Source of the DNA: Microcoleus vaginatus WJT46-NPBG5
Lineage (GTDB): Bacteria > Cyanobacteriota > Cyanobacteriia > Cyanobacteriales > Oscillatoriaceae
DNA: 64,000 nucleotides
Assembly: GCA_019359355.1 (NCBI GenBank)
Contig: JAHHHM010000027.1
Span: 1 to 64,000 of the forward strand
Direction of reading: 5' to 3'
Of this stretch, positions 1-64,000 are shown one piece after another. The notes beneath the pieces are model-generated. The model had not been told where the DNA came from. It saw only the letters and a program-made list of their open reading frames with translations, and made no database searches. The translations under genes and the position numbers were made by a program. How positions within the stretch are numbered: the first letter of the stretch is position 1; every line of letters begins with the position of its first letter.

Positions 1-42
1 GGTTTGGCAGAAATCATCGACGCTACAGAACAGTTCTTCTAG
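1..42 (+). CDS. C-terminal tail of a gene cut by the left window edge (uncertain)
   Basis: Frame 1 from the first base is open for 13 codons and ends in TAG; it reads GLAEIIDATEQFF, which has the composition of a helical protein tail. Only this tail is visible, so no function can be given and the open frame could be chance. From 43 to 241 no other gene is supported. Confidence 0.3.
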   Translation, partial: GLAEIIDATEQFF

Positions 43-241
43 ACTAAACATAGGGCAAGCAGAGGGATGAGAATTCAGCACTTTCAGCCTATCTGTTTTG
101 CCCCTCCCTTATCCCGAACTCACGTTATTCTGGGAAATGCGGTTAAAGAACAGAAGCTAAGTGTGGATGCAACGGTCAATATTGTGATTATTCTGTGTGG
201 TTCTGGCGCTACCGTAGTCGGACGGGTTCAAGCGAAACAAC

Positions 242-1000
242 CTATCTACACTCCTCACGGTTTACCGGGACCCAATATTGATTCAACGCCTTCTTAGCGA
301 CACGGGTATCGACCCAATCCACACCATGAGTCGCCATCAATTTTAGGAAGTTACAGACAGCTTCGGACTGCTTTGCATTAAGTAAGCGAAAGCGAGCGTA
401 AGGGTCATCTACATCTTCATAAATACCTAAAGCATAAATAGTGAAATCAACAGAACTTGAGGGACTGCTTCGATAATTCTTGAGTACCCAAATCATATAA
501 GCGGGTATATAGTAGCGAAATCCTTTAGCATCGAAAAAACTAAAGACATCGTAAAAATACTCGATCCACTCATCTGGAACATCCTGCCACCGGCAGTCTG
601 TATCTTTCTTACGGGCTTCAGCGCGTCCCTGTTCGCCTTCATAATCGTCAATGGCTCGCGCTTCGTGCAGTGAAACGCCACCGTCGCGAGTGACACCTTC
701 AAATGCTTTTGTAATTTGTTTGATTAGGAGTGTGCCGGCGGCATCAGCTTTCTCGTCGAGAGTTAGCCAATCTGGATCTCGCTGATCGGTAGGGGTGGGA
801 GCGCGAACATAATCGAGCCATTCCTGCTCACAAGCTCCAAAAGCGATAAAGTTTTGCTGTGCCAAACGCAGGGAAATTCTGTTAGAACCTAGCTCGTTAT
901 CTGCTGCGGCATCTTCCCAACAGCAAATCGGACAAATTAAGTATGTCTCCGGCGGTTTTTCACTCAGGGTCATGTAACCGCAACATGGACAGGGATACAT
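242..1000 (-). CDS. CPCC zinc-ribbon plus DUF6714-like protein
   Basis: A 252-residue cytosolic protein. The first 30 residues hold two cysteine knuckles, CPCC (4-7) and CPICCWED (23-30), the pattern of the cysteine-rich CPCC family, which probably binds one zinc ion. Residues about 80-240 are rich in aromatic and acidic residues (ITKAFEGV, SFFDAKGFRYYIPAYM, YALG, RFRLLNAKQSEAVCNFL) and match the DUF6714 pattern, in which a conserved FRYY/PA core is followed by an R-F-x-L-L-x-x-x-Q segment. The two domains occur together in immunity-like or accessory proteins of unknown role. It stands alone, reading away from the decarboxylase-like gene. Family assignment is from motif reading; the cellular function is unknown. 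Confidence 0.75.
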   Translation of the reverse strand: MYPCPCCGYMTLSEKPPETYLICPICCWEDAAADNELGSNRISLRLAQQNFIAFGACEQEWLDYVRAPTPTDQRDPDWLTLDEKADAAGTLLIKQITKAFEGVTRDGGVSLHEARAIDDYEGEQGRAEARKKDTDCRWQDVPDEWIEYFYDVFSFFDAKGFRYYIPAYMIWVLKNYRSSPSSSVDFTIYALGIYEDVDDPYARFRLLNAKQSEAVCNFLKLMATHGVDWVDTRVAKKALNQYWVPVNREECR

Positions 1001-1390
1001 GGCTTTTCTATAAAGTCCTTAGTTAATAATTTATTATTTTACGAAAATTTGGCTATAGATAAATCTTAGCAAAGCTTCACATCCCGTCAAGGAAATAATT
1101 AATTCAAACTTATTCCTTTATTCGAGATAAGGTTGGTGGCTTAGCATAATCTAAAAATAATCTAAAGTTTTAAGATTAAATTTTAAATTTTTTCTCATTT
1201 AATTATATTTTAAATTCAGAGGTTAGTTTGTTGATATTAAATTTTTTGAAGGCTAGCTATTTGCTAATCTCCAGTTGAGAGCTGCTAAAAGTTATTTATA
1301 GGGGAGCTAAGGTAAAATAGTATTACAAGAAAAGCAGGGTTGAACCGACTTCTTGCAAAGCATGATTTTTTAAATGAGGAAAATGTGAAA
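1001..1390. other. AT-rich divergent intergenic region
   Basis: 390 bases, strongly AT-rich from about 1100 to 1260, lying between two divergently read genes, so both promoters are expected here. A TAAAAT hexamer near 1312 is a possible -10 box for the rightward gene, with no convincing -35. No gene or RNA is supported. Confidence 0.4.
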
Positions 1391-2062
1391 ATGGCTTATC
1401 CAAAAGCACCTTGGAAACTTCAAGGTTACGCTATCCAGACTGGGCAGTTAGTTGATATTGAACAAGCTCGTCCATTCATTCCCCCAGAGTTTGAAATTAT
1501 TTCTGTGTTGCCTGGAAAAACTTTAGGTGGGATTTATGTATCCCGCTACGAGTCTGGTTCAGCGCTGGAATACAGTGAGTTAATAGTTGTCGCCGGCTTG
1601 GTTAGTTATGCCGGCAATTGGGGAGCCTGGATTTCTCATATTTATGTAGATAATCCTGATTCGGTTGCCGGCGGTCGAGAAATTTGGGGTTTGCCGAAAG
1701 AATTGGCTGAGTTTACTTGGGATAAACGCGAAGATTCATCTCAGGTTGCTGTGCGTCAAGGCAACCGAAAATTGTGCCGGTTCAGCACGACAAATATGGT
1801 ATTACCCTTCTCTACAGGTTTCCCTTTGCCTTTAAGCGGGCCGGTTCTCAGCGGCTTAAATTCTGATGTGCTGCTGTTTAAAGGTGAGTTTAATTCTCCT
1901 TTAGAGTTGGTTAATGGGAAATTGGATATCCCAGCCGAGAGTCCTTTTGCAAGTTTAAATTTAAATAAACCTCTGTTAACTGTTCAGTGCCAATCGCTGC
2001 AAATCTTGGTTAATGCGCCAGAAGTGGTGGGTCAAAAATCCGTTGATTTCAGCTATCAGTAA
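1391..2062 (+). CDS. acetoacetate decarboxylase-superfamily protein
   Basis: A 223-residue protein of the acetoacetate decarboxylase (ADC) fold, close to the usual length of 240-250. Recognisable parts are the N-terminal APWKLQGYAIQ, YSELIV (E64) and VAGGREIWGLPKELAEF (95-108). Known decarboxylases have Pro-Lys-Lys here; the first lysine forms the Schiff base and the second lowers its pKa. This protein keeps the first (K103) but has Glu at 104, so classical acetoacetate decarboxylation is doubtful; related ADC-fold proteins act as hydratase/aldolase-like enzymes. The frame is open from a TTG at 1340, but the ATG at 1391 has a GAGGA 10 bases upstream and gives the usual MAYPKAPW start, so it is chosen. 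A strong hairpin follows. Substrate unknown. Confidence 0.8.
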   Translation: MAYPKAPWKLQGYAIQTGQLVDIEQARPFIPPEFEIISVLPGKTLGGIYVSRYESGSALEYSELIVVAGLVSYAGNWGAWISHIYVDNPDSVAGGREIWGLPKELAEFTWDKREDSSQVAVRQGNRKLCRFSTTNMVLPFSTGFPLPLSGPVLSGLNSDVLLFKGEFNSPLELVNGKLDIPAESPFASLNLNKPLLTVQCQSLQILVNAPEVVGQKSVDFSYQ

Positions 2063-2073
2063 TCCCAACAAAA

Positions 2074-2101
2074 CCCCCGCTAATCGATAGTATAGCGGGG
2101 G
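2074..2101. terminator. hairpin between convergent genes
   Basis: CCCCCGCTA (2074-2082) pairs perfectly with TAGCGGGGG (2093-2101) around a 10-base loop. Read leftward it is followed by TTTTGTT, so it fits best as the intrinsic terminator of the carotenoid-protein gene, and it may also stop the rightward ADC-like gene. Confidence 0.75.
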
Positions 2102-2140
2102 AAATAGGAGACGAGTTCAACCAATATTTATGAAGAGTTC

Positions 2141-2620
2141 CTAAATGCTAGCACCTGAGGCCGCTTCGGCACCCATCGGCAATACACCACCGCGTAGGAA
2201 ATCGATCTGCTGTTGAAAGTCCATTGACTCGATTTGCCCTAGGAGGTTTTGCCCTTCTGGAGAAAGCTGATAGTCTGGGGGCATAGGAATGATGGTTCCG
2301 TTGGTCATTCCTTGGGCAAGGAAATACCAGAAAGCCAGCTTGGTTTCAGGACTCATAGAGCCATACATCCGACTGATTTCTGTGCTCTTTTTGCCGGCAA
2401 TGTCCCGCTGAACTTGGAGCTGTTCTTCATGGGACAAGTCTTTAACTTGATTGAACAACCCTTGGGCAATTTCAGAACCCGAAGCGCCAGGAGCAGCCGG
2501 TGTAATTGAATGACCCATTTTTTCGTAAACAAACCACAGCACAGCCAGCTGAGTGTCTACATCTAAGCGAGCAAAAGCTTCTTTACCTTTATCGTAAGCA
2601 CCGCTAGTACCAGATGTCAT
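2141..2620 (-). CDS. helical carotenoid protein (OCP N-terminal domain homologue)
   Basis: A 159-residue all-helical protein equal to the N-terminal carotenoid-binding domain of the orange carotenoid protein, without the C-terminal NTF2-like sensor domain. Landmarks: LAVLWFVYEKMG (26-36), with W29 and Y32 at the places of OCP W41 and Y44; AAPGASG; KLAFWYFLAQGM (94-105), with W98 at OCP W110; and the closing FLRGGVLPMG. These aromatic residues contact the keto-carotenoid in OCP. The short head before the first core helix is typical of stand-alone HCPs. Such proteins are known as constitutive singlet-oxygen quenchers or energy quenchers of the phycobilisome. No CTD homologue or FRP gene is nearby. 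The HCP clade cannot be settled by eye. Confidence 0.9.
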   Translation of the reverse strand: MTSGTSGAYDKGKEAFARLDVDTQLAVLWFVYEKMGHSITPAAPGASGSEIAQGLFNQVKDLSHEEQLQVQRDIAGKKSTEISRMYGSMSPETKLAFWYFLAQGMTNGTIIPMPPDYQLSPEGQNLLGQIESMDFQQQIDFLRGGVLPMGAEAASGASI

Positions 2621-3247
2621 CTAACTCTCCAAAAACTAATAATTGCTGAGTTTCCTTATTTATTTGGAAACTTGTTTTTTTGTTCTTTATAAAAGTTAAC
2701 AAGTATTTAATTAATCTTGAATCTTGCTGAAGAGGGAGATATTTTTGCAGAACAATCAGTCAAATTTGTATCAAAACTCTCAGAAAATTTCTAACCAAAG
2801 GAAGAACCCTGTATTCATTGGTTCTGCATTCAAAATCCTTTGGGATCGTGGCTCATGTTTGAAAAGCAGTGAACTTGCGCCGGCCAGTTTCTTAAATTCC
2901 AAATAGATATATATCCAGCCAACTATAAATAGGTCAGGCTTAACGCATCACTATGAGTGAATATTGCAAGCCGGCAACCCTAAAATGATTCGGGAGGATA
3001 ACCGGGCTGAGCAACTCAAAAGCGCATAAATGATCTAGATGCCGATGAAAGGCACAACCTGCTTAGTGAAGCGACGTAGGCTGGGAAAAAGAGTGATTCA
3101 GGCCGGTTGCAAGTCGTAATCTCCTGCAAGTACAAGTTTGAATCGGCATTTTTATTGTTGAGTGTGGTTGCGCTTACATTCGCTCATCCAAAAGCTTTAG
3201 CATATAAATTGAACCATCATCACCTAACCACTTCTCAAAACCCTACT
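2621..3247. other. intergenic region without recognised gene
   Basis: 627 bases that must contain the promoter of the leftward carotenoid-protein gene. Open frames at 2724-2906 and before 3248 look random (no ribosome site, no domain). No tRNA, hairpin with T-run or long repeat was seen. Confidence 0.4.
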
Positions 3248-3541
3248 ATGCAAGCATATAAACTTAAAGGAAAAATTGATGCAACCGGCCACTTAACCCT
3301 CACCCAATCAATTGATCTCCCAGCAGGTGAGGTAGAAGTGATTATTTTGCAAGAAGTGAACACTGTAACTGAGCCGGTTAATCTCACACCGGAAGTCCCA
3401 AGAGCACAGCGGGAAATTTCTAAAGATTCAAGGCACAGTAATATTTTTAGTGATTGGCTAGCCAAAGCACCTCCAGTTTCTCCCGATTTCGATGCAGATC
3501 AAGCTCGATGGGAAGCTTTAAGAGAAAAACACCAGCTGTGA
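3248..3541 (+). CDS. VapB-like antitoxin partner of a PIN toxin
   Basis: A 97-residue protein with a short beta-rich head (MQAYKLKGKIDATGHLTL, then LPAGEVEVIILQ) like the small swapped-hairpin antitoxins found before PIN genes in cyanobacteria, and an acidic, disordered tail ending DFDADQARWEALREKHQL that would wrap the toxin. The frame is open from 3107, but the ATG at 3248 starts the typical sequence, and the upstream 47 codons look random. Its stop overlaps the GTG start of the PIN gene (GTGA), which is the usual coupled layout of a toxin-antitoxin operon. Since the toxin is broken, this antitoxin may now be an orphan. Confidence 0.7.
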   Translation: MQAYKLKGKIDATGHLTLTQSIDLPAGEVEVIILQEVNTVTEPVNLTPEVPRAQREISKDSRHSNIFSDWLAKAPPVSPDFDADQARWEALREKHQL

Positions 3542-3957
3542 AAATCCTCCTAGACACTAATATCATTCTGGATATAGCACTACAACGACTGCCTTTTTTT
3601 GACCACAGCAACCAAGTTTTGACACGGGTTCAGCAGAACCAAATAGAAGGCTATGTTTCTGGCTCAACCTTTAGCGATCTTTATTACCTGATTCGTAAAG
3701 CTCAAGGGCGAGAGAGGGCGCTTGATTTCTTAAGGAGGCTGGCTACAATCTGCCGAATTGCCACCGTAGATGAAGCGGCAATTGCAATCGCACTCACTGC
3801 AAACTTCACAGATTTTTAAGATGCAATTCAGTATAGTAGTGCCATTATTAACCATCTGGATGCAATCATCACCCGCAACCCGCAAGACTACATCAATGCC
3901 ACACTGCGAATTCTTACACCTACCCAATTGATTGAGCAACTTGGGAGCGAACCCTAA
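3538..3957 (+). pseudogene. PIN-domain (VapC-like) toxin broken by one stop codon
   Basis: From the overlapping GTG at 3538 the frame reads MKILLDTNIILDIAL, the classic PIN start with the first catalytic Asp at residue 6. It stops at TAA (3817-3819, codon 94) right after ANFTDF. The same frame then continues without interruption as DAIQYSSAIINHLDAIITRN and on to a second TAA at 3955-3957, giving the normal PIN length of about 139. Intact relatives read D-F-E-D-A at this place, so a GAA-to-TAA change is the simplest cause. The truncated product lacks the last two catalytic acids and is expected to be an inactive nuclease. Sequencing error is the main alternative. Confidence 0.8.
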
Positions 3958-4043
3958 TGATGTCCTAGACTGATCTGAGATAATGAGCGTCCGGTCTAAA
4001 AAGGGAACAAGCGATGCGATTGTCACAGATGCTCTTTGTCACA
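3958..4043 (+). repeat. direct repeat, left copy: extra copy of the proS leader and first codons
   Basis: This 86-base stretch repeats at 4813-4898 with four mismatches by my alignment. It holds the same untranslated leader and an ATG (4014) followed by codons for [10 protein letters not shown], the exact start of ProS, after which similarity ends and the frame closes within about 20 codons. It is thus a non-functional copy of the proS beginning. Confidence 0.85.
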
Positions 4044-4244
4044 AACTTCAGGCAAAAGATGGGAAACCCCGGCAACTTGTCCAAGACGAGACCTTTTTAG
4101 AAATGCTTGCCGTTCAGCGTGAGTCATCACAACCTTTGTCCCTGCCTTAACCTCATCACTCGTCAATAAAGGTTGGGACTCCCCATTCGTTTTCGTGTCT
4201 TTGACAGAAGGCTGCGGCTGCTGTTGATGAGAATCTGAAGGCAT
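4023..4244 (-). CDS. possible small overlapping gene (uncertain)
   Basis: A 73-codon frame starting at ATG 4244, with an AGGTGA ribosome site 8 bases upstream, overlapping the end of the next gene by about 90 bases in another frame. The product is polar and Gln/Lys/Glu-rich (SHQQQPQPSVKDTKTN, then VVMTHAERQAFLKRSRLGQ) with protein-like composition. Its last seven codons lie in the left proS-leader repeat, so the end was probably formed or altered by that rearrangement. No family is recognised. Confidence 0.3.
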   Translation of the reverse strand: MPSDSHQQQPQPSVKDTKTNGESQPLLTSDEVKAGTKVVMTHAERQAFLKRSRLGQVAGVSHLLPEVCDKEHL

Positions 4245-4725
4245 ATCCATCTTCACCTGGAGCAATTGTCACCGGCCCCAAATACTCCATCATTATTACA
4301 TCTCTATAGTATGATACAGCCCATTCTAGGGAAACGAGGATAATTAGCGGATCGTTGGTTGCTACTGAGCAATATTGCAGGCCGACCTTGATACAATACC
4401 AAATTAACCATTTGCCGATTGGGATGATCAGCCGATCAGTCATCTCCCCTCGACTGGTTGGATTCGCTTCCAATTGTTCGATTTCTAGGAATCTCGGAAA
4501 ACCAGGATAGGGATATAAACCATATCGAACCAATCCCCACACTTGATTCAAATAAACAAGTTTGACAATATTTTGACTATCAAAGTCGGTATTTTGCCAC
4601 AAACCAAGCCAATCAAAAGAGCAATTAGCCGGCATATCTGCTTCTCTCGCTGGGGAAAGCGAAGCAACTCGCTCTCCGCCGGCTTGGATTTGGACTTTTA
4701 TGTGATAAGAGCCTATAGAAGCCAA
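4156..4725 (-). CDS. hypothetical protein, weakly acetyltransferase-like
   Basis: A 189-residue protein with no sure family. The middle (PRFLEIEQLEANP, then RLIIPIGKWLIWYCIKVGLQ, then VSLEWAVSYYRDVIMMEYLG) follows the order of GNAT N-acetyltransferases: a beta-strand with LEIE, a helix, and a final AxxYYRxxxMEYLG segment like the usual A-x-x-F-Y-x-x-x-G-F. The pyrophosphate-binding R/Q-x-x-G-x-G/A loop is not clear, so catalytic activity is uncertain. It reads against proS and lies entirely between the two copies of the 86-base leader repeat, so it probably arrived as an insertion. Confidence 0.5.
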   Translation of the reverse strand: MASIGSYHIKVQIQAGGERVASLSPAREADMPANCSFDWLGLWQNTDFDSQNIVKLVYLNQVWGLVRYGLYPYPGFPRFLEIEQLEANPTSRGEMTDRLIIPIGKWLIWYCIKVGLQYCSVATNDPLIILVSLEWAVSYYRDVIMMEYLGPVTIAPGEDGYAFRFSSTAAAAFCQRHENEWGVPTFIDE

Positions 4726-4812
4726 TTGAGTTTGAGAATCCTAGCGCAGCTTGGTTAAACTCTAGCGATTATCGAACAACGCACAAGGCGTATCATCACT
4801 AACAGGAGCAAC

Positions 4813-4898
4813 TGATGTCCTAGACTGATCTGAGATAATGATCGTCCGGTCTAGAAAGGGAACAAGCGATGCGACTGTCACAAATGCTCTTTGTCACA
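4813..4898 (+). repeat. direct repeat, right copy: functional proS leader and start
   Basis: Right copy of the 86-base repeat (left copy 3958-4043, offset exactly 855 bases). It contains a GATAAT hexamer (4834-4839) that could be the -10 box of proS, a GGGA stretch before the ATG at 4869, and the first ten codons of proS. The left copy keeps the same GATAAT. Confidence 0.85.
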
Positions 4899-6674
4899 CT
4901 GCGGGAAGATCCAGCCGAAGCGGAAATTCCCAGCCATAAACTATTGCTACGCGCCGGCTATATCCGTCGCATCGGTAGCGGTATTTATGCTTACTTGCCC
5001 TTGATGTGGCGCGTACTGCGTAAAGTCAGCCAAATTGTGCGCGAAGAAATGGACGCCACCGGCGCACAAGAATGTCTCCTGCCACAATTACAGCCGGCTG
5101 ATCTTTGGCGAGAATCCGGTCGCTGGGACACCTACACCCAAGCTGAAGGCATCATGTTTGCCCTCACAGACCGGCAAGACCGAGAATTAGGATTAGGGCC
5201 AACCCACGAAGAAGTGATCACAACTGTTGCCAAGGAAATGATCCGTTCTTACCGGCAACTCCCCCTACACCTGTATCAAATTCAAACCAAATTCCGCGAT
5301 GAAATTCGCCCACGCTTTGGCTTGATGCGCGGACGGGAATTCATCATGAAAGATGGTTACTCTTTCCATGCAGATGAAGAAAGCCTAAAAAAAACTTATC
5401 AAGATATGGATCGTGCGTACAGCAATATGCTGCGCCGATGCGGTTTGAAATTTCGCCCGGTGGATGCAGATTCCGGGGCGATTGGAGGGTCTGGTTCACA
5501 AGAATTTATGGTATTGGCAGAAGCCGGTGAAGATGAAGTTCTCTACACCGAAGATGGTCAATATGCTGCCAATGTGGAAAAAGCGATTTCCTTGCCGGCA
5601 GATGCAGAAACTTCACCCTTTACAAGTTATGAAAAACGGGAAACACCCGGAACGGACACGATTGAGAAACTCTGCAAATTCCTCAAGTGTTCTGCTACCC
5701 AAATTGTCAAAAATGTGCTTTATCAAGCCGTCTATGACAGCGGCATGACTGTGCTGGTAATCATTAGCATCCGAGGCGATCAAGATGTTAATGAAGTCAA
5801 ACTGCTGAATGAACTAACGAAGCAAGCAGACAAATACGTTTCTAAAACGGTTCTCGCCCTCAGCGTACCCGATGCAGACGCACAGAAGAAATGGGCGGCG
5901 CAATCCCTACCTTTAGGATATATAGCGCCGAATGTGGAAGATAGCTACATTAAATCTGATAAAAGTGTAGCGCCCAAATTTTTATGCTTAGTCGATCAAA
6001 CAGCGGTTGATTTAAAAAACTTTGTCACCGGCTCTAATGAATCGGGCTATCATGTCGTTGGTGCAAATTGGGGCGAACAATTTCAACTGTCAGAAAAAGT
6101 CGTCGATATCCGCAAAGCCAAAGCCGGTGATCGCGCTACCCACAACCCCAGCCAAACCCTACAAAGCGCCAGAGGAATTGAAGTCGGTCACATCTTCCAA
6201 CTCGGCATCAAATATTCTAAAGCAATGGGAGCAACCTATACCAATGAACAAGGGGAAGAAGTGCCGCTTGTCATGGGTTGTTATGGCGTTGGCGTCTCTC
6301 GGTTAGCTCAGTCAGCCGTTGAGCAATCTTATGACAAAGATGGGATTATTTGGCCGGTAGCCATTGCACCCTATCATGCGATAATTACCGTTCCAAATGT
6401 TGGAGATGCCAACCAAGTAGAAGTTGCAGAAAACCTCTACAAGGAGTTAAATCAAGCCGGCATCGAAACACTTTTAGATGATCGAGATGAACGTGCCGGT
6501 GTCAAATTTAAAGACGCCGACTTAATTGGAATTCCCTACCGGCTCGTCACAGGGCGCTCTCTCAAAGAAGGGAAACTCGAAGTTGTGGAACGCGCCACTC
6601 ACAAATCTCAAGAAATTCCTGTGGGTGAAGTTGTGGAAACTTTAAAACAGTGGATTGAGGCAGCTAAACAATAG
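4869..6674 (+). CDS. proS: prolyl-tRNA synthetase, bacterial type
   Basis: 601 residues; charges tRNA-Pro with proline in the cytosol. All class II motifs are visible: motif 1 around [20 protein letters not shown], motif 2 [21 protein letters not shown], and motif 3 [13 protein letters not shown]. Between motifs 2 and 3 there is the long YbaK-like editing insertion (about residues 225-400, including [14 protein letters not shown] and [11 protein letters not shown]), which clears mischarged alanine and marks the bacterial ProS type. The C-terminal anticodon-binding domain starts at [13 protein letters not shown] and contains [20 protein letters not shown]. Length is normal. The leader and first codons are duplicated 855 bases upstream. 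Spaced 83 bases from the following DUF2993 gene in the same direction. Confidence 0.98.
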
Positions 6675-6757
6675 TAAATGTTAAACGCAGAGGAAAAGCA
6701 GGTCAAAGCTGACTTCGTGTAACCTTTGCGTTTAAAAATTTATCCCTAATAACTGAA

Positions 6758-7549
6758 ATGGAATTCTTTGCTATTTTCCTATCACTTTTGCTTTCTGTTA
6801 TTTCCCCAGCCGGCTTAATTCTTGACAACACTGCCGAAAAAGCAATCCGCTCTCAATTTGACAAAGTTGAGCAACTGCAAGTCCGCGTTGATAATGCTCC
6901 GAGCTATCAAATTGTGGGAGGAAAAATAGGAAAGGTACGAGTTGCCGGTAGAGGTTTGTGGTTGACTGAAAATTTCCGAATCGCCACTTTAGAAGTAGAA
7001 ACCGATCCAATTAATGTTGATATCGGGCGTTTGCGAAAAGGTGGGACTCGCGATTTCTCAGCGCTGCGGGAGCCGGCACAGGCTGGGGTGCGTTTGGTTT
7101 TAACCGAGGAAGATATCAATAAAGCCTTGCAAGGACCAGATGTTACGAGCCGGCTGCGAAATCTGGGGATTCGTGTGTTGGGGAGTCAAGAAGCCGAGCA
7201 ATTGCAACGCTATGACATTGTCAACCCACGGGTAGAATTTTTAGACAGCAACCGGCTGCGTTTCCAAGTGGAAATTCAGGAAAGGGGCTATTCAGAAGAA
7301 CTGGCGATTACCGTAGAATCAGGACTCAGCATTATTTCAGGCCGGCAGTTACAATTAATTGACTTGGCAGTGCTGGTAAATGGGGAACCCGCACCGGCTC
7401 GCTTAGTTAAAGGTTTATCTCAGGGAATCAGCCGACAACTGGATCTCCAAACTTTAGAGAGATCCGGAATTCTAGCGCGGCTTTTACAATTAAAAATAAC
7501 TTCGGAACAATTAGAGATAGCGGCATTTGTGCAAGTCAAACCGCGATGA
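6758..7549 (+). CDS. DUF2993 (LmeA-type) secreted lipid-binding protein
   Basis: 263 residues. The hydrophobic head (FFAIFLSLLLSVISPAGLIL) is a signal peptide or membrane anchor. The rest is a beta-rich DUF2993 domain: VRVDNAPSYQIVGGKIGKV, the repeated ITVESGLSIISGRQLQL, and the helix NKALQGPDVTSRLRNLGI. The family resembles tubular lipid-binding proteins of the cell envelope (LmeA in actinobacteria) and is common in cyanobacteria, with unknown substrate there. It follows proS in the same direction and could be cotranscribed; nothing in the sequence ties it functionally to tRNA charging. Confidence 0.85.
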   Translation: MEFFAIFLSLLLSVISPAGLILDNTAEKAIRSQFDKVEQLQVRVDNAPSYQIVGGKIGKVRVAGRGLWLTENFRIATLEVETDPINVDIGRLRKGGTRDFSALREPAQAGVRLVLTEEDINKALQGPDVTSRLRNLGIRVLGSQEAEQLQRYDIVNPRVEFLDSNRLRFQVEIQERGYSEELAITVESGLSIISGRQLQLIDLAVLVNGEPAPARLVKGLSQGISRQLDLQTLERSGILARLLQLKITSEQLEIAAFVQVKPR

Positions 7550-7700
7550 ATTGTCTTCTGGAGGAGCGCGAAAAGCAGTGACAGCAGTCTGAGGCTTCTG
7601 GCCGTTTCTGGAAAACTGCCGCTTTTCATGTAGTTGTCAGTAAGGTCTCCTCACACCAAAAGCAGTTAGCAAGTCAATGTTCCGATACCCGGATGCCCAG

Positions 7701-7737
7701 ATTTTAGATTGAATCTAAAATCTAAAATCTAAAATCG
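7701..7737. repeat. heptamer tandem repeat with palindromic head
   Basis: GATTTTAGATT (7701-7711) and AATCTAAAATC (7713-7723) are perfect inverted arms one base apart, followed by two more AAAATCT units. This is the short tandemly repeated heptamer type common between genes of filamentous cyanobacteria. It could also act as a weak hairpin after the DUF2993 gene. Confidence 0.75.
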
Positions 7738-7803
7738 CGCTTTACGGCTGAATGCTTATTCTCACCCTGAATTCTATTAAATCCTCAAGGAGTACCTTCT
7801 GTT

Positions 7804-8481
7804 ATGAACGAGCAACAACAAGGTCGTCGCCTCCCAACCGGCGTCTTGGCAGGCTTAGCGGCGCTGGTTTTAGTGGCCGGTGGTGGCACCGCTTGGTTGG
7901 TGAGGAATTCGCAGACAATATCTGAGGTTCCGGTTACCACTCCCACGGTAATTCCCACAACGACCCCCACTGTCCAGCCGACAGAAACGCCAACCTTGCC
8001 AGTGCAGCCAACGCCGGCAACGCCGGCAACGCAGCCAACCCAGCCAGCCGCACAGCAAACGGCGCAAATCTTTTGGCTCAAAGACACCGGCACCAGCACA
8101 GAGTTAGTGCCGGTGCCGATTGCCCAAAATAAGGCCGACAAACCTGACGCTAATTTGCAGGTGGCTTTCAATAATTTGTTAGCAGGACCTACAGATACCG
8201 CAAACAGCAGCGCTATTCCTCAGGGAACAAAAATGCGGAGTTTAGCGGTTAAAAACGGTGGAGTCTACCTCGACCTATCGCGGGATTTTAAAACTGGCGG
8301 CGGCAGTTCCTCGATGATCGCTCGCTTGGCTCAGGTACTCTACACTGCTACGAGTTTAGAACCTAACGCTAAAGTCTGGATTTCTGTGGAAGGCGAACCT
8401 TTAGAACTTTTAGGGGGTGAAGGTTTAGAGGTTCCGCAGCCACTCACGCGCGATCTTTTCCAAAAGGAATATTCGCTTTAA
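7804..8481 (+). CDS. membrane-anchored GerMN-domain protein
   Basis: 225 residues: a short cytoplasmic head, one transmembrane segment (about 13-33, GVLAGLAALVLVAGGGTAWLV), a Thr/Pro-rich linker of about 55 residues (PTVIPTTTPTVQPTETPT and similar), and a GerMN domain from about 80 to 225 (AQIFWLKD, ELVPVPI, VAFNNLLAGP, GGVYLDLSRDF, ARLAQVLYTATSL, VWISVEGEPL). GerMN domains occur in spore germination GerM and LpqB-like proteins and are thought to bind ligands outside the membrane; the cyanobacterial role is not known. The linker suits a protein spanning peptidoglycan. An AAGGAGT ribosome site lies at 7788-7794, 9 bases before the ATG. Confidence 0.85.
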   Translation: MNEQQQGRRLPTGVLAGLAALVLVAGGGTAWLVRNSQTISEVPVTTPTVIPTTTPTVQPTETPTLPVQPTPATPATQPTQPAAQQTAQIFWLKDTGTSTELVPVPIAQNKADKPDANLQVAFNNLLAGPTDTANSSAIPQGTKMRSLAVKNGGVYLDLSRDFKTGGGSSSMIARLAQVLYTATSLEPNAKVWISVEGEPLELLGGEGLEVPQPLTRDLFQKEYSL

Positions 8482-8518
8482 TCAGGGCCGGCGTCTTTTG
8501 CAATACAGTCCCCGCTGG

Positions 8519-8563
8519 ATGCCGGTGAAGGCAAATTCTCTGAAGCGAGATTCTTCACGGCAT
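8519..8563. terminator. hairpin between convergent genes
   Basis: ATGCCGGTGAAG (8519-8530) pairs with CTTCACGGCAT (8553-8563) with one bulged G. It lies between the ends of the rightward GerMN gene and the leftward ArsR gene. No strong T-run follows on either side, so terminator activity is inferred from the position. Confidence 0.5.
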
Positions 8564-8590
8564 TCAGTTTGGTCTGAGGTGGCTTAACGC

Positions 8591-8944
8591 TCACTCTTTG
8601 CTGATCAGGCTAAAGGCGCGGAAGTGGCGAGCTTGTTGCTCAATCCGCGTCGCCAAGCGATCACAAACTAAGTTACACAGCTCAAAAATCAGCTGGTCTT
8701 CCACTCGGTAGTAAGCTGAGGTGCCTTCTGTTCGCCGGCAGAGTATTCCGGCTTGCAGCATCACTTTGAGATGCTTCGAGACGTTGGCTTGACTGGTTTC
8801 GGTGGCTTCGACTAACTCTTGCACACACTTTTCGCCGTCGCGGAGTAAGTTCAAAATTTTGAGCCGCATTGGCTCACTCAAAATGCTGAAGTATTCGGCA
8901 ACTTGTTGTACGACTTCTTGTGGGACAGGCTGCGCTGATTTCAT
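8591..8944 (-). CDS. ArsR/SmtB-family winged-helix regulator
   Basis: 117 residues, the normal size for ArsR-type repressors. The winged helix is clear: FSILSEPMRLKILNLLRDGE, then the recognition helix SQANVSKHLKVMLQAGIL, then the wing RTEGTSAYYRV. Unlike metal sensors it has no ELCVCDL metal box (only one Cys, in EKCVQELVEA) and no obvious alpha5 His pair, so it may sense something other than a thiophilic metal. Cyanobacteria carry such metal-motif-free members. The target is not evident; the divergent neighbour side (8945-9227) holds its promoter, and the next gene leftward is convergent. Likely autoregulated, by family habit. Confidence 0.9.
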   Translation of the reverse strand: MKSAQPVPQEVVQQVAEYFSILSEPMRLKILNLLRDGEKCVQELVEATETSQANVSKHLKVMLQAGILCRRTEGTSAYYRVEDQLIFELCNLVCDRLATRIEQQARHFRAFSLISKE

Positions 8945-9139
8945 CGGATCAACCTGAAAGGACTGATCCCCAGATTTTACCAGTTAACCTGTCTATGCCA
9001 ATACAGTAATTAACCTAGAATTTTTAAGGCTGATTTTTACTGGCTTTAAAGTTTTGACAACAATGCTTTGTTCAAGGCTTTTAACTCTTGAATTGCGACG
9101 CCGGCTAGCTCAGATGCTTGTGGGGAAGGGTGTTTGATT

Positions 9140-9195
9140 CACAATTGCTAATCATGATTTCGTTGAAAAGTCAACGAATGTTCCAGTGAATTGTG
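9140..9195. repeat. nested inverted repeat downstream of accB
   Basis: TTCGTTGA (9159-9166) and TCAACGAA (9171-9178) form a perfect 8-base stem with a 4-base loop; CACAATT (9140-9146) and AATTGTG (9189-9195) form an outer 7-base stem. It lies between the accB end and the ArsR start, so it could be the accB terminator (no T-run) or an operator for the ArsR regulator. Confidence 0.5.
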
Positions 9196-9227
9196 TCCCG
9201 CACCCTTTCCCTTAGTTCTCGCTGCCA

Positions 9228-9791
9228 CTAATCTGGGTTAATTCGCAGCAAAACTTGGCCATACTCCACCGGCTCCCCATTCTGACCGGCAATCTCCATT
9301 ACTTGTCCAGACACCTCAGCCTCAATTTCGTTCATCAGCTTCATTGCCTCAATAATGCAGACCGTCTGGCCAACTTTAATCCGATCCCCCACCTCGACAA
9401 AGGGCGCTTCAGTCGGTGCCGGTGATCGGTAAAACGTGCCCACCATCGGGGAAATGACATCAATCCACTTTTTATCGTTGACAGAGGGAGCGATGGGAGC
9501 CGGCACGACAGGATTCGCCCCGGCAGTTCCTTGGCCGGTTCCACTAGCCCCAGATTCTGCTCCAGTGCTGGAAGCCACTGAATTCAGTGCCGATGGGGCT
9601 GGGGATGCTGGGGTTCCCCAAGGGGCACTGCCTCCAGCAGGCGGCTCGAATGTTAGCGTGCCGCGCTCAACCAGATGGGTGCCCTTGCGTAGCGTTAGCT
9701 CAAAATCGCCACTTTTTAACGTCAGCTCTGAGATGTCAGTCTGATCGAAAACCGCTAGCAGCTCACGGAGTTGATTTAAATCCAATTGCAC
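9228..9791 (-). CDS. accB: biotin carboxyl carrier protein of acetyl-CoA carboxylase
   Basis: 187 residues. Carries biotin between the carboxylase and transferase subunits, making malonyl-CoA for fatty acid synthesis. The N-terminal helix (MQLDLNQLRELLAVFDQT) is the family start; a Pro/Ala/Ser/Gly-rich flexible linker spans about 50-105; the biotinyl domain follows (VISPMVGTFYRSPAP, then VCIIEAMKLMNEIEAEV with biotinylated Lys151). The VGTFYRSPAP stretch is the thumb typical of AccB. It lies 75 bases downstream of efp in the same direction, a widely conserved cyanobacterial pair, so the two are likely cotranscribed. Confidence 0.97.
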   Translation of the reverse strand: MQLDLNQLRELLAVFDQTDISELTLKSGDFELTLRKGTHLVERGTLTFEPPAGGSAPWGTPASPAPSALNSVASSTGAESGASGTGQGTAGANPVVPAPIAPSVNDKKWIDVISPMVGTFYRSPAPTEAPFVEVGDRIKVGQTVCIIEAMKLMNEIEAEVSGQVMEIAGQNGEPVEYGQVLLRINPD

Positions 9792-9866
9792 AGTAGTTTG
9801 ACCCCGTCAAAACTTATGAATTTTGACTTTTGAATTATCAGTGAATAAATCAAAACTCAAAACTTT

Positions 9867-10424
9867 TTACTCTCGGCCTAAGTAGGTGTCCTCACGGGTA
9901 TCAATCCGAATCCGCTCTCCCACAGAAATAAACAAAGGAACCATCACCTGAGCGCCGGTTTCCACAATGGCAGGTTTAGTCCCGCCTGTTGCGGTATCTC
10001 CTTTGACACCCGGATCGGTATCAGTTATTTCCAGCACGACGGAATTCGGCAGTTCCACGTCTAGAACTTGTTCGCCCCACCGGACGACGTTGACTTCCAT
10101 TCCTTCCTTCAGGTACTTGACGCGATTGCCAATTTGAGCCGAACTCAAATGCGCTTCTTCGTAAGTGGCCATATCCATAAAGACAAACTCGTCGCCGTCT
10201 TTATAGGTATGCTGCATGGTACTTTTTTCTAGGTTGGCCTGGGGAACTGTTTCGCCGGCTCGGAATGTCCGCTCTATAACGTTCCCGTTCTTGGCATTTC
10301 TAAGTTTTGTACGAACAAAAGCTGAACCTTTTCCTGGTTTAACGTGCAGGAATTCCACCACCCGCCAAACGTTATCATCTAATACAATCGTGACACCGGG
10401 GCGAAAGTCGTTACTGGAGATCAT
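9867..10424 (-). CDS. efp: translation elongation factor P
   Basis: 185 residues, normal length. EF-P enters the ribosomal E site and relieves stalling at proline runs. The three beta-barrel domains are present: the KOW-like head with [20 protein letters not shown], the central OB domain ([13 protein letters not shown]), and the C-terminal domain ([25 protein letters not shown]). The residue at the tip of the tRNA-facing loop is Lys32 in PGKG, the site modified in other bacteria. No modification gene (epmA-like) is in the window. First gene of the efp-accB pair; divergent from the cyclophilin gene. Confidence 0.97.
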
Positions 10425-10646
10425 GAATCTTTCTCGGGCAGAACAATCGGCATTTTATTTTACCGCGAGCGTGACCCCTTGCTGACCTGCGGCTGCGACG
10501 AGAGGGAAAAAAGTCAGTTGGGGATTAACGCGCCCCGCCGGCAGCGCTGTGGCAATATGGTTAAGGCAAGAACATTTTTGCCGCCTAACTCTGCAAACCG
10601 CTCGAAGAAGCTTTTCTTCAGACTAATGCATCACTTGAGCAAAGTA

Positions 10647-11738
10647 ATGATGGATGGATTCAAACGCTGGCTAAAAACCGGCACGATCGCGCTGCTGCTC
10701 ACTCTATCTCTAGGATTGAGCGCCGCTGCTAACCGTGACTATGGCTTGCCGGCTGGAAATGCAATTACCGATGGCAGAGCACTGTTGCGATATGCTTTGC
10801 CGATTGAAAATGAGCCGGTGCGAAAACTTCAGACCTCTTTGGAAGATATCTCAACCCAACTGCGGGCAAAACGGCGCTGGGGTGGGGTTACGAGCGACAT
10901 TAGCACAGCAGAAAGAATTGTGAATCGTCAATCAGATCTGCTTGCCAGTGTTGCAGAAGCGAAACAACCGGAAGCGGAAGCTTTAATCGCTCAGCTCAAA
11001 GAAGGTTTGGCCACCATGAGAGCCGCCACCGAAGCCAAGGATAAGGAACAAATTTGGACCAAGCGCTCTGAAATGCTCAATCTGGTTGGCCAGCTTGAAG
11101 CGTTAATGGTGGGAGAATATCCCTTTGAGGTGCCAGAACAATACAGCTACTTGCCTCAACTCAAGGGACGTGCCACGGTGGAAGTGGTGACGGACAAAGG
11201 TAAGATTACGCTGGTTGCAGATGGCTACAATGCACCTGTTACCGCCGGCAATTTTGTCGATCTCGTTCAGCGCGGTTTTTACGACGGTTTAGAATTTGTT
11301 CGTTCGGAAGAATCCTATGTGCTGCAAGCCGGTGATCCACCCGGCCCGGAAGTGGGTTTTATTGACCCGACTTCTAAAAAATACCGCAATGTTCCTCTAG
11401 AAATTCTCGTTAGAGGCGATCAAGAACCGACCTACGGCATTACTTTAGAACAAGCCGGTCGCTATCGGGATCAGCCGGTGCTGCCCTTCTCTGCCTATGG
11501 TGCGGTGGCAATGGCGCGTCCTGAAACTGAGGTGGATGGTGGATCTTCTCAGTTTTTCTTTTTCTTATTTGAACCTGAACTGACGCCTGCCGGTCTCAAT
11601 TTGCTAGATGGTCGTTATGCTGTCTTTGGCTATGTTATTGAGGGTAAGGAAGTTCTGGAAAAATTGAGCGCGGGAGACAAAATCCTATCTGCCAAGGTTA
11701 TCCAAGGCGGAGAAAATTTAGTTCAACCGCAAGTTTAA
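10647..11738 (+). CDS. thylakoid-lumen/periplasmic cyclophilin-type peptidyl-prolyl isomerase (TLP40/CYP38-like)
   Basis: About 363 residues from the ATG at 10647 (ATGATGG; another possible ATG is at 10626; the frame is open further up to 10479 but that part is unlike an export signal). A signal peptide (WLKTGTIALLLTLSLGLSAAA) sends it to the lumen or periplasm. An N-terminal helical bundle (about 20-165, PVRKLQTSLEDISTQL, QPEAEALIAQLKEGL) precedes a cyclophilin domain (ATVEVVTDKGKITLV, PVTAGNFVDLVQRGFYDGL, AYGAVAMARPE, GGSSQFFFFL, LDGRYAVFGYVIEG). This order is that of TLP40/CYP38, which in plants helps photosystem II assembly. Residues of the isomerase site are partly changed, as in CYP38, so catalytic activity is uncertain. 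Divergent from efp. Confidence 0.93.
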   Translation: MMDGFKRWLKTGTIALLLTLSLGLSAAANRDYGLPAGNAITDGRALLRYALPIENEPVRKLQTSLEDISTQLRAKRRWGGVTSDISTAERIVNRQSDLLASVAEAKQPEAEALIAQLKEGLATMRAATEAKDKEQIWTKRSEMLNLVGQLEALMVGEYPFEVPEQYSYLPQLKGRATVEVVTDKGKITLVADGYNAPVTAGNFVDLVQRGFYDGLEFVRSEESYVLQAGDPPGPEVGFIDPTSKKYRNVPLEILVRGDQEPTYGITLEQAGRYRDQPVLPFSAYGAVAMARPETEVDGGSSQFFFFLFEPELTPAGLNLLDGRYAVFGYVIEGKEVLEKLSAGDKILSAKVIQGGENLVQPQV

Positions 11739-11740
11739 TA

Positions 11741-11927
11741 GGGGCAAAGCATTCGACTCATCAATCTTGAACTCTATCGGGGACTGATTGTTCTGAATGC
11801 TTTGCCCATTTCCATTGAGGCCGGCCATAATAAATTTGGTAGAGGTAAAGCATTCGGCTCATCAATCTTGAACTCAATCGGTCATTGATCGCTGTGAATG
11901 CTCTGCCGATTTTCATTGAGGTTGGCA
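11741..11927 (+). repeat. two tandem copies of a long hairpin element, period 101 bases
   Basis: Copy 1 (about 11741-11825) has perfect 13-base arms, GGGCAAAGCATTC (11742-11754) and GAATGCTTTGCCC (11795-11807). Copy 2 (about 11842-11927) has 12-base arms with one wobble and one mismatch (11844-11855 and 11896-11907). Loops share TCATCAATCTTGAACTC and can extend the stem with an inner ATCAAT/ATTGAT pair. The right ends of both copies include CATTGAGG; in copy 2 this is the ribosome site of the next gene. Copy 1 begins two bases after the cyclophilin stop, where it can act as terminator. Confidence 0.85.
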
Positions 11928-11930
11928 ACA

Positions 11931-12617
11931 ATGAACAGTTTTGTAAAAGTATTACAGCTAAGCTTGGGATTGGCCGGCTCCATCACTCTCTTAATTGTGC
12001 TGCCGGCTATCTTATTTGGCGTCATCACCCAGTGGCAGGTCATTTTCCTTTCACTGGGATATCTTTGCTTTTTCTTAAGCACAGTCTGGCGTGTTATTCG
12101 GCATGGTGATCTGTCCTCCAAGCGTGAAGATCAGCAAGTTCAGCGCACATCGGGTCGTTTGGCCTCTCTTGTGCTGCTTGTGGGTCTTTTGAGTGTCCAT
12201 TGGTTAGCTGTCTATGACTTTTCCCGCTTAGAAAGTTTAGAGGCTTCGACAGGTAATATTTTCTTGGTAATTTTATCTGTTCTGTTGCTGATTTCCTCTA
12301 TTGCTGTCAGTCAAGCTGCCATTGCCACACTTGGAAAGTTTTTTGATCGCTTGACCATTAAACCCGATCACCAGCTCGTTGATGCCGGTATTTACAGTGC
12401 AGTGCGCCATCCGATTTACCTCAGCTATATTTTACTGTTCACAGCATTTTGTATCATGCTGCAAAGTCCTGCTAGTCTGGGGTTGCTGGCTGTTGTCTGT
12501 GCAATTTGGTTCGGCAATCGAATTATGATAGAGGAAGAAATGCTTATCGATCAATTCGGTGACGAATACAAAATTTACCAGCAAAAAACGAAGAAACTTT
12601 TGCCATTCATCTATTGA
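11931..12617 (+). CDS. ICMT/PEMT-type membrane methyltransferase
   Basis: 228 residues from the ATG at 11931 (TGAGG ribosome site 10 bases upstream; the frame is open to 11898). Five or six transmembrane segments precede the C-terminal methyltransferase core: AGIYSAVRHPIYLSYILL contains the RHPxY motif, and the tail has EEEMLIDQFGDEYKIYQQKT followed by LLPFIY, the usual E-E..L...FG..Y..Y...T..LLP pattern that binds S-adenosylmethionine. Isoprenylcysteine carboxyl methyltransferase relatives in bacteria act on unknown lipids or small molecules. Its ribosome site is part of the second hairpin element upstream, so hairpin folding could influence translation. Confidence 0.85.
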   Translation: MNSFVKVLQLSLGLAGSITLLIVLPAILFGVITQWQVIFLSLGYLCFFLSTVWRVIRHGDLSSKREDQQVQRTSGRLASLVLLVGLLSVHWLAVYDFSRLESLEASTGNIFLVILSVLLLISSIAVSQAAIATLGKFFDRLTIKPDHQLVDAGIYSAVRHPIYLSYILLFTAFCIMLQSPASLGLLAVVCAIWFGNRIMIEEEMLIDQFGDEYKIYQQKTKKLLPFIY

Positions 12618-12679
12618 GGGAACATCTGCGATTCTTTTAAAAGGGGATAAATTAGGAGGGGCAAAGATAATCTTTTTTT

Positions 12680-12850
12680 GGGAGCATCTCATTTTTGAAA
12701 ATTTGTAGTGCGGGCATCTTGCCCGCTTCTGATATTAGGGAGCAAGGTGCTCCCACTCCTCTAATTTTGCAAATCCCGGATGCACTCTCTTTTTCTCCAT
12801 TAAGTCTAATTTTTTTAACCACATATGCACACAGATAAACACAGATGGGT
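12680..12850. repeat. interspersed short palindromic repeats
   Basis: In the 305-base gap before the next gene: GCGGGC-ATCTT-GCCCGC (12710-12726) and GGGAGC-AAGGT-GCTCCC (12738-12754) are two tight hairpins, preceded by GGGAGCATCTC at 12680. At about 12825-12850 lies the ACACAGATAAACACAGAT type repeat. Relatives of the first occur at 50235 and 63552; relatives of the second near 20098 and 62010. These are intergenic repeat families, with no gene. Confidence 0.65.
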
Positions 12851-12922
12851 TAGTGGTTGGGTTAAGAGATTAATTGCGTCTGGTTGATTTTTCTAAGAGA
12901 TTTATTAATAGGATGTTAATTT

Positions 12923-13225
12923 ATGATACTTGTTGAGTTTGCGTTTATTATCAGTGTGGGTGTGTTGATAGGCATTGGAATTTTCAATTCTGTTAAGGTT
13001 AGTCAGCAACAGCAGCGGTTAGAGAATGCTTTTTACCATTTGTTAGACGCTCAAAATGGCGAAGTTTCTCTGATTCAGTTGGCTGCCAGTGCCAGAGTTG
13101 AAGCTGAACTAACCCGACAGTATTTGGAACGCCAAGCTAAGGTTTTTTCGGCAATTTTAGAAGTTGATGAGGATGGAAATACTTATTACCGATTTCCTAA
13201 ACTGCGCCTTCCTGGAAATAATTAG
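12923..13225 (+). CDS. small membrane-anchored protein with a winged-helix-like domain
   Basis: 100 residues: one N-terminal transmembrane segment (about 3-24, LVEFAFIISVGVLIGIGIF) followed by a soluble domain, about 36-95. That domain reads like a small winged helix (LLDAQNGEVSLIQLAASARV, then ELTRQYLERQAKVF, then LEVDEDGNTYYRFP), with a DG turn between two beta strands as in the wing. No family name is recognised. A membrane-tethered DNA- or protein-binding role is only inference. It stands alone, followed by a hairpin at 13271-13296. Confidence 0.65.
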   Translation: MILVEFAFIISVGVLIGIGIFNSVKVSQQQQRLENAFYHLLDAQNGEVSLIQLAASARVEAELTRQYLERQAKVFSAILEVDEDGNTYYRFPKLRLPGNN

Positions 13226-13270
13226 TACCTTCGGTTTTAAAGCGTTTTTTTAGGAATTTTGATTAGTGCC

Positions 13271-13296
13271 GGTGGAAAAATCGGTTTTCTTCCACC
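13271..13296. terminator. possible terminator hairpin
   Basis: GGTGGAA (13271-13277) pairs with TTCCACC (13290-13296) 46 bases after the small membrane-protein gene. The T-rich part lies in the loop rather than after the stem, so activity is uncertain. Confidence 0.4.
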
Positions 13297-13423
13297 TCGG
13301 ATAAAATTATATTGGAAATCAAACTAGCTTAACTCGATGTCAATTTCTTAACATCCCTTCCCTTCCGAAGTAAAAACAACGTACATTTATATCAAAATAA
13401 TTACAAATTAATGTTTTTATCGG

Positions 13424-14899
13424 CTAGATTTTAGATAAAATTGGTACAGTTCCTAAACAAATATTAGTTCCTTCAATTTTACCAACCATTTCAAGTAATC
13501 TATCACTATTTTGCATCAATTCATCCCAACCGGCATCATCAACTTTTTCCACCTGTGCAATCTGAAGCCGGTGTTGCTCAAATACCCAATATTTAATGCT
13601 GGGGATGAGGTAACGAAATAAAGCCATCCATTGTGCCAAGTTAATTGCTAGAGGATTCCCTTGCATCAGTGCAATCTTGCCGCTATTTCCCAAGGCAGCA
13701 ATTCCATGAGCGGCTAACAGCATTGATCTATACTTTGGGTGAGAAGCTAAAGTAAATTTAGTCTCCCCATATTCAGAATAGTGCCTTAGCATAATGTACG
13801 CTCTCAGAACTATCTCAATCACTGCCGGCGTGATTCCAGATACTAAGAAATGCCGAAAATCATAGCCATTTAAATACATCCATCGAGCCACTTCGCCAGC
13901 AGTCCGATTTTTCTCTCCAAAGCTGCCGGTATTAATTCCTTGAATCAGCGTCATAAAAGGAGCCGGCAACCCCATAGGAGTTGCCACATCAGAAATCAAA
14001 TGCCCAATTTGTCGCAAAATCGCTTCAATTAATCCGACAGTTTGGCTTGCCGGCACCCCTTTAATCTCAAAATTGTGAAGGCTACTGAGTTTATCATAAG
14101 AAAAGCCGGTGATCGTTCCCCGCATGATATCAAGCACACCAAACACAAATCCCAAAACAGGATCATGTCCTAATGATTGAAAGCGGTGCGATTTGGGATA
14201 CATTCCCCCGATAAGTTTTTGATTATCATAGGGAACTTTGCAGGTTTTCTCAAGGGATCTCGCCCATTGAGCAAACCAGTCATCCGATTTTTTGATGTCA
14301 TATTGCTTAATCCATGCAGTTATCGGACTCCCAATTTGTCCACTGTATTCCTCGGTGTTTATTGTTGCCGGGATTTTGACTAATAGAAAGTCTGTGAGTG
14401 ATGCCAAAACACCACTTGCACCCACAAAAATATAATCCCACTGATCCCAAGCGTACTGAGCCTGATAGGACTCATCCCGCAGTTTTTTGAAGTCTTGTTC
14501 TGTTAGCAGTGCTTCGTAAGGTGCTAAAGAAATATTTTGAAAACCGTCTTCCTTATTGCATTCATGCTGAAGTGCTGAAATTTGGCATTCTCTGACAAAA
14601 CTATCCCAATCTTTGAAGCCAATTTTGATTAACTCTTGGGAAATAGCGGCACGCCGGTTATCATATAACCGCAGAATTTCATCTGCATTAAAATCACTCA
14701 AATCATCTTCATCAAGCAACTCGACAGATGCTTCTAATTCTGCCATGAGCTTCTCAAGCTCTTGGATTTGTTGAGCTTGGTTAGAAACATCTGCGAGTTT
14801 TACTTCCACATCTGACACCACAGCCTTAAGCTGTTGCAGAATACGATTTTGTATGTGCAACACAGCATTTAATTCAGCAGCAAACCGCTCTGAAACCAT
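13424..14899 (-). CDS. unknown membrane-associated protein with coiled coil and YdjM-like His/Asp motifs
   Basis: 491 residues from ATG 14899, chosen over an upstream in-frame ATG (14929) because CTCCT on the plus strand (AGGAG in the mRNA, 14906-14910) sits 6 bases before it and the ATG follows the previous stop by one base. Residues 5-60 form a coiled coil (AVVSDVEVKLADVSNQAQQI). Hydrophobic segments lie near 157-172, 248-262, 290-303, 350-372 and 395-435. Two conserved-looking motifs, SHRFQSLGHDP (237-247) and GHLISDVATPMGLPAPF (299-315), resemble the HRxxTHS and HxxxDxxTxxGxPxxxPF motifs of the YdjM membrane hydrolase family, which suggests metal binding. No close family recognised. Third gene of a leftward cluster with the two repeat-headed proteins. 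Confidence 0.7.
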   Translation of the reverse strand: MVSERFAAELNAVLHIQNRILQQLKAVVSDVEVKLADVSNQAQQIQELEKLMAELEASVELLDEDDLSDFNADEILRLYDNRRAAISQELIKIGFKDWDSFVRECQISALQHECNKEDGFQNISLAPYEALLTEQDFKKLRDESYQAQYAWDQWDYIFVGASGVLASLTDFLLVKIPATINTEEYSGQIGSPITAWIKQYDIKKSDDWFAQWARSLEKTCKVPYDNQKLIGGMYPKSHRFQSLGHDPVLGFVFGVLDIMRGTITGFSYDKLSSLHNFEIKGVPASQTVGLIEAILRQIGHLISDVATPMGLPAPFMTLIQGINTGSFGEKNRTAGEVARWMYLNGYDFRHFLVSGITPAVIEIVLRAYIMLRHYSEYGETKFTLASHPKYRSMLLAAHGIAALGNSGKIALMQGNPLAINLAQWMALFRYLIPSIKYWVFEQHRLQIAQVEKVDDAGWDELMQNSDRLLEMVGKIEGTNICLGTVPILSKI

Positions 14900-14900
14900 C

Positions 14901-16217
14901 TTAAACTCCTGCCTGTTTGCGCTTGGCAAGTAACTGCTGTAAGTAACGCATCTTTTCAGTTAAAATGCGAATGGCTTCCCGGTTCATCTCGGCATCAGCA
15001 GCGGCTTTCTGTAACTCCTCTATTTTTTCTATCACTCCATTGAGTGTTTCTTGAAGGTTTTTAATCACCAGTTGAGCTTTGCGTTCTTTCTCGGCTTGGA
15101 ATTGTGCTTTTTTCTGTTTGTCGCCTGTATCTAGTAAGTGGGATACACCCATGAATATACCTGTACCCAAAAGAACCGCAACACCAATGCCGGGAACCAT
15201 TCCCCCCACACCGACAAATGCACCTAATGCTGCTAATCCAGAGGTAATTCCTGCTGCACTTAATCCAATGACTGATCCGCAAAGATAAACGGCTGCAATG
15301 GGAATACCTACCGCAGATAAGCCGGCAGCCGCAGTTTTTATTGCATCCGCAGCTTGGTTATCATCTAAACCCCGAGCGCGGATTTTTTTCATTTCTTGGA
15401 TAAACTTTTCAATGGCTTTTACTTGTTCATTTGTTATCCGTAACTCCTGCTGTGCGAGTTGAATTGCTTTTTCCTCATTAGGATCAAGTTCATCATTAGC
15501 CCAAGCAGTGTCGATGAGGTTAACCATCAAGCTAAACCGAAGGTTTTCATCGGCACTTGATAGGGTTTTTAAGCACTCATGTAATGCCGGCGGCTCAATA
15601 ATATAGGATTGTATTAGGCGTTTTGCCGGCTCAGACATTCCCTCTAAATCCATAATTCCAAAGATGAGTTCCATCTCTTCTTTGTCGAGGGAACCGTCAG
15701 CAGAGGCAATTGCAAAAAGCGCACCATAAAAAGCTACGCGCTCACTTTCTGTTAATTTGGCAAAGTCTAAAGTTTGATTCGTCGATTTACCACTTTCATT
15801 AGCTATTTTTGCAGCGGATTGAGTTGCCCCTGATGCCGCACTGCTGATAACTTCTTTTGCCTTAAGGGCGGTTTTCGTTGCCGCTACCGTTGCCCCGGAT
15901 GCGCCGATGCTCATCGCTTCACCGGCTTTGGCTGCTGTCTCTGATGCCGCACTGCTGATAACTTCTTTTGTCTTAAGGGCGGTTTTCGCTACAGCTACAG
16001 TTGCCTCTGATGCGCCGGCGCTAATGGCTTCACCGGCTTTGGCTGCGGTTTTCGCTACAGCTACAGTTGCTTCTGATGCGCCGGCACTAATCGCTTCACC
16101 GGCTTTGGCTGCGGTTTCTGTTGCCGCTTGCGTTGCTTGTGCGGCAGCGTTACTAATTGTTTCTCCAAACCCTGTTGCTGTGTTTGTCAGGGATTTCCAA
16201 AAGTTTTGCTGTGTCAT
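14901..16217 (-). CDS. unknown protein: Ala-rich 22-residue repeats, TerB-like domain, glycine-rich membrane segment, coiled coil
   Basis: 438 residues. 1-34 is a head nearly identical to that of the next gene. 35-140 is built of 22-residue units (AAKAGEAISAGASEATVAVA twice, then ALKTKEVISSAAS types), encoded by near-exact 66-base repeats; they would form long amphipathic helices with lysines at the edge, as in apolipoproteins and synuclein. 157-275 is TerB-like: ALFAIASADGSLDKEEMELI and a second acidic NDELDPNEEKAI, a fold that binds metal or partner proteins in tellurite/stress systems. 298-362 is a Gly/Ala-rich hydrophobic stretch enough for two membrane passes. 375-435 is a coiled coil. 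Stop is one base from the next gene's start, so both are surely cotranslated. Function unknown. Confidence 0.75.
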   Translation of the reverse strand: MTQQNFWKSLTNTATGFGETISNAAAQATQAATETAAKAGEAISAGASEATVAVAKTAAKAGEAISAGASEATVAVAKTALKTKEVISSAASETAAKAGEAMSIGASGATVAATKTALKAKEVISSAASGATQSAAKIANESGKSTNQTLDFAKLTESERVAFYGALFAIASADGSLDKEEMELIFGIMDLEGMSEPAKRLIQSYIIEPPALHECLKTLSSADENLRFSLMVNLIDTAWANDELDPNEEKAIQLAQQELRITNEQVKAIEKFIQEMKKIRARGLDDNQAADAIKTAAAGLSAVGIPIAAVYLCGSVIGLSAAGITSGLAALGAFVGVGGMVPGIGVAVLLGTGIFMGVSHLLDTGDKQKKAQFQAEKERKAQLVIKNLQETLNGVIEKIEELQKAAADAEMNREAIRILTEKMRYLQQLLAKRKQAGV

Positions 16218-16412
16218 AAGTGGTAGAGGTAAAAAGTTAAAAATGTAACTAAATAAGTTAGCTCAGAGATTTAAGGATTCTATTTTTTTCATGCAAGGGA
16301 ATTTTGTCAGAAATTTTAGATTTCAGTAACTCATGCGAATTTCGTTGAAAGCCTCTTTAATTAAGAAAATGAGAATCCTTAAAGATAAAATCTGCTGGAA
16401 TTTATAGGGGTT

Positions 16413-17981
16413 TTATTCAGCCTCACTCTTAATTTCAATACCAAACTTATTGATAATAGTTTCTATGACTTGCGTTTCTTCTGGGGTTACGACTCCATCT
16501 AATTGAGCTATTTTTTGACATTGAGCGAGCAGTGGCACTGCAAAATCACTATTAATTTGAGCAAGCAAGGTTTCTAAGGAGGGGGGAGATTTAATGTTAG
16601 CCGTAATTGCTTCTAATGATGCAGGACTGAGATTCAAACTTTGCAGTTCTGGCAACAGTTCTTCCCCTGTTTTATCTGGATTGCCGGCTAAAAAAACATG
16701 AATCAAAGTTTGATCCATGATCACTTCTTGCGAGATTGCACCTTCTAAATATTTTTCAGTCTCAACTATCAGTTCTTGCGAGATCGCACCTTCTAAATAT
16801 TTCTCACCCTCAATCTGACAATCTCCAACAGTGCCTTGCAAAACTAATAAATTTTGCTGCTTGGCTTCATAAAAACGACAAGCCCCATATCCGAGTGCGT
16901 AAATCATTGCTGCATTCGTGCTTGCACCAATCATTGCCCCAGCCACCGGCACATTTCCCAGCCAGCCCAAACCGGCTTCAAGCGCTAAAGTTCCGCTCAC
17001 AGACAAAGTAAAGATTGTGAGAACTTCCGCTTTGCGAGCGCTCGATTGTAAATCTTGCCCATAAGCAGCCGCGATCTGATAAATCAATTCTGCTGAAAGA
17101 GCAGTCATCGCTGCCAAATCAACGCCTGCCATTGCCAGTGCTGCTCCCGGCACCAAGTTGCTAGCCAAACCTGAGCCGGCTGCAAGCACGGTTTTATCTA
17201 CCATCAAACGATGAGCAATCTTTCTTGGTTCTTCGTTAGGATACTGTTGCTGTAGGTTTCTGACTTCAGCTTCGGCTTTAGGAACATCCACTTTATCTAT
17301 GAAGCGAATTAGCCAATCAGTCGTTACGTTTTTAGCATTTTGAATGGTTTTTCCGGTAGCATCCCTAATAGGTGCAGCTGCATTTGTAGCTTTTTTCGCA
17401 ACAGTTTGACCGGCTTTGGATGCAGTGTTAGCGATTGCACCGCCAACTTCCGTCGCTTTCCCCACAACTGCTTTACCGGCAACAGAGGCAGCGCCGGCGA
17501 CGACTCCGCTTACTCCTAAAGATTTCCCAACGACGGCTTGACTTGCCTCTGATACGGCACTGCCAATGGCTTCACCAGCTTTGGCTGCTGTCTCTGTCGC
17601 CGCCACAGTTGCTCCTGATGCCGCACTGCTGAAAAATTCTTTTGCCTTGAGTGCAGTTTCCGTTGCCGCTACGGTTGCCCCTGATGCCCCACTGCTGATA
17701 GCTTCACCGGCTTTAGCTGCTGTTTTGGCTACAGCCATCGATGCTCCTGATGCAGCACTGCCAATGGCTTCGCCAGCTTTGGTGGCTGTGCCTGATGCCG
17801 CACTGCTAATGGCTTCGCCGGCTTTGGCTGCTGTGCCTGAGGCTGCACTGCTAATGGCTTCACCGGCTTTGGCTGCTGTATCTGTTGCCGCTTGTGTTGC
17901 TTGTGCGGCAGCGTTACTAATTGTTTCTCCAAACCCTGTTGCTGTTTTTGTCAGTGATTGCCAGAAATTTGACTGTGTCAT
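16413..17981 (-). CDS. unknown protein: Ala-rich repeats, EcsC-like domain, TerB-like tail
   Basis: 522 residues. The head (MTQSNFWQSLTKTATGFGET) matches the neighbour's with few changes. 35-210 carries Ala-rich units (TAAKAGEAISSAASG, ALKAKEFFSSAASGATVAAT). 222-375 resembles EcsC/DUF697 proteins: WLIRFIDKVDVPKAEAEV, then LVPGAALAMAGVDLAAMTAL with AELIYQIAAAYG, then GWLGNVPVAGAMIGAS, an alternation of helices and small-residue hydrophobic segments. A 16-residue duplication EKYLEGAISQELIVET lies at 393-423. The end (485-520, LLAQCQKIAQLDGVVTPEET) looks like one TerB helix pair. First gene of the leftward cluster, 195 bases before the next. Role unknown; membrane association likely. Confidence 0.75.
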   Translation of the reverse strand: MTQSNFWQSLTKTATGFGETISNAAAQATQAATDTAAKAGEAISSAASGTAAKAGEAISSAASGTATKAGEAIGSAASGASMAVAKTAAKAGEAISSGASGATVAATETALKAKEFFSSAASGATVAATETAAKAGEAIGSAVSEASQAVVGKSLGVSGVVAGAASVAGKAVVGKATEVGGAIANTASKAGQTVAKKATNAAAPIRDATGKTIQNAKNVTTDWLIRFIDKVDVPKAEAEVRNLQQQYPNEEPRKIAHRLMVDKTVLAAGSGLASNLVPGAALAMAGVDLAAMTALSAELIYQIAAAYGQDLQSSARKAEVLTIFTLSVSGTLALEAGLGWLGNVPVAGAMIGASTNAAMIYALGYGACRFYEAKQQNLLVLQGTVGDCQIEGEKYLEGAISQELIVETEKYLEGAISQEVIMDQTLIHVFLAGNPDKTGEELLPELQSLNLSPASLEAITANIKSPPSLETLLAQINSDFAVPLLAQCQKIAQLDGVVTPEETQVIETIINKFGIEIKSEAE

Positions 17982-18209
17982 AAAAAGAGCATATAACCTG
18001 GGATTTGCTTACAGGGTAACCCTTTGGAGGTTGGCAAATAATCCGTATTTTCCGCAACTTTTTAGTCAATTAGACGTTTACCCTACCGCTATGCTTGCGC
18101 TTTTCTTCACATAACGTAGCAAAGTCCCATTCTAGTAAAAACCGGCACCCTTCCCACTTCAAAAGATGCCGGTATACAAATCGCTTTAAATATTGCAGCA
18201 ATTAAAAAT

Positions 18210-18866
18210 TCATGCTTCCGGTTCAATTCCCGCCGCTCTTAACTGCGCGGCTAATCGTTCCGCTCGTTGTTGCGCCAACTCCTTTTGCTGTCGTTCCTGC
18301 TCTCGTTGCTGATATAACTCCAGATAATCAACAAACTTTTCCCCATTTGGTGCGTAGAGTTCCAACCCCTCATCATTCAACTCAAACCGCACCCCCAAAC
18401 GTGGAGAAACCCAGCCGCTCATTGGATCAATAACATCTAATAATCCTTCCGTGCGCCGCCATCCCCTCAAATCTTTATCTGCTGGATCGTATAAATAATA
18501 TTCTTCGACTCCGTAACGGTTATAAAACACTAACTTTTTATCCATCTTTGTCTGACTGTCGCTTTCTGATCGCACTTCAAAGATGACTTGGGGGGCGATA
18601 TTTTCTTCTTGCCATTGTCTATAAGATTTCCGCTCGCTTTTGCCTCTTCCAAACACGACCATTACATCCGGGGCTTGGCAGATGTTGGAATTTCCCTCTA
18701 CCGGATACCAAAATAAATCGCCGGCTACGAATACATTTGGATCATCTTTAAAGATTGCGTCACAGCCGCCCTTAATTTGAGTAATCCATCTGTACTGAAT
18801 TGTACTATCTGCCATCGGTTGACCGTCACTGGATGGGTAAATGATTTGTTCCGTTATAAGTTGCAT
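18210..18866 (-). CDS. Uma2-family (DUF820) nuclease-fold protein
   Basis: 218 residues. The core is the PD-(D/E)xK-like fold of the Uma2 family, very expanded in cyanobacteria: a first acid in QAPDVMVVFGRGKSERKSYR, then the catalytic strand PQVIFEVRSESDSQTKMDKK and the closing YNRYGVEEYYLYDP. Motif spacing is normal and key residues (D in PDV, E in FEV, K after the D) are present. The C-terminus (185-215) is a Gln/Arg-rich helix, common in the family. Uma2 genes are often linked to mobile DNA but their biological role is not established. It follows the repeat-protein cluster in the same direction, with 228 bases between, so linkage is possible but unproven. Confidence 0.9.
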   Translation of the reverse strand: MQLITEQIIYPSSDGQPMADSTIQYRWITQIKGGCDAIFKDDPNVFVAGDLFWYPVEGNSNICQAPDVMVVFGRGKSERKSYRQWQEENIAPQVIFEVRSESDSQTKMDKKLVFYNRYGVEEYYLYDPADKDLRGWRRTEGLLDVIDPMSGWVSPRLGVRFELNDEGLELYAPNGEKFVDYLELYQQREQERQQKELAQQRAERLAAQLRAAGIEPEA

Positions 18867-19061
18867 GGTGGGAGCCTCTGACTAAGCTAATCTTGGCTTT
18901 TTTAATCTGAACTCTGCTACTTCAATATTTTTTTAATCACCCATCCTTAATATAACTGATTAAAAATATTGAGATTAAACTTTATTTTTAATTTAACAAA
19001 TTCTTGCTACAGTAAAATTATTATATTCAAGAATATTAAACCGGCATTGTTGTAAAAACTC

Positions 19062-20078
19062 GTGACCGATAATCTCCCGTCCTTACAAGTTCAAGATATT
19101 GGAGAGCAGGGACTCTTAAAACGATTGCACAAATTCTGTCCTCCAGATATGGTGGGGGATGATGCGGCGGTCATGAATTTGTTACCGGCACAACAGTTAG
19201 TAATCACAACCGATATGTTGGTGGATGGCGTTCATTTTAGCAATCTAACAACGTCTCCAGAAGATGCCGGCTGGCGTGCTGCTGCAGCTAATTTATCGGA
19301 TCTTGCAGCAATGGGAGCACAACCGGCAGGAATTACGGTGGGTTTAGGCATCACCGGCACCACCCCCGTCAGTTGGGTTGAAAGACTTTATCAAGGAATG
19401 CAAAGCTGCCTGCAACAGCACAACACCCCCATCGTCGGCGGCGATATTGTCCGTTCCCCGATGATTACGCTCTCGATCACCGCCTTTGGTCAAGCTTACC
19501 CGAATCGGATCATCCGCCGGTGTGCAGCTCAACCTGGAGATGTCATTGTCGTCACCGGCTTTCACGGAGCCTCCCGTGCCGGTTTAGAATTATTACTGCA
19601 TCCAGAATTTGGTCAAAATCTGGGTTCGGCTGAGCGAGACAGCCTCACACTCGCTCACCAACGCCCCAAACCCAGATTAGATGTATTGCCGCTGCTTTGG
19701 GAAATTTTTGATCAAGAATCTCCAATCCCTGTAGCCGGCATGGATAGCAGCGATGGATTAGCAGACGCTATCGTGCAAATCTGTCAAGCCAGTGCAGTGG
19801 GAGCGAAAATTGAACGCAATAGCATTCCCATCCCGCCGGCACTCAATCAACTCGTGCCGGCAGATCGCGCCTTAGAATGGGCATTATATGGCGGAGAAGA
19901 CTTTGAACTCGTGCTTTGCTTGCCGGCAGCCATTGCTCAGAAATTGGTCAATCAATTGGGTGCCGGTGCAGCTATCGTCGGAAAAATTTCTTCACACGCT
20001 GGTGTTTGGCTAACAGACAAGGCCGGTATTTATCCCGATCAACAACTAGCTCTCAGCCAAGGATTTCAACATTTCTAA
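19062..20078 (+). CDS. thiL: thiamine-monophosphate kinase
   Basis: 338 residues; phosphorylates thiamine monophosphate to thiamine diphosphate using ATP, the last step of vitamin B1 coenzyme synthesis. Landmarks of the PurM/ThiL fold: LLKRLHKF, MVGDDAAVM, ITTDMLVDGVHF, AAANLSDLAAMGAQPAGI, the loop VGGDIVRSP, GMDSSDGLADAI, and WALYGGEDFELVLCLP. Length normal. The start is a GTG at 19062, since the ATG choices would remove conserved head residues. No TPP riboswitch was seen upstream. Convergent with gap2, with a strong hairpin between. Confidence 0.97.
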   Translation: MTDNLPSLQVQDIGEQGLLKRLHKFCPPDMVGDDAAVMNLLPAQQLVITTDMLVDGVHFSNLTTSPEDAGWRAAAANLSDLAAMGAQPAGITVGLGITGTTPVSWVERLYQGMQSCLQQHNTPIVGGDIVRSPMITLSITAFGQAYPNRIIRRCAAQPGDVIVVTGFHGASRAGLELLLHPEFGQNLGSAERDSLTLAHQRPKPRLDVLPLLWEIFDQESPIPVAGMDSSDGLADAIVQICQASAVGAKIERNSIPIPPALNQLVPADRALEWALYGGEDFELVLCLPAAIAQKLVNQLGAGAAIVGKISSHAGVWLTDKAGIYPDQQLALSQGFQHF

Positions 20079-20097
20079 TTTTAGATTTTTACGAACC

Positions 20098-20141
20098 CAG
20101 ATAAACGAAAACGCAGATTTAGAAATATCTGCGTTTATCTG
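20098..20141. terminator. two-state hairpin between thiL and gap2
   Basis: CAGATAAACG (20098-20107) pairs perfectly with CGTTTATCTG (20132-20141), and AACGCAGAT (20110-20118) pairs with ATCTGCGTT (20127-20135); the two stems overlap by four bases and cannot both form fully. The sequence belongs to the CAGATAAACGCAGAT interspersed repeat family of cyanobacteria. It lies between convergent genes and can end both transcripts. Confidence 0.65.
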
Positions 20142-20235
20142 CGGACGTAGGTGGAACTTGAATGACGAGCGTAGCACATTCCAGTTTCACCTACGGAATC
20201 AACGGTTTAAAAATTTAAATCCGACATCCAACTTC

Positions 20236-21252
20236 CTAAGCAACCCACTTCTGAGCGACCAATTCAGCCAGATCGACAACCCGTTGGCTGTAACCCCACT
20301 CGTTGTCATACCAGGCAATAACCTTCACCATGTCGCCATCCATAACCATTGTCAAGCTAGCATCCACGATGGAAGAAGCATCATTCCCCTTATAGTCACA
20401 AGAAACTAGGGGGAGATCGCTGTATTCCAAAATGCCTTTGAGTTGACCTTGTGCCGCGTGTTGCAGCGCTTCATTGACTTCTTCAGCGAAGGTTCTTTTT
20501 TCAACCTGAGCCACCAAATCCACAACCGATACGTTCGGTGTTGGCACTCGCAGAGCAATCCCATTGAGCCTGCCCTTCATTTCTGGAATCACCAAAGCAA
20601 CCGCTTTCGCAGCGCCGGTGGTGGTGGGCACAATGTTCATTGCCGCAGCTCGTGCACGTCGCACATCCCGGTGGCTAGCATCTAGCAGCCGCTGATCCCC
20701 GGTATAGCTGTGGGTGGTAGTCATCGTACCTTTGATAATATTGAAGTTCTCGTGCAACACCTTGACCACGGGTGCCAAGCAGTTGGTTGTACAGCTGGCA
20801 TTGCTCAGAACATTGAACTTGTCATGTTCGTATTCGTTGTCATTAACGCCCATCACATAGGTGCCGATGTCTGAGCCTTTCCCCGGCGCTGTGATCAGTA
20901 CCTTTTTAGCTCCAGCTTCTATGTGTTTTGAAGCACCGGCATTGTCAATAAACACGCCAGTCGCTTCAATGATCAAGTCAATTCCCCATTCAGCCCAGGG
21001 CAAGTTTAAAGGGTTGCGATCTGATACACATTTAACTGTATGACCGTTGACGGTAATGGAGTTGTCATCGGCACTAATATCGGCGTCCAACTTGCCCAAC
21101 ATCGTGTCGTATTTCAGCAAGTGAGCGTTGGTTTTTGGGTCAGAAGTGTCGTTGATAGCAACGACCTCAAGTTGGCTGTTGGTTCTGCCAATCCAGCAGC
21201 GCATGAAGTTACGTCCGATGCGTCCAAACCCGTTGATCGCGACTCTAATCAC
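20236..21252 (-). CDS. gap2: glyceraldehyde-3-phosphate dehydrogenase, Gap2 (photosynthetic) type
   Basis: 338 residues. Reversible NAD(P)-linked reduction of 1,3-bisphosphoglycerate, used in the Calvin cycle and gluconeogenesis. Head [17 protein letters not shown] is the Rossmann loop. [20 protein letters not shown] is the Gap2 signature; Thr-Ser after NDT replaces the bulky acidic pattern of strictly NAD-dependent Gap1 and permits NADPH use. The active-site Cys154 is in [12 protein letters not shown]; the phosphate site is in [20 protein letters not shown]. Unlike plant GapB there is no CP12-like redox tail. The upstream region 21253-21567 (315 bases) must contain its promoter; no clear boxes were recognised there. 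Confidence 0.97.
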
Positions 21253-21567
21253 TGCGTCTTGCCCCTTTGTTTTCTTAATAGATACCTAGTTCGCCCCAGC
21301 CTATATTTTGGGACTTGGTGTTGAAGATACCACAAAATAGTACCGTCTATGCTCTCCATCTTTTTAAAGAAGAAGTGGCCGGTTTTGGCGTGGCTAGGGC
21401 GCACAGCTCATAGCGATTTTTGCTCACCGGCACTCCCAGCCGGCCCCACCCAGATCAATGCATTTTTAGCGGCTATGAATTTTTCACTATAAAAAATTAC
21501 TTAAGCGTAATCAATAGATAGACCGAATTTACATCAGTAATGCTTGGTATATTATCCGAATGAATGA

Positions 21568-22275
21568 TTAACGATCATCTTCAGACTGATAAAGGTTTTC
21601 CGCTTCAATGTAAATTCTGACGGCTTCCGGCACTAAGTAACGGATTGAGCGCTGTTCGCGGCAAAACTGGCGAATCAAACTTGACGAAACTGCCACCAAA
21701 GGCGATTGCAGAACTTGCCAGCGCACCGGCATAGACGCGCTAGGCAGATGGTTGGCCACCTGTTGGCAAAGGATCTGAGTCTCCAAGTAAATGTCATCGC
21801 TCCAGCCGGTCTCACCGACCTCTCCAGCAGCACGCCCTCGCAGCAGTCGGGGTGCCACCAACCACTCAACAGACGCAGCTAGAATGTCCCGGCAGTGCCA
21901 TTTGGGCAGTGTTTGGAAGGCGTCCGCCCCAACAATCCAGTACCATTGAATCCCTGGATAGAGTTCCTGAAGCTCAATAAAAGTTTGGATAGCATACGAA
22001 GAGCCGGTGCGATTAATTTCTACAGGCGAAACAACAAACGCCGGATTATCTGCGATTGCCTGCCGCACCATTTCCAAGCGACGCTCAAACTCAACCAACG
22101 CTCGTGAAGATTTATGGGGAGGGTAGCGAGTGGGGACCCAAATCACCCGATCAAGATCCACCTGAATCGAGGCAGTCTGGGCGATTAACAGATGCCCTAA
22201 ATGAACCGGATCGAAGGTGCCGCCAAAAACCGCGACTTTCTGCCTACCTAAACCATCACAACAACCCTTCATCAC
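21568..22275 (-). CDS. nadD: nicotinate-nucleotide adenylyltransferase
   Basis: 235 residues. Transfers AMP from ATP to nicotinate mononucleotide in NAD synthesis. The nucleotidyl transferase signature VFGGTFDPVHLGHLLIA is near residue 16, with the HxGH motif. Also visible: WVPTRYPPHKSS, YWIVGADAFQTLPKW, and the second ATP motif as SSSLIRQFCREQRSIRYLVP, followed by VRIYIEAENLY. An insertion of about 20 residues (RLLRGRAAGEVGETGWSDD) lies before the last third. MurC lies divergently across 456 bases. Confidence 0.95.
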   Translation of the reverse strand: MMKGCCDGLGRQKVAVFGGTFDPVHLGHLLIAQTASIQVDLDRVIWVPTRYPPHKSSRALVEFERRLEMVRQAIADNPAFVVSPVEINRTGSSYAIQTFIELQELYPGIQWYWIVGADAFQTLPKWHCRDILAASVEWLVAPRLLRGRAAGEVGETGWSDDIYLETQILCQQVANHLPSASMPVRWQVLQSPLVAVSSSLIRQFCREQRSIRYLVPEAVRIYIEAENLYQSEDDR

Positions 22276-22731
22276 CGCAGTCTCGAACGCTGGATTTCGC
22301 CAAAGCGTTTGATAAATATAGCCATATGCCCTCCCTGTGCCGAAAATAACCTCTAGATTGCCGGCTCGTCCGGATACCTCTCAAATAGCCAGATTTATAA
22401 CTCTAGTAGCGCTGATATCTGACAGTTGTTTCTCAGAAGCCACCAATACCGCTTTTGAAGAAATCCGAGTTCCTGATTGCTGATGCGATTGGCATCAGTG
22501 TTTTTTCAGGAAATGCTAGGACAACAGATGTAAATTAAACAGTCAAGATCAATACACTCGCTATAGAGAAATGAGCGTCTAAGAGCTAGACCATCTGTGC
22601 CCTCATTGCTCTGAGGTGAGAAACGAAACTTTGGGACTTCTCTAAATCTATCCCGGGTTGTATCGGGAAAAAGGAATTCCTGATATGATATCGCGTGTTA
22701 TTGGCGTGGTGTGGTGTGTAAGGAGCTAAAA
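22276..22731. other. divergent intergenic region nadD/murC
   Basis: 456 bases without a supported gene. It should hold both promoters. The right end has GATATGATATCG (22682-22693), and AAGGAG (22719-22724) just before the murC ATG. No repeat or RNA was recognised. Confidence 0.4.
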
Positions 22732-24312
22732 ATGCTGAGTTCTGTAGATTTCAGCGGCAAGCCATTCCATTTCATCGGAATCGGCGGAATAGGAATGTCA
22801 GCCCTCGCTTATATTCTAGCTAAGCGTCAGCTGCCCGTATATGGCTCGGATCTTAAATCTAGCCATATTACTCAGCGGTTGCAGGAAACTGGCGCTCATA
22901 TTTTTTGGCGTCAAGACGCAAGTAATTTAGAATTTTTTCAGCCGGCAAGCGATCAAACTGGAGCAACGTTTGCACCTGCCGGTGTGAGCGAGAGTTCTAA
23001 GCAGGGCGCGGCAGCAGCAACCACAACGCTGGAAAGCACATCAAAGGTTGGCAAGCCCCCGGCAAACTTACCCCAAGTGATCTGCTCAACAGCAATTCAC
23101 TCAGGCAACGCCGAATATCAAGCGGCGATTGACTTGGGGTGTGCGATTTTCCACCGATCAGATTTACTGGCAGCCCTGATCAAAGAGTACCAAAGCATTG
23201 CTGTAGCCGGCACCCACGGTAAAACAACAACGAGTAGCTTGATCGGGTACGTGCTGATGCAGGCCGGTTTAGATCCAACCATCGTGGTGGGCGGAGAAGT
23301 CAAAGCCTGGGAAGGCAACGCCCGACTGGGAGAAGGGCCGTATTTAGTTGCAGAAGCAGACGAATCAGACGGTTCTCTCGTCAAGCTTTCAGCCCAAATC
23401 GGCGTTGTGACAAATATCGAACTCGATCACCCAGATCACTACGCCAGCCTCGATGAAGTGATAGCCACCTTCAAAATTTTTGAGGGGCGCTGCCAAACCT
23501 TAGTGGGCTGTATTGACTGCCCCACGGTAAGAGATAGCCTGAAACCAAAAATTAGCTATAGCTTAGAGCCAGAGACAGGAGCTGACTATACCGTTGATTG
23601 TATTGCCACCCGCGCAGATGGCACCACGGCCAGAGTGTGGGAACGCGGAGAAATCTTGGGACAGCTGAACTTGAAATTGCTAGGCCGGCATAACCTCAGC
23701 AACGCCCTGGCAGCGGTCGCAGTTGGTCGGTTGTTAGGCTTAGACTTTGCCGCGATCGCCAGTGCGGTCGCCACGTTTGAAGGCGCACGGCGTCGTTTTG
23801 AAGTTCGAGGCGAACACAACGACATTTTATTTGTCGATGACTACGCCCACCACCCCAGCGAACTCCGCGTCACCCTAGCAGCAGCGAGTCTGCGAGCAAA
23901 GGATCGCGAAGCCAGTTCCACCAAAAACCATAATGGCAAATCGAACGGACGGGTTGTGGCGATCTTTCAACCCCACCGCTACAGCCGCACCCTCACCTTC
24001 CTGCAAGAATTCGCTCAGTCTTTTAGCGATGCCGATATCGTTGTTCTTACGAATATCTATAGCGCCGGTGAACCCGACTTAGGGCAAGTGAGCGGTCAGC
24101 AAGTTGCCGATTTAATTGCCACTTACCATCATCAGGTGCACTATCAACCGTCTTTACAGTCAGTTTGTGCGTTTCTCACAGAAACGCTCCTCCCTGGCGA
24201 CGTTGCCTTATTTCTAGGAGCGGGTAATCTAAATCAGATCATTCCAGAGGTCATGACTTTTTATGAAAAGTCAGAGCAGGAACGGTCTCACGAAGCGCAC
24301 CGTCGGGCCTGA
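22732..24312 (+). CDS. murC: UDP-N-acetylmuramate--L-alanine ligase
   Basis: 526 residues from ATG 22732 (AAGGAG 7 bases before; open to 22711). Adds L-alanine to UDP-MurNAc, the first step of the peptidoglycan stem peptide, in the cytosol. Domain 1: FHFIGIGGIGMSALAYILA. ATP loop AVAGTHGKTTTSSL (157-170). Metal/substrate motifs VAEADESDGSLVKL and NIELDHPDHY. C-terminal domain: ARRRFEVRGE, VDDYAHHPSELRVTL, FQPHRYSRT. An unusual Ala/Ser/Thr-rich insertion lies at about 71-113 between the first domain and VICSTAIHSGN, and another short one (SSTKNHNGKSN) before FQPHR. Followed by murB 104 bases later. Confidence 0.97.
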   Translation: MLSSVDFSGKPFHFIGIGGIGMSALAYILAKRQLPVYGSDLKSSHITQRLQETGAHIFWRQDASNLEFFQPASDQTGATFAPAGVSESSKQGAAAATTTLESTSKVGKPPANLPQVICSTAIHSGNAEYQAAIDLGCAIFHRSDLLAALIKEYQSIAVAGTHGKTTTSSLIGYVLMQAGLDPTIVVGGEVKAWEGNARLGEGPYLVAEADESDGSLVKLSAQIGVVTNIELDHPDHYASLDEVIATFKIFEGRCQTLVGCIDCPTVRDSLKPKISYSLEPETGADYTVDCIATRADGTTARVWERGEILGQLNLKLLGRHNLSNALAAVAVGRLLGLDFAAIASAVATFEGARRRFEVRGEHNDILFVDDYAHHPSELRVTLAAASLRAKDREASSTKNHNGKSNGRVVAIFQPHRYSRTLTFLQEFAQSFSDADIVVLTNIYSAGEPDLGQVSGQQVADLIATYHHQVHYQPSLQSVCAFLTETLLPGDVALFLGAGNLNQIIPEVMTFYEKSEQERSHEAHRRA

Positions 24313-24416
24313 GCTGCTGAAACATCCGTTTCTTACACCCTGATACAAGCAAAAAAAACGCTTGTTTACCCGCTTTCAGAATGTAGGTCTATAGGAATTT
24401 AAGCACCTAAATTATC

Positions 24417-25409
24417 ATGACTCTTTCCTATGATCCTCCTAGTGTTTTCAAAACTGCTAGTGTGACTGCCACTCCCGAGGCCAATTTTTTGAAACCAGAT
24501 TCGCCAATTTCCCTGCCAGGAACGAATTGTCAAATTAAGTCTCAAGTTTCCCTGGCAACTCTAACCTCCTTTCGCGTAGGCGGCCCTGCTGAATGGTACA
24601 TTGCGCCCCGCCACTTGAAAGACTTGCAAGCAAGTTTCGAGTGGGCGGTTGCTGAAGGTGTGCCCATTACTTTATTAGGTGCCGGTTCTAATTTATTGGT
24701 GAGTGATCACGGCCTTGATGGCTTAGTGATTTGCACTCGCCACTTGCGCCACTCCCACTTTGATGCAGAAACCGGCCAAGTGACCGCTGCCGCGGGCGAA
24801 CCACTGGTTCGCCTCGCTTGGCAAGCCGCAGAGCGCGGCTGGGAAGGGCTAGAGTGGGCTGTGGGAATTCCCGGCACCGTTGGGGGGGCTGTGGTGATGA
24901 ATGCCGGTGCCCACGGCGGCTGTACTGCCGAGATTTTAGTGAACGCTCATGTCCTTTCACCGAGCGGCAAAGTAGACATTCTCACCGCCCCAGACCTAGG
25001 CTACAGCTACCGCAGTTCCCAACTCCAAGGCGGTGATCGCTTAGTTAGCCAAGCGACGTTTCAACTGCGGCCTGGAGCAGAACCGGCAAAGGTGATGGCG
25101 ATAACCGCACAACATCTCAAGGAACGACAAACCACTCAACCCTACCATTTGCCTAGCTGTGGTAGTGTTTTTCGCAATCCCAATCCCCTCAAAGCCGCGT
25201 GGTTAATTGAGCAAGCCGGTCTGAAGGGCTATCAAATTGGCGGTGCTCAAGTCGCCCAGCGCCATGCTAATTTTATTCTTAACTGTGGGGGAGCCACCGC
25301 AAATGAGATATTCCAGCTGATCCGTTATGTTCAGGAGCAGGTGGAACAGCGTTGGTCTTTGTGTTTAGAACCAGAAGTTAAAATACTCGGAGAATTTCAA
25401 CCGATTTAG
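24417..25409 (+). CDS. murB: UDP-N-acetylenolpyruvoylglucosamine reductase
   Basis: 330 residues; FAD enzyme that reduces UDP-GlcNAc-enolpyruvate to UDP-MurNAc with NADPH. FAD-binding segments [12 protein letters not shown] and [40 protein letters not shown]; the type IIa loop ending [10 protein letters not shown]; the catalytic Ser in [12 protein letters not shown]; and a final Glu in [11 protein letters not shown]. The first 40 residues are a non-conserved extension, usual in cyanobacteria. It follows murC in the same direction, so the two successive muropeptide enzymes form one unit. A small stem (ACAAGC 24345-24350 with GCTTGT 24360-24365 around an A-run) lies between them. Confidence 0.97.
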
Positions 25410-25773
25410 TAAGCGGCAGGTAGGCTATCTAGGCCATCTGAGTGAGCGGGGGCGACCCTACCCACTTTTAACTTTTTACTTTCTTTTGATGGGTCACGCT
25501 CCTATCAGGCTTCACAATTGATAACATGAGTATCTGGAGCAATCATCGGCTCTCTGTCTTGGGCTTCTTGTCAATTGAAGCAGCCAGTCTACGCCTTTGT
25601 GGATCTTTATCTGCCGGCGTAAAAGTCAAAGTGCGCGAACAATTGAATGCCTGAAAACAAGAAGTCTGTCGTGACAGCATTCAAATTGACATCTTTGTCT
25701 GCCCGCTCAAGCGCAAAGCGCTGAAACGGCAGTCTATCAAATGCAACGCTAATCCATTCAGAGTCTAGAAATT
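25410..25773. other. intergenic region murB/ybaB
   Basis: 364 bases. A 42-codon frame at 25526-25654 has no ribosome site and no recognisable product. No hairpin with T-run or repeat was recognised. The promoter of the next gene may be here. Confidence 0.35.
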
Positions 25774-26118
25774 ATGTCAAAAGGACAGGGATTTGGCTTC
25801 GGTCTGGGGAAAATGAAAGAGCTGACCGAAGCTTTTAAAAAAGCCCAGCAGGTACAAGAAGGAGCTAAAAAGCTCCAAGAAGAACTCGATCAAATGGAAA
25901 TCGAGGGACAAGCCGGCGGCGGTTTGGTCAAGGTTATTGTGAGTGGAAATCAAGAACCCCGTGGGGTGGTGATTTCACCGGATGCACTGGGTGAAGGCGC
26001 AGATGTTGTGTCTGAACTGGTCACCATCGCGATGCAAGATGCCTACAACAAATCCACAACCACCATGCGAGAGCGTATGGAAGAGTTGACAGGGGGACTT
26101 AATCTACCCGGTCTGTAA
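25774..26118 (+). CDS. YbaB/EbfC-family nucleoid-associated protein
   Basis: 114 residues, normal for the family. YbaB/EbfC forms tweezer-shaped dimers that bind DNA and affect gene expression. The pattern is complete: a basic, Gly-rich head ([17 protein letters not shown]), the helix [20 protein letters not shown], the strands [20 protein letters not shown], then [20 protein letters not shown], and the end [16 protein letters not shown]. In other bacteria it sits beside dnaX/recR; here it follows murB. Between its end and the next gene (26119-26396) nothing is recognised. Confidence 0.93.
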
Positions 26119-26396
26119 CTGCTCTCTTCGCGCTTGCCAAGGTATCAATCACGTTTCTAGTCTGGAAGTGGTTAAATAATCCGGCTAACATTGCTGGCGA
26201 GACTCACCCTGAGATACCTTCTCTGACTCGCCAGCAGTTCTCATTTGCCCAACCTTCTTTGCATGGCTGAGCGATGAGTCAAACCCGCACCCTAATCTTT
26301 CAACACACCTGCGCTCTGCCGGCAGAAATATTGAGCGCAAACGTTGCTTTACCACAGCATTTCCTGCTCCTATTGCCCCTAGCCTACTTCACGGAG

Positions 26397-27755
26397 CTAA
26401 TTTTGGGGTTTCGTCTGCGTTTGCAGCGCCTTATTGACGCTTTCAGATAGGCGGTTGGCAAGTTCTGTATTGGCAACATCGGACAAATGAACCGCATCCT
26501 GAAAAGCTGGATCGCGAAAGTCTGCATAAAAGTTGTAGAGGTTCAGCGCCGTCACATTCTTGGGAAATTCTCGCTCTACATCCTTGACAACTGCCCCTAA
26601 TTGTGAAAATCCTGCTTCCACGCCTTGAGCATAGGATTTTCCTAGCTGATCTAAAATCTCCCGCTCGTCGGGAATAGGATTATTTTGCCCCCGGCCCGTA
26701 ATTTCCGGCTGAACCGCCACAATTAACGGAACATTCGCGGCTGCCGTTAGACGAGCCATTTGCTGGAGATGATGCCGGTACCGGCTCACCCGACGTTGCA
26801 GTTCCTCGGCATCACCGGCTAAGTGTTTGGCTGGGGGAAGTACAGAATTGTCGGCAACTAGACTCAATTGGTTGGCGTAGTTTTTAAGCGGAGCCTCATG
26901 AGGCCGCAAGATCCAGTATTGGACTCCTTTAAGAAGATAACTTTGAGCGATCCAATTTTGCCACCCCTGAGTCACAGAGGCTGAGAAATGAGTGGAAGCG
27001 TTTTGCAGGAAGGTTTGTAGCCCAGGAATATCAGCACCTTGCTGGGTGCTGGGTAACATTAAGTCCTCATATCCATTCAAAACCACAATCAGATCCGGTT
27101 TGTAGGCCAAAATATCGAGGGCTAATTGAACGACTTCATTGCCTGAGGTATAACCCGGTACGGCAGCATTAATGACGCGATACTGACCCTGCCGTATTCG
27201 GACTGAAGAAGCCGGTGTTTCCCCTTGTTCGTTATCCGAAGGAGTTTCCTCTGAGTTTATCTGTTGCTTCCCCACCTGTTGGTTCAGAAGCTGTTCGAGT
27301 TGGCCGGCCAAGGTCGTTTGATTGTTTAAACTGAGGTAGCCAAAAGCCGCCGCTCCCCCTAAAACAAATATTCTAATTTCACCCAAAGGCTTTTGTAATG
27401 CCACCGGCCCATCAGTCCGAAAGCCTTGCTCATTGATGCGCCAAAAATCGCTCTGTTGATTTGCAGCAAGTTTGTAACCGAGCAGCTCATTTCCTTGAGC
27501 GATCAAAGACCCTCTATTCGAGAGTCCATCATAGGGGACTTGTGCTTGGTTAAGAAATTTGAGTCGGTAAGCGGTAACTATTTTACGTTCGGCTTCATAA
27601 CCCGCCAATTCATCACTGAAGCCGGTAATTGCCGTCAAAATGCGAATCAGTATTTCCAAGACAATGAGTGCCACAGGGATCGCCAAAAGGATCGCCAGTG
27701 GTTTGGGGAATGGACGGCGGGTTTGGTAAATTCCACGTTTGCTTTTAAACATCAA
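26397..27755 (-). CDS. membrane-anchored SGNH/GDSL-type protein lacking the usual serine
   Basis: 452 residues. One N-terminal transmembrane anchor (about 18-42, PLAILLAIPVALIVLEILI) and an extracytoplasmic SGNH-like domain from about 127. Blocks: I as FVLGGAAAFGYLS (131-143), II as NAAVPGYTSGNEVVQLA (about 195-210), III as VVLNGYEDLML, V as FQDAVHLSDVAN, the C-terminal DxxH. Block I normally reads GGS or GDS; here the nucleophile position (135) is Ala, coded GCG, one base from TCG. So hydrolase activity may be lost, or the role is binding. Position 160-185 is a low-complexity insert. Similar proteins in cyanobacteria are thought to act on envelope polysaccharide. Stands alone. Confidence 0.75.
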   Translation of the reverse strand: MMFKSKRGIYQTRRPFPKPLAILLAIPVALIVLEILIRILTAITGFSDELAGYEAERKIVTAYRLKFLNQAQVPYDGLSNRGSLIAQGNELLGYKLAANQQSDFWRINEQGFRTDGPVALQKPLGEIRIFVLGGAAAFGYLSLNNQTTLAGQLEQLLNQQVGKQQINSEETPSDNEQGETPASSVRIRQGQYRVINAAVPGYTSGNEVVQLALDILAYKPDLIVVLNGYEDLMLPSTQQGADIPGLQTFLQNASTHFSASVTQGWQNWIAQSYLLKGVQYWILRPHEAPLKNYANQLSLVADNSVLPPAKHLAGDAEELQRRVSRYRHHLQQMARLTAAANVPLIVAVQPEITGRGQNNPIPDEREILDQLGKSYAQGVEAGFSQLGAVVKDVEREFPKNVTALNLYNFYADFRDPAFQDAVHLSDVANTELANRLSESVNKALQTQTKPQN

Positions 27756-28166
27756 GCAATTTCCTATAAAAACCGATGGTGTCGCACACTAAGCCGCGCA
27801 CCTGCAAAAGCGTCGCACTCTTGTGTATGGTCGGTCAAGATTAGGAGCGAGTGCCTACAGTCTAGCTAGGGTTTTTTAATCTGTAATTTTCCAACAACCG
27901 GAAAGACACAACGAGCCGGCAAACGCGGCACCTTCCATTTTGTAGTAAGTTTCCAAACAATGGAAAAACAAGGCCAATGACGCTCTAGCTCGAATCTAAG
28001 AGATAAGATGGTATAATTTCGTCGCCCAACTTAGCCTGAAGACCCCAGGCACTTTAGATGTTAGCCCCTGCTTTTGGCTTTTTCGCAACCGCTCTGGGGC
28101 GTTAATCGATACTTTGGGAAAAACCAACACTGACACTTTCATCTATAGAACCAGAGATATTTACGA
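27756..28166. other. divergent intergenic region
   Basis: 411 bases between the SGNH gene and the phosphatase gene, holding both promoters. Apart from the promoter noted at 28009 nothing gene-like was seen; GCCTGAAGACCCCAGGC (28031-28047) can form a small hairpin in the leader. Confidence 0.4.
28009..28017 (+). promoter_or_regulatory. likely extended -10 promoter for the phosphatase gene
   Basis: TGGTATAAT gives a consensus -10 (TATAAT, 28012-28017) with the TGn extension, which lessens the need for a -35 box; none is clear. It implies an untranslated leader of about 140 bases. Confidence 0.5.
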
Positions 28167-28664
28167 ATGCCCTACAAGCTTTTGTTCGTTTGCCTTGGGA
28201 ATATTTGCCGTTCACCGGCAGCCGAGAATATTATGAACCACCTGATCGCAGAAGCAGATTTGAGCGCTCAGATTATTTGTGAGTCTGCCGGGACTGCTAG
28301 CTATCACGTTGGTAATCCACCTGATCGGCGCATGGTTGCGGCTGCCAGTCAGCGAGGGATGAAATTTTTAGGTGAAGCGCGTCAATTTCAGAAACTAGAC
28401 TTTGAACAATTTGATTTAATTTTGGCAATGGATGGGGAGAATTATCGGGATATTATTTCCCTAGATCCTGCCGGCAAATATCGAGACAAAGTCAGAATGA
28501 TGTGTGACTTTTGCACCCAGCATAACGACAAAGAAGTGCCCGATCCCTATTATGGCGGTTCTGATGGGTTTAACTATGTGATTGATTTGCTTTCAGATGC
28601 CTGCCAGGGTCTATTACAGCACATTGTTAGCAATCAAGCCTTAAAATCAAGGGCTAATGGTTAA
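28167..28664 (+). CDS. low-molecular-weight protein-tyrosine phosphatase
   Basis: 165 residues. Catalytic loop C-x5-R at CLGNICRS (C9-R15) directly after the first strand (YKLLFV), then SPAAENIMNHL; the general acid Asp is in VPDPYYGG. Length normal apart from a short tail. Such phosphatases remove phosphate from tyrosine or arginine residues, and in bacteria often regulate polysaccharide export kinases; no such kinase is near. The last codons and the stop (28662-28664) are inside the left arm of a 14-base terminator stem, so the C-terminal residues (RANG) come from an inserted repeat. Convergent with the response-regulator gene. Confidence 0.93.
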   Translation: MPYKLLFVCLGNICRSPAAENIMNHLIAEADLSAQIICESAGTASYHVGNPPDRRMVAAASQRGMKFLGEARQFQKLDFEQFDLILAMDGENYRDIISLDPAGKYRDKVRMMCDFCTQHNDKEVPDPYYGGSDGFNYVIDLLSDACQGLLQHIVSNQALKSRANG

Positions 28665-28712
28665 AAACTAATTGCCATCAATTATGAACAATTAGCCCTT
28701 AACCATTAGCCC
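28651..28712. terminator. 14-base stem terminator that includes the phosphatase stop codon
   Basis: GGGCTAATGGTTAA (28651-28664) pairs perfectly with TTAACCATTAGCCC (28699-28712). The sequence belongs to the TAATGGC/AATTGCT heptamer repeat also seen at 35983-36020. It separates two convergent genes and can serve both. Confidence 0.75.
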
Positions 28713-28716
28713 TGAG

Positions 28717-29418
28717 CTACTTTACTAGATGATGCTCCATTGCAAAACGAACCAGTTCTGCTCGATTACTGGTTGTAGTTTTTCTCAGAAGACTACTAAC
28801 GTACTTTTCCACAGTACGGGGACTGAGGTGGAGACAATCGCCAATTTGAACATTAGAAAGACCAACCGTTAGTAAATCCAAAACTTCTTGTTCTCTTTGA
28901 GTGAGAGGAAGTGCCGGCTCGCTATCGGTTGCGGGGATTGGCTTCGCCTCAGATGCCTCGGCTTGAGGGAGGTGCGATGGCAGCACCGAACCATTCGGAG
29001 AGCGTAAGGTATCTGGATAGGAAAACCGCCACTCAGATTGAATTAGCTGTGATCGCTCTAAGAGATTGCGAATAACTGCTCCCAACTCATCCAATTCAAA
29101 GGGTTTCGGCAAATAAATGTCACACCCTAATTGGTAGCCGCGAATTCGTTCCTCGGTATTAGTGCGAGCGGTTAAGAAAATAACTGGCAACAAGCGAAAA
29201 GCCGGCCTTTGGCGGACTTGCCGTACCAGTTGATAGCCATCCATCCGAGGCATGATGATGTCTGTCACCATCAAATGCGGCTGGTATTGATCAACCATTA
29301 TCAAGGCTTCTTGACCATTCTCAGCTGTGATAACTGAGTAGCCAGACATCTCAAGGTAATGGTTGATGGCCAGACGAGTCCCTGGATCGTCATCAACAAC
29401 AAGAATTGTCAAGGGCAT
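28717..29418 (-). CDS. two-component response regulator, receiver plus LuxR-type HTH
   Basis: 233 residues. Receiver domain 1-120: acidic pocket VVDDDPG, phospho-acceptor Asp53 in VTDIIMPRMDG, Thr in LTART, Lys in YLPKPFE. A Pro/Ser/Ala-rich linker (about 130-165) leads to a LuxR/NarL helix-turn-helix (LTQREQEVLDLLTVGLSN, then LHLSPRTVEKYVSSLLRK). This order is that of the Ycf29/NarL class in cyanobacteria and algal plastids. The cognate kinase is not adjacent. The upstream 146 bases hold a repeat tract (29441-29510) that overlaps the expected promoter region. Confidence 0.93.
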   Translation of the reverse strand: MPLTILVVDDDPGTRLAINHYLEMSGYSVITAENGQEALIMVDQYQPHLMVTDIIMPRMDGYQLVRQVRQRPAFRLLPVIFLTARTNTEERIRGYQLGCDIYLPKPFELDELGAVIRNLLERSQLIQSEWRFSYPDTLRSPNGSVLPSHLPQAEASEAKPIPATDSEPALPLTQREQEVLDLLTVGLSNVQIGDCLHLSPRTVEKYVSSLLRKTTTSNRAELVRFAMEHHLVK

Positions 29419-29440
29419 GGGGCGCAGACAGCAAACATAA

Positions 29441-29510
29441 GGATTTTAAATTTTAAATTTTGGATTTTGAATTTTTGGTCGATCCAAAATCCAAAATCCA
29501 AAATCTAAAA
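29441..29510. repeat. inverted heptamer repeat tract
   Basis: A run of ATTTTAAATTTT and GGATTTTGAATTTTT units, then after GGTCGATC the complementary CCAAAATCCAAAATCC and AAATCTAAAA units. Left and right parts can pair over roughly 25 bases. Lies between pgi and the response-regulator gene. Confidence 0.75.
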
Positions 29511-29564
29511 AAGCCGAGTTTCCACTTCTAGACTAGGTCAACTGCAACCGAATAAACACCTGTC

Positions 29565-31157
29565 CTAAGTCACAACTACCTTCAAACTAGCGGGTTCGCC
29601 AAGATTGCCATGCAATTTAACGCCTTGCCGGTCGTTAGCGGCTAGATGGCGCAGAATTTTGTAAATCGCCTCGATCTGGTCAGGTGCATCGGCTTTGGCA
29701 GCTATGGCTTCTAAGGAAAGGGGTTGATTTTCCGTTTGCAGCACTTGCAATACGCGTTTCTGAAGATCGAGGATGGCAGCAGCGGCTTTTTTACCGGCTT
29801 CTACGCCTGGTTGGTGGTAGGCATTAATATTCACCAGAAACCCATACAAACTCACGGCTCGTTCGTACAGGGCAATTAAGGCACCCACTGTGCGGGGATT
29901 TACCTGAGGAATTGTTACGGTAATTGAATCACGCTGATTTTCGTAAAGCGCCTGCCGGGTGCCCAAAAGGAAGCCGCACAGATAGTCTCCCGATGTGATG
30001 CCCGGTTCTACTTCCGGTGATGGGCCTTGCCGGTCTTCTAAAACCTCAATAAACGTAATGAAGAAATTTGGCACCCCATCGCGTAGTTGCTGGACATAAG
30101 CGTGTTGATCGGTTGAGCCTTTGTTGCCATAGACGGCAATGCCTTGATGAACAATGTTACCATCCAGGTCTTTTTCTTTACCTAGCGATTCCATAACCAA
30201 CTGTTGCAGATACCGGCTGAACAGCAACAGACTGTCCTTATAGGGCAGCACAACCATGTCTTTTTCGCCCTTTCCGTTGCCGGCATAGTACCAAGATAGG
30301 GCGAGCAGAGCTGCTGGATTTCCCTTGATTTGAGGCTTCCGCGTGGCAGCGTCCATTTCCTTAGCTCCAGCCAGCATGGCATGGATGTCAATGCCCTGTA
30401 AGGCTGCCGGTAGCAGCCCAACGGCTGATAATTCAGAGGTGCGCCCCCCCACCCAGTCGTGCATGGGGAATGTGGTTAACCACCCTTCAGACTTGGCTAG
30501 CTTGTCTAAAGTGCTGTCGTGGCCGGTGATGGCGACGGCGTGTTTGGCAAAGTTAAGCTGCCGGTTGGCAAAGGCTTTTTGCACTTCAATCATGCCATTG
30601 CGAGTGTCAGGCGTTCCCCCAGATTTGGAGATCACCAAAACTAAAGTCGTGGGTAGCCGGTCTTGGATTTGAGTTAAGAGACTGTCAATGCCGGCAGGAT
30701 CGGTGTTGTCAATAAAATGAATAGCCATTGGCGGCACATCTGGGGCGAGGGCAGCCGCCACAAATTCAGGGCCAAGGGCTGAACCCCCAATGCCAATTGA
30801 AAGCACATCCGTAAACTTGGGGGCGTCGGGAGGGTGGATGGTGCCGGTGTGGATTTTTTGAGTAAATGCTTCGATTTGCTCTAAGGTTTCGACAATTTCT
30901 TGTTTGAGTTCCGGTGCCGGTGCCAAGTCAGGATCTCGCAGCCAGTAATGGCCCACCATACGGTTTTCGTCCGGGTTAGCGATCGCACCCCCTTCTAGAT
31001 CCGCCATATTCTTAAACGCCTTCTCAAACTGTGGCCTCATTGCCTCAACAAAAGCGTCATCAAATCGCATCCGACTGACATCAACGTAAAATCCTAAGCC
31101 TTCCTGGTAGTAGAGCCAATGCTGATAGCGTTGCCAGAGTGCTTTACTCGCATCCAT
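29565..31157 (-). CDS. pgi: glucose-6-phosphate isomerase
   Basis: 530 residues from ATG 31157; a TTG four codons upstream is the alternative. Interconverts glucose 6-phosphate and fructose 6-phosphate, joining the Calvin cycle, glycogen synthesis and the oxidative pentose phosphate path. Visible signatures: [54 protein letters not shown], and the late [15 protein letters not shown] with the QH pair. The C-terminal 60 residues ([19 protein letters not shown] and on) form a small helical tail seen in cyanobacterial enzymes. It is 146 bases upstream of the regulator gene across a repeat tract. Confidence 0.97.
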
Positions 31158-31293
31158 AACAAATCTCAAGTAATGTTGTTTTCAACACTCACAAGTTTAC
31201 CGATCCAAGTCAAGAGGAAACGACGCAACACGAACATCTGCCTCTAATACTCGGACAATTAGCCAAAACTCAACTGTGCACTGAGCACTCCCC

Positions 31294-34200
31294 TTAAGGT
31301 TGTGGTGCAAGAGGCGTTCCCAGTTGTGGGATTGCTTCATCGCCGGGAGAAAGAATCACCGGCGTTGTGGCTTCCTCACCCCTAAAAATTGCTTCTAGTG
31401 CTTGCTCAACCGTTTCTGCCATTGCAATTCTATTTTCGTAAGCCACAATCACGCGGACTAATGTAGGCAAGCTATTTTGCTCGGCTTCCAGATAAAGGGG
31501 TTCAACGTAGAGCAGAGATTGTTCAATCGGAATCACTAAAAGATTTCCCTGAATCGCTCGTGAACCCTGTCGGTTCCACAGGGATATTTGCTGAGAGATG
31601 GCTGGATCTTGGTTAATCCGGGCCTCGACTTGCTCTGGGCCATAGACAAGTCGCTGTTTAGGGAACTGGTAGAGTAACAGTTTTCCGTAATTTTGACCGT
31701 CTGAGCGACCGGCTAGCCATGCGATAAGGTTGTTACGGCTAGTGGGGGTGAAGGGGTTAAGCAGAATGAATTCTGCAAATTCGGCAGTTGGCAACTTCAT
31801 AATCAGGTAGTAGGGTTGCACCGGCTGCGTTTCATTGCCGTAAATCTCATTGGGGACTTGCCACTGATCTTCCCGGTTGTAGAACACCTGGGGATCTGTC
31901 ATGTGGTAGTTGAGCAACTGTTCGGATTGGATGTCAAAAAAATCTACGGGATAGCGGATATGACTGCGAAGCGTAGACGGCATCTCGCTGAGCGGTCTGA
32001 ACATTTTGGGAAAGATAGCTTTCCAAGTTTTAATAATCGGATCTTGTGGATCGGCAATGAAGAAATGGACGCTGCCGGTGTAGGCATCAATGACAACTTT
32101 GATAGAGTTGCGGATATAGTTAAATTCATACCGGCCCGGATCTGAATAAGGATAGCGATCCGTGGTTGTATAGGCATCAATAATCCAGTAGAGGTAGTTT
32201 TCCTGTGAGGTGGCTGCGGTGCCGGCACGGTTGTTTTCCAGATTGCCTTTAGCGACGACTAGATACGGGTCTTTGTCATAGCGCAGAAACGGCGCAAGTG
32301 TCCGCACCCTTCGATTAATATTGCGGCGAAACAGTACCTTTGTTTGGGGCGTAAAGTTTTGAGTTAACATCATCTGCCAGTTGTTGAGATACTTGGCAAA
32401 TAACAATCGACGCCACCAAGAACCGATTGGCACTCCACCGGCACCATCATAAGTGTTGTAAACATTATCATCCCCGCTGGGATAATCCAGTTCCTTAACT
32501 TTGGTGGGTGCCATCACGTAAGTATCGGTGATTTCGCCGTAGTAGATGCGGGGTTTGCCGATGGGGATACTAGCGCGAATTCGCTCACTAGAGGTTCGTA
32601 GTGTGCTTTCTCCGACTCCGATATCTTTGACGAAGTAGTCTGGCAATCCACCAGGGCCAACAGTATTCACCGGCGACAGGGTAAATCCGTAACCGTGGGT
32701 GTAAATCAGATGTTTATTCAGCCAAGTCTGCGCCTGCTGGGGAACGGCTGTGTAGTCTAACTCCCGCGCTGCCAATAGCACCTGTCGTTTTTCTGTTTCT
32801 CCGTTGTCGGGTATGGGTTGTGCCTGTGTTTCTTGAATTATTGGGTTGTCTTTTCCTGTGTTCGCCCGCTTCTGCGATCCCGTCGGCGGGATACCTCTGC
32901 TACGATTGGGATCTGCTTTCAGCGTATAGCGGTCAATATCGGCATCTGGAAACTTATAGTACAGTCGGATTTGCTGTAATTGGCGATTGGTTTGCAACAA
33001 CGGACGCTGATCCCAGATGCGGATATTGCGAATGGTGAGATCATTTGCTTGAATGTCTGCGTAAGTGAGCTGGCCTTCTGGATCGAACGTTATAACTTCG
33101 ATATTCGCCAGGTCGAACGCTCGGCGCGTAAAGTTAATGCTGTTCTGGATGTAGGGGCGCTCCCGTCCCAGTTCGTTGGGTTGAACGAGCAAGCGCTGAA
33201 CTGTAGGGGGGAGAGCAATATTGGTGAGTACGACCAATATCAGATAAATTCCCAAGCCAAAGAGGAATGGGCGAGGATAAGGTGTGCGGCTGTATTGATT
33301 GAGTGAGACAGAGCGGGAAGTGCGGGGTGAGAATTGAGAATCAGGTAATCTTGGTGTTTGCTTTCTTATTTGTGTCCTTTTCTTGGGTACGCCAGACCAA
33401 AAAATTGTCCGCGCCAGCAGATAGGTAGAGAGCGCAAAAGCGAGGAAGCTCAGCAATCCATAAGCCGGCAGCAGTACCTTCACATCGGTATAACCGGCTC
33501 CATAAGTAACGCCACTGGTTGAATAGAGCAAACGGTAGCGCGACAGCCAATAGCTGAGAGCAACGAGCAGCATTAAGCATCCCCCTAACCCGTGCAGGTG
33601 CCGCTGCTGCTGTTGAGAAAAGCCTGGAAAACGCCCTTCCGAAAGACTGTTGCCTGAAAGTAAATAAACCAGGGAGACTGAGAGCAAGGCGTACAAAAAT
33701 AGCCCAAAAAGCCAAACTTCTAGCAGCTCCCACACCGGCAGCCGAAACACGTAGAAGCTGATATTGTGACCGAATAGGGGATCGCTATTGCTAAAAGGGC
33801 TGGCATGGATAAACTGCAAGAATTTGGCCCAGTTGTTAGAGAGTATCCAACCAAAGCCTAAACTCGTCAGAAGTGAGATCGCCCACAGCAACTGAGGGAC
33901 GAGCACCACGGCAAGCGCTACGCCGACAACACCGAGTAGTTGCCAGGGTTGGTAGGGGAGTTGTCGCAACACCTGTGAAAGCGCCTCTGGCTGCAACTGA
34001 GAATACTGAGCGCGAGACACCCCAAGCAAGCTGGCGCTCCAATTCCAGTAACTAGCTGCTACTAAGCCATACTGAAGCAGGATCGCTGCGATTAACAACC
34101 CCAAAGCAAAGACTGCCGGCAATAGCCACGGCAAGGTGAGCCGTGAGGGAGAGAGGGGAAGCGGGGGGGATGAGAAAAAGAGGGGAGAATTTGCTTCTAG

Positions 34201-34464
34201 GCTCCTCTGAACTTCTGTTTTTAAGGGATGTTTGAACCGGCTGGTGAGTACCAAATTTGCGATCAGAAAGCCGGTTGTGACGAACAGCCCCAGTAACCAT
34301 AGTCCTGCACGGGTTAGCTGCCGCAACCAAAACTCTTGTAAATACCCAGTTTCTTGAAACCAAAAACTTTCTGCTGTGATGTAGGTGGCAAACTCAACAG
34401 TTAGCCATAGTCCTATTACCAAGCTAATTAATTGAAAACCCCGTTTTCTCAACCAAGCTAACAT
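31294..34464 (-). CDS. UPF0182 family large membrane protein
   Basis: 1056 residues. The first 400 hold about seven transmembrane helices ([33 protein letters not shown] and on); the rest is a long soluble part outside the membrane with family landmarks [53 protein letters not shown], and [15 protein letters not shown] near the end. The function of UPF0182 (COG1615) is unknown. Two low-complexity segments absent from a normal core, at about residues 90-108 and 360-387, are encoded by purine-rich repeat-like DNA (34141-34190 and 33303-33385). Between pgi and hemA, all leftward. Confidence 0.93.
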
Positions 34465-34467
34465 AAC

Positions 34468-34679
34468 AATTTTAGATTTTAGATTTTAAATTTTAGACCG
34501 TGATTTGTCAGATGTGTGGCGAAACGATGCGAGTTGATCCGTATCGATTCCCACTGTTTTTTTATCGGCTTGCGCTCGCCTGTTGCGTTGTCAGTTATCT
34601 TTGACGTTTGAGCGCTTACCAATAATCACTAACTGATCGCGACCTAAAATCCAAAATCCAAAATCTAAAATCTAAAATC
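34468..34679. repeat. pair of complementary heptamer tracts
   Basis: 34468-34497 is built from TTTTAGA/TTTTAAA units and 34643-34679 from CCAAAAT/CTAAAAT units, so the two tracts are inverted copies about 145 bases apart. They fill both ends of the gap between hemA and the UPF0182 gene. Confidence 0.7.
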
Positions 34680-34682
34680 GGA

Positions 34683-35981
34683 TCAGCTATATTGTTCGCT
34701 TGAGCGAGTTTCTGTCTCTAGGTTAAACAGCATCCGCAAGGTTTCCATTGCGTGGCGTCTCGCCTCAATATCTTGCTGCGCGCGTAACTGCACCATTGGA
34801 TCATGCAGAATTTTATTCACAATGCCTCGCGTCATGGCTTCTATCACTTCTTGATGTCTTTCAGCGAATTCTGAACCGAGACGTGAGAGGGCTTTTTCTA
34901 ACTCTTGTTCGCGGATGGTTTCGATTTTTTCCCGCAGGCTGTTGATGGTGGGGACGGTTTCGAGTGAACGCCACCAAACATCAAAGGCTTCTACTTCTTC
35001 TTCCAGCAATCCTTCGGCTTCCATCGCCATTTTTCTGCGACTTTCTTGATTTTGAGCCACAACGGCTTTCAAGTCATCGACATTAAAGGCTTGAACGTGA
35101 TCTAGCTCATTCACATCCACATGGACGTTGCGAGGAACGGAAATATCGAATAGCATTAAGGGCTGGTTTGGAACCAAAAATGCTTCTAGTTTTGCCCGAT
35201 CTAGGAGGGGTTCTGTGGCGGATGTGCTGGTAAAAACGATATCTGATTGGGCGATCACCGGCATCATTTCTGACAGCAGGTGCAACTGTATTTGCGCGTC
35301 TGGGAACTGACTGGCTAATTCTTCAGATCGTCGCAAGGAACGGTTGAGAATTGAAATTTGAGCGGCACCTTTTGATACCAGATGTTGTACCAAAAGTTTA
35401 GACATTTTGCCGGCACCGACAATCGCCACCCGACAAGCTGCTAAATTCTGGACTTTTAGCTGAGCTAGCTCAACTGCCGCTGAACTGATGGAAACTGCAC
35501 CTGTACCGATGCTGGTTTCTGTCCGAACTCGCTTGCCGGCTGTGAGTGCTTGCTTAAAGAGCCGGTTGAGAATGCGTCCGATGCCGACGTATTGCTGGCC
35601 GAGTTTGTGGGTGTTTTTGACTTGAGCCAAAATTTGCCCTTCTCCCAAAACCAGACTATCAAGGCCGGCTGCTACACGCATCAAATGCATCACCGAATCT
35701 TGATGCAACAAAATGAATAAATGCTGGCGTAGCTGCTGCAGAGGAAGTTTACTATGTTCTGACAAAAATTGCGTAACTTCCCGCACACCCTGCTCAGTTT
35801 CACTGGTTACCAAATAAATTTCTAACCGATTGCAAGTGCTGAGAATGGCAATTTCTTCAATATGCGGGTATGACTTTAAAGCCGCGATGGCTGATTCAAT
35901 TTGAGGTTCTGGAATGCTCAGTTTTTCCCGAACTTCTACCGAAGCTGTTTTGTGACTAAGACCTACAACTGCAATATTCAT
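34683..35981 (-). CDS. hemA: glutamyl-tRNA reductase
   Basis: 432 residues. Reduces glutamyl-tRNA to glutamate semialdehyde with NADPH, the committed step to heme, chlorophyll and bilins. Head [20 protein letters not shown]; catalytic Cys50 in [32 protein letters not shown]-binding [26 protein letters not shown]; and the C-terminal dimer helix ([20 protein letters not shown]). Length normal. Its product ultimately feeds pcyA further on in this window. It is flanked on both sides by heptamer repeat tracts. Confidence 0.98.
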
Positions 35982-35982
35982 T

Positions 35983-36207
35983 TGCTAATGGTTAATTGCT
36001 AATGGCTAATTGCTAATGGGGAAGAGGGGCTAGGGAAGAGGGGATGGGAATGGGGCATTGGGAATGGGGAATGGGGAATGGGACGAGTCTGCAATATCTC
36101 ACGATAGATAAGGGACGAGGCCGTGGAAACTACTAAATCACCACCTAGCTATTCCTATGCCCAATCCCCCATGCCCTATTCCCAATCCCCAATCCCCCAT
36201 GCCCTAT
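35983..36207. repeat. pair of complementary heptamer tracts between glpX and hemA
   Basis: 35983-36082 runs through GCTAATG units, then GGGAATGGGGAATGGG units. 36150-36207 runs through CCCAATCCCCCATGCCC units, complementary to the second part of the first tract. The two could pair to a long hairpin across about 70 unrelated bases. Confidence 0.8.
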
Positions 36208-36214
36208 AAGGTGA

Positions 36215-37252
36215 CTATTTCAATTGCAGCCTCTGTGTGTCTTCCCACATATGGATGGTGTCAACAAACCGAGCCGTCTTGGATTGGCTAGAAATGACCA
36301 GAGATTGAGTCCGTGCTCCACCGTGAAAGAAACGAACGCCTTCCATCAGGGTTCCGGGGGTGATGCCGCAAGCAGCAAACAGCACGGTTTGCCCAGAGGC
36401 GAGTTCGTGAGCATCATAAATCTTGTCGGGGTCTGTAATGCCCATTTCTTTCAAGCGAGCTAGGTTCCCTTCTCGGCTTTCACCAATCAAGCCGGTTTGC
36501 ACTACTTCTGGATCGTAGATCAATTGACCTTGGAAGTGCCCGCCTAAGCAGCGCATGGCTGCTGCTGAAATTACGCCTTCAGGAGCCGCGCCGATGCCCA
36601 TGAGGGCGTGGATATTGGTGCCAGAAAACGCGCAGCACAGAGCCGCTGATACGTCACCATCGCTGATTAGGCGTACCCGTGCCCCAGCTTCGCGAATTTC
36701 TTTGATCAGGTCTTTGTGACGGGGCCGATCCATGACCACGACCACGAGTTCTTCAACCGTGCGCTGCAAAGATTCGGCAATGATCTTGAGGTTTTCGGTT
36801 GCCGACTTGCGAATATCGACCTTGCCTTTAGCGGCTGCCGGTGCGGCTAGCTTCCGCATATAGAAGTCGGGTGCAGCGAACAGGCCACCTTTTTCGGCAA
36901 TGGCGAGCACTGCCATTGAACCGTTTTGACCGTAAGCAACGAGGTTAGTACCTTCGCAGGGGTCAACCGCGATGTCGATCTCTATCAGTTCATCGGGGTT
37001 GCAATAAGCTTTAGCATCCTCGCGGGTACAAATGCCGACTTCTTCGCCGATATAGAGCATGGGGGCTTCATCGCGTTCCCCTTCGCCAATCACGATCCGG
37101 CCTCGCATATAAATTTTGTTCATCCGTTCCCGCATGGCTTCTACAGCCACTTGGTCAGCGATGTTTTTCTCGCCTTTGCCCATCCACCGGGCGGATGCGA
37201 TCGCAGCTTGCTCAACAACTTCAATAATTTCTAGACCGAGCGTATTTTCCAC
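36215..37252 (-). CDS. glpX: class II fructose-1,6-/sedoheptulose-1,7-bisphosphatase
   Basis: 345 residues. Dephosphorylates both Calvin-cycle sugar bisphosphates in cyanobacteria. Signatures: [20 protein letters not shown] with the metal-binding acids, [52 protein letters not shown]. Cysteines at 75, 84 and 99 are present; Cys75 and Cys99 are the pair reported to form the regulatory disulfide in the Synechocystis enzyme, so thioredoxin control via ftrC-type reduction is likely. Length and start normal. Reads toward hemA across the repeat tracts. Confidence 0.96.
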
Positions 37253-38139
37253 GAATACTATCCTCCCAACTGCTGATTTTGCGTCGTTTCATAAGCCTAC
37301 TCAAGTGTTAAAGTCTATCAGAGCGCGGCTACCGAAGGGCGAAGTCTCGCTGTTCTGTTTGTGTTAAGTTTTGCTGCTATGTGTCGGCTATGGCTGAAAT
37401 GGGATCATTTATCTTGGCAGGCTAGGTAGACGAAACCGGCTTTAGGGTTACCGGAGCTGCCGATTTGAGTTGCGATGGGACAAGGGACAGACCGGCACAG
37501 ATTAATCCTGGGCCACCTTCGGGGCTGTTGAGTGTCGGTGGGCCTTCCGGTGTGTTGCGGCTTTGCGGATTGTGGCCGGTTGTGATTGGCGGTGGCGTTG
37601 ATGCCGGTGTCGCAGTCAAGCCGGTTTTAATACGCGACTGCTCATCCTAGCATCAACAGAGTTTCTCTATCAGCAAGTAAGAGTCGGGGTAAACCGAGTT
37701 TGGGATAACTCCGGGATTCAATAATTTATCTTTGCTAGAGCTTTTTAAAGTTAGACATAGCCAAGACGTTCTGAAGGCTTCAACATTCAAGGACAAAAGC
37801 AAAAACTTCTTAAAAAGAATAATAATCTGTTAATCAACTCTGGCTCTAGCCCAATAAGCGCTGCACCGGCACTTTGATATTTGGAAAAGCTGCTGGCTGT
37901 TTACGGGTTTACTGTTATGCTATCCCGGAGACACTACATTTTCTGCCGGCAACACCAAGTTAAAGGAATTTAAATTTGTATTAAACTAAATAGCTATTCA
38001 TGAATTCTCAGCACTTGGCTGCCTGGGGTGCGTTTCACTTTTGTAAAGATTAACTGACATCTTAGGTCGAAAATTCCCATTAAGGGGACTCAATAGGCCA
38101 ATATATTTTTCAGACGCTCCCGACCAAAGGTTTCACCCA
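37253..38139. other. long intergenic region without recognised gene
   Basis: 887 bases between divergent genes. Frames at 37422-37619 (minus) and 37465-37650 (plus) are Pro/Thr/Gly-rich and lack ribosome sites; they look like chance frames in GC-rich sequence. From 37680 on the region is AT-rich, as expected for the transporter promoter. No tRNA or strong hairpin was seen. Confidence 0.4.
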
Positions 38140-39897
38140 ATGCCATTGAAACAAAATAATCATATAAAAAGCAAAATTAAAGCGTATAATCTTCTTGATT
38201 CTTGCTTTTTTGCTTTTTCTTTCTACTTTGTCCTGACTGCTGGGGAGCTACTCGCGCAGCCGGTTGATCCCTCTCAAGTTCCGTTGCCCGTTCCTCGTCC
38301 GCAAGAACCCACACCGCTACCAACCCCGGAACTGCTGCCACCCCCTGAAGAATTACTACAGCCTCCCACCGCGCCGGCACCCCCTCAACAACTGGTTCCA
38401 GATAACGTTCCTGGAAGTATTCAGGTGGAACGCTTTGAGTTTGAGGGCAATACAGCGTTCAGTGATGAAAGGTTACGCCAGGTACTAGATGAGTTGGAAT
38501 TAACCGGACGTGCCCTCACCTTTGCCGAACTGCTGCAAGCACGTTCTGCTATCACTAAACTGTATACCGACGAAGGATTTATCACTTCTGGAGCGCTGAT
38601 TCCGCCGCAAACTTTGGATGGAGGTGTCGTCATCATCCAAATCGTTGAAGGGGAATTAGAAGATATTAATGTAGCCGGCACTAACCGCCTGAATGACGAT
38701 TATATTCGCAGCCGCATTGCCATTGCTACTCGCAGACCCCTGAATGTCAACAAACTACTAGAATCCTTACAACTGTTGCAACTCAACCCTCTGATTGCAA
38801 CGGTGTCTGCCGAACTTTCTGCCGGCACGCGTGCCGGTAGCAGCTTGCTAGATGTAACGGTGACGGAGGCAAATTCTTTCAGTCATCAATTCACATTTGA
38901 TAATGGCAGAACTCCGAGTGTTGGAAGTTTCCGACGCCAAATAAACTTAAACGAAGGCAATGTGCTGGGGTTGGGAGATGGCCTCAATTTAGCTTATACC
39001 AACACTGACGGTAGTAATGCTTTTGATGGCAGCTACACTTTACCCTTCAACGCTCGTAATGGCACGGTTACTTTTGCCTATAGTCGAACCAGTAGCAATA
39101 TTATCGAGCCTCCGTTCGATCAAGTCGATATTGAGGCGAGATCGCGAAATTTTGAGGTTAGTGTGCGCCAGCCTTTAATTCTCACGCCGACACGAGAATT
39201 TGCTTTGGGTTTGAGTGCCAACCGGCAAGAAAGTGATACAACACTGTTAAATGTGCCTTTTCCGCTTTCTCCGGGTGCCAACGAGCAAGGGGAAACCCGA
39301 ATTAATGCGATTCGGTTTTTTCAGGACTGGACACAAAGAGATGCTCAGCAAGTCTTTGCTGCACGTTCTCAATTTAGTTTAGGAATCGGCGAGAGAGCAA
39401 CGGTTAACGCTGAACCTCCCGACAGTCGGTTTTTTGCGTGGCGAGGACAGGCGCAGTGGTTGAGACAATTTGCGCCTGATACGTTGCTGTTAGTGCGCGG
39501 TGATGTGCAACTGGCATCTAGAACACTTTTACCGTTAGAACAATTTGGCTTAGGCGGTATTGAAAGTGTGCGCGGTTACCGGCAGGATGCACTGCTGAGC
39601 GATAACGGCGCTTTTGCTTCCGCAGAAATTCGCATTCCAATTTATCGTTTACCCAACCAGCAAGGAGTTTTGCAAGTCGCCCCATTTATTGATATTGGTA
39701 CAACTTGGAATAGTTCTGGCACAGAGGCACCTGATCCGAATACGCTAGTGTCTGCCGGCTTGGGTTTACGGTTCCAATTTGCTAATCGCCTCACAGCGCG
39801 TATAGACTACGGTATTCCGTTGGTTGATATTAATTCAAGTAATAGAACATGGCAGGAAAATGGGTTATATTTCTCCATCGTGACCTCACCTTTTTAG
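38140..39897 (+). CDS. TpsB/ShlB-type outer-membrane transporter
   Basis: 585 residues. Signal peptide (SCFFAFSFYFVLTAGELLAQ), a Pro-rich linker of about 50 residues, then a POTRA-2 like domain (IQVERFEFEGNTAFSDERL), a second POTRA (VVIIQIVEGELEDINVAGTN) and a 16-strand barrel of the FhaC/BamA type (from about 225). The lid motif is GIESVRGYRQDALLSDNG (VRGY), and the chain ends in Phe (TSPF), as barrel proteins do for assembly. TpsB proteins secrete a large partner (TpsA); none is in the window, so it may serve a distant partner or work like cyanobacterial Omp85-related pores. Next to a DevBCA exporter. Confidence 0.93.
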   Translation: MPLKQNNHIKSKIKAYNLLDSCFFAFSFYFVLTAGELLAQPVDPSQVPLPVPRPQEPTPLPTPELLPPPEELLQPPTAPAPPQQLVPDNVPGSIQVERFEFEGNTAFSDERLRQVLDELELTGRALTFAELLQARSAITKLYTDEGFITSGALIPPQTLDGGVVIIQIVEGELEDINVAGTNRLNDDYIRSRIAIATRRPLNVNKLLESLQLLQLNPLIATVSAELSAGTRAGSSLLDVTVTEANSFSHQFTFDNGRTPSVGSFRRQINLNEGNVLGLGDGLNLAYTNTDGSNAFDGSYTLPFNARNGTVTFAYSRTSSNIIEPPFDQVDIEARSRNFEVSVRQPLILTPTREFALGLSANRQESDTTLLNVPFPLSPGANEQGETRINAIRFFQDWTQRDAQQVFAARSQFSLGIGERATVNAEPPDSRFFAWRGQAQWLRQFAPDTLLLVRGDVQLASRTLLPLEQFGLGGIESVRGYRQDALLSDNGAFASAEIRIPIYRLPNQQGVLQVAPFIDIGTTWNSSGTEAPDPNTLVSAGLGLRFQFANRLTARIDYGIPLVDINSSNRTWQENGLYFSIVTSPF

Positions 39898-39928
39898 CTG
39901 AAAAAATAGATGCCGGCACCACTTTTTT

Positions 39929-40642
39929 TTAAGCAGGCGTGCCGGCAGTCTGCGTTGCGGCATCTTTTGCTAAATATCCATCTTCCATGTGAACGATGCG
40001 ATCGGCAATATCTAAAATCCGGTTGTCGTGAGTAACCAATAAAATTGTGCTGCCTTGTTCTTTGGCGAGTTTTTGCATAATTTCTACCACATCTCGACCC
40101 GATTTACTATCTAAAGCCGCAGTCGGTTCATCTGCTAAGATTAATTTCGGATGACTGACTAAAGCTCGCGCAATGGCAACCCGCTGCTTTTGCCCGCCTG
40201 AAAGGTTTTCTGGGTAATAGTTGACGCGCTCTTTTAATCCCACAGCTTCTAACATCACCATTGCTTGAGCTTTCATCTCTTGCTGAGGAATCTCTGGATG
40301 TAAATCCAGCGACATTTGCACATTTTGTAAGGCGGTTAAAGACTTCAGTAAGTTGTGCGCTTGAAAAATATAGCCAATATCACGCCGGACTTGCACAAGC
40401 TTGTTTTTGCCGGCACCACAAAGTTCTTGTCCCAATACTTTCAGACTGCCCTCCTGAGTAGATCTTAATCCGCCCAACAATGTCAGCAATGTCGTTTTTC
40501 CAGATCCAGAAGGGCCAGTCATTAGAACAATTTCTCCCGGGTATATTTCCAGGCTAACATCATACAAAACCTGTTTCTTAAGTGACCCTTGACCAAAATA
40601 ATGATTCAGGTTTTTAATTTTAACAACGGGTTCTTGAGTCAT
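39929..40642 (-). CDS. devA: ABC exporter ATPase, DevA type
   Basis: 237 residues; ATP-binding subunit of a MacB/LolD-like exporter. Walker A LMTGPSGSGKTTLLTLLGGL, signature NLSGGQKQRVAIARAL, Walker B LILADEPTAALD, H-loop LVTHDNRI, all intact. The MacB/LolD group is recognised by IYPGEIVLMTGPSGSG and by the following DevC permease. Order on the leftward strand is devB-devC-devA with gaps of 118 and 60 bases, the order of the Nostoc/Anabaena operon that exports heterocyst glycolipids; in non-heterocystous strains homologues have other or unknown cargo. Confidence 0.95.
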   Translation of the reverse strand: MTQEPVVKIKNLNHYFGQGSLKKQVLYDVSLEIYPGEIVLMTGPSGSGKTTLLTLLGGLRSTQEGSLKVLGQELCGAGKNKLVQVRRDIGYIFQAHNLLKSLTALQNVQMSLDLHPEIPQQEMKAQAMVMLEAVGLKERVNYYPENLSGGQKQRVAIARALVSHPKLILADEPTAALDSKSGRDVVEIMQKLAKEQGSTILLVTHDNRILDIADRIVHMEDGYLAKDAATQTAGTPA

Positions 40643-40702
40643 ATTTTTATTACTTAATTATCAATAAACAAAAAAATAGCTTTTGTACCGTAATAAAATC
40701 GC

Positions 40703-41851
40703 TTAAAAAATATCAGCGGGGTCAGCCGCACTTAGCTTACGCACTGCAATTACACCAGAAACTGAACACATGACCACTGTCAGAATCAGCACTGTTGTGG
40801 CTCTGGCAAGTGTCATGATCAGTGGTAAACTGGTAGCATTTCTTGTTAAATTATATAATCCTATCGCCACAGCACAAGCCGGAAAATAACCTAAAATTGC
40901 TAAAATTAAAGCTTCTTGAAAAACCACGATGAGAAAGTAAAGGTCTTTATATCCCATTGCCTTAAGGGTGGCATACTCTGCTAAATGATCGGAAACATCC
41001 GTATAAAGAATTTGATAAACAATTACAATCCCCACAATAAATCCCATTGCGGTTCCCAAAGTAAAAATAAAGCCAATGGTTGTACTTGTTGCCCAGTAAT
41101 TTTTTTCCCAATCAATAAATTCTTGTTTGGAGAAATATATAACATCATCCGGCAAATAGGTTTTCATTCCTTTAAGAACAGCCTCAACATCGGCGGTTGG
41201 TTTTAATTTAACTATTCCGATATCAATAATTCCTTTTTGTCTTCTGGGGAAAATTCTTAAAAAATTCAAATCGCTAGTAAAAATATTACCATTTGCACCA
41301 AAAGATGCCCCCATTTCAAATAATCCTTTGACCTCAACCCGCCGTCCCCCTACTTCCGTTATGACAGGTTCTCCTTGAGTAAATTTTTCTGCAACTGGTC
41401 CAAATTCCTCACGAGACGCTGCATCAAATAAAACCCTATCAGGTAATTTAATTTGGTTAATATTATTTACTACTCCGGGTAAATTAAATACAGTATCATC
41501 AGGATTGAAGGCTAATACGAAAATACTTCGGGTGCTGCGATCCACAGGGTTTTTCCACAAACTCAAGTCTAAATATACCGGCTTGACTGATTCCACGCCT
41601 TCAAAAGCGAGTGTTTGATACAAACGCCGTTGGGGAAAGCTTTTCATGGCCGTTAATGTCGTAGACTGCGGGCTAACTAAAAAAATGTCTCCATCTAAAT
41701 TTTCGTGAATCCGCACAGAACTATCAAAAAGCGCATCTCGAAATCCGAGTTGCATAAACATTAAAATGTCAGCAAATCCAATTCCCGCTAATGCCACAAG
41801 TAAGCGCATTTTTTCACGGGTCAGTTGCAACCAAGCTAAAGGAATTTTCAT
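40703..41851 (-). CDS. devC: ABC exporter permease, DevC type
   Basis: 382 residues. MacB-like topology: one transmembrane helix at the start (LLVALAGIGFADILMFMQLGF), a large periplasmic domain (about 40-255, FDSSVRIHENLDGDIFLVSP), then three helices near the end (TLGTAMGFIVGIVIVYQILY; FLIVVFQEALILAILGYFPA; LIMTLARATTVLILTVVMC). The motif YTDVSDHLAEYATLKAMGY lies in the FtsX-like loop that contacts the ATPase. The C-terminus ADPADIF is typical of DevC. Works with DevA below and DevB above, probably with a TolC-like outer-membrane duct that is not in the window. Confidence 0.95.
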   Translation of the reverse strand: MKIPLAWLQLTREKMRLLVALAGIGFADILMFMQLGFRDALFDSSVRIHENLDGDIFLVSPQSTTLTAMKSFPQRRLYQTLAFEGVESVKPVYLDLSLWKNPVDRSTRSIFVLAFNPDDTVFNLPGVVNNINQIKLPDRVLFDAASREEFGPVAEKFTQGEPVITEVGGRRVEVKGLFEMGASFGANGNIFTSDLNFLRIFPRRQKGIIDIGIVKLKPTADVEAVLKGMKTYLPDDVIYFSKQEFIDWEKNYWATSTTIGFIFTLGTAMGFIVGIVIVYQILYTDVSDHLAEYATLKAMGYKDLYFLIVVFQEALILAILGYFPACAVAIGLYNLTRNATSLPLIMTLARATTVLILTVVMCSVSGVIAVRKLSAADPADIF

Positions 41852-41969
41852 AATTTAGAAGCTGGTGATTAAAAGGTAAGAGAGTAGCATCAGCGTAGCA
41901 AGATGTCAGTTACCTCGAAAACTTTGTAGGCTGATGCGCCCCTACAGTATTTGTTTCCATCTCAATAGA

Positions 41970-43490
41970 TTAGATAAAAATTTTAACTTCGACTTGTAAG
42001 TTTGTTAAACCGGCCACTCGCTTGCTATCTTCTGGATTGAGCCGAATTTTCACTTCGACCACTCTCGAATCAACATCCGCAGCCGGATCGGTATCGAGAA
42101 CATCTTTTTTGCCGATTTGCAACCCTATTTCAGTAATTGTTCCGTGCAATTCCCCATTAACTGCGCTGCTGGTAATTGTTGCCGGCTGTCCCATTTTTAC
42201 TTGATCAATATCGCTTTCATAAATTTCTGCCACCACAAACATCAGCTCAGTTTGACCGACATCAGCAATCCCATCATTGCCAACTGTTTCTCCGGGGCGA
42301 GTATGAACTTTCAAAATTTGCCCATTAGTTGGAGTTTTAATATAAGCTTGATCTAAGTCTGCCTGAGCCTTTGCCACAGTTGCAATTGCGCTTTCAACTT
42401 CTGCTTGAGCGGTTTGTACATCAACCGGGCGCACTTCAGAAATGCGAGCTAAATTCGCTTTAGCTTCATTAATTTGCTGTTGCAGGGTAGAAATTGTCTG
42501 ATCTCTCGTTGATCTAGCCTCATTAAGCTGTTCTTCAAGGGTTTCAACTGTCTTGCTTCGTGTTGCTGTGGCTTCGTTAATTTGCTGTTGAGTCGTTATA
42601 TCAATTTTGTTGATATTAGCTTGCTGCTCAACAAGTTGCTCCCGCCCGATCCCCTCAATCTTATTTAAGTTAGCTTGTTCCTCAATCAGTTCCTCTCGAA
42701 CTGTTTCAAAGGTCAAGCGTTTGCTATCAAGCAAAGAAATAGCGATCGCACCCTCTCGGTACAATTGCTGGTGGCGTGAATATTCAGATTCAGCATTGCT
42801 CAACTGCGCCTTAATTCTGTCAACTTTGGCTTTTTGAGCGGCGATTTCCCCTTTAAGCTGAGCGCTAAGCCGGCCTAGCGTGGCTTCTTGAACTGTGTTA
42901 TCGCCTTCGCGCTGGGCTTCTAAACGGGTGATGGTGGCTTCTTGAGTTGCCTTTTCCCCGCGCAGTTGAGCTTCTAAACGGGCGATGGTGGCTTCTTGAG
43001 TTTGTTTTTCCCCGCGCAACTGGGCTTCTAAACGGGCGATCGTCGCCTTCTGGGCCTCTATTTCCCCTGTTTTCGCACCGGCTTCCACTTGTGCCAGACG
43101 TGCTTCGGCCACTTTGACTTGTTTTTCTGCTTGTGCTAAAACCGCTGCTAAGCGTTCGCGGCTGTCGAGAACTGCGATCGCATCCCCCGCACGAACTTTG
43201 TCGCCTTGTTTCACCAGGATTTCTTTAATGCGCGTCCCTTCTATGGAAGCCGGCGCTGACAGCTTAATCACTTCACCTGCGGGTTCAAGCCGGCCCAAAG
43301 CAGTCACCGCCTTGGGAGGTGCAGGAACCGTTTGTGCTTCCTCTGCCTTAATTTTTGCAGCTTTAACTTGAGAGAGATGATAGAAACCGGCCACGCTGAG
43401 CGCAACTGCTGCCGCACTGATGATAGCGATCAGCCGCCACCCCGCAGGCTTTAACAAGGGTTTATCCTTCGGGCGATATTCCTGCTCCAT
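41970..43490 (-). CDS. devB: membrane fusion protein, DevB type, with an extended coiled coil
   Basis: 506 residues, longer than the usual 400-480. A transmembrane anchor (LIAIISAAAVALSVAGFYHL), then TALGRLEPAGEVIKLSAP and the first half of the lipoyl domain (GDAIAVLDSRERL). The periplasmic helical hairpin is extended by five 18-residue units at about 145-235 (ATIARLEAQLRGEKQTQE and variants), followed by Gln/Asn-rich helical repeats (QQINEATATRSKTVETLEEQ). The end has the second lipoyl half (IKTPTNGQILKVHTRPGE), the beta-barrel and QVEVKIFI. Such hairpins meet the TolC duct, so a longer hairpin may set the reach across the periplasm. First gene of devBCA. Confidence 0.93.
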   Translation of the reverse strand: MEQEYRPKDKPLLKPAGWRLIAIISAAAVALSVAGFYHLSQVKAAKIKAEEAQTVPAPPKAVTALGRLEPAGEVIKLSAPASIEGTRIKEILVKQGDKVRAGDAIAVLDSRERLAAVLAQAEKQVKVAEARLAQVEAGAKTGEIEAQKATIARLEAQLRGEKQTQEATIARLEAQLRGEKATQEATITRLEAQREGDNTVQEATLGRLSAQLKGEIAAQKAKVDRIKAQLSNAESEYSRHQQLYREGAIAISLLDSKRLTFETVREELIEEQANLNKIEGIGREQLVEQQANINKIDITTQQQINEATATRSKTVETLEEQLNEARSTRDQTISTLQQQINEAKANLARISEVRPVDVQTAQAEVESAIATVAKAQADLDQAYIKTPTNGQILKVHTRPGETVGNDGIADVGQTELMFVVAEIYESDIDQVKMGQPATITSSAVNGELHGTITEIGLQIGKKDVLDTDPAADVDSRVVEVKIRLNPEDSKRVAGLTNLQVEVKIFI

Positions 43491-43646
43491 GAGATATGTG
43501 GAAGATAGTGATGGAATCCTGAGTAATCATCTAGTTAAAAGCTAGCATTCATTCCTTGTCTTGATGACAGATTGATTGAAAGCTGATATTTTAATCGCCA
43601 AAATGCTTGCTTTAAAAAAATCCCCTCACCACAGACTCAAGCTGAG

Positions 43647-44384
43647 TTAGTCAGCGACATCAAATAACACAGTCGTCATGTAATATTCTGCCCATTCCGG
43701 CCCAAAAGCTTTTTCTAGCACCCGACGAGTTTTGTCATTTTTCTGTTGCTTGGTGCAGTAGTTGCGCTGGCCGGCAATCACGCGGGCTTCTTCTTCCCCA
43801 GAAACAGGGGCTTGTGAAAGTGCTTGCTGACAGTGGAGTTCCAGAAAGGAGCCAACCCGCGCCAGAAATAGGGCATCTTCCTCAGCACCGCCCGGCCTGA
43901 CAAATAAACAAAAATCAGAAAAAATATCCCCCCAAGCCGGCAACTCGCGGGGTTGAGAAAAATGGGCTGCCGGCAATGCTGTGAGTGCATTTTGATAAGC
44001 TGCCGGTAAAGAGCGATCGGCATTCACCGGCGAAAGGTCTGCAATTGCCGCACTAATTTGGCCGCGCCCCCCGACCAAATCCGTGCCAAACATCGGCAGC
44101 GGGTAATTAGAGCGAGGAAACATCACACAATGCAATATATCCAGCGTACTACCCACCTTCGCCAACTCCAAGTGAAGCTTACGAAATTGGGGGGTTTGAT
44201 AGCAGCGATTCTCAATCGTGAGTTTTTCTCCCTCCAACCGCCCTTCCACATACCCCAACTCTTCAGGCATCGGATAGGGAGACAAATCTAAATAGGTTTG
44301 CCAGATTGCCTCGATGCGATTCGCTAAATCACGAATCAGCGGATGTTGTTCCTCGCGCAATGAGGGAGTTGCAGTGAATGACAC
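43647..44384 (-). CDS. pcyA: phycocyanobilin:ferredoxin oxidoreductase
   Basis: 245 residues. Uses four electrons from ferredoxin to reduce biliverdin to phycocyanobilin, the chromophore of phycobilisomes and cyanobacterial phytochromes. Strong signatures: [51 protein letters not shown], and the end [20 protein letters not shown]. Catalytic residues correspond to Glu76, His88 and Asp105 of the Synechocystis enzyme (here E73, H85, D102). Length normal. Stands alone; leftward, like glgB and devBCA. Confidence 0.98.
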
Positions 44385-44448
44385 GATTATTTCTCCAAAA
44401 TCACCCTAAGCGGCAACCTCTATCTTAACGGTGCCGGTGTATCTCATA

Positions 44449-44578
44449 AAAGGGCATTGGGCATTGGGCATGGGGCATGGGGGATTGGGCATGGGCATGG
44501 GGGCGAGGCTGCGCCAACGAGAAAGGAGAACGGTAATTTTTCCTAGTCCCATGCCCCTAGTCCCTATACCCTAGCCCC
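44449..44578. repeat. pair of complementary heptamer tracts between glgB and pcyA
   Basis: 44449-44506 consists of GGGCATT/GGGCATG units; 44545-44578 of CCCATGC/CCCTAGT units. They are partly complementary with about 38 bases between. The tract ends two bases before the glgB stop. Confidence 0.75.
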
Positions 44579-44579
44579 T

Positions 44580-46889
44580 CTAATCTTCCGCCGTTCCTGC
44601 CAAAGCCGTTTGATTTTTGTGCCGATCTAACTTGAGAACGAGCACACCCAAGGGAGGCAAACACAGGTCGATTGAGTAGCGTCGGTTGTGACTCCACCAC
44701 TCATCCGCCCACTTGCCGCCAAGGTTGCCCATATTGCTGCCGCCATATTTGCGGGCATCCGTGTTAAACAGCTCAGTGTAGAATCCGTGTTCGGGGACAC
44801 CAACGCGGTAGTGGCTGTGCGGCTGAGGTGTGAAGTTACACACAACGATGGCAAACTCATCCGAATCCTTAGCGCGGCGGATGAAGGAGACAACACTGTG
44901 CCGGTTGTCGCTGCAATCAATCCACTCAAACCCTGCCTCCGCAAAATCTTGCGTATAAAGCGCCGGCTCAGTGCGATACAGGTGGTTGAGTTCGCTCATA
45001 AACTGTTTGAGCTGCCGGTGCGACTCGTATTGCAATAAATGCCAATCCAAATCGCCCCACACATTCCACTCGCTCCACTGGCCAAACTCCATGCTCATAA
45101 ATAGGGTTTTTTTGCCGGGATGCGTGAACATATAGGCCAACAGACAGCGTACATTGGCAAACTTCTGCCATTCATCTCCTGGCATTTTCCCGATCAGCGG
45201 ACTTTTACCGTGCACCACCTCATCGTGAGACAGCGCCAGCATGAAGTTTTCGCTGTGGTTGTACCACATACTGAACGTGATGTTGTTTTGGTGGAACTGG
45301 CGGAACCAGGGGTCCATGTTGAAGTAGTCGAGCATATCGTGCATCCAGCCCATGTTCCACTTCAAATTAAAGCCCAAGCCGCCAACATAAGTGGGCCAGG
45401 ACACCATCGGCCAGGAAGTGGACTCTTCGGCAATTGAGAGGACGCCGGGAAAGTAGCTGAACAGTAGGTGATTCACCTGACGCAAGAAGTCAGCCGCTTC
45501 GATATTTTCCCGTCCCCCGTACTGGTTAGTTACCCATTCACCGGGGTTGCGGCAGTAGTCGAGGTAGAGCATGGAAGCGACGGCATCAACCCGAATGCCG
45601 TCAATATGGTACTTGTCAAACCAAAATAGGGCGTTGGCGGCGAGGAAGTTCCGTATTTCGTTGCGGTTGTAGTTGAAGACTAAGGTGCCCCATTCTTTAT
45701 GTTCGCCTTTGCGGGGGTCGGCGTGCTCGTACAGGTGAGTGCCGTCGAAGAAGGCTAATCCGTGACCATCTTTGGGAAAATGGCCGGGAACCCAGTCAAC
45801 GATGACACCGATGCCGTGGTGGTGGCACTGATCGACGAAGTACATGAAGTCTTCGGGAGTGCCATAGCGGGAGGTGGGGGCGTAGTAGCCGGTGACTTGA
45901 TAACCCCAAGAACCATCAAAGGGATGTTCGGCGATCGGCAGCAGTTCAATGTGGGTGAAGTTGAGTTCTTTGACGTAGGGAATCAGCTTGTGAGCGAGTT
46001 CGCGGTAGGTGAGGAAGCGTGCACCGGGACGCAATTCCGAGACAACGACCACCGGCTCTTCTTCGCCGTTCGGTAGTTTGGCCGGCTCTGCTGAGGAGGC
46101 GTGCAACCAAGAGCCGATATGACATTCATAAACGGAAATCGGCTGGCTTAGGGGTTCGGTATGCCGGCGCTTTTCCATCCAACTGGCGTCGTTCCAGGTA
46201 TAACTATCTAAGTCAGCAACAATGGAAGCCGTTTTAGGCCGAGGTTCGGATTGGAAGCCGTAGGGGTCTGATTTTTCGTAAATGTGGCCATCGTAATTTT
46301 TGATTTCGTATTTGTAGCCATCGCCAACGCCCAAGTCGGGAATAAATAATTCCCAAATGCCGTTGTCACGCTTACGCATTTGGTTTTTGCGTCCGTCCCA
46401 GCTGTTAAAATCGCCCAACACTGAAACGTTACGCGCGTTTGGTGCCCAGACTGCAAAGTAAACGCCTTTAACCCCGTTTACTTCCGTCAGGTGAGCGCCT
46501 AATTTTTCGTAAATGCGGTGATGGTTGCCTTCGGAAAATAGATGGATATCAAAGTCTGTTAACTTGGGAGAGCGAAAAGCATAGGGATCATAAATGACGC
46601 GCTCGTGCTCTCCTTCTTTGAGGCGAAACTGGTAGTTGGCCAGTTCCGGCGTTTCAATCGTGCATTCAAAGAAGTGGGGATCGTGAACCGATTGCATGGG
46701 ATATTCTTGCCGTTCTTCCGGGATCACAACCCATGCGGCATCGGCAGTAGGCAGGTAGGCTCGCACTACCCAGTGAGTGATTTTGCCGTCCTGTTCGATG
46801 GGGTGAGGGCCGAGGATTTCAAACGGATCGTGATGTTGATTCCAAACAATGCGGTTAATCTGATCCGGAGCAACAAGCGTCATTGACAT
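44580..46889 (-). CDS. glgB: 1,4-alpha-glucan branching enzyme
   Basis: 769 residues, family GH13_9. Cuts alpha-1,4 chains and rejoins them through alpha-1,6 bonds during glycogen synthesis. N-terminal CBM48 modules ([34 protein letters not shown]), then the catalytic barrel: nucleophile Asp in [16 protein letters not shown] (about 431), acid/base Glu in [11 protein letters not shown] (about 485), and [10 protein letters not shown] with the stabilising Asp (about 555). The C-terminal domain follows ([18 protein letters not shown]). Two ATGs, 46889 and 46883, are possible starts. Glycogen made here is the substrate for treYZ at 50-55 kb. Confidence 0.98.
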
Positions 46890-47458
46890 AAACTACCTAT
46901 TATGCTAGAGGTCTTTAACTTTGAACGGTTTGCGCGATTTACAGCGTCTTCTTTGAGAATTTTGCTGGTTAAAAGGCTGGCCTTTGTGAGTGTAGGACAG
47001 GGTTCTTTGTTGCTTCTGGCTTAGCTATCCTTGAGCTTAGCAGCATCTCTTCTTTTAGTTTGACAGTACGACCAGGAGTGCGAGGTCGTAGGCGCTATCG
47101 GCAGCGCACCCAAATAGTACACAAATTTAAACAATCAGTAACGATCTGTTATAAACGGTAGCAAAAAGCCTTCATAAATTCGTCCATCCTTTGATAAAAA
47201 ACCCGATATCTCTAGAGTGAAGTCGGCATCTAAGCCGCTTGGTGGCGTTGGTTGCCGGCATTGAAAATCCCCACTGTAAGGGCAATGAAGCGGATAACCC
47301 TCATCGGTAGAATTAACGGTGCCGGCAGGCCGATTTCGAGAGCCGGTTTTTGCACCGCAACTAGAAATATGCTGATGGAATAGGCATGGCAAAGCTGCAT
47401 TTGATAAAGTCTCATCAGCAGCCAGCTCTTTTTGGCCTATGGGTGAACGCAAGTTGCC
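46890..47458. other. divergent intergenic region glgB/kinase
   Basis: 569 bases. It includes the doubtful frame at 47135-47452 described separately. No repeat tract; the promoters of glgB and the kinase should be here. Confidence 0.4.
47135..47452 (-). CDS. possible small hypothetical protein (uncertain)
   Basis: A 105-codon frame ending in a plausible beta-rich stretch (LDADFTLEISGFLSKDGRIY, then EGFLLPFITDRY), starting 7 bases from the kinase start on the other strand. No ribosome site is convincing, the first half is Ser/Cys-rich and looks random, and no family is recognised. If real, only the second half resembles a folded domain. Confidence 0.25.
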   Translation of the reverse strand: MRSPIGQKELAADETLSNAALPCLFHQHISSCGAKTGSRNRPAGTVNSTDEGYPLHCPYSGDFQCRQPTPPSGLDADFTLEISGFLSKDGRIYEGFLLPFITDRY

Positions 47459-50188
47459 ATGAAAGACTCCTTGAACGGGCGAAGACCTTCCAAACCAAGC
47501 CTGACTCCATTGAGAATTACGGCCATCTACGTGATGATCGGAAGCTTATGGATCTGGTTTTCCGATGAAATTTTGTTGGCACTCGTTCCTCATGCCGGCA
47601 TCCTGAGCAAATTACAAACCTTTAAAGGCTGGTTTTACGTCACAATCACAGCCTCGATTCTCTATTGGCTGATCCACCAGGTAATGAGGGCAACCCAGCA
47701 ATCAGAAATGGCTTTGAGGCAGGCGAATGAAACCCTAAAGTCAACCCAAGCAAGCCTCAAACAAAATCTGAGCGAATTGCAGGGAATTCAGGAAGAATTG
47801 CAAACCAGTGAAGAACGATATCGCCTGATTTCCGAGCTAACCTCAGACTACGCCTATACGCTCAGTGTGGCTCCCGATGGACAATTTACAATTGAATGGT
47901 TAACTGACGCCTTTTGCCGGAGTAGTGGTTACCCTTTGACAGAAGTTACCGGCCCGCAGGGCTGGGAGAAGTTGATTCATCCCGATGATTTACTTCTTGT
48001 TCAAGTCAGAAACCGCAATCTGTTAAGTGGTCAGCCCAGTACACAAGACTTTCGGATCATCACCAAACAGGCAGAAGTGCGATGGTTGCGAGATTACGCC
48101 CGTCCAGAGTGGGATGCAACCCATCAGCAGGTGATTCGGATTTTTGGGGCTGCCCAAGATATCACGCAGTACAAGCAGGCGGAAGCGGCGTTGCGGGAGA
48201 GCGAGGCCAAGTTTCGCGCCATTTCTGAAGCGGCTCCGATCCCGATCGCGATTTCTCGTGTGAGCGATGGTGTAATTTTATATGCCAATGAGCAACTAGG
48301 TCAGATGTTTGGCCTTGGAACTGAGCAGTTCATTGGTTCCAGAGCGCCAGACTTTTACAACAACCCCGCCGATCGGCAAGCACTGCTAGAAATTCTTACA
48401 AAGGATGGGGCGGTTTATAACTATGAGATTCGGGCAAAAAAGGCAGACGGCACTTTGTTTTGGCTTGTGGTTTCGCTGCAACTTCTTATTTTTAATAGCG
48501 AACAAGCAGTTCTGGGTGCATTTTACGACATCACTGAGCGCAAGGAGATGGAGGAGGCGCTACGGGAGTCTGAAAGGCGATACCGGCTGTTATTTGAAAC
48601 CAATCCGCAACCGATGTGGGTTTATGATGTTGAAACCCTGGCTTTTATGGCTGTCAACTCTGCGGCAACTCAGCACTATGGCTATTCTCAGGAAGAATTT
48701 CTGGCGATGACGATTCGGGATATTCGTCCCCCGGAAGATATTCCTGCTTTAATTGAGGATCTGTCTAAATTACCCACAGGACTGCGGGCAGCCGGCAGAT
48801 GGCGGCATTGCAAGAAAGACGGAACGATTATTGAGGTAGAAATTACGATACACAGCCTTACTTTTGCCGGCAGGCGTGCTCAGCTTGTTTTGGCGAATGA
48901 TGTAACTGAACGCCAGCGAGCGGAAAGGGCGTTGAGGGCGAGTGAGGAACAATATCGGGAACTGGTTAACAACATTCACGAAATTATTTTCCAACAAAAT
49001 AGCCAGGGGATCTGGACGTTTTTGAACCCAGCGTGGTCAGAAGTGATGGGCTACACGGTTGCAGAAACCCTGGGGACTGATTTTTTAAATTATATACATC
49101 CGGATGACCGGCACTATAGTCAAAGGCAGCTGCATTGTTTGCTGCATTTTCAAATGGATGATTGCCGGTATGAGGTTCGCTATCTCGCTCAAAATGGCAG
49201 TATCCGCACTTTGGCGATGTTTGCTCGACGCTTGCTTTCTACTACCGGCGAGGTTGCCGGAGTGACGGGTACGCTAATGGATATTACAGAACGCAAAGCC
49301 GCAGAAACCCGACTTCAGACGCTTAACATTGAGTTAGAACGACAAGTTGAGGAACGCACGGCGCAACTGCAAACGCAAATGCAGGAACTGCAGCAGCTTA
49401 ATCAGTTAAAAGATGATTTTCTCAGTACGGTTTCTCATGAGTTGCGAACGCCAATGACCAACATGAAAATGGCAATTAGTATGTTGCAGTTGGCCATGAA
49501 ATCCGCACAGGGGCGAGGGCTGGAAGGCGAGGATGCGCTCACGCAGTTTTACCAAAAATTTAATCGCTATTTGCAAATTTTAGAAAATGAATGCGAGCGG
49601 GAAATTAATCTGATCAATGACTTGCTAGATTTGCAACGTTTGGAGATGTCGCCGGCTGTACCGACGTGGGAAACCATTTTTTTACAGGAGTGGCTTCCTC
49701 AAGTCGTTGTGCCGTTTCAGGCACGTTTGCGGAACCGGCAACAAATACTGCACCTTCACGTTGATCCTAATGTGCTGCCGCTACATTCTCACTTAGCTAG
49801 TTGGGAGCGAATTGTAGCAGAACTGCTGAATAATGCTTGCAAATACACGCCTCCAGGTGGTGAGATTGGGGTAAGGCTACAACAAGCTTCTGGGAGTTCT
49901 GAAGGTGCCGATTCCTCAAGTTTAGCGGGTAATGTTACTCAACTTATTGTTAGCAATTCTGGCAGTCAAATTCCTGCAGAAGAGTTAAGTCGAATTTTTG
50001 ATAAATTTTACAGGGCTGCTAGCAGTGATCCTTGGAAACAGGGCGGTACGGGTTTGGGTTTGGCGCTGGTTAAGCAATTGGTGCAGCAGCTAGGCGGCAG
50101 AATTTGGGCGGAAAGTGAATCTAACCAAACTTGGTTTACGGTGGAGTTACCGACTGATACTGAAGCGGTTTACAAAATTTCTGCTTGA
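47459..50188 (+). CDS. membrane sensor histidine kinase with four PAS domains
   Basis: 909 residues. Two transmembrane helices near 22-42 and 57-73 (IYVMIGSLWIWFSDEILLAL; FYVTITASILYWLIH), separated by a short loop LQTFKGW seen in many cyanobacterial kinases. Four PAS/PAC units follow at about 120-240, 245-365, 370-490 and 495-615 (each closing with DITQYK/DITERK-like ends). After a coiled coil comes HisKA with His660 in FLSTVSHELRTPMTNMKM, then the ATPase domain: N box LLNNACKYTPPGGEI (about 788), FDKFYRA, and GGTGLGLALVKQLV. No receiver and no adjacent regulator. Signal unknown. Convergent with treY, divergent from glgB. Confidence 0.95.
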   Translation: MKDSLNGRRPSKPSLTPLRITAIYVMIGSLWIWFSDEILLALVPHAGILSKLQTFKGWFYVTITASILYWLIHQVMRATQQSEMALRQANETLKSTQASLKQNLSELQGIQEELQTSEERYRLISELTSDYAYTLSVAPDGQFTIEWLTDAFCRSSGYPLTEVTGPQGWEKLIHPDDLLLVQVRNRNLLSGQPSTQDFRIITKQAEVRWLRDYARPEWDATHQQVIRIFGAAQDITQYKQAEAALRESEAKFRAISEAAPIPIAISRVSDGVILYANEQLGQMFGLGTEQFIGSRAPDFYNNPADRQALLEILTKDGAVYNYEIRAKKADGTLFWLVVSLQLLIFNSEQAVLGAFYDITERKEMEEALRESERRYRLLFETNPQPMWVYDVETLAFMAVNSAATQHYGYSQEEFLAMTIRDIRPPEDIPALIEDLSKLPTGLRAAGRWRHCKKDGTIIEVEITIHSLTFAGRRAQLVLANDVTERQRAERALRASEEQYRELVNNIHEIIFQQNSQGIWTFLNPAWSEVMGYTVAETLGTDFLNYIHPDDRHYSQRQLHCLLHFQMDDCRYEVRYLAQNGSIRTLAMFARRLLSTTGEVAGVTGTLMDITERKAAETRLQTLNIELERQVEERTAQLQTQMQELQQLNQLKDDFLSTVSHELRTPMTNMKMAISMLQLAMKSAQGRGLEGEDALTQFYQKFNRYLQILENECEREINLINDLLDLQRLEMSPAVPTWETIFLQEWLPQVVVPFQARLRNRQQILHLHVDPNVLPLHSHLASWERIVAELLNNACKYTPPGGEIGVRLQQASGSSEGADSSSLAGNVTQLIVSNSGSQIPAEELSRIFDKFYRAASSDPWKQGGTGLGLALVKQLVQQLGGRIWAESESNQTWFTVELPTDTEAVYKISA

Positions 50189-50234
50189 GCCGGCTTTTTT
50201 AAAACAGGGTACATCTAGCATTTGTAAAAATCTG

Positions 50235-50262
50235 GGAGTGGGAGCATCTTGCCCCCTGTATC
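50235..50262. repeat. interspersed GGGAGCATCTTGCCCC repeat
   Basis: GTGGGAGCATCTTGCCCCC is related to the palindromic repeats at 12680-12754 and 63552-63634. It lies in the gap after the kinase gene. Confidence 0.55.
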
Positions 50263-50320
50263 TGCCCTTGAAATAGTTTTCAAGAGTTTCGTTGGGTGGG
50301 CGACACCTTAACAAAACGAA

Positions 50321-50351
50321 TGCCTACCCCAATTGAAAATCGAGGTAGGCA
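50321..50351. terminator. terminator between kinase and treY
   Basis: TGCCTACC (50321-50328) pairs with GGTAGGCA (50344-50351). Read leftward, TTCGTTTTGTT follows the stem, a good T-rich tail for the treZ-treY transcript. Confidence 0.65.
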
Positions 50352-50370
50352 AATGAAGTTAAGGATGGCT

Positions 50371-53160
50371 CTAGCTAATTAACAGTGCGACAGGATAGTG
50401 TTGAAGAACTTCACCAATTAAAAGCGTTCCATTACCTTGAATTGAGTGGGATGAAATCGCATCTTTCCATGAAGATGGAGTTCCCGCCGGCAGCTTAATT
50501 TGAGTATCTGCCCACACTTGTTCACCGAACGGATATTCATCAGGTTGAATCAGGCTGGTTAAAAAGCGCGGAGTGATCGTAATTGCCGTCTTTCCGCCAT
50601 AGCTTCTCGCAAAAGCGACAATGTGATCCTTAAACTTTCCAGTAACTTCCAGCGGTTGGTAATCCCCTTCCAAGAAAAGTTCCCGATTTTGTTTTCTTGC
50701 CTCAAGGAGCTGGGCGATCAAAAACAGCTTAATCCGCCCATCTTCTTTGTTAGCAATTAAGTCCTCCGTCAATTTTCGAGGATCTTTTTGTACTTGATCT
50801 TTAATCTCGCGTAACACAGATACTCGGTGTTCAAAGTTAACCGGACGCCGATTATCCGGATCTACATGGCTGAGATCCCAAAATTCAGTTCCCTGATAAA
50901 AGTCGGGGACACCTGGAGATGTTCCTTTCAGCAGGGTTTGGGCGAGTGAGTTAAAGATTCCATAATGAGCAACCAACTTCTGGAAAGGCAAAAATTCCTT
51001 AATAAATTGATTCTCATCTGCTGAGTCTAAGACTGAATCAACAAAAGCCATGTACGCCTCTTCATACTCATTATCCGGTCTTAACCAAGCTGTATGAACT
51101 TTAGCTTCCTTGACGGCTTTGATGACATAGTTTTTCATCCGCTCAATGTATTCGGAATCCACAACTCCATCAAAAGGAAAAGACCCTACCAAGGTTTGAT
51201 AAAAGAAGTATTCATCATTTGCATCGGGAATCATCCGCCGCTTCGCACGCGTTTTTTTAGAGCGATTCATTTCGCTCCAAGTTCTTACTTGCTTTTCCCA
51301 TTCTTCAGGGATTTCTGAGAGAACATTGAGGCGTGCTCGTACATCTTCACCGCGTTTTGTGTCGTGGGTTGCGGTGGCATTCATTTTATGCGGCCAATTT
51401 TTCTGGTCTTGTTGATTTAAGCCGTGAAATGTCTCCAGTGGGAGGCCAAAGTGGGTAGGAGAACCGCCGACTTCATTAAGGGAGAGAAGCCGGTTATACA
51501 CATATAAGAATGTGTCTTCAAACCCTTTTGCCATTAGAGGGCCGGTCATCTGCTGAAGTCTCATTACGAAGTATAAACGCTGAGCTTTTTGTTCGTCGGT
51601 TAGAAAATCTTCGTATTCAAGAAACAAGAACTTCTCAATAAAATTGAGTTCTTTTAACAGAAGTGGCACTTGCTCTTTGGCTTTTTCAATGACTTCCTGC
51701 ACACAAGCCCGATCAGTTTCGTTGATTCCTTGTGAGTCGATATAGGTGCGATAAATGGGGAATGCTTTAAGCACTTCTAAAAGCGCTCTTTTGAGACCAT
51801 AAACGGTAAAGTCTCGCCCATATCTCGATTGTTCGGCTATTTGCTTCAGCAGTTTCGCCAGATTATCGGCATCTCCCGCCAAGTTTTTATCGAGGATCAG
51901 CGCTTTTTTCTCAAGGACTAGCTGTTCGTAGGGGGTGCGGATGCCGGTAAATCGGGTGTAAATCTCGCTAAATTTCTCTTCATTGTCGGCTCGGCAAAAA
52001 ATGCCATTGACATAGTTTAAGAAGTCATAGCCGCTTGTCCCCTGAATCGGCCAGTTACTGGGGAGTTCTTCTTGAGGTTCTAAAATTTTCTCAACGGTGA
52101 TGTAAACGTCTCCTGTTTTCTCTCGAAGGCGTTCTAGATATTGAGCTGGATCGTAGAGTCCGTCAATATGATCAATTCTTAAGCCGGTGAATTTGCCCTC
52201 TTCAACGAGTTGAGTAATTAAGGAATGCGTTTTGTAAAAAACTTTGGGAGTTTCTACTCGCATTGAAATCAGTTCGTTGACGGTGAAGAAGCGGCGGTAG
52301 TTCATTTCTTCCGCCCCAACTTTCCAGAAGGAGAGCCGGTAAAATTGATCGACCAGTAAACTATCCAAAAGGTTAAAACTTTCTGGGTTCCCCGCTTCTC
52401 CATTGAAAGTTTTGATGTTTTCGTCAACGAAAGTTTTGAATTCAGGTTGATTTTCGTAGAGTTCCCAAAGAAGTGCCTTAACAAAGGTAAGCTGATCGTA
52501 GCGCTCTCTGCCTTTTGCTTCTGTCGGTATGTTTTTGATAATATAAAGCACCCCTAGTAGCTTGACAAAATCCGGGTGATGTCTTCCAAGTGCCTTTCCG
52601 AGTTTACCTAAATGATAAGTCAGGAACCGGGCGTAAGATTCTATTCTGATGGGCAATTTGAGGCTATAGTAATTGACGCTCAAGCCAGTTTGATCATAGT
52701 TGAGCTGAATTTCGCCATTCTCCAAACACTCATTATAAAAATTGCCTAATAAAGGAGCGAGGACTCCTTCTGGGTTATCACCATAAGGAGCATTCCACGC
52801 AATGTCAAAATAATCGAAATAGTCCGAATCCGCCCCATTTTCCAGCACGTCCATGAGCATCCAGTTTTGGCTGTCGTAAGCCATGTGGTTGGGAACAATA
52901 TCTTGCACCCAGCCCATGCTGTTGGCTTGAATTTCTTTCACCAATGCTTCAAAGTTTTCTTGAGTGCCGAGTTCCGGATTCAATTGACTTGGATCGACGA
53001 CATCATAACCATGAGTGCTTCCTTCTCTTGCTTTAAAAATGGGGGAAGCGTAAAAATCGGAGATTCCTAATTCTGCTAAATAAGAAATGATTTGTTTTGC
53101 CGCTTCAAAGGTGAAATCGGCATGAAATTGAATTCGATAGGTTGCTGTGGGAATTCGCAT
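50371..53160 (-). CDS. treY: maltooligosyl trehalose synthase
   Basis: 929 residues, family GH13_26, normal length. Turns the reducing-end maltose unit of a malto-oligosaccharide into a trehalose unit by internal transglycosylation. Head MRIPTATYRIQFHADFTFEA; ISDFYASPIFKAREGSTHGY; WVQDIVPNHMAYDSQN; catalytic nucleophile in FTGLRIDHIDGLYDPAQY; acid Glu in DVYITVEKILEPQEELP; ATATHDTKRGEDVRARL with the third catalytic acid; PDFYQGTEFWDLSHVDPDNR. It lies 56 bases after treZ in the same direction, so both enzymes of the TreY-TreZ route are made together. Confidence 0.97.
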   Translation of the reverse strand: MRIPTATYRIQFHADFTFEAAKQIISYLAELGISDFYASPIFKAREGSTHGYDVVDPSQLNPELGTQENFEALVKEIQANSMGWVQDIVPNHMAYDSQNWMLMDVLENGADSDYFDYFDIAWNAPYGDNPEGVLAPLLGNFYNECLENGEIQLNYDQTGLSVNYYSLKLPIRIESYARFLTYHLGKLGKALGRHHPDFVKLLGVLYIIKNIPTEAKGRERYDQLTFVKALLWELYENQPEFKTFVDENIKTFNGEAGNPESFNLLDSLLVDQFYRLSFWKVGAEEMNYRRFFTVNELISMRVETPKVFYKTHSLITQLVEEGKFTGLRIDHIDGLYDPAQYLERLREKTGDVYITVEKILEPQEELPSNWPIQGTSGYDFLNYVNGIFCRADNEEKFSEIYTRFTGIRTPYEQLVLEKKALILDKNLAGDADNLAKLLKQIAEQSRYGRDFTVYGLKRALLEVLKAFPIYRTYIDSQGINETDRACVQEVIEKAKEQVPLLLKELNFIEKFLFLEYEDFLTDEQKAQRLYFVMRLQQMTGPLMAKGFEDTFLYVYNRLLSLNEVGGSPTHFGLPLETFHGLNQQDQKNWPHKMNATATHDTKRGEDVRARLNVLSEIPEEWEKQVRTWSEMNRSKKTRAKRRMIPDANDEYFFYQTLVGSFPFDGVVDSEYIERMKNYVIKAVKEAKVHTAWLRPDNEYEEAYMAFVDSVLDSADENQFIKEFLPFQKLVAHYGIFNSLAQTLLKGTSPGVPDFYQGTEFWDLSHVDPDNRRPVNFEHRVSVLREIKDQVQKDPRKLTEDLIANKEDGRIKLFLIAQLLEARKQNRELFLEGDYQPLEVTGKFKDHIVAFARSYGGKTAITITPRFLTSLIQPDEYPFGEQVWADTQIKLPAGTPSSWKDAISSHSIQGNGTLLIGEVLQHYPVALLIS

Positions 53161-53216
53161 GATGAAACGAGCGCTCCTGAGTAATTAATTTTGAACTTTT
53201 TGAATTATAGCTACGA

Positions 53217-55043
53217 CTATACTTTGATTTCGTATAGTGTAAAACTTTGTGATTTCACAGTAAATTTTTGGGCCGATTCGATCATATCGGGTAATGTGGA
53301 GCCGGCACCCATCCATTTCGTCTCAGAGGAATCCAAAATCTTTTGCCAGTTGCCGGCAGGAATATTGACTAGGCAAGTGACATCCTTATGATTAAAGTTC
53401 ATAATGCAAAATATCTGGCTATCTTCACTCCAACGTCGCAAAAATATAGTTTTTTCCTCTTCAATGCTAGACACCTCTAAACTTTCCTTATCCAGCTTTT
53501 TCAGGGCTGGAACGGTTCGGCGTAGCTGAATTAATCGCTGATACCAGCCCCAGAGAGCTTTGTGTTCACCTTCCTGTTTCTTTCCCCAATTCAGCTTGCA
53601 ATTTTGAAAAGTCTTAGGACTTTGTGGATCTTGAAATTCTCCCCGCCCTTCAAACGCTTTAAATTCGTTTTGTTTATCCTTCCGTATGGCTTCAATCAAC
53701 GGCTCTTCTGAATGGCTAACAAAATATAAAAAAGGAGCTTCCTCTCCATATTCTTCACCCATGAAAAGAAACGGGATGTAAGGAGAAATTAAGACAGTGC
53801 CGGCAGCTAATTTCAACCCATCAAACGACACTAATTTAGATAATCGATCTCCTAAAATACGATTGCCAATCTGATCATGGGTTTGGGAAAACACCACAAA
53901 TTGCTCAGCCGGCTGATCTTTGGCAGAATTCCCATGCTTTCGTTTTCTGTGGGGGGCGTACTGCCCGGAATAAACAAAGCTTTCTTTAAACGCTTTTTCC
54001 AAATGTTCGCATTTTCCAAAATCCTGATAATATCTGTCGCTTTCTCCGGTTAGCAATGCGTGAAGTGAATGATGGAAATCATCACACCACTGAGCATCTA
54101 ACCCAAAACCACCTAATTCTTTTGGCCGCAGAACCCGAACATCATTTAAATCGCTTTCTGCGATTAAATAAAGTTTCCGCCCTAGCTGTTGGGAAAGGGC
54201 ATCCGTAGCTGTTGCAAGTTCCTGTAGAAACGGTTTTGCCCCAACTTCAAAAATTGCTTGAATTGCATCTAATCGCAGGGCATCAATGTGATAATCTTCA
54301 AACCAATACAGAGCGTTGTTCAGAAAATATTCCCGGACTCCATCACTGTATTGATCGTCAAAATTGAGCGCTTCTCCCCAAATTGGCCGGTATTTATCTG
54401 TAAGATAGGGGCCAAATTCCGGAAGATAATTGCCTTCGGGTCCCAGATGATTGTAAACAACATCAAGAATGACTGAAATCCCTTCCTGATGGCAGGCATT
54501 AACCAGCTTTTTTAACCCTTCAGAACCACCATAAGAATTTTGCACGGCGTAGGGAAATACGCCGTCATAACCCCAGTTGCGTTCGCCTGGAAATTGCGCC
54601 ACCGGCATAATTTCAATGGCATTAACACCCAACTCAGCTAAATCTTTGAGCCGGGGAATCATTGCTTCAAAAGTTCCTTCATCGGTGAAAGTCCCGACGT
54701 GTAATTCATAAATAATTATTTCTTCTAAAGGAATGCCCGACCAATTCGTATCATTCCAAGCAAAATTATTGCGATCAATTACCTGAGAAGGCCCATGAAC
54801 TCCTTGTGGTTGAAAGTCTGAGGCGGGATCGGGTCTATCATTTTTTCCGTCTAATTTATAAAAATATAGTGTACCTGGATTAATATTTTCAGCCGTTACT
54901 TTCCAATATCCTTGCTCATCCTGTTGCATTGAAATTAATTGCTGATCAGGAGAAACAATGTGTACAGTTACCTCTTTGAGAGTGGGTGCCCAAACGCTAA
55001 ACTCACAGCGTCCATCACCCAAATAATACGCCCCACTTTTCAC
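53217..55043 (-). CDS. treZ: maltooligosyl trehalose trehalohydrolase
   Basis: About 608 residues, family GH13_10. Releases free trehalose from the product of TreY. N-terminal beta domain (GRCEFSVWAPTLKEVTVHI), then the barrel: IIYELHVGTFTDEGTF, AQFPGERNWGYDGVFPYAVQ, VILDVVYNHLGPEGNY, nucleophile in IDALRLDAIQAIFEVG, acid in YLIAESDLND, and FSQTHDQIGNR. The start is taken as GTG 55043 because it gives MKSGAYYLG, like relatives, and lies 7 bases after AGGGAGA; a TTG at 55049 is the alternative. Trehalose made here is typically a desiccation and salt protectant. Upstream 483 bases hold the promoter. Confidence 0.96.
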   Translation of the reverse strand: MKSGAYYLGDGRCEFSVWAPTLKEVTVHIVSPDQQLISMQQDEQGYWKVTAENINPGTLYFYKLDGKNDRPDPASDFQPQGVHGPSQVIDRNNFAWNDTNWSGIPLEEIIIYELHVGTFTDEGTFEAMIPRLKDLAELGVNAIEIMPVAQFPGERNWGYDGVFPYAVQNSYGGSEGLKKLVNACHQEGISVILDVVYNHLGPEGNYLPEFGPYLTDKYRPIWGEALNFDDQYSDGVREYFLNNALYWFEDYHIDALRLDAIQAIFEVGAKPFLQELATATDALSQQLGRKLYLIAESDLNDVRVLRPKELGGFGLDAQWCDDFHHSLHALLTGESDRYYQDFGKCEHLEKAFKESFVYSGQYAPHRKRKHGNSAKDQPAEQFVVFSQTHDQIGNRILGDRLSKLVSFDGLKLAAGTVLISPYIPFLFMGEEYGEEAPFLYFVSHSEEPLIEAIRKDKQNEFKAFEGRGEFQDPQSPKTFQNCKLNWGKKQEGEHKALWGWYQRLIQLRRTVPALKKLDKESLEVSSIEEEKTIFLRRWSEDSQIFCIMNFNHKDVTCLVNIPAGNWQKILDSSETKWMGAGSTLPDMIESAQKFTVKSQSFTLYEIKV

Positions 55044-55049
55044 CGTCAA

Positions 55050-55532
55050 TTCTCCCTTAATACATTGATCTTTAGATTTTTAGATCAAGAGGTACTGCTT
55101 GATTATTTTCCACAGGATACATATTTTTTAAGTTGAATAAAACTATCTTAGGGAGTATTGCTAAGGAGTTTTGGTTTAAGGTGCCGGCAGCCGGCGCTTG
55201 AGTGCTAAATGCAATAGCTAGCAGCGTTTGGGGGCTGCTTGCAAAGTCACTGGCGCTGATGGCTATCACTAAGGTTTTCCCTACAGCCAGTTTCTCAGGA
55301 ACCTCAAAGATGCGAGTTTATATAACTTCTGAGTAATCAACTGCCGGCTTTAGAGGGGCAAAATTAGGATGGATCTGAAAATATGACACTGTTTTGTATT
55401 AGCGCTAACAATTGCCACGCAAATAAATCTTGAAAAGTGCCGGCAAGACGTGGTAAGTTGATAAGCTGTCATTATAACAACTAACAACTATCCTAATAAA
55501 AGGTGTAACCTTCAATAGTTTAACCAACATTT
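55050..55532. other. divergent intergenic region treZ/yebC
   Basis: 483 bases with promoters of treZY and of yebC. No gene, tRNA or heptamer tract was recognised. GTGCCGGCAGCCGGCGC (55181-55197) is a GC-rich near-palindrome. AAAAGGTG (55498-55505) is 27 bases upstream of the yebC ATG, too far to be its ribosome site. Confidence 0.4.
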
Positions 55533-56303
55533 ATGGCAGGACATAGTAAATGGGCGAATATCAAGCGTCAAAAGGCGAGAGTAGATGCCGTCAAGGGCAA
55601 GATTTTTACGAAAATCTCTCGCGAAATTATTGTAGCTGCGCGTAGCGGTGTCCCCGATCCAGCCGGCAATTTTCAATTACGCACGGCGATTGACAAAGCA
55701 AAGGCGGCTGGCATTCCGAATGAGAATATTGAACGAGCGATTGCTAAAGGTGCCGGTAAATGGGGATCAGAAGGCGATAGCCTAGAAGCGATTCGCTATG
55801 AAGGATACGGTGCCGGTGGTGTGGCAATTCTCATTGAAGCACTCACTGATAATCGCAATCGCACCGCAGCGGATTTAAGAGCGGCATTTAGTAAAAATGG
55901 CGGCAATTTGGGCGAAACCGGCTGTGTTGGTTGGATGTTCGATCAAAAAGGCGTTGTCACGATTGCCGGTGCGATTGATGAAGAGCAGTTATTAGAGGCT
56001 TCTCTAGAAGCTGGTGCTGAGCATTATGAACTGATAGAAATTGATGAAGAAACAGAGGGGGCTGAAGTTTTTACTGAAGTCACAAACCTAGAAAATCTTA
56101 GCCAAGTTTTACAGAATAAAGGCTATAGGGTAAATAAGTCAGAAGTGCGCTGGATTCCTAGCAATACACTGCAAGTTACTGATCCAGAACACGCTCGCTC
56201 TCTGCTCAAATTAATGGATGCTTTGGAAGATTTAGATGATGTGCAAAATGCTACTGCGAACTTTGAAATGACTGAGGAATTGATGTCGGCAAGTATGATG
56301 TGA
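55533..56303 (+). CDS. yebC: YebC/PmpR-family protein (TACO1-like)
   Basis: 256 residues, full length for the family. Starts with the invariant [20 protein letters not shown], followed by the family blocks [18 protein letters not shown]-like [65 protein letters not shown], and the end [17 protein letters not shown]. Homologues bind DNA as regulators or, as shown more recently for some, help ribosomes through proline-rich stretches. No functional partner adjacent. A strong hairpin follows its stop by 35 bases. Confidence 0.96.
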
Positions 56304-56337
56304 TCGCTGCCAAAAAATCAATTAGCTACAATAAAAT

Positions 56338-56395
56338 AAGGCTCAATCTTAGAAATAAGAAGTCTTTTAAAATTCTTATTTTATGATTGAGCCTT
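56338..56395. terminator. long bidirectional terminator hairpin
   Basis: Outer stem AAGGCTCAATC (56338-56348) with GATTGAGCCTT (56385-56395), inner stem AAATAAGAA (56353-56361) with TTCTTATTT (56373-56381), both perfect. Leftward it is followed by ATTTTATTGT, a T-rich tail for the pilT-like transcript; it also lies just after yebC. Confidence 0.8.
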
Positions 56396-56538
56396 AAAAA
56401 GGTGCTACCAAACCCAATGAGGCGGACTTCTATAATAGTTCGCCCTCAAATATGTAAAGTTGTAGAGACAAAGGACTGAATGCAATCTTAATGCCGGCTC
56501 AACCCCTGCCTCCACAGTGTCTCACAACCTTCGCACGG

Positions 56539-57756
56539 TTAACTCCAATCACGAGGCGAATTAGAAGAGTCAAAGCCGCCGGTTCTCATCCGCCGTTCAA
56601 GATCGCCGATATCTGGCGAAACACCTAGGGCGTCTTCGATGGTAATTCGGCCATTTAGCACTTGCTCGTAGAGGGCGACGTTCATGATTTGCATTCCTTC
56701 AATGGTGTCAGTTGACATCAAGTGGAAGGCGTCATCTTCGTTACCTTTAAGCAGGTAATCTTTCATCGCCGGCGTATTTACTAAAATGTCGTGAACTGCC
56801 GTGCGACGACCATCGGTAGTAGGCAGTAGCAACTGAGCGACGACAGCCACAAGAGATTCGGTAATTTGAATTCGCATTGCCGGCTGTTCCTCTGGATTGT
56901 AGAGGTTTAACAAACGGTTAATCGAGTTGATAGCGCTGCGAGTGTGAAGGGTTCCTAATACTAAGTGGCCGGTTTGGGCGGCTTGCAGGGCTGTGTTAAT
57001 GGTGAGACGATCACGCATTTCCCCAATCAAAATTACGTCTGGATCTTCCCGTAAAACCGCCCTTAAAGCCAAGTGAAAATCAAGGGTGTGTAATCCCACT
57101 TCCCGTTGACTAATCAAGCACTTTTGGCTGGGATGAACGTATTCAATGGGGTCTTCAATGGTGACAATATGTTTGGCTGCGGTTTCGTTTAAATGACGGA
57201 TCATTGCCGCCATTGTGGTCGATTTACCGGAACCTGTAGGCCCTGTTACTAAAATTAGTCCTTGATGATTGGAGATAATTTTTTTCAGGACTTCTGGCAA
57301 CTTTAATTCTTCAATGGAAGGGATGTGCAGGGTGATTAACCGCAGCACGATCGCACCACCAGTCAGGGAATCAAAACAGTTGACTCGGCAGCGCAAAAAG
57401 CCAGGATAAAAGATTGCTGTATCCAGTTCTTTTGTTTCAACAAACTGTTTTCTCTGAGCCGGCGTTAAAATTTCCGCCAGGTACTGTTCATAAATTTGGG
57501 GTGTCGTTTTCCCGTGTTCTGAAACTGGAATCATCTCGCCACGAACCCGAATTCTGGGAACTTGGCCCACTCGAATATGAATGTCCGAGGCTTTCCGTGC
57601 GTAAGCCTCTTTTACCATTTGCTCAATGGTAATCGTGCCGTGGCTAGTGGTTTGTACTTGCCCTACCGTCGGTTTGAGCGGTGGTGGTGGCGGTGGTGTT
57701 TTGTGGGATGGCTGAGCCTGAGATCCGGGGACTGCACCAGCATTTATTTGGTTCAT
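56539..57756 (-). CDS. pilT: PilT-type pilus retraction ATPase
   Basis: 405 residues from ATG 57756 (MNQINAG); the frame is open to an ATG at 57861, giving 440, but that extra part is unlike relatives. Hexameric ATPase that powers retraction of type IV pili for twitching motility and DNA uptake. A Pro-rich linker (PPPPPPLKP) precedes the family core: MVKEAYARKASDIHIRVGQ, Walker A LVTGPTGSGKSTTMAAMI, Asp box TIEDPIEYVH, Walker B PDVILIGEMRD, His box LVLGTLHTRSA, AMRIQITESLVAVVAQLLLP. A second pilT (PilT2) type is common in cyanobacteria and cannot be excluded. No pilus genes adjacent. Confidence 0.93.
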   Translation of the reverse strand: MNQINAGAVPGSQAQPSHKTPPPPPPLKPTVGQVQTTSHGTITIEQMVKEAYARKASDIHIRVGQVPRIRVRGEMIPVSEHGKTTPQIYEQYLAEILTPAQRKQFVETKELDTAIFYPGFLRCRVNCFDSLTGGAIVLRLITLHIPSIEELKLPEVLKKIISNHQGLILVTGPTGSGKSTTMAAMIRHLNETAAKHIVTIEDPIEYVHPSQKCLISQREVGLHTLDFHLALRAVLREDPDVILIGEMRDRLTINTALQAAQTGHLVLGTLHTRSAINSINRLLNLYNPEEQPAMRIQITESLVAVVAQLLLPTTDGRRTAVHDILVNTPAMKDYLLKGNEDDAFHLMSTDTIEGMQIMNVALYEQVLNGRITIEDALGVSPDIGDLERRMRTGGFDSSNSPRDWS

Positions 57757-57861
57757 TTTCTTTTCGGTTTCGAGGCGAGATTTATGGCAACGAATGGATG
57801 AGTTTTTAAGATGAATCGCTATGACTTTCTGGAGTTGAGACCATTCTATTTGGCTCAGCAC

Positions 57862-58166
57862 TCATTCGTGAATATACTTAAATTATAAAAAATCGTCAAT
57901 CGGGTGTAAACTTGAGGCTAGTGAGTGTTGCAGAACATCCAAAACATTGACCCCGGCCTCTTGTGATAATTTGCTATCAAATTGCCCTAAAAACAGCGAA
58001 GCCAGCAAAGAAATTTATTTCAGGAATCAAGCCAAGGCGCTAAAAAATTTTCAAATTAAGTTGTTAAATTTTATTTCTCAAGCCGCGACCTCAGAGAACC
58101 TTAAAAGATTTTTTCTCGCCCAAAATCTGTTAACTTGTTGGCCAACTTAGACAAAATAGACTTGCG
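57862..58166. other. divergent intergenic region
   Basis: 305 bases, AT-rich, between the pilT-like gene and the DUF58 gene. Only promoters are expected; no gene or repeat tract seen. Confidence 0.4.
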
Positions 58167-59357
58167 ATGAAAATGTTTTATCAGTTCGCCGAGAGGCTAA
58201 CCACGCAAATAACCGATTGGTTGGAAACCCACTGGGTAACGCCGGCCTTCGCGGGCTGGCTGCTGGGTGGGCTGGCCCTGTTCTACTTTGCCGCTGCTAC
58301 TAATACGATGGCTGGGTGGTTGTACGCGATCAGCGGAATCAGTCTGGCGATTTTGGGCATTGCCATGACTTTGCCGATTCGGACGCTGCGCCCACTGCAA
58401 GTTCGCCGCCGTCCAATTGAGCCGGTGAGTGTCGGCGACCAACTGAGCATTGAAATCGAGATAGAAAACCCAACTGAGCAAACCAAGACGCTGCTGCAAG
58501 TCTATGACATTTTGCCTTATGTCTTAGGGCAGCCGAAATCCGTTGCCGTTGAAGCGATCCCTCCCAAAGGGATACATCATTTGGTATACTACCACCCCAC
58601 CCAACGCCGAGGCGTCTATCGGTGGGATGAGATTCATTTGAGGACGGCAGCCCCGTTAGGATTATTCTGGTGCCGGCGCTCACGTCAAGCCAAAGCTACA
58701 GCGATTGTTTATCCCACCGTGTTTCCGCTAAAGGTTTGCCCACTGGTAGACGAAATGGGCAAAGAAGACAGCGCCCAGCTTTACAGTGATCGCCGGCAGC
58801 AAATGGGAACCGAAGGCATCACCCGAACCCTGCGCCCTTACCGATTTGGAGATCCGATTCGTCTGATCCACTGGCGCACCAGTGCCCGTTACGGCGAAAT
58901 GCGGGTGCGCGAATTAGAAATTTCCACCGGCGGACAGCAAATCGTGATTAGCCTCGACAGTGCCGGCACTTGGCAGCAGGATGATTTTGAAGCGGCTGTG
59001 ATTGCAGCAGCATCGTTGTACTTCTACGCCAGCCGCGCCGGGTTAAATGCCAGCGTTTGGACCGCTCAAACCGGCCTGATTCAAGGACATCAAGTAGTTT
59101 TAGAAACCCTAGCTGCCACAAGTGCCGGTGAAGATCCCGTTCCCAATGGCTTGCCGGAGATGCCTTTAATTTGGTTAACTCAAAATCCTGTCAGTTTAAG
59201 CAGCCTTCCCCCTGGCAGCCGATGGGTTTTATGGCCGGCAGCCGCTTCCCTCCCGCAAGAAGAAAACACCATTATCAAGCGGGATCGTCCCGGCATTGAG
59301 ATCCGCCCCGATCGCGCCTTGGATCTACAACTGCAAGAACCTCTAAGCCGGTTTTAG
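58167..59357 (+). CDS. DUF58-domain membrane protein
   Basis: 396 residues. Two transmembrane helices (about 25-45, FAGWLLGGLALFYFAAATNT, and 49-68, WLYAISGISLAILGIAMTLP), an outer beta domain (70-180, RRRPIEPVSVGDQLSIEIEI), and the DUF58 block GTEGITRTLRPYRFGDPIRL IHWRTSARYGEMRVRELE (about 212-250), then a VWA-like part (IVISLDSAGTWQQDDFEAAV). DUF58 proteins often accompany MoxR AAA ATPases in chaperone-like systems; no moxR is in the window. Function not established. Confidence 0.92.
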   Translation: MKMFYQFAERLTTQITDWLETHWVTPAFAGWLLGGLALFYFAAATNTMAGWLYAISGISLAILGIAMTLPIRTLRPLQVRRRPIEPVSVGDQLSIEIEIENPTEQTKTLLQVYDILPYVLGQPKSVAVEAIPPKGIHHLVYYHPTQRRGVYRWDEIHLRTAAPLGLFWCRRSRQAKATAIVYPTVFPLKVCPLVDEMGKEDSAQLYSDRRQQMGTEGITRTLRPYRFGDPIRLIHWRTSARYGEMRVRELEISTGGQQIVISLDSAGTWQQDDFEAAVIAAASLYFYASRAGLNASVWTAQTGLIQGHQVVLETLAATSAGEDPVPNGLPEMPLIWLTQNPVSLSSLPPGSRWVLWPAAASLPQEENTIIKRDRPGIEIRPDRALDLQLQEPLSRF

Positions 59358-59416
59358 TCCAAATTTCCCAGAAGCAGTTGCCTAAAAAACCTCAAATCTG
59401 ATTAGCCTCTTCAAAT

Positions 59417-59475
59417 CCCTAGTCCCATGCCCCTTGACCCATGCCCCATGCCCCATGCCCAATGCCCCATGCCCC
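59417..59475. repeat. CCCATGC heptamer tract
   Basis: Eight or so units of CCCATGC/CCCATGCC/CCCAATGC type in a row, one orientation only, between the DUF58 gene and ftrC. Same family as 36150-36207 and 44449-44578. Confidence 0.8.
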
Positions 59476-59518
59476 ACTTCATACTGCCGGCCTAAGCCTT
59501 GCGGTACAATGCAATAAA

Positions 59519-59524
59519 TATAAT
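59519..59524 (+). promoter_or_regulatory. possible -10 box of ftrC
   Basis: A consensus TATAAT 22 bases before the ftrC ATG, just after the heptamer tract. No good -35 is present at normal spacing, and the leader would be very short. Confidence 0.35.
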
Positions 59525-59545
59525 CTCCTCTTATAGTCAAAGCTA

Positions 59546-59914
59546 ATGACCTCTCCAACAGACACCGGCAACAAATCCAGCGATAAAAGCCTAGAAGCAA
59601 TGGTGCAGTTTTCCCAAACTTACGCCCAGCGCACCGGCACCTACTTCTGTTCAGAACCTTCAGTAACGGCTGTGGTGATCGAAGGATTGGCCAAAAACAA
59701 AGATGACCTCGGTTCGCCCCTGTGTCCCTGCCGGCACTACGAAGACAAAGAAGCCGAAGTCGCTGCTGCCTACTGGAACTGCCCCTGCGTACCGATGCGC
59801 GAGCGCAAAGAGTGCCACTGTATGCTATTCCTCACCCCAGAAAATGACTTTGCCGGCGAATCGCAAACAATGACGATTGAACAAGTCAAAGAAATTAGAG
59901 AAAGCATGGGATGA
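59546..59914 (+). CDS. ftrC: ferredoxin-thioredoxin reductase, catalytic chain
   Basis: 122 residues. Carries the 4Fe-4S cluster and redox disulfide that pass electrons from photosystem I-reduced ferredoxin to thioredoxin. The signature CPC-x16-CPC-x8-CHC is complete (Cys60, 62, 79, 81, 90, 92), plus Cys35. Surrounding text LGSPLCPCRHYEDKEAEVAA and WNCPCVPMRERKECHCMLFL matches the family. The start ATG agrees with relatives. Its stop overlaps the start of the DUF309 gene (ATGA), so they are translationally coupled. The variable chain gene is not here. Confidence 0.98.
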   Translation: MTSPTDTGNKSSDKSLEAMVQFSQTYAQRTGTYFCSEPSVTAVVIEGLAKNKDDLGSPLCPCRHYEDKEAEVAAAYWNCPCVPMRERKECHCMLFLTPENDFAGESQTMTIEQVKEIRESMG

Positions 59915-60324
59915 GTGAACCGATCCCTGATCAGTTTTGGCAAGGCGTAGCGCAGTTCAACGGGCAAGAATTCTACGCCTGCCACGACACCCTAGAGGCT
60001 TTGTGGATGGAAGCGTCTGAACCCGAACGCACTTTTTATCAGGGAGTGCTACAAATTGCTGTTGCCCTCTATCATCTGGGCAATCATAACTGGCGCGGAG
60101 CTGTGATTTTGCTGGGAGAAGGCATCAGCCGGTTGCGAAATTACCAACCGTCATACTTTGATATTGATGTCGATAGTTTACTAAAGCAAAGTGTTGAGCT
60201 GTTGAGCGAATTGCAACAAGCAGGGCCAGAAAATGTAGCGGATTGTGCCCAACAGCTTAGTCAAGGGGGCAATTCCTCATTACAGCGCCCTCAAATTGCC
60301 CGATTTCCTGCACCCAACGAATAA
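59911..60324 (+). CDS. DUF309-domain protein
   Basis: 137 residues. Typical DUF309 core: FNGQEFYACHDTLEALWMEA with the H-D-x-x-E motif, then ERTFYQGVLQIAVALYHLGN with the Q-G-x-x-Q motif, then GAVILLGEGISRLRNY. A small helical family of unknown function, present in most cyanobacteria and plant plastids. It overlaps ftrC by four bases (ATGA), so its product is made together with the reductase, which hints at a redox or chloroplast-type link but proves none. The C-terminal 25 residues are not conserved-looking. Confidence 0.9.
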   Translation: MSEPIPDQFWQGVAQFNGQEFYACHDTLEALWMEASEPERTFYQGVLQIAVALYHLGNHNWRGAVILLGEGISRLRNYQPSYFDIDVDSLLKQSVELLSELQQAGPENVADCAQQLSQGGNSSLQRPQIARFPAPNE

Positions 60325-60572
60325 GGCCGGTTGGCAGGAAACACGCAAGAAAGCCATAACCCCTACTCAGCACTGAGAACTCCCGATGAGGAACCCTCAC
60401 TAAATCCGGCAACGTCAAAATTGTGATAGCTTGGCGAGTGCCAATCACATCTGCAGGGATCTCGATAGAGAGTCTTCACAGGACACGTTAAACTACCTAC
60501 AGCAGCCTGTCAGGCGATCCTCAGCCTGAAAGCTAGTTCCGCACCGCTTGTTCCTCCTCAGCCTCACAATCC

Positions 60573-61046
60573 ATGATGTCATTTGCAAAACTGCCTGGTT
60601 TACTGATGCTGCGCCTCGGACTAACCTTGATGTTGCCCGTGGTGGCTTTATTTGGGAGTGTTGCTCCTACCTATCCCCAAACAAACCCAGCAGCAGTGGA
60701 TAGACCGCTGACGCTGCGTTCTGATATTCAAGAAGCTGACGCCAAAACTGGAGTTGTCACAGCGCGTGGCAACGTGCAAATCGATTATCCAGCAAGACAA
60801 ATTCAAGCCACAGCCGCGCAAGCGCAATATTTCAGCAAAGAACGCCGCATTGTCTTGAGTGGCGATGTTTATGTTTTGCAGGAAGGAAACAGTTTGCGGG
60901 GTGAAAACATTGTTTACCTGATTGATGAGGGGCGATTTATCGCACTTCCCAAATCAAACCGGCAAGTCGAATCAATTTATCTCGTTCCTGAAGAAAACGC
61001 GGCTGCACCGGGTACTCAAACTGCGCCGGCAACGCCCGAATTTTAA
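60573..61046 (+). CDS. lptA: LptA/OstA-like lipopolysaccharide transport protein
   Basis: 157 residues: a signal peptide (LMLRLGLTLMLPVVALFGSV) and one OstA/LptA beta-jellyroll (PLTLRSDIQEADAKTGVVTA, RGNVQIDYPARQIQATAAQA, YFSKERRIVLSGDVYVLQEG, RFIALP). LptA bridges the inner and outer membranes in LPS export. It precedes lptB by 83 bases and lptF/G farther on, the usual cyanobacterial order. The Pro/Ala-rich end is likely disordered. Confidence 0.9.
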   Translation: MMSFAKLPGLLMLRLGLTLMLPVVALFGSVAPTYPQTNPAAVDRPLTLRSDIQEADAKTGVVTARGNVQIDYPARQIQATAAQAQYFSKERRIVLSGDVYVLQEGNSLRGENIVYLIDEGRFIALPKSNRQVESIYLVPEENAAAPGTQTAPATPEF

Positions 61047-61129
61047 TTTTAAATGAGGATAGAGAGAGGGATAAAAACCGGCAGAAAACTTCCCTTACCC
61101 TCTCCCAATTTATCTATCACAAATTCCCA

Positions 61130-61858
61130 ATGAAAATTTGGCTTGAGAATGTTCACAAATCCTATGGCAAGCGCGTCATTGTCAACCGCGTTAACTTGTC
61201 AGTGGCGCAAGGAGAAGTCGTAGGATTGCTAGGTCCCAACGGTGCCGGTAAGACAACAACGTTTTATATTACCACCGGCCTGATTAAACCCAATCAGGGC
61301 ACCGTTTGGCTCGATGACCTTGATATTACCCATCTGCCAATGCACAAACGAGCAAAGCTTGGCATTGGTTACTTAACCCAAGAAGCTAGTATCTTTCGTC
61401 AATTGAGCGTTCGGGAAAATATCTTACTGGTATTAGAACAAACCGGCGTTCCCCGTCACGAATGGCAACAACGTCTAGATTATTTGTTGCGAGAGTTCCG
61501 CCTAGAAAAAGTTGCTTACACCGCCGGCATTCAAGTGTCTGGCGGAGAACGCCGGCGCACTGAATTAGCGAGAGCATTGGCTGCTGGACAAGCCGGCCCA
61601 ACATTTTTGCTACTTGATGAACCGTTTGCCGGCGTTGATCCGATCGCTGTGGCAGAAATTCAGCAAATTGTTGCCGGATTGCGAGATAGGCAAATGGGCA
61701 TCCTGATTACCGATCACAACGTCCGAGAAACCCTCGCTATTACTGATCGCGCCTACATTATGCGCGATGGCCAAATCTTAGCAGCCGGCAATGCCGAGGA
61801 ACTCTACAACAATCCCCTCGTTCGACAATACTACTTAGGTGAAAGCTTCCAGCGATAG
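61130..61858 (+). CDS. lptB: LPS export ABC ATPase
   Basis: 242 residues. ATPase that drives LPS extraction from the inner membrane with LptF/G. Walker A LGPNGAGKTTTFYI, Q-loop YLTQEASIFRQLSVREN, signature QVSGGERRRTELARAL, Walker B TFLLLDEPFAGVDPIAVAEI, H-loop ILITDHNVRETL, and the end NNPLVRQYYLGESF, which is characteristic of LptB. Normal length. Directly between lptA and lptF/G. Confidence 0.97.
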   Translation: MKIWLENVHKSYGKRVIVNRVNLSVAQGEVVGLLGPNGAGKTTTFYITTGLIKPNQGTVWLDDLDITHLPMHKRAKLGIGYLTQEASIFRQLSVRENILLVLEQTGVPRHEWQQRLDYLLREFRLEKVAYTAGIQVSGGERRRTELARALAAGQAGPTFLLLDEPFAGVDPIAVAEIQQIVAGLRDRQMGILITDHNVRETLAITDRAYIMRDGQILAAGNAEELYNNPLVRQYYLGESFQR

Positions 61859-62084
61859 CCGGCTCATTTTAAATTTTAAAGAGGGGATTTACTGGTAAAA
61901 TCCAGAACTTAATAAACTTTCAACATTTTATCACTCACCTAAATTATCCAATCCTCCTGCCGGTCTTCATAACCCAACGTTTGGCAAAAGTTGAAAATTT
62001 TTATAAACCCTCTGGGTTTATCTGTGTTTATAAAACTCTTAATTTCTCTCTTCCTCCTCACACCTCAATCCCCAGCAGCAAAAC

Positions 62085-63260
62085 ATGAGATTAAGCCTGT
62101 CCAAATCCTTCCATTCGCTTAGCTGGCTAACTCCTAGAATTTCGGTCATGGATCGCTATATTGTAATGGAGTTATTGCCGCCATTTCTATTTGGAGTGGG
62201 AGCTTTTTCCTCCGTAGGGGTAGCCATTGGGTCAATGTTTGACTTGGTGCGGAAGGTAACAGAAGCCGGCTTGCCAATGACGCTGGCGATGAAAATTTTG
62301 CTATTAAAGCTTCCTTATTTCGTCGTTCTCGCCTTCCCCATGTCAATGCTGCTAGCATCCTTACTGACCTACAGCCGGCTATCGAGTGACAGCGAGCTAA
62401 TTGCCTTACGCAGCTGCGGCATCAGTATTTACCGATTGATCACACCTGCTCTGGTGCTGAGTATTTTCGTTACGGCGATGACCTTTTTTTTTAATGAACT
62501 TATTGTGCCGGCTGCCAATTATGAAGCATCTATTACCTTAGAACGGGCATTGAAACAAAATACAAAAGTATTTCAAGAAAAAAATATTATTTATCCAGAA
62601 TTTAGTCAAGTAAAGCAAGCTAATGGCAAAAAACAAGAAGTTCTGACGCGCTTATTTTATGCAGAAGAATTTGACGGTCAGCGAATGAAAGGCTTGACAA
62701 TTTTAGATCGGTCGCAGGAGAACATTAATCAGATTTTAGTCTCAGAATCAGCAAGTTGGAATAACACAACAAATACGTGGAACTTTTTTAATGGCACCAT
62801 TTATATTGTTGCACCAGACGGTTCGTACCGCAATATTTTAAAATTTGAGGAACAGGAATTAAACCTTTCTCGCGCCCCGTTTGATCTGGCTTCAAAAGAC
62901 CGGGATTATAACGAAATGAATATTGCGGAATCCCAAGAGTATTTAAAACTGCTGCAACAGAGCGGAAAAGAAAAGAAAATTCGCAAGCTGATTATCCGGA
63001 TTCAACAGAAATATTCCCTGCCCTTTGCCTGTGTTGCCTTCGCCCTAGTCGGTGCGGCATTAGGAACTAAACCCCAGCGAACCAGCAAAGCTACAGGCTT
63101 TGGCGTTAGTGTTTTATTAGTCTTTACTTACTATTTATTGATGTCGATTGGCGATGCATTGGGGTTGAGCGGGGTGATCTCTCCTGTGATAGCCGGCTGG
63201 TTGCCAACCCTGTGCGGCTTTGTAATGGGAGCAGTCTTGTTAGTGCGGGTATCACAATAA
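62085..63260 (+). CDS. LptF/LptG-family LPS export permease
   Basis: 391 residues. N-terminal helices (RISVMDRYIVMELLPPFLFG; LFGVGAFSSVGVAIGSMFDL; MKILLLKLPYFVVLAFPMSM), a coupling region YSRLSSDSELIALRSCGISI, a periplasmic jellyroll (about 135-285, QNTKVFQEKNIIYPEF), then the last three helices (SLPFACVAFALVGAALG; LLVFTYYLLMSIGDALGLSG). Cyanobacteria usually have one YjgP/YjgQ-type permease working as a homodimer with LptB, so LptF and LptG are not distinguished. The last codons and stop lie in the first unit of a 20-base tandem duplication. Confidence 0.93.
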   Translation: MRLSLSKSFHSLSWLTPRISVMDRYIVMELLPPFLFGVGAFSSVGVAIGSMFDLVRKVTEAGLPMTLAMKILLLKLPYFVVLAFPMSMLLASLLTYSRLSSDSELIALRSCGISIYRLITPALVLSIFVTAMTFFFNELIVPAANYEASITLERALKQNTKVFQEKNIIYPEFSQVKQANGKKQEVLTRLFYAEEFDGQRMKGLTILDRSQENINQILVSESASWNNTTNTWNFFNGTIYIVAPDGSYRNILKFEEQELNLSRAPFDLASKDRDYNEMNIAESQEYLKLLQQSGKEKKIRKLIIRIQQKYSLPFACVAFALVGAALGTKPQRTSKATGFGVSVLLVFTYYLLMSIGDALGLSGVISPVIAGWLPTLCGFVMGAVLLVRVSQ

Positions 63261-63284
63261 GTTTGCGGGTATCACAATAAGTTT
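63245..63284 (+). repeat. 20-base perfect tandem duplication at the permease stop
   Basis: GCGGGTATCACAATAAGTTT occurs twice in a row (63245-63264 and 63265-63284). The first unit includes the TAA stop of the LPS permease (63258-63260). Confidence 0.9.
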
Positions 63285-63551
63285 TAGGGCGGCTAAAGAA
63301 ACAAAACCAAGCTGCCGGTTAAGAAAGTCTGCAAGGGTGGATGCAAGTTTAGATAGACGTGATTTAGAATCGTTGGGTAGATAGACTTTAAGAAAGTTGG
63401 AAGCTAAGATCCCTTAGAGACAAATTCAAGGCTAGGATGTAATCACACTCAACCTTCCTTTTGGAGACACTTTCCCACCGGCGCTTGTTGTCGCTCTAGC
63501 CGGCAGCCAGACAATTGGCATCGGGTGCATCTGGGATTTGCCAAAATATTG

Positions 63552-63634
63552 GAGTGGGAGCATTTTAGTGCCACAGATGACGACAAGCGGGCAAGATGCC
63601 CCTATGACAAGTTTGCAAAAATGGGATGCTCCCA
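63552..63634. repeat. palindromic TGGGAGCAT repeat
   Basis: TGGGAGCAT (63555-63563) and ATGCTCCCA (63626-63634) are perfect inverted arms; GCGGGCAAGATGCCCC (63588-63603) between them is the same family as 12710-12726. Apart from this the 437 bases from 63261 to 63697 hold no recognised gene. Confidence 0.65.
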
Positions 63635-63697
63635 TTTCCATCAATGTCAGTGTAAAATTTCTGCCCCTTCCGTGCCAGCTCAAACTGCGCTTAACTT

Positions 63698-64000
63698 ATG
63701 TCACCTCACAACCAAATGCCTAACTCGATCCGCAACATCAGAGCCAAAATGCGAACCCTATTACGACCTGTTGTTTGGGGACCCGTAGGATTTCTGGTGC
63801 TAGTGGGACTGTTAATGTTTGAGTATTTGGAAAACCCAGAGCAATTTACAGAACTTATTCCAAAGCAAATGGGGGCAGAGGAATCCGACGCAACAGCACT
63901 GTCGCCCGAAGAAAAGGCCAGAATCGCTGAGATTGAGCGCTCGTCGGCACTGCTTAAAGAGTTGAAAGGTGGGGATGCTGCCGGCAAACAGCCAACCTCA
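63698..64000 (+). CDS. membrane-anchored hypothetical protein, cut by the right window edge
   Basis: At least 101 residues, open to the end. ATG 63698, or a second ATG six codons later (63716). A basic head (RNIRAKMRTLLRPVVW) precedes one transmembrane helix (WGPVGFLVLVGLLMFEYL), then an acidic, probably helical stretch (ENPEQFTELIPKQMGAEESD; SPEEKARIAEIERSSALL). The composition suggests an inner-membrane protein with a coiled-coil periplasmic or cytoplasmic part. It follows the LPS permease in the same direction after 437 bases. No family recognised; the main part may lie beyond the window. Confidence 0.65.
   Translation, partial: MSPHNQMPNSIRNIRAKMRTLLRPVVWGPVGFLVLVGLLMFEYLENPEQFTELIPKQMGAEESDATALSPEEKARIAEIERSSALLKELKGGDAAGKQPTS

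Follow-up and report, generated by a model that had tools for sequence, protein, structure and literature searches.

Three genes read leftward lie together in the window, the whole stretch of 64,000 nucleotides of Microcoleus vaginatus DNA that was analysed (Table 1). In the direction of reading they are referred to here as genes E, A and B, and all three open reading frames given in the preliminary description were found at the places reported. For gene B, the ATG at 14899 is a likelier start than the listed TTG at 14929. This leaves a single base between the TAA of A and the ATG of B, in line with the cotranslated layout that had been described for the pair. The spacing between E and A is 195 bases. 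A sigma-70 promoter scan was uninformative, with 5 promoters found against 7.4 expected.

Table 1. Features of the E-A-B locus, in positions of the window, with residues numbered in the protein concerned.
Feature	Position	Strand	Basis
Gene E, EcsC family, with repeat head and weak TerB-like tail	16413..17981	-	ORF, 522 aa
E head, residues 1-207, FW motif followed by Ala-rich 15/22-residue amphipathic repeats	17361..17981	-	hydrophobicity peak 97.5-98 degrees/residue
45-bp tandem array in E head	17746-17891		TRF
EcsC domain of E, residues 207-329	16995..17363	-	Pfam PF12787
TerB-like tail of E, residues 484-516, sub-threshold	16434..16532	-	Pfam PF05099, E-value 0.016
Gene A, BnzA homologue	14901..16217	-	438 aa; PADLOC BnzA 8.3e-46, Pfam TerB 2.6e-5
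A head, residues 1-142, of the same kind as the E head	15792..16217	-	hydrophobicity and repeat analyses
66-bp tandem array in A head	15979-16117		TRF
TerB-like domain of A, about residues 150-235	15513..15770	-	Pfam TerB; rough borders, placed by eye
Gly/Ala-rich hydrophobic stretch of A, residues 292-362, GLSAAGITSGLAALG	15132..15344	-	Kyte-Doolittle segments
Putative C-terminal charged, coiled-coil-like stretch of A	14904..15131	-	inferred from sequence
Gene B, BnzB homologue	13424..14899	-	491 aa; PADLOC BnzB 3.9e-84
Conserved BnzB core of B, residues 130-462	13514..14512	-	42-sequence alignment A4; AlphaFold2

Bunzi, the pair BnzA-BnzB, is an antiphage system that Millman et al. reportedly described in 2022. 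Protein B matches the PADLOC profile of BnzB (3.9e-84) over positions 11-503 of 504, and residues 142-428 of protein A match positions 145-442 of the 544-position BnzA profile (8.3e-46). These matches identify A as BnzA and B as BnzB of this known two-gene system, with which they share both proteins by profile, the adjacent A-B order and a TerB domain in A. The locus differs from Bunzi in the repeat head on A, in the third gene with an EcsC domain upstream, and in that the N-terminal 144 and C-terminal 102 positions of the BnzA profile are left unmatched by A. The three genes had been put forward as an undescribed module; since A and B match BnzA and BnzB, most of it is not undescribed, and the two adjoin each other in several phyla, whether E is present or not. 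The new element is the upstream EcsC gene standing with the known Bunzi pair. Among the papers listed for Bunzi, BnzA or BnzB and for EcsC, none joins EcsC to Bunzi in its title or the opening of its abstract. TerB is listed for both Shango and Bunzi in a section of PMC10952713, and a 2026 review places Bunzi among the systems of unknown mechanism (PMC12926258). Shango (TerB, ATPase, helicase), as outlined in an excerpt of PMC10250203, likewise has a TerB domain inside an antiphage operon, whereas ATPase and helicase genes are absent among E, A and B. Two further PADLOC models gave weak matches and have other partners: LeoBC, to the hydrophobic stretch of A and what comes after it, and PDC-M09A, to the A genes of two loci (L038, L114) of a second clade of B. 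One Enterobacter pair scanned with PADLOC matched BnzA at 4.2e-6 and BnzB at 6.5e-53.

The TerB-like domain proposed for A was recovered with Pfam (24.9 bits against a cut-off of 24.4; best stretch 113-195). Pfam also matches TerB in A of three loci, L051, L033 and L024, the last being that of Argonema, which scores 35.9 bits. In seven others (L025, L026, L028-L030, L034 and L052), a rough motif search places TerB near the start of A, with the head absent. The Gly/Ala-rich hydrophobic stretch was found by the Kyte-Doolittle method in all 27 A-type sequences computed, that of the window included, and it is probably a membrane hairpin. It is also carried by the short A proteins of 181-189 aa from Clostridia and an Enterobacter plasmid. 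These short proteins have no TerB motif by the rough search, which also misses L023 and L031, both TerB-like in sequence; the Enterobacter A has no Pfam TerB match up to an E-value of 1. Judged from these sequences, the constant part of A seems to be the hydrophobic stretch rather than TerB.

The EcsC domain of E stands just above the threshold of its family, PF12787 (30.9 bits against 30.4, E-value 2.8e-7); the Argonema E falls below it at 28.0 bits. The EcsC-like assignment made for E thus holds, while the TerB-like tail attributed to it appears only below threshold (E-value 0.016). Compared to the EcsC family, E differs in its long repeat head, its TerB-like tail and its linkage to BnzA-BnzB. 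A search of E against PADLOC with E-values up to 10 returned no match.

Genes E and A begin alike, as the preliminary description had noted: identity over the first 43 codons is 91.5% for DNA and 90.7% for protein. Recent conversion of the head within a genome was considered but is not clearly indicated, as the DNA identity between E and A within genomes, 86.0-91.5%, does not clearly exceed that between genomes, 86.0-90.7% (43 codons, three genomes). The 22-residue period that had been reported is also evident, with a lag-22 self-identity of 0.49 in A and 0.45 in E, where most other lags give about 0.1-0.2; spacings of 15, 37 and 44 residues are prominent as well, and TRF finds arrays of 45, 66 and 111 bp. 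The units are Ala-rich as described, but the KTKEVI given as their core occurs once, and the common core is KAGEAI. An 11-residue, three-turn helix advances 98.2 degrees per residue, and the hydrophobicity spectrum peaks at 98 degrees in the A head and at 97.5-98 degrees in the E head. None of 1000 composition shuffles reaches the observed amphipathicity of either head. When the positions within the 22-mers were permuted, p was 0.0055 for A, 0.002 for E residues 11-142 and 0.0005 for E residues 11-207, so that the amphipathic character claimed for the repeats withstood both kinds of control. As described in passages of PMC5889406, such a 3-11 helix occurs in perilipin 4, apolipoproteins and alpha-synuclein, and in the latter two it folds on lipid contact. 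The heads share with these proteins, as that text presents them, a periodicity of about 98 degrees over 100-200 residues and few bulky residues (PMC5889406); they differ in being bacterial, built of 15- and 22-residue units and fused to folded domains. Pfam searches of A and E with E-values up to 10 gave no synuclein, apolipoprotein or LEA family match.

Thirty-seven further heads were analysed. The peak falls at 94-103 degrees in 27 of them, and composition shuffles give p <= 0.05 for 26. Eight of the 37 sit on Bunzi proteins, one on B of locus L027 and seven on A, with near copies among the latter; every one of the eight peaks at 96.5-100 degrees. Among 29 heads of E genes not linked to A-B, cut by a rough rule under which L088 was dropped for a cut head of less than 50 residues, the peak falls within the helix band for 19 and outside it for 10; the head is therefore not specific to Bunzi. 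The closest unlinked E, L061, has a head without helix periodicity (p 0.82). In L027, from Limnofasciculus, the head is fused directly to B, with similarity to B starting at B residue 75 and the repeats ahead of it. Locus L035 is alike, but its 5' part crosses a run of N. Both loci keep the B motifs intact, and no BnzA was found in either genome at an E-value of 1e-3, in a search run without a positive control. With the head on B in two genomes that yielded no BnzA, it and A appear exchangeable as membrane tethers, and the head may be an optional tether able to serve on A or B. The direction taken in the preliminary description, a membrane-linked defence with amphipathic repeat heads, has support.

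Eight residues of B (numbered as in the window protein) are invariant across the 42 sequences of alignment A4, which reach down to about 20% identity and from which L120 was dropped for a stop inside B: D225, H238, H245, P247, G250, H300, D304 and P314. The His/Asp set suggests a metal enzyme. An AlphaFold2 model of the B core made with 42 homologues has a pLDDT of 89.9 and a pTM of 0.84; the full-length model made with 26 homologues is poor (pLDDT 58.1), and its fold search is meaningless. Foldseek searches of the core found no match at an E-value of 0.001 in either the PDB, where the top TM-score was 0.24 among the 50 matches listed, or BFVD. The BFVD search was uninformative, as were sequence searches of the PDB with the three proteins, and the Pfam families listed for the 42 B members are all weak (best E-value 0.0039). 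With its invariant His/Asp residues and a confidently predicted fold that is unmatched in the PDB, B is likely an enzyme.

B had also been credited with YdjM-like motifs, and its membership in the YdjM family of membrane-associated putative metal hydrolases (PF04307) was considered. By eye, the motif order D...HR...H...xxxDxxTxxG is alike, and the hhalign local score of 22.8 exceeds the maximum of 20.0 in 60 column shuffles. The profile comparison is nevertheless not significant, as just 21-23 columns align, with an E-value of 0.0035-0.019 for one pairwise test and a probability of 2.5-9%. PF04307 is absent from the 25 of 39 families listed for the 26 members of alignment A1 (E-value up to 10), from the 25 of 51 listed for the 42 members of A4 (E-value up to 1), and from the five Pfam families of the window B. 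No YdjM structure appears among the 50 matches listed for the B core, which has no fold match in the PDB. Family membership was set aside as unsupported on these grounds; that B is a YdjM hydrolase after all is improbable.

BnzB matches occur in 11 of the 388 genomes of the class, this genome counted, and in 6 of 60 relatives, with this genome and fragments counted. At an E-value of 1e-20, they occur in 13 of 391 genomes in the class of a Ruminiclostridium MAG and in 3 of 251 in the phylum of a Chloroploca, the central genome being counted in each. BnzB relatives adjoin BnzA-type genes in cyanobacteria, Chloroflexota, Actinomycetota and Planctomycetota, and a BnzA-type gene was detected next door in 10 of the 22 named BnzB loci (L023-L026, L028-L031, L033, L034). 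Nine of the other 12 (L036-L044) have a distant B of 31-40% identity and fall mostly in the second B clade, where B is about 430-450 aa. The gene upstream in six of them (L036, L038, L040, L041, L043, L044) has a Gly/Ala-rich hydrophobic stretch, computed in five of the six. At the clade-1 loci L027, L032 and L035 no A was detected. BnzB relatives were further found in 498 plasmid records, none covering 80% of the query, and on 11 viral contigs. The plasmid records agree with the account of Salmonella, where Bunzi, if plasmid-borne, is often on IncHI1 according to an extract of PMC11305592. One copy on a Priestia plasmid lies near type I restriction genes, with two genes in between.

Adjacency in other genomes, the check set in the preliminary description for its module, gives a split outcome: A and B recur side by side in many genomes, and E stands with them in one clade only. 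E is found directly upstream of A-B in five genomes, namely the window, G001, G002, Argonema (L024) and PMM_0008 (L023), and is open in four. Of ten cyanobacterial clade-1 loci with an A gene and upstream sequence of 1.3 kb or more (window, L045, L046, L023-L026, L034, L050, L051), E is adjacent in five and open in four. It should be mentioned that L050 was counted here although its A is interrupted by N, and that the count left out L052 and L055, at contig ends, and L047 in G038, where A is missing. The linked E genes form one clade among 35 E rows (support 100/100), and the linked B genes one clade among 27 B rows (support 99/99), so that a single joining of E, followed by inheritance with the A-B pair, accounts most simply for the distribution. 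The closest unlinked E in the tree belongs to G373, outside the 11 BnzB-positive genomes. We favour, at a probability of roughly 0.65, the reading that A and B are Bunzi and that E is an EcsC protein which joined the operon a single time, in one clade of cyanobacteria, as its third member.

A different account would make E a chance neighbour, an independent EcsC protein of membrane stress whose head was copied onto BnzA, or the reverse, by local recombination, with A and B working alone. EcsC relatives of E are common (present in 181 of the 388 class genomes and at three places in this one), and neither A nor B lies near any of the best 29 of them (L061-L089; flanks up to 1.5 kb). In PMM_0008, E is degraded beside an open A and B and is therefore dispensable there, and the helix-band peaks of unlinked E heads fit this account too. 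Against it, the window genus and Argonema both keep E, A and B together in that order, their proteins being about 67-73% identical, and in Argonema, where the gap between E and A is 25 bp, the linked E is the only E match in the genome at an E-value of 1e-5. The single clades of linked E and B also speak against it. We consider chance neighbourhood a possibility to be taken seriously, at less than even odds.

Much less probable is that E, A and B are a housekeeping module for membrane or thylakoid stress or vesicles, not defence. TerB and EcsC domains are linked to membrane stress, and in all three examined genomes of the genus the operon occupies the same syntenic site, between a Uma2-family gene and a 100-aa gene, inside the interval between neighbours which we take from their sequences to be thiL and ppi, with efp as a further name given at the site. 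A housekeeping role is opposed by the profile identity of A and B with Bunzi, by the patchy distribution and the relatives on plasmids and viral contigs, by the break-up of the locus in G038, and by the site itself. It is empty in G004, with thiL about 150 bases from the 100-aa gene. In G006 the interval holds ThiF (E1), ubiquitin-like, UQ_con (E2) and JAB genes with a kinase, and in G003 an RTX-repeat gene and others. Argonema has another gene at the site and its E-A-B on a different contig. Since its content differs among relatives in this way, the site behaves as a cargo hotspot, one that holds other conflict genes. In G038, the Argonema-type locus is broken into an E fragment, an HEPN_Swt1 gene and a B fragment.

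Returning to Bunzi with a captured EcsC protein, the system is likely an abortive-infection enzyme tethered to the membrane, with the BnzA hairpin and the heads setting its place; its sensing and killing we infer. A would be anchored in the membrane by the hairpin, here together with the head, and would hold B through its TerB domain and coiled coil. B would be a latent effector, probably a metal-dependent enzyme, that stays quiet until infection. When a phage disturbs the membrane or a bound ligand, B may be freed or activated, and active B would then harm the infected cell, which stops or dies in abortive infection. E may use the same head to sit on the membrane patches occupied by A and aid sensing or assembly, and would not be essential to the A-B pair. 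A bolder version appears rather unlikely to us: an antiphage complex that coats membranes with synuclein- or perilipin-like helices on two of its three proteins, senses a membrane change caused by phage and unleashes a BnzB whose fold is unmatched in the PDB, the helix passing to the enzyme where BnzA is lost.

Relatives of Bunzi, an unexplained system, are widespread on plasmids, and this variant locus offers direct, testable hints. Because heads join A or, where no A was found, B, the membrane placement of B looks central to the system, with a hairpin on A and heads on either protein.

A 48-bp tandem duplication lies inside E, the EcsC-family gene upstream of the Bunzi antiphage pair (bnzA and bnzB homologues A and B), so that 16 residues located after the EcsC match and before the TerB-like tail occur twice. 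The PADLOC scan of E returned no match, in contrast to an unlinked EcsC paralogue in the same genome, which matched the candidate system PDC-S29 (2.2e-9). The Uma2-family gene upstream of E matched another PADLOC candidate, PDC-S03 (3.6e-9), and is found at the site also in the relatives G001-G003 and G006. At locus L051, A is adjoined by another gene that, judging by its sequence, is Uma2-like.

Features in and outside the window.
Feature	Location	Strand	Genome
48-bp tandem duplication inside E	window 16720-16813		
Uma2-family gene, upstream of E	window 18210-18866		
Unlinked EcsC paralogue	L005:2192-3472		same as window
Swt1-like HEPN and phosphonate-type periplasmic binding domain protein, 635 aa	L047:8619-10526	-	G038
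ThiF (E1), ubiquitin-like, E2, JAB and protein kinase genes	L137:3319-9405		G006

In G006, of a sister genus, the thiL-ppi interval that holds the Bunzi locus in the window genus is occupied by an operon of ThiF (E1), ubiquitin-like, E2 and JAB genes with a protein kinase, the ubiquitin-like assignment being weak. In the broken locus of G038, the gene for the 635-aa protein, with its Swt1-like HEPN (2.5e-34) and phosphonate-type periplasmic binding (1.8e-19) domains, is flanked by an E fragment and a B fragment, an arrangement that looks like a substitution of this gene for the central part of the locus; a PADLOC scan of this protein gave no match.

Very distant BnzB relatives (E-values 4e-29 to 2e-40) were found at loci L125-L130, in genomes of the class of G432. 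The HR of BnzB is replaced by HH in these proteins, and their neighbour genes are other ones; they possibly represent a further branch of the family.
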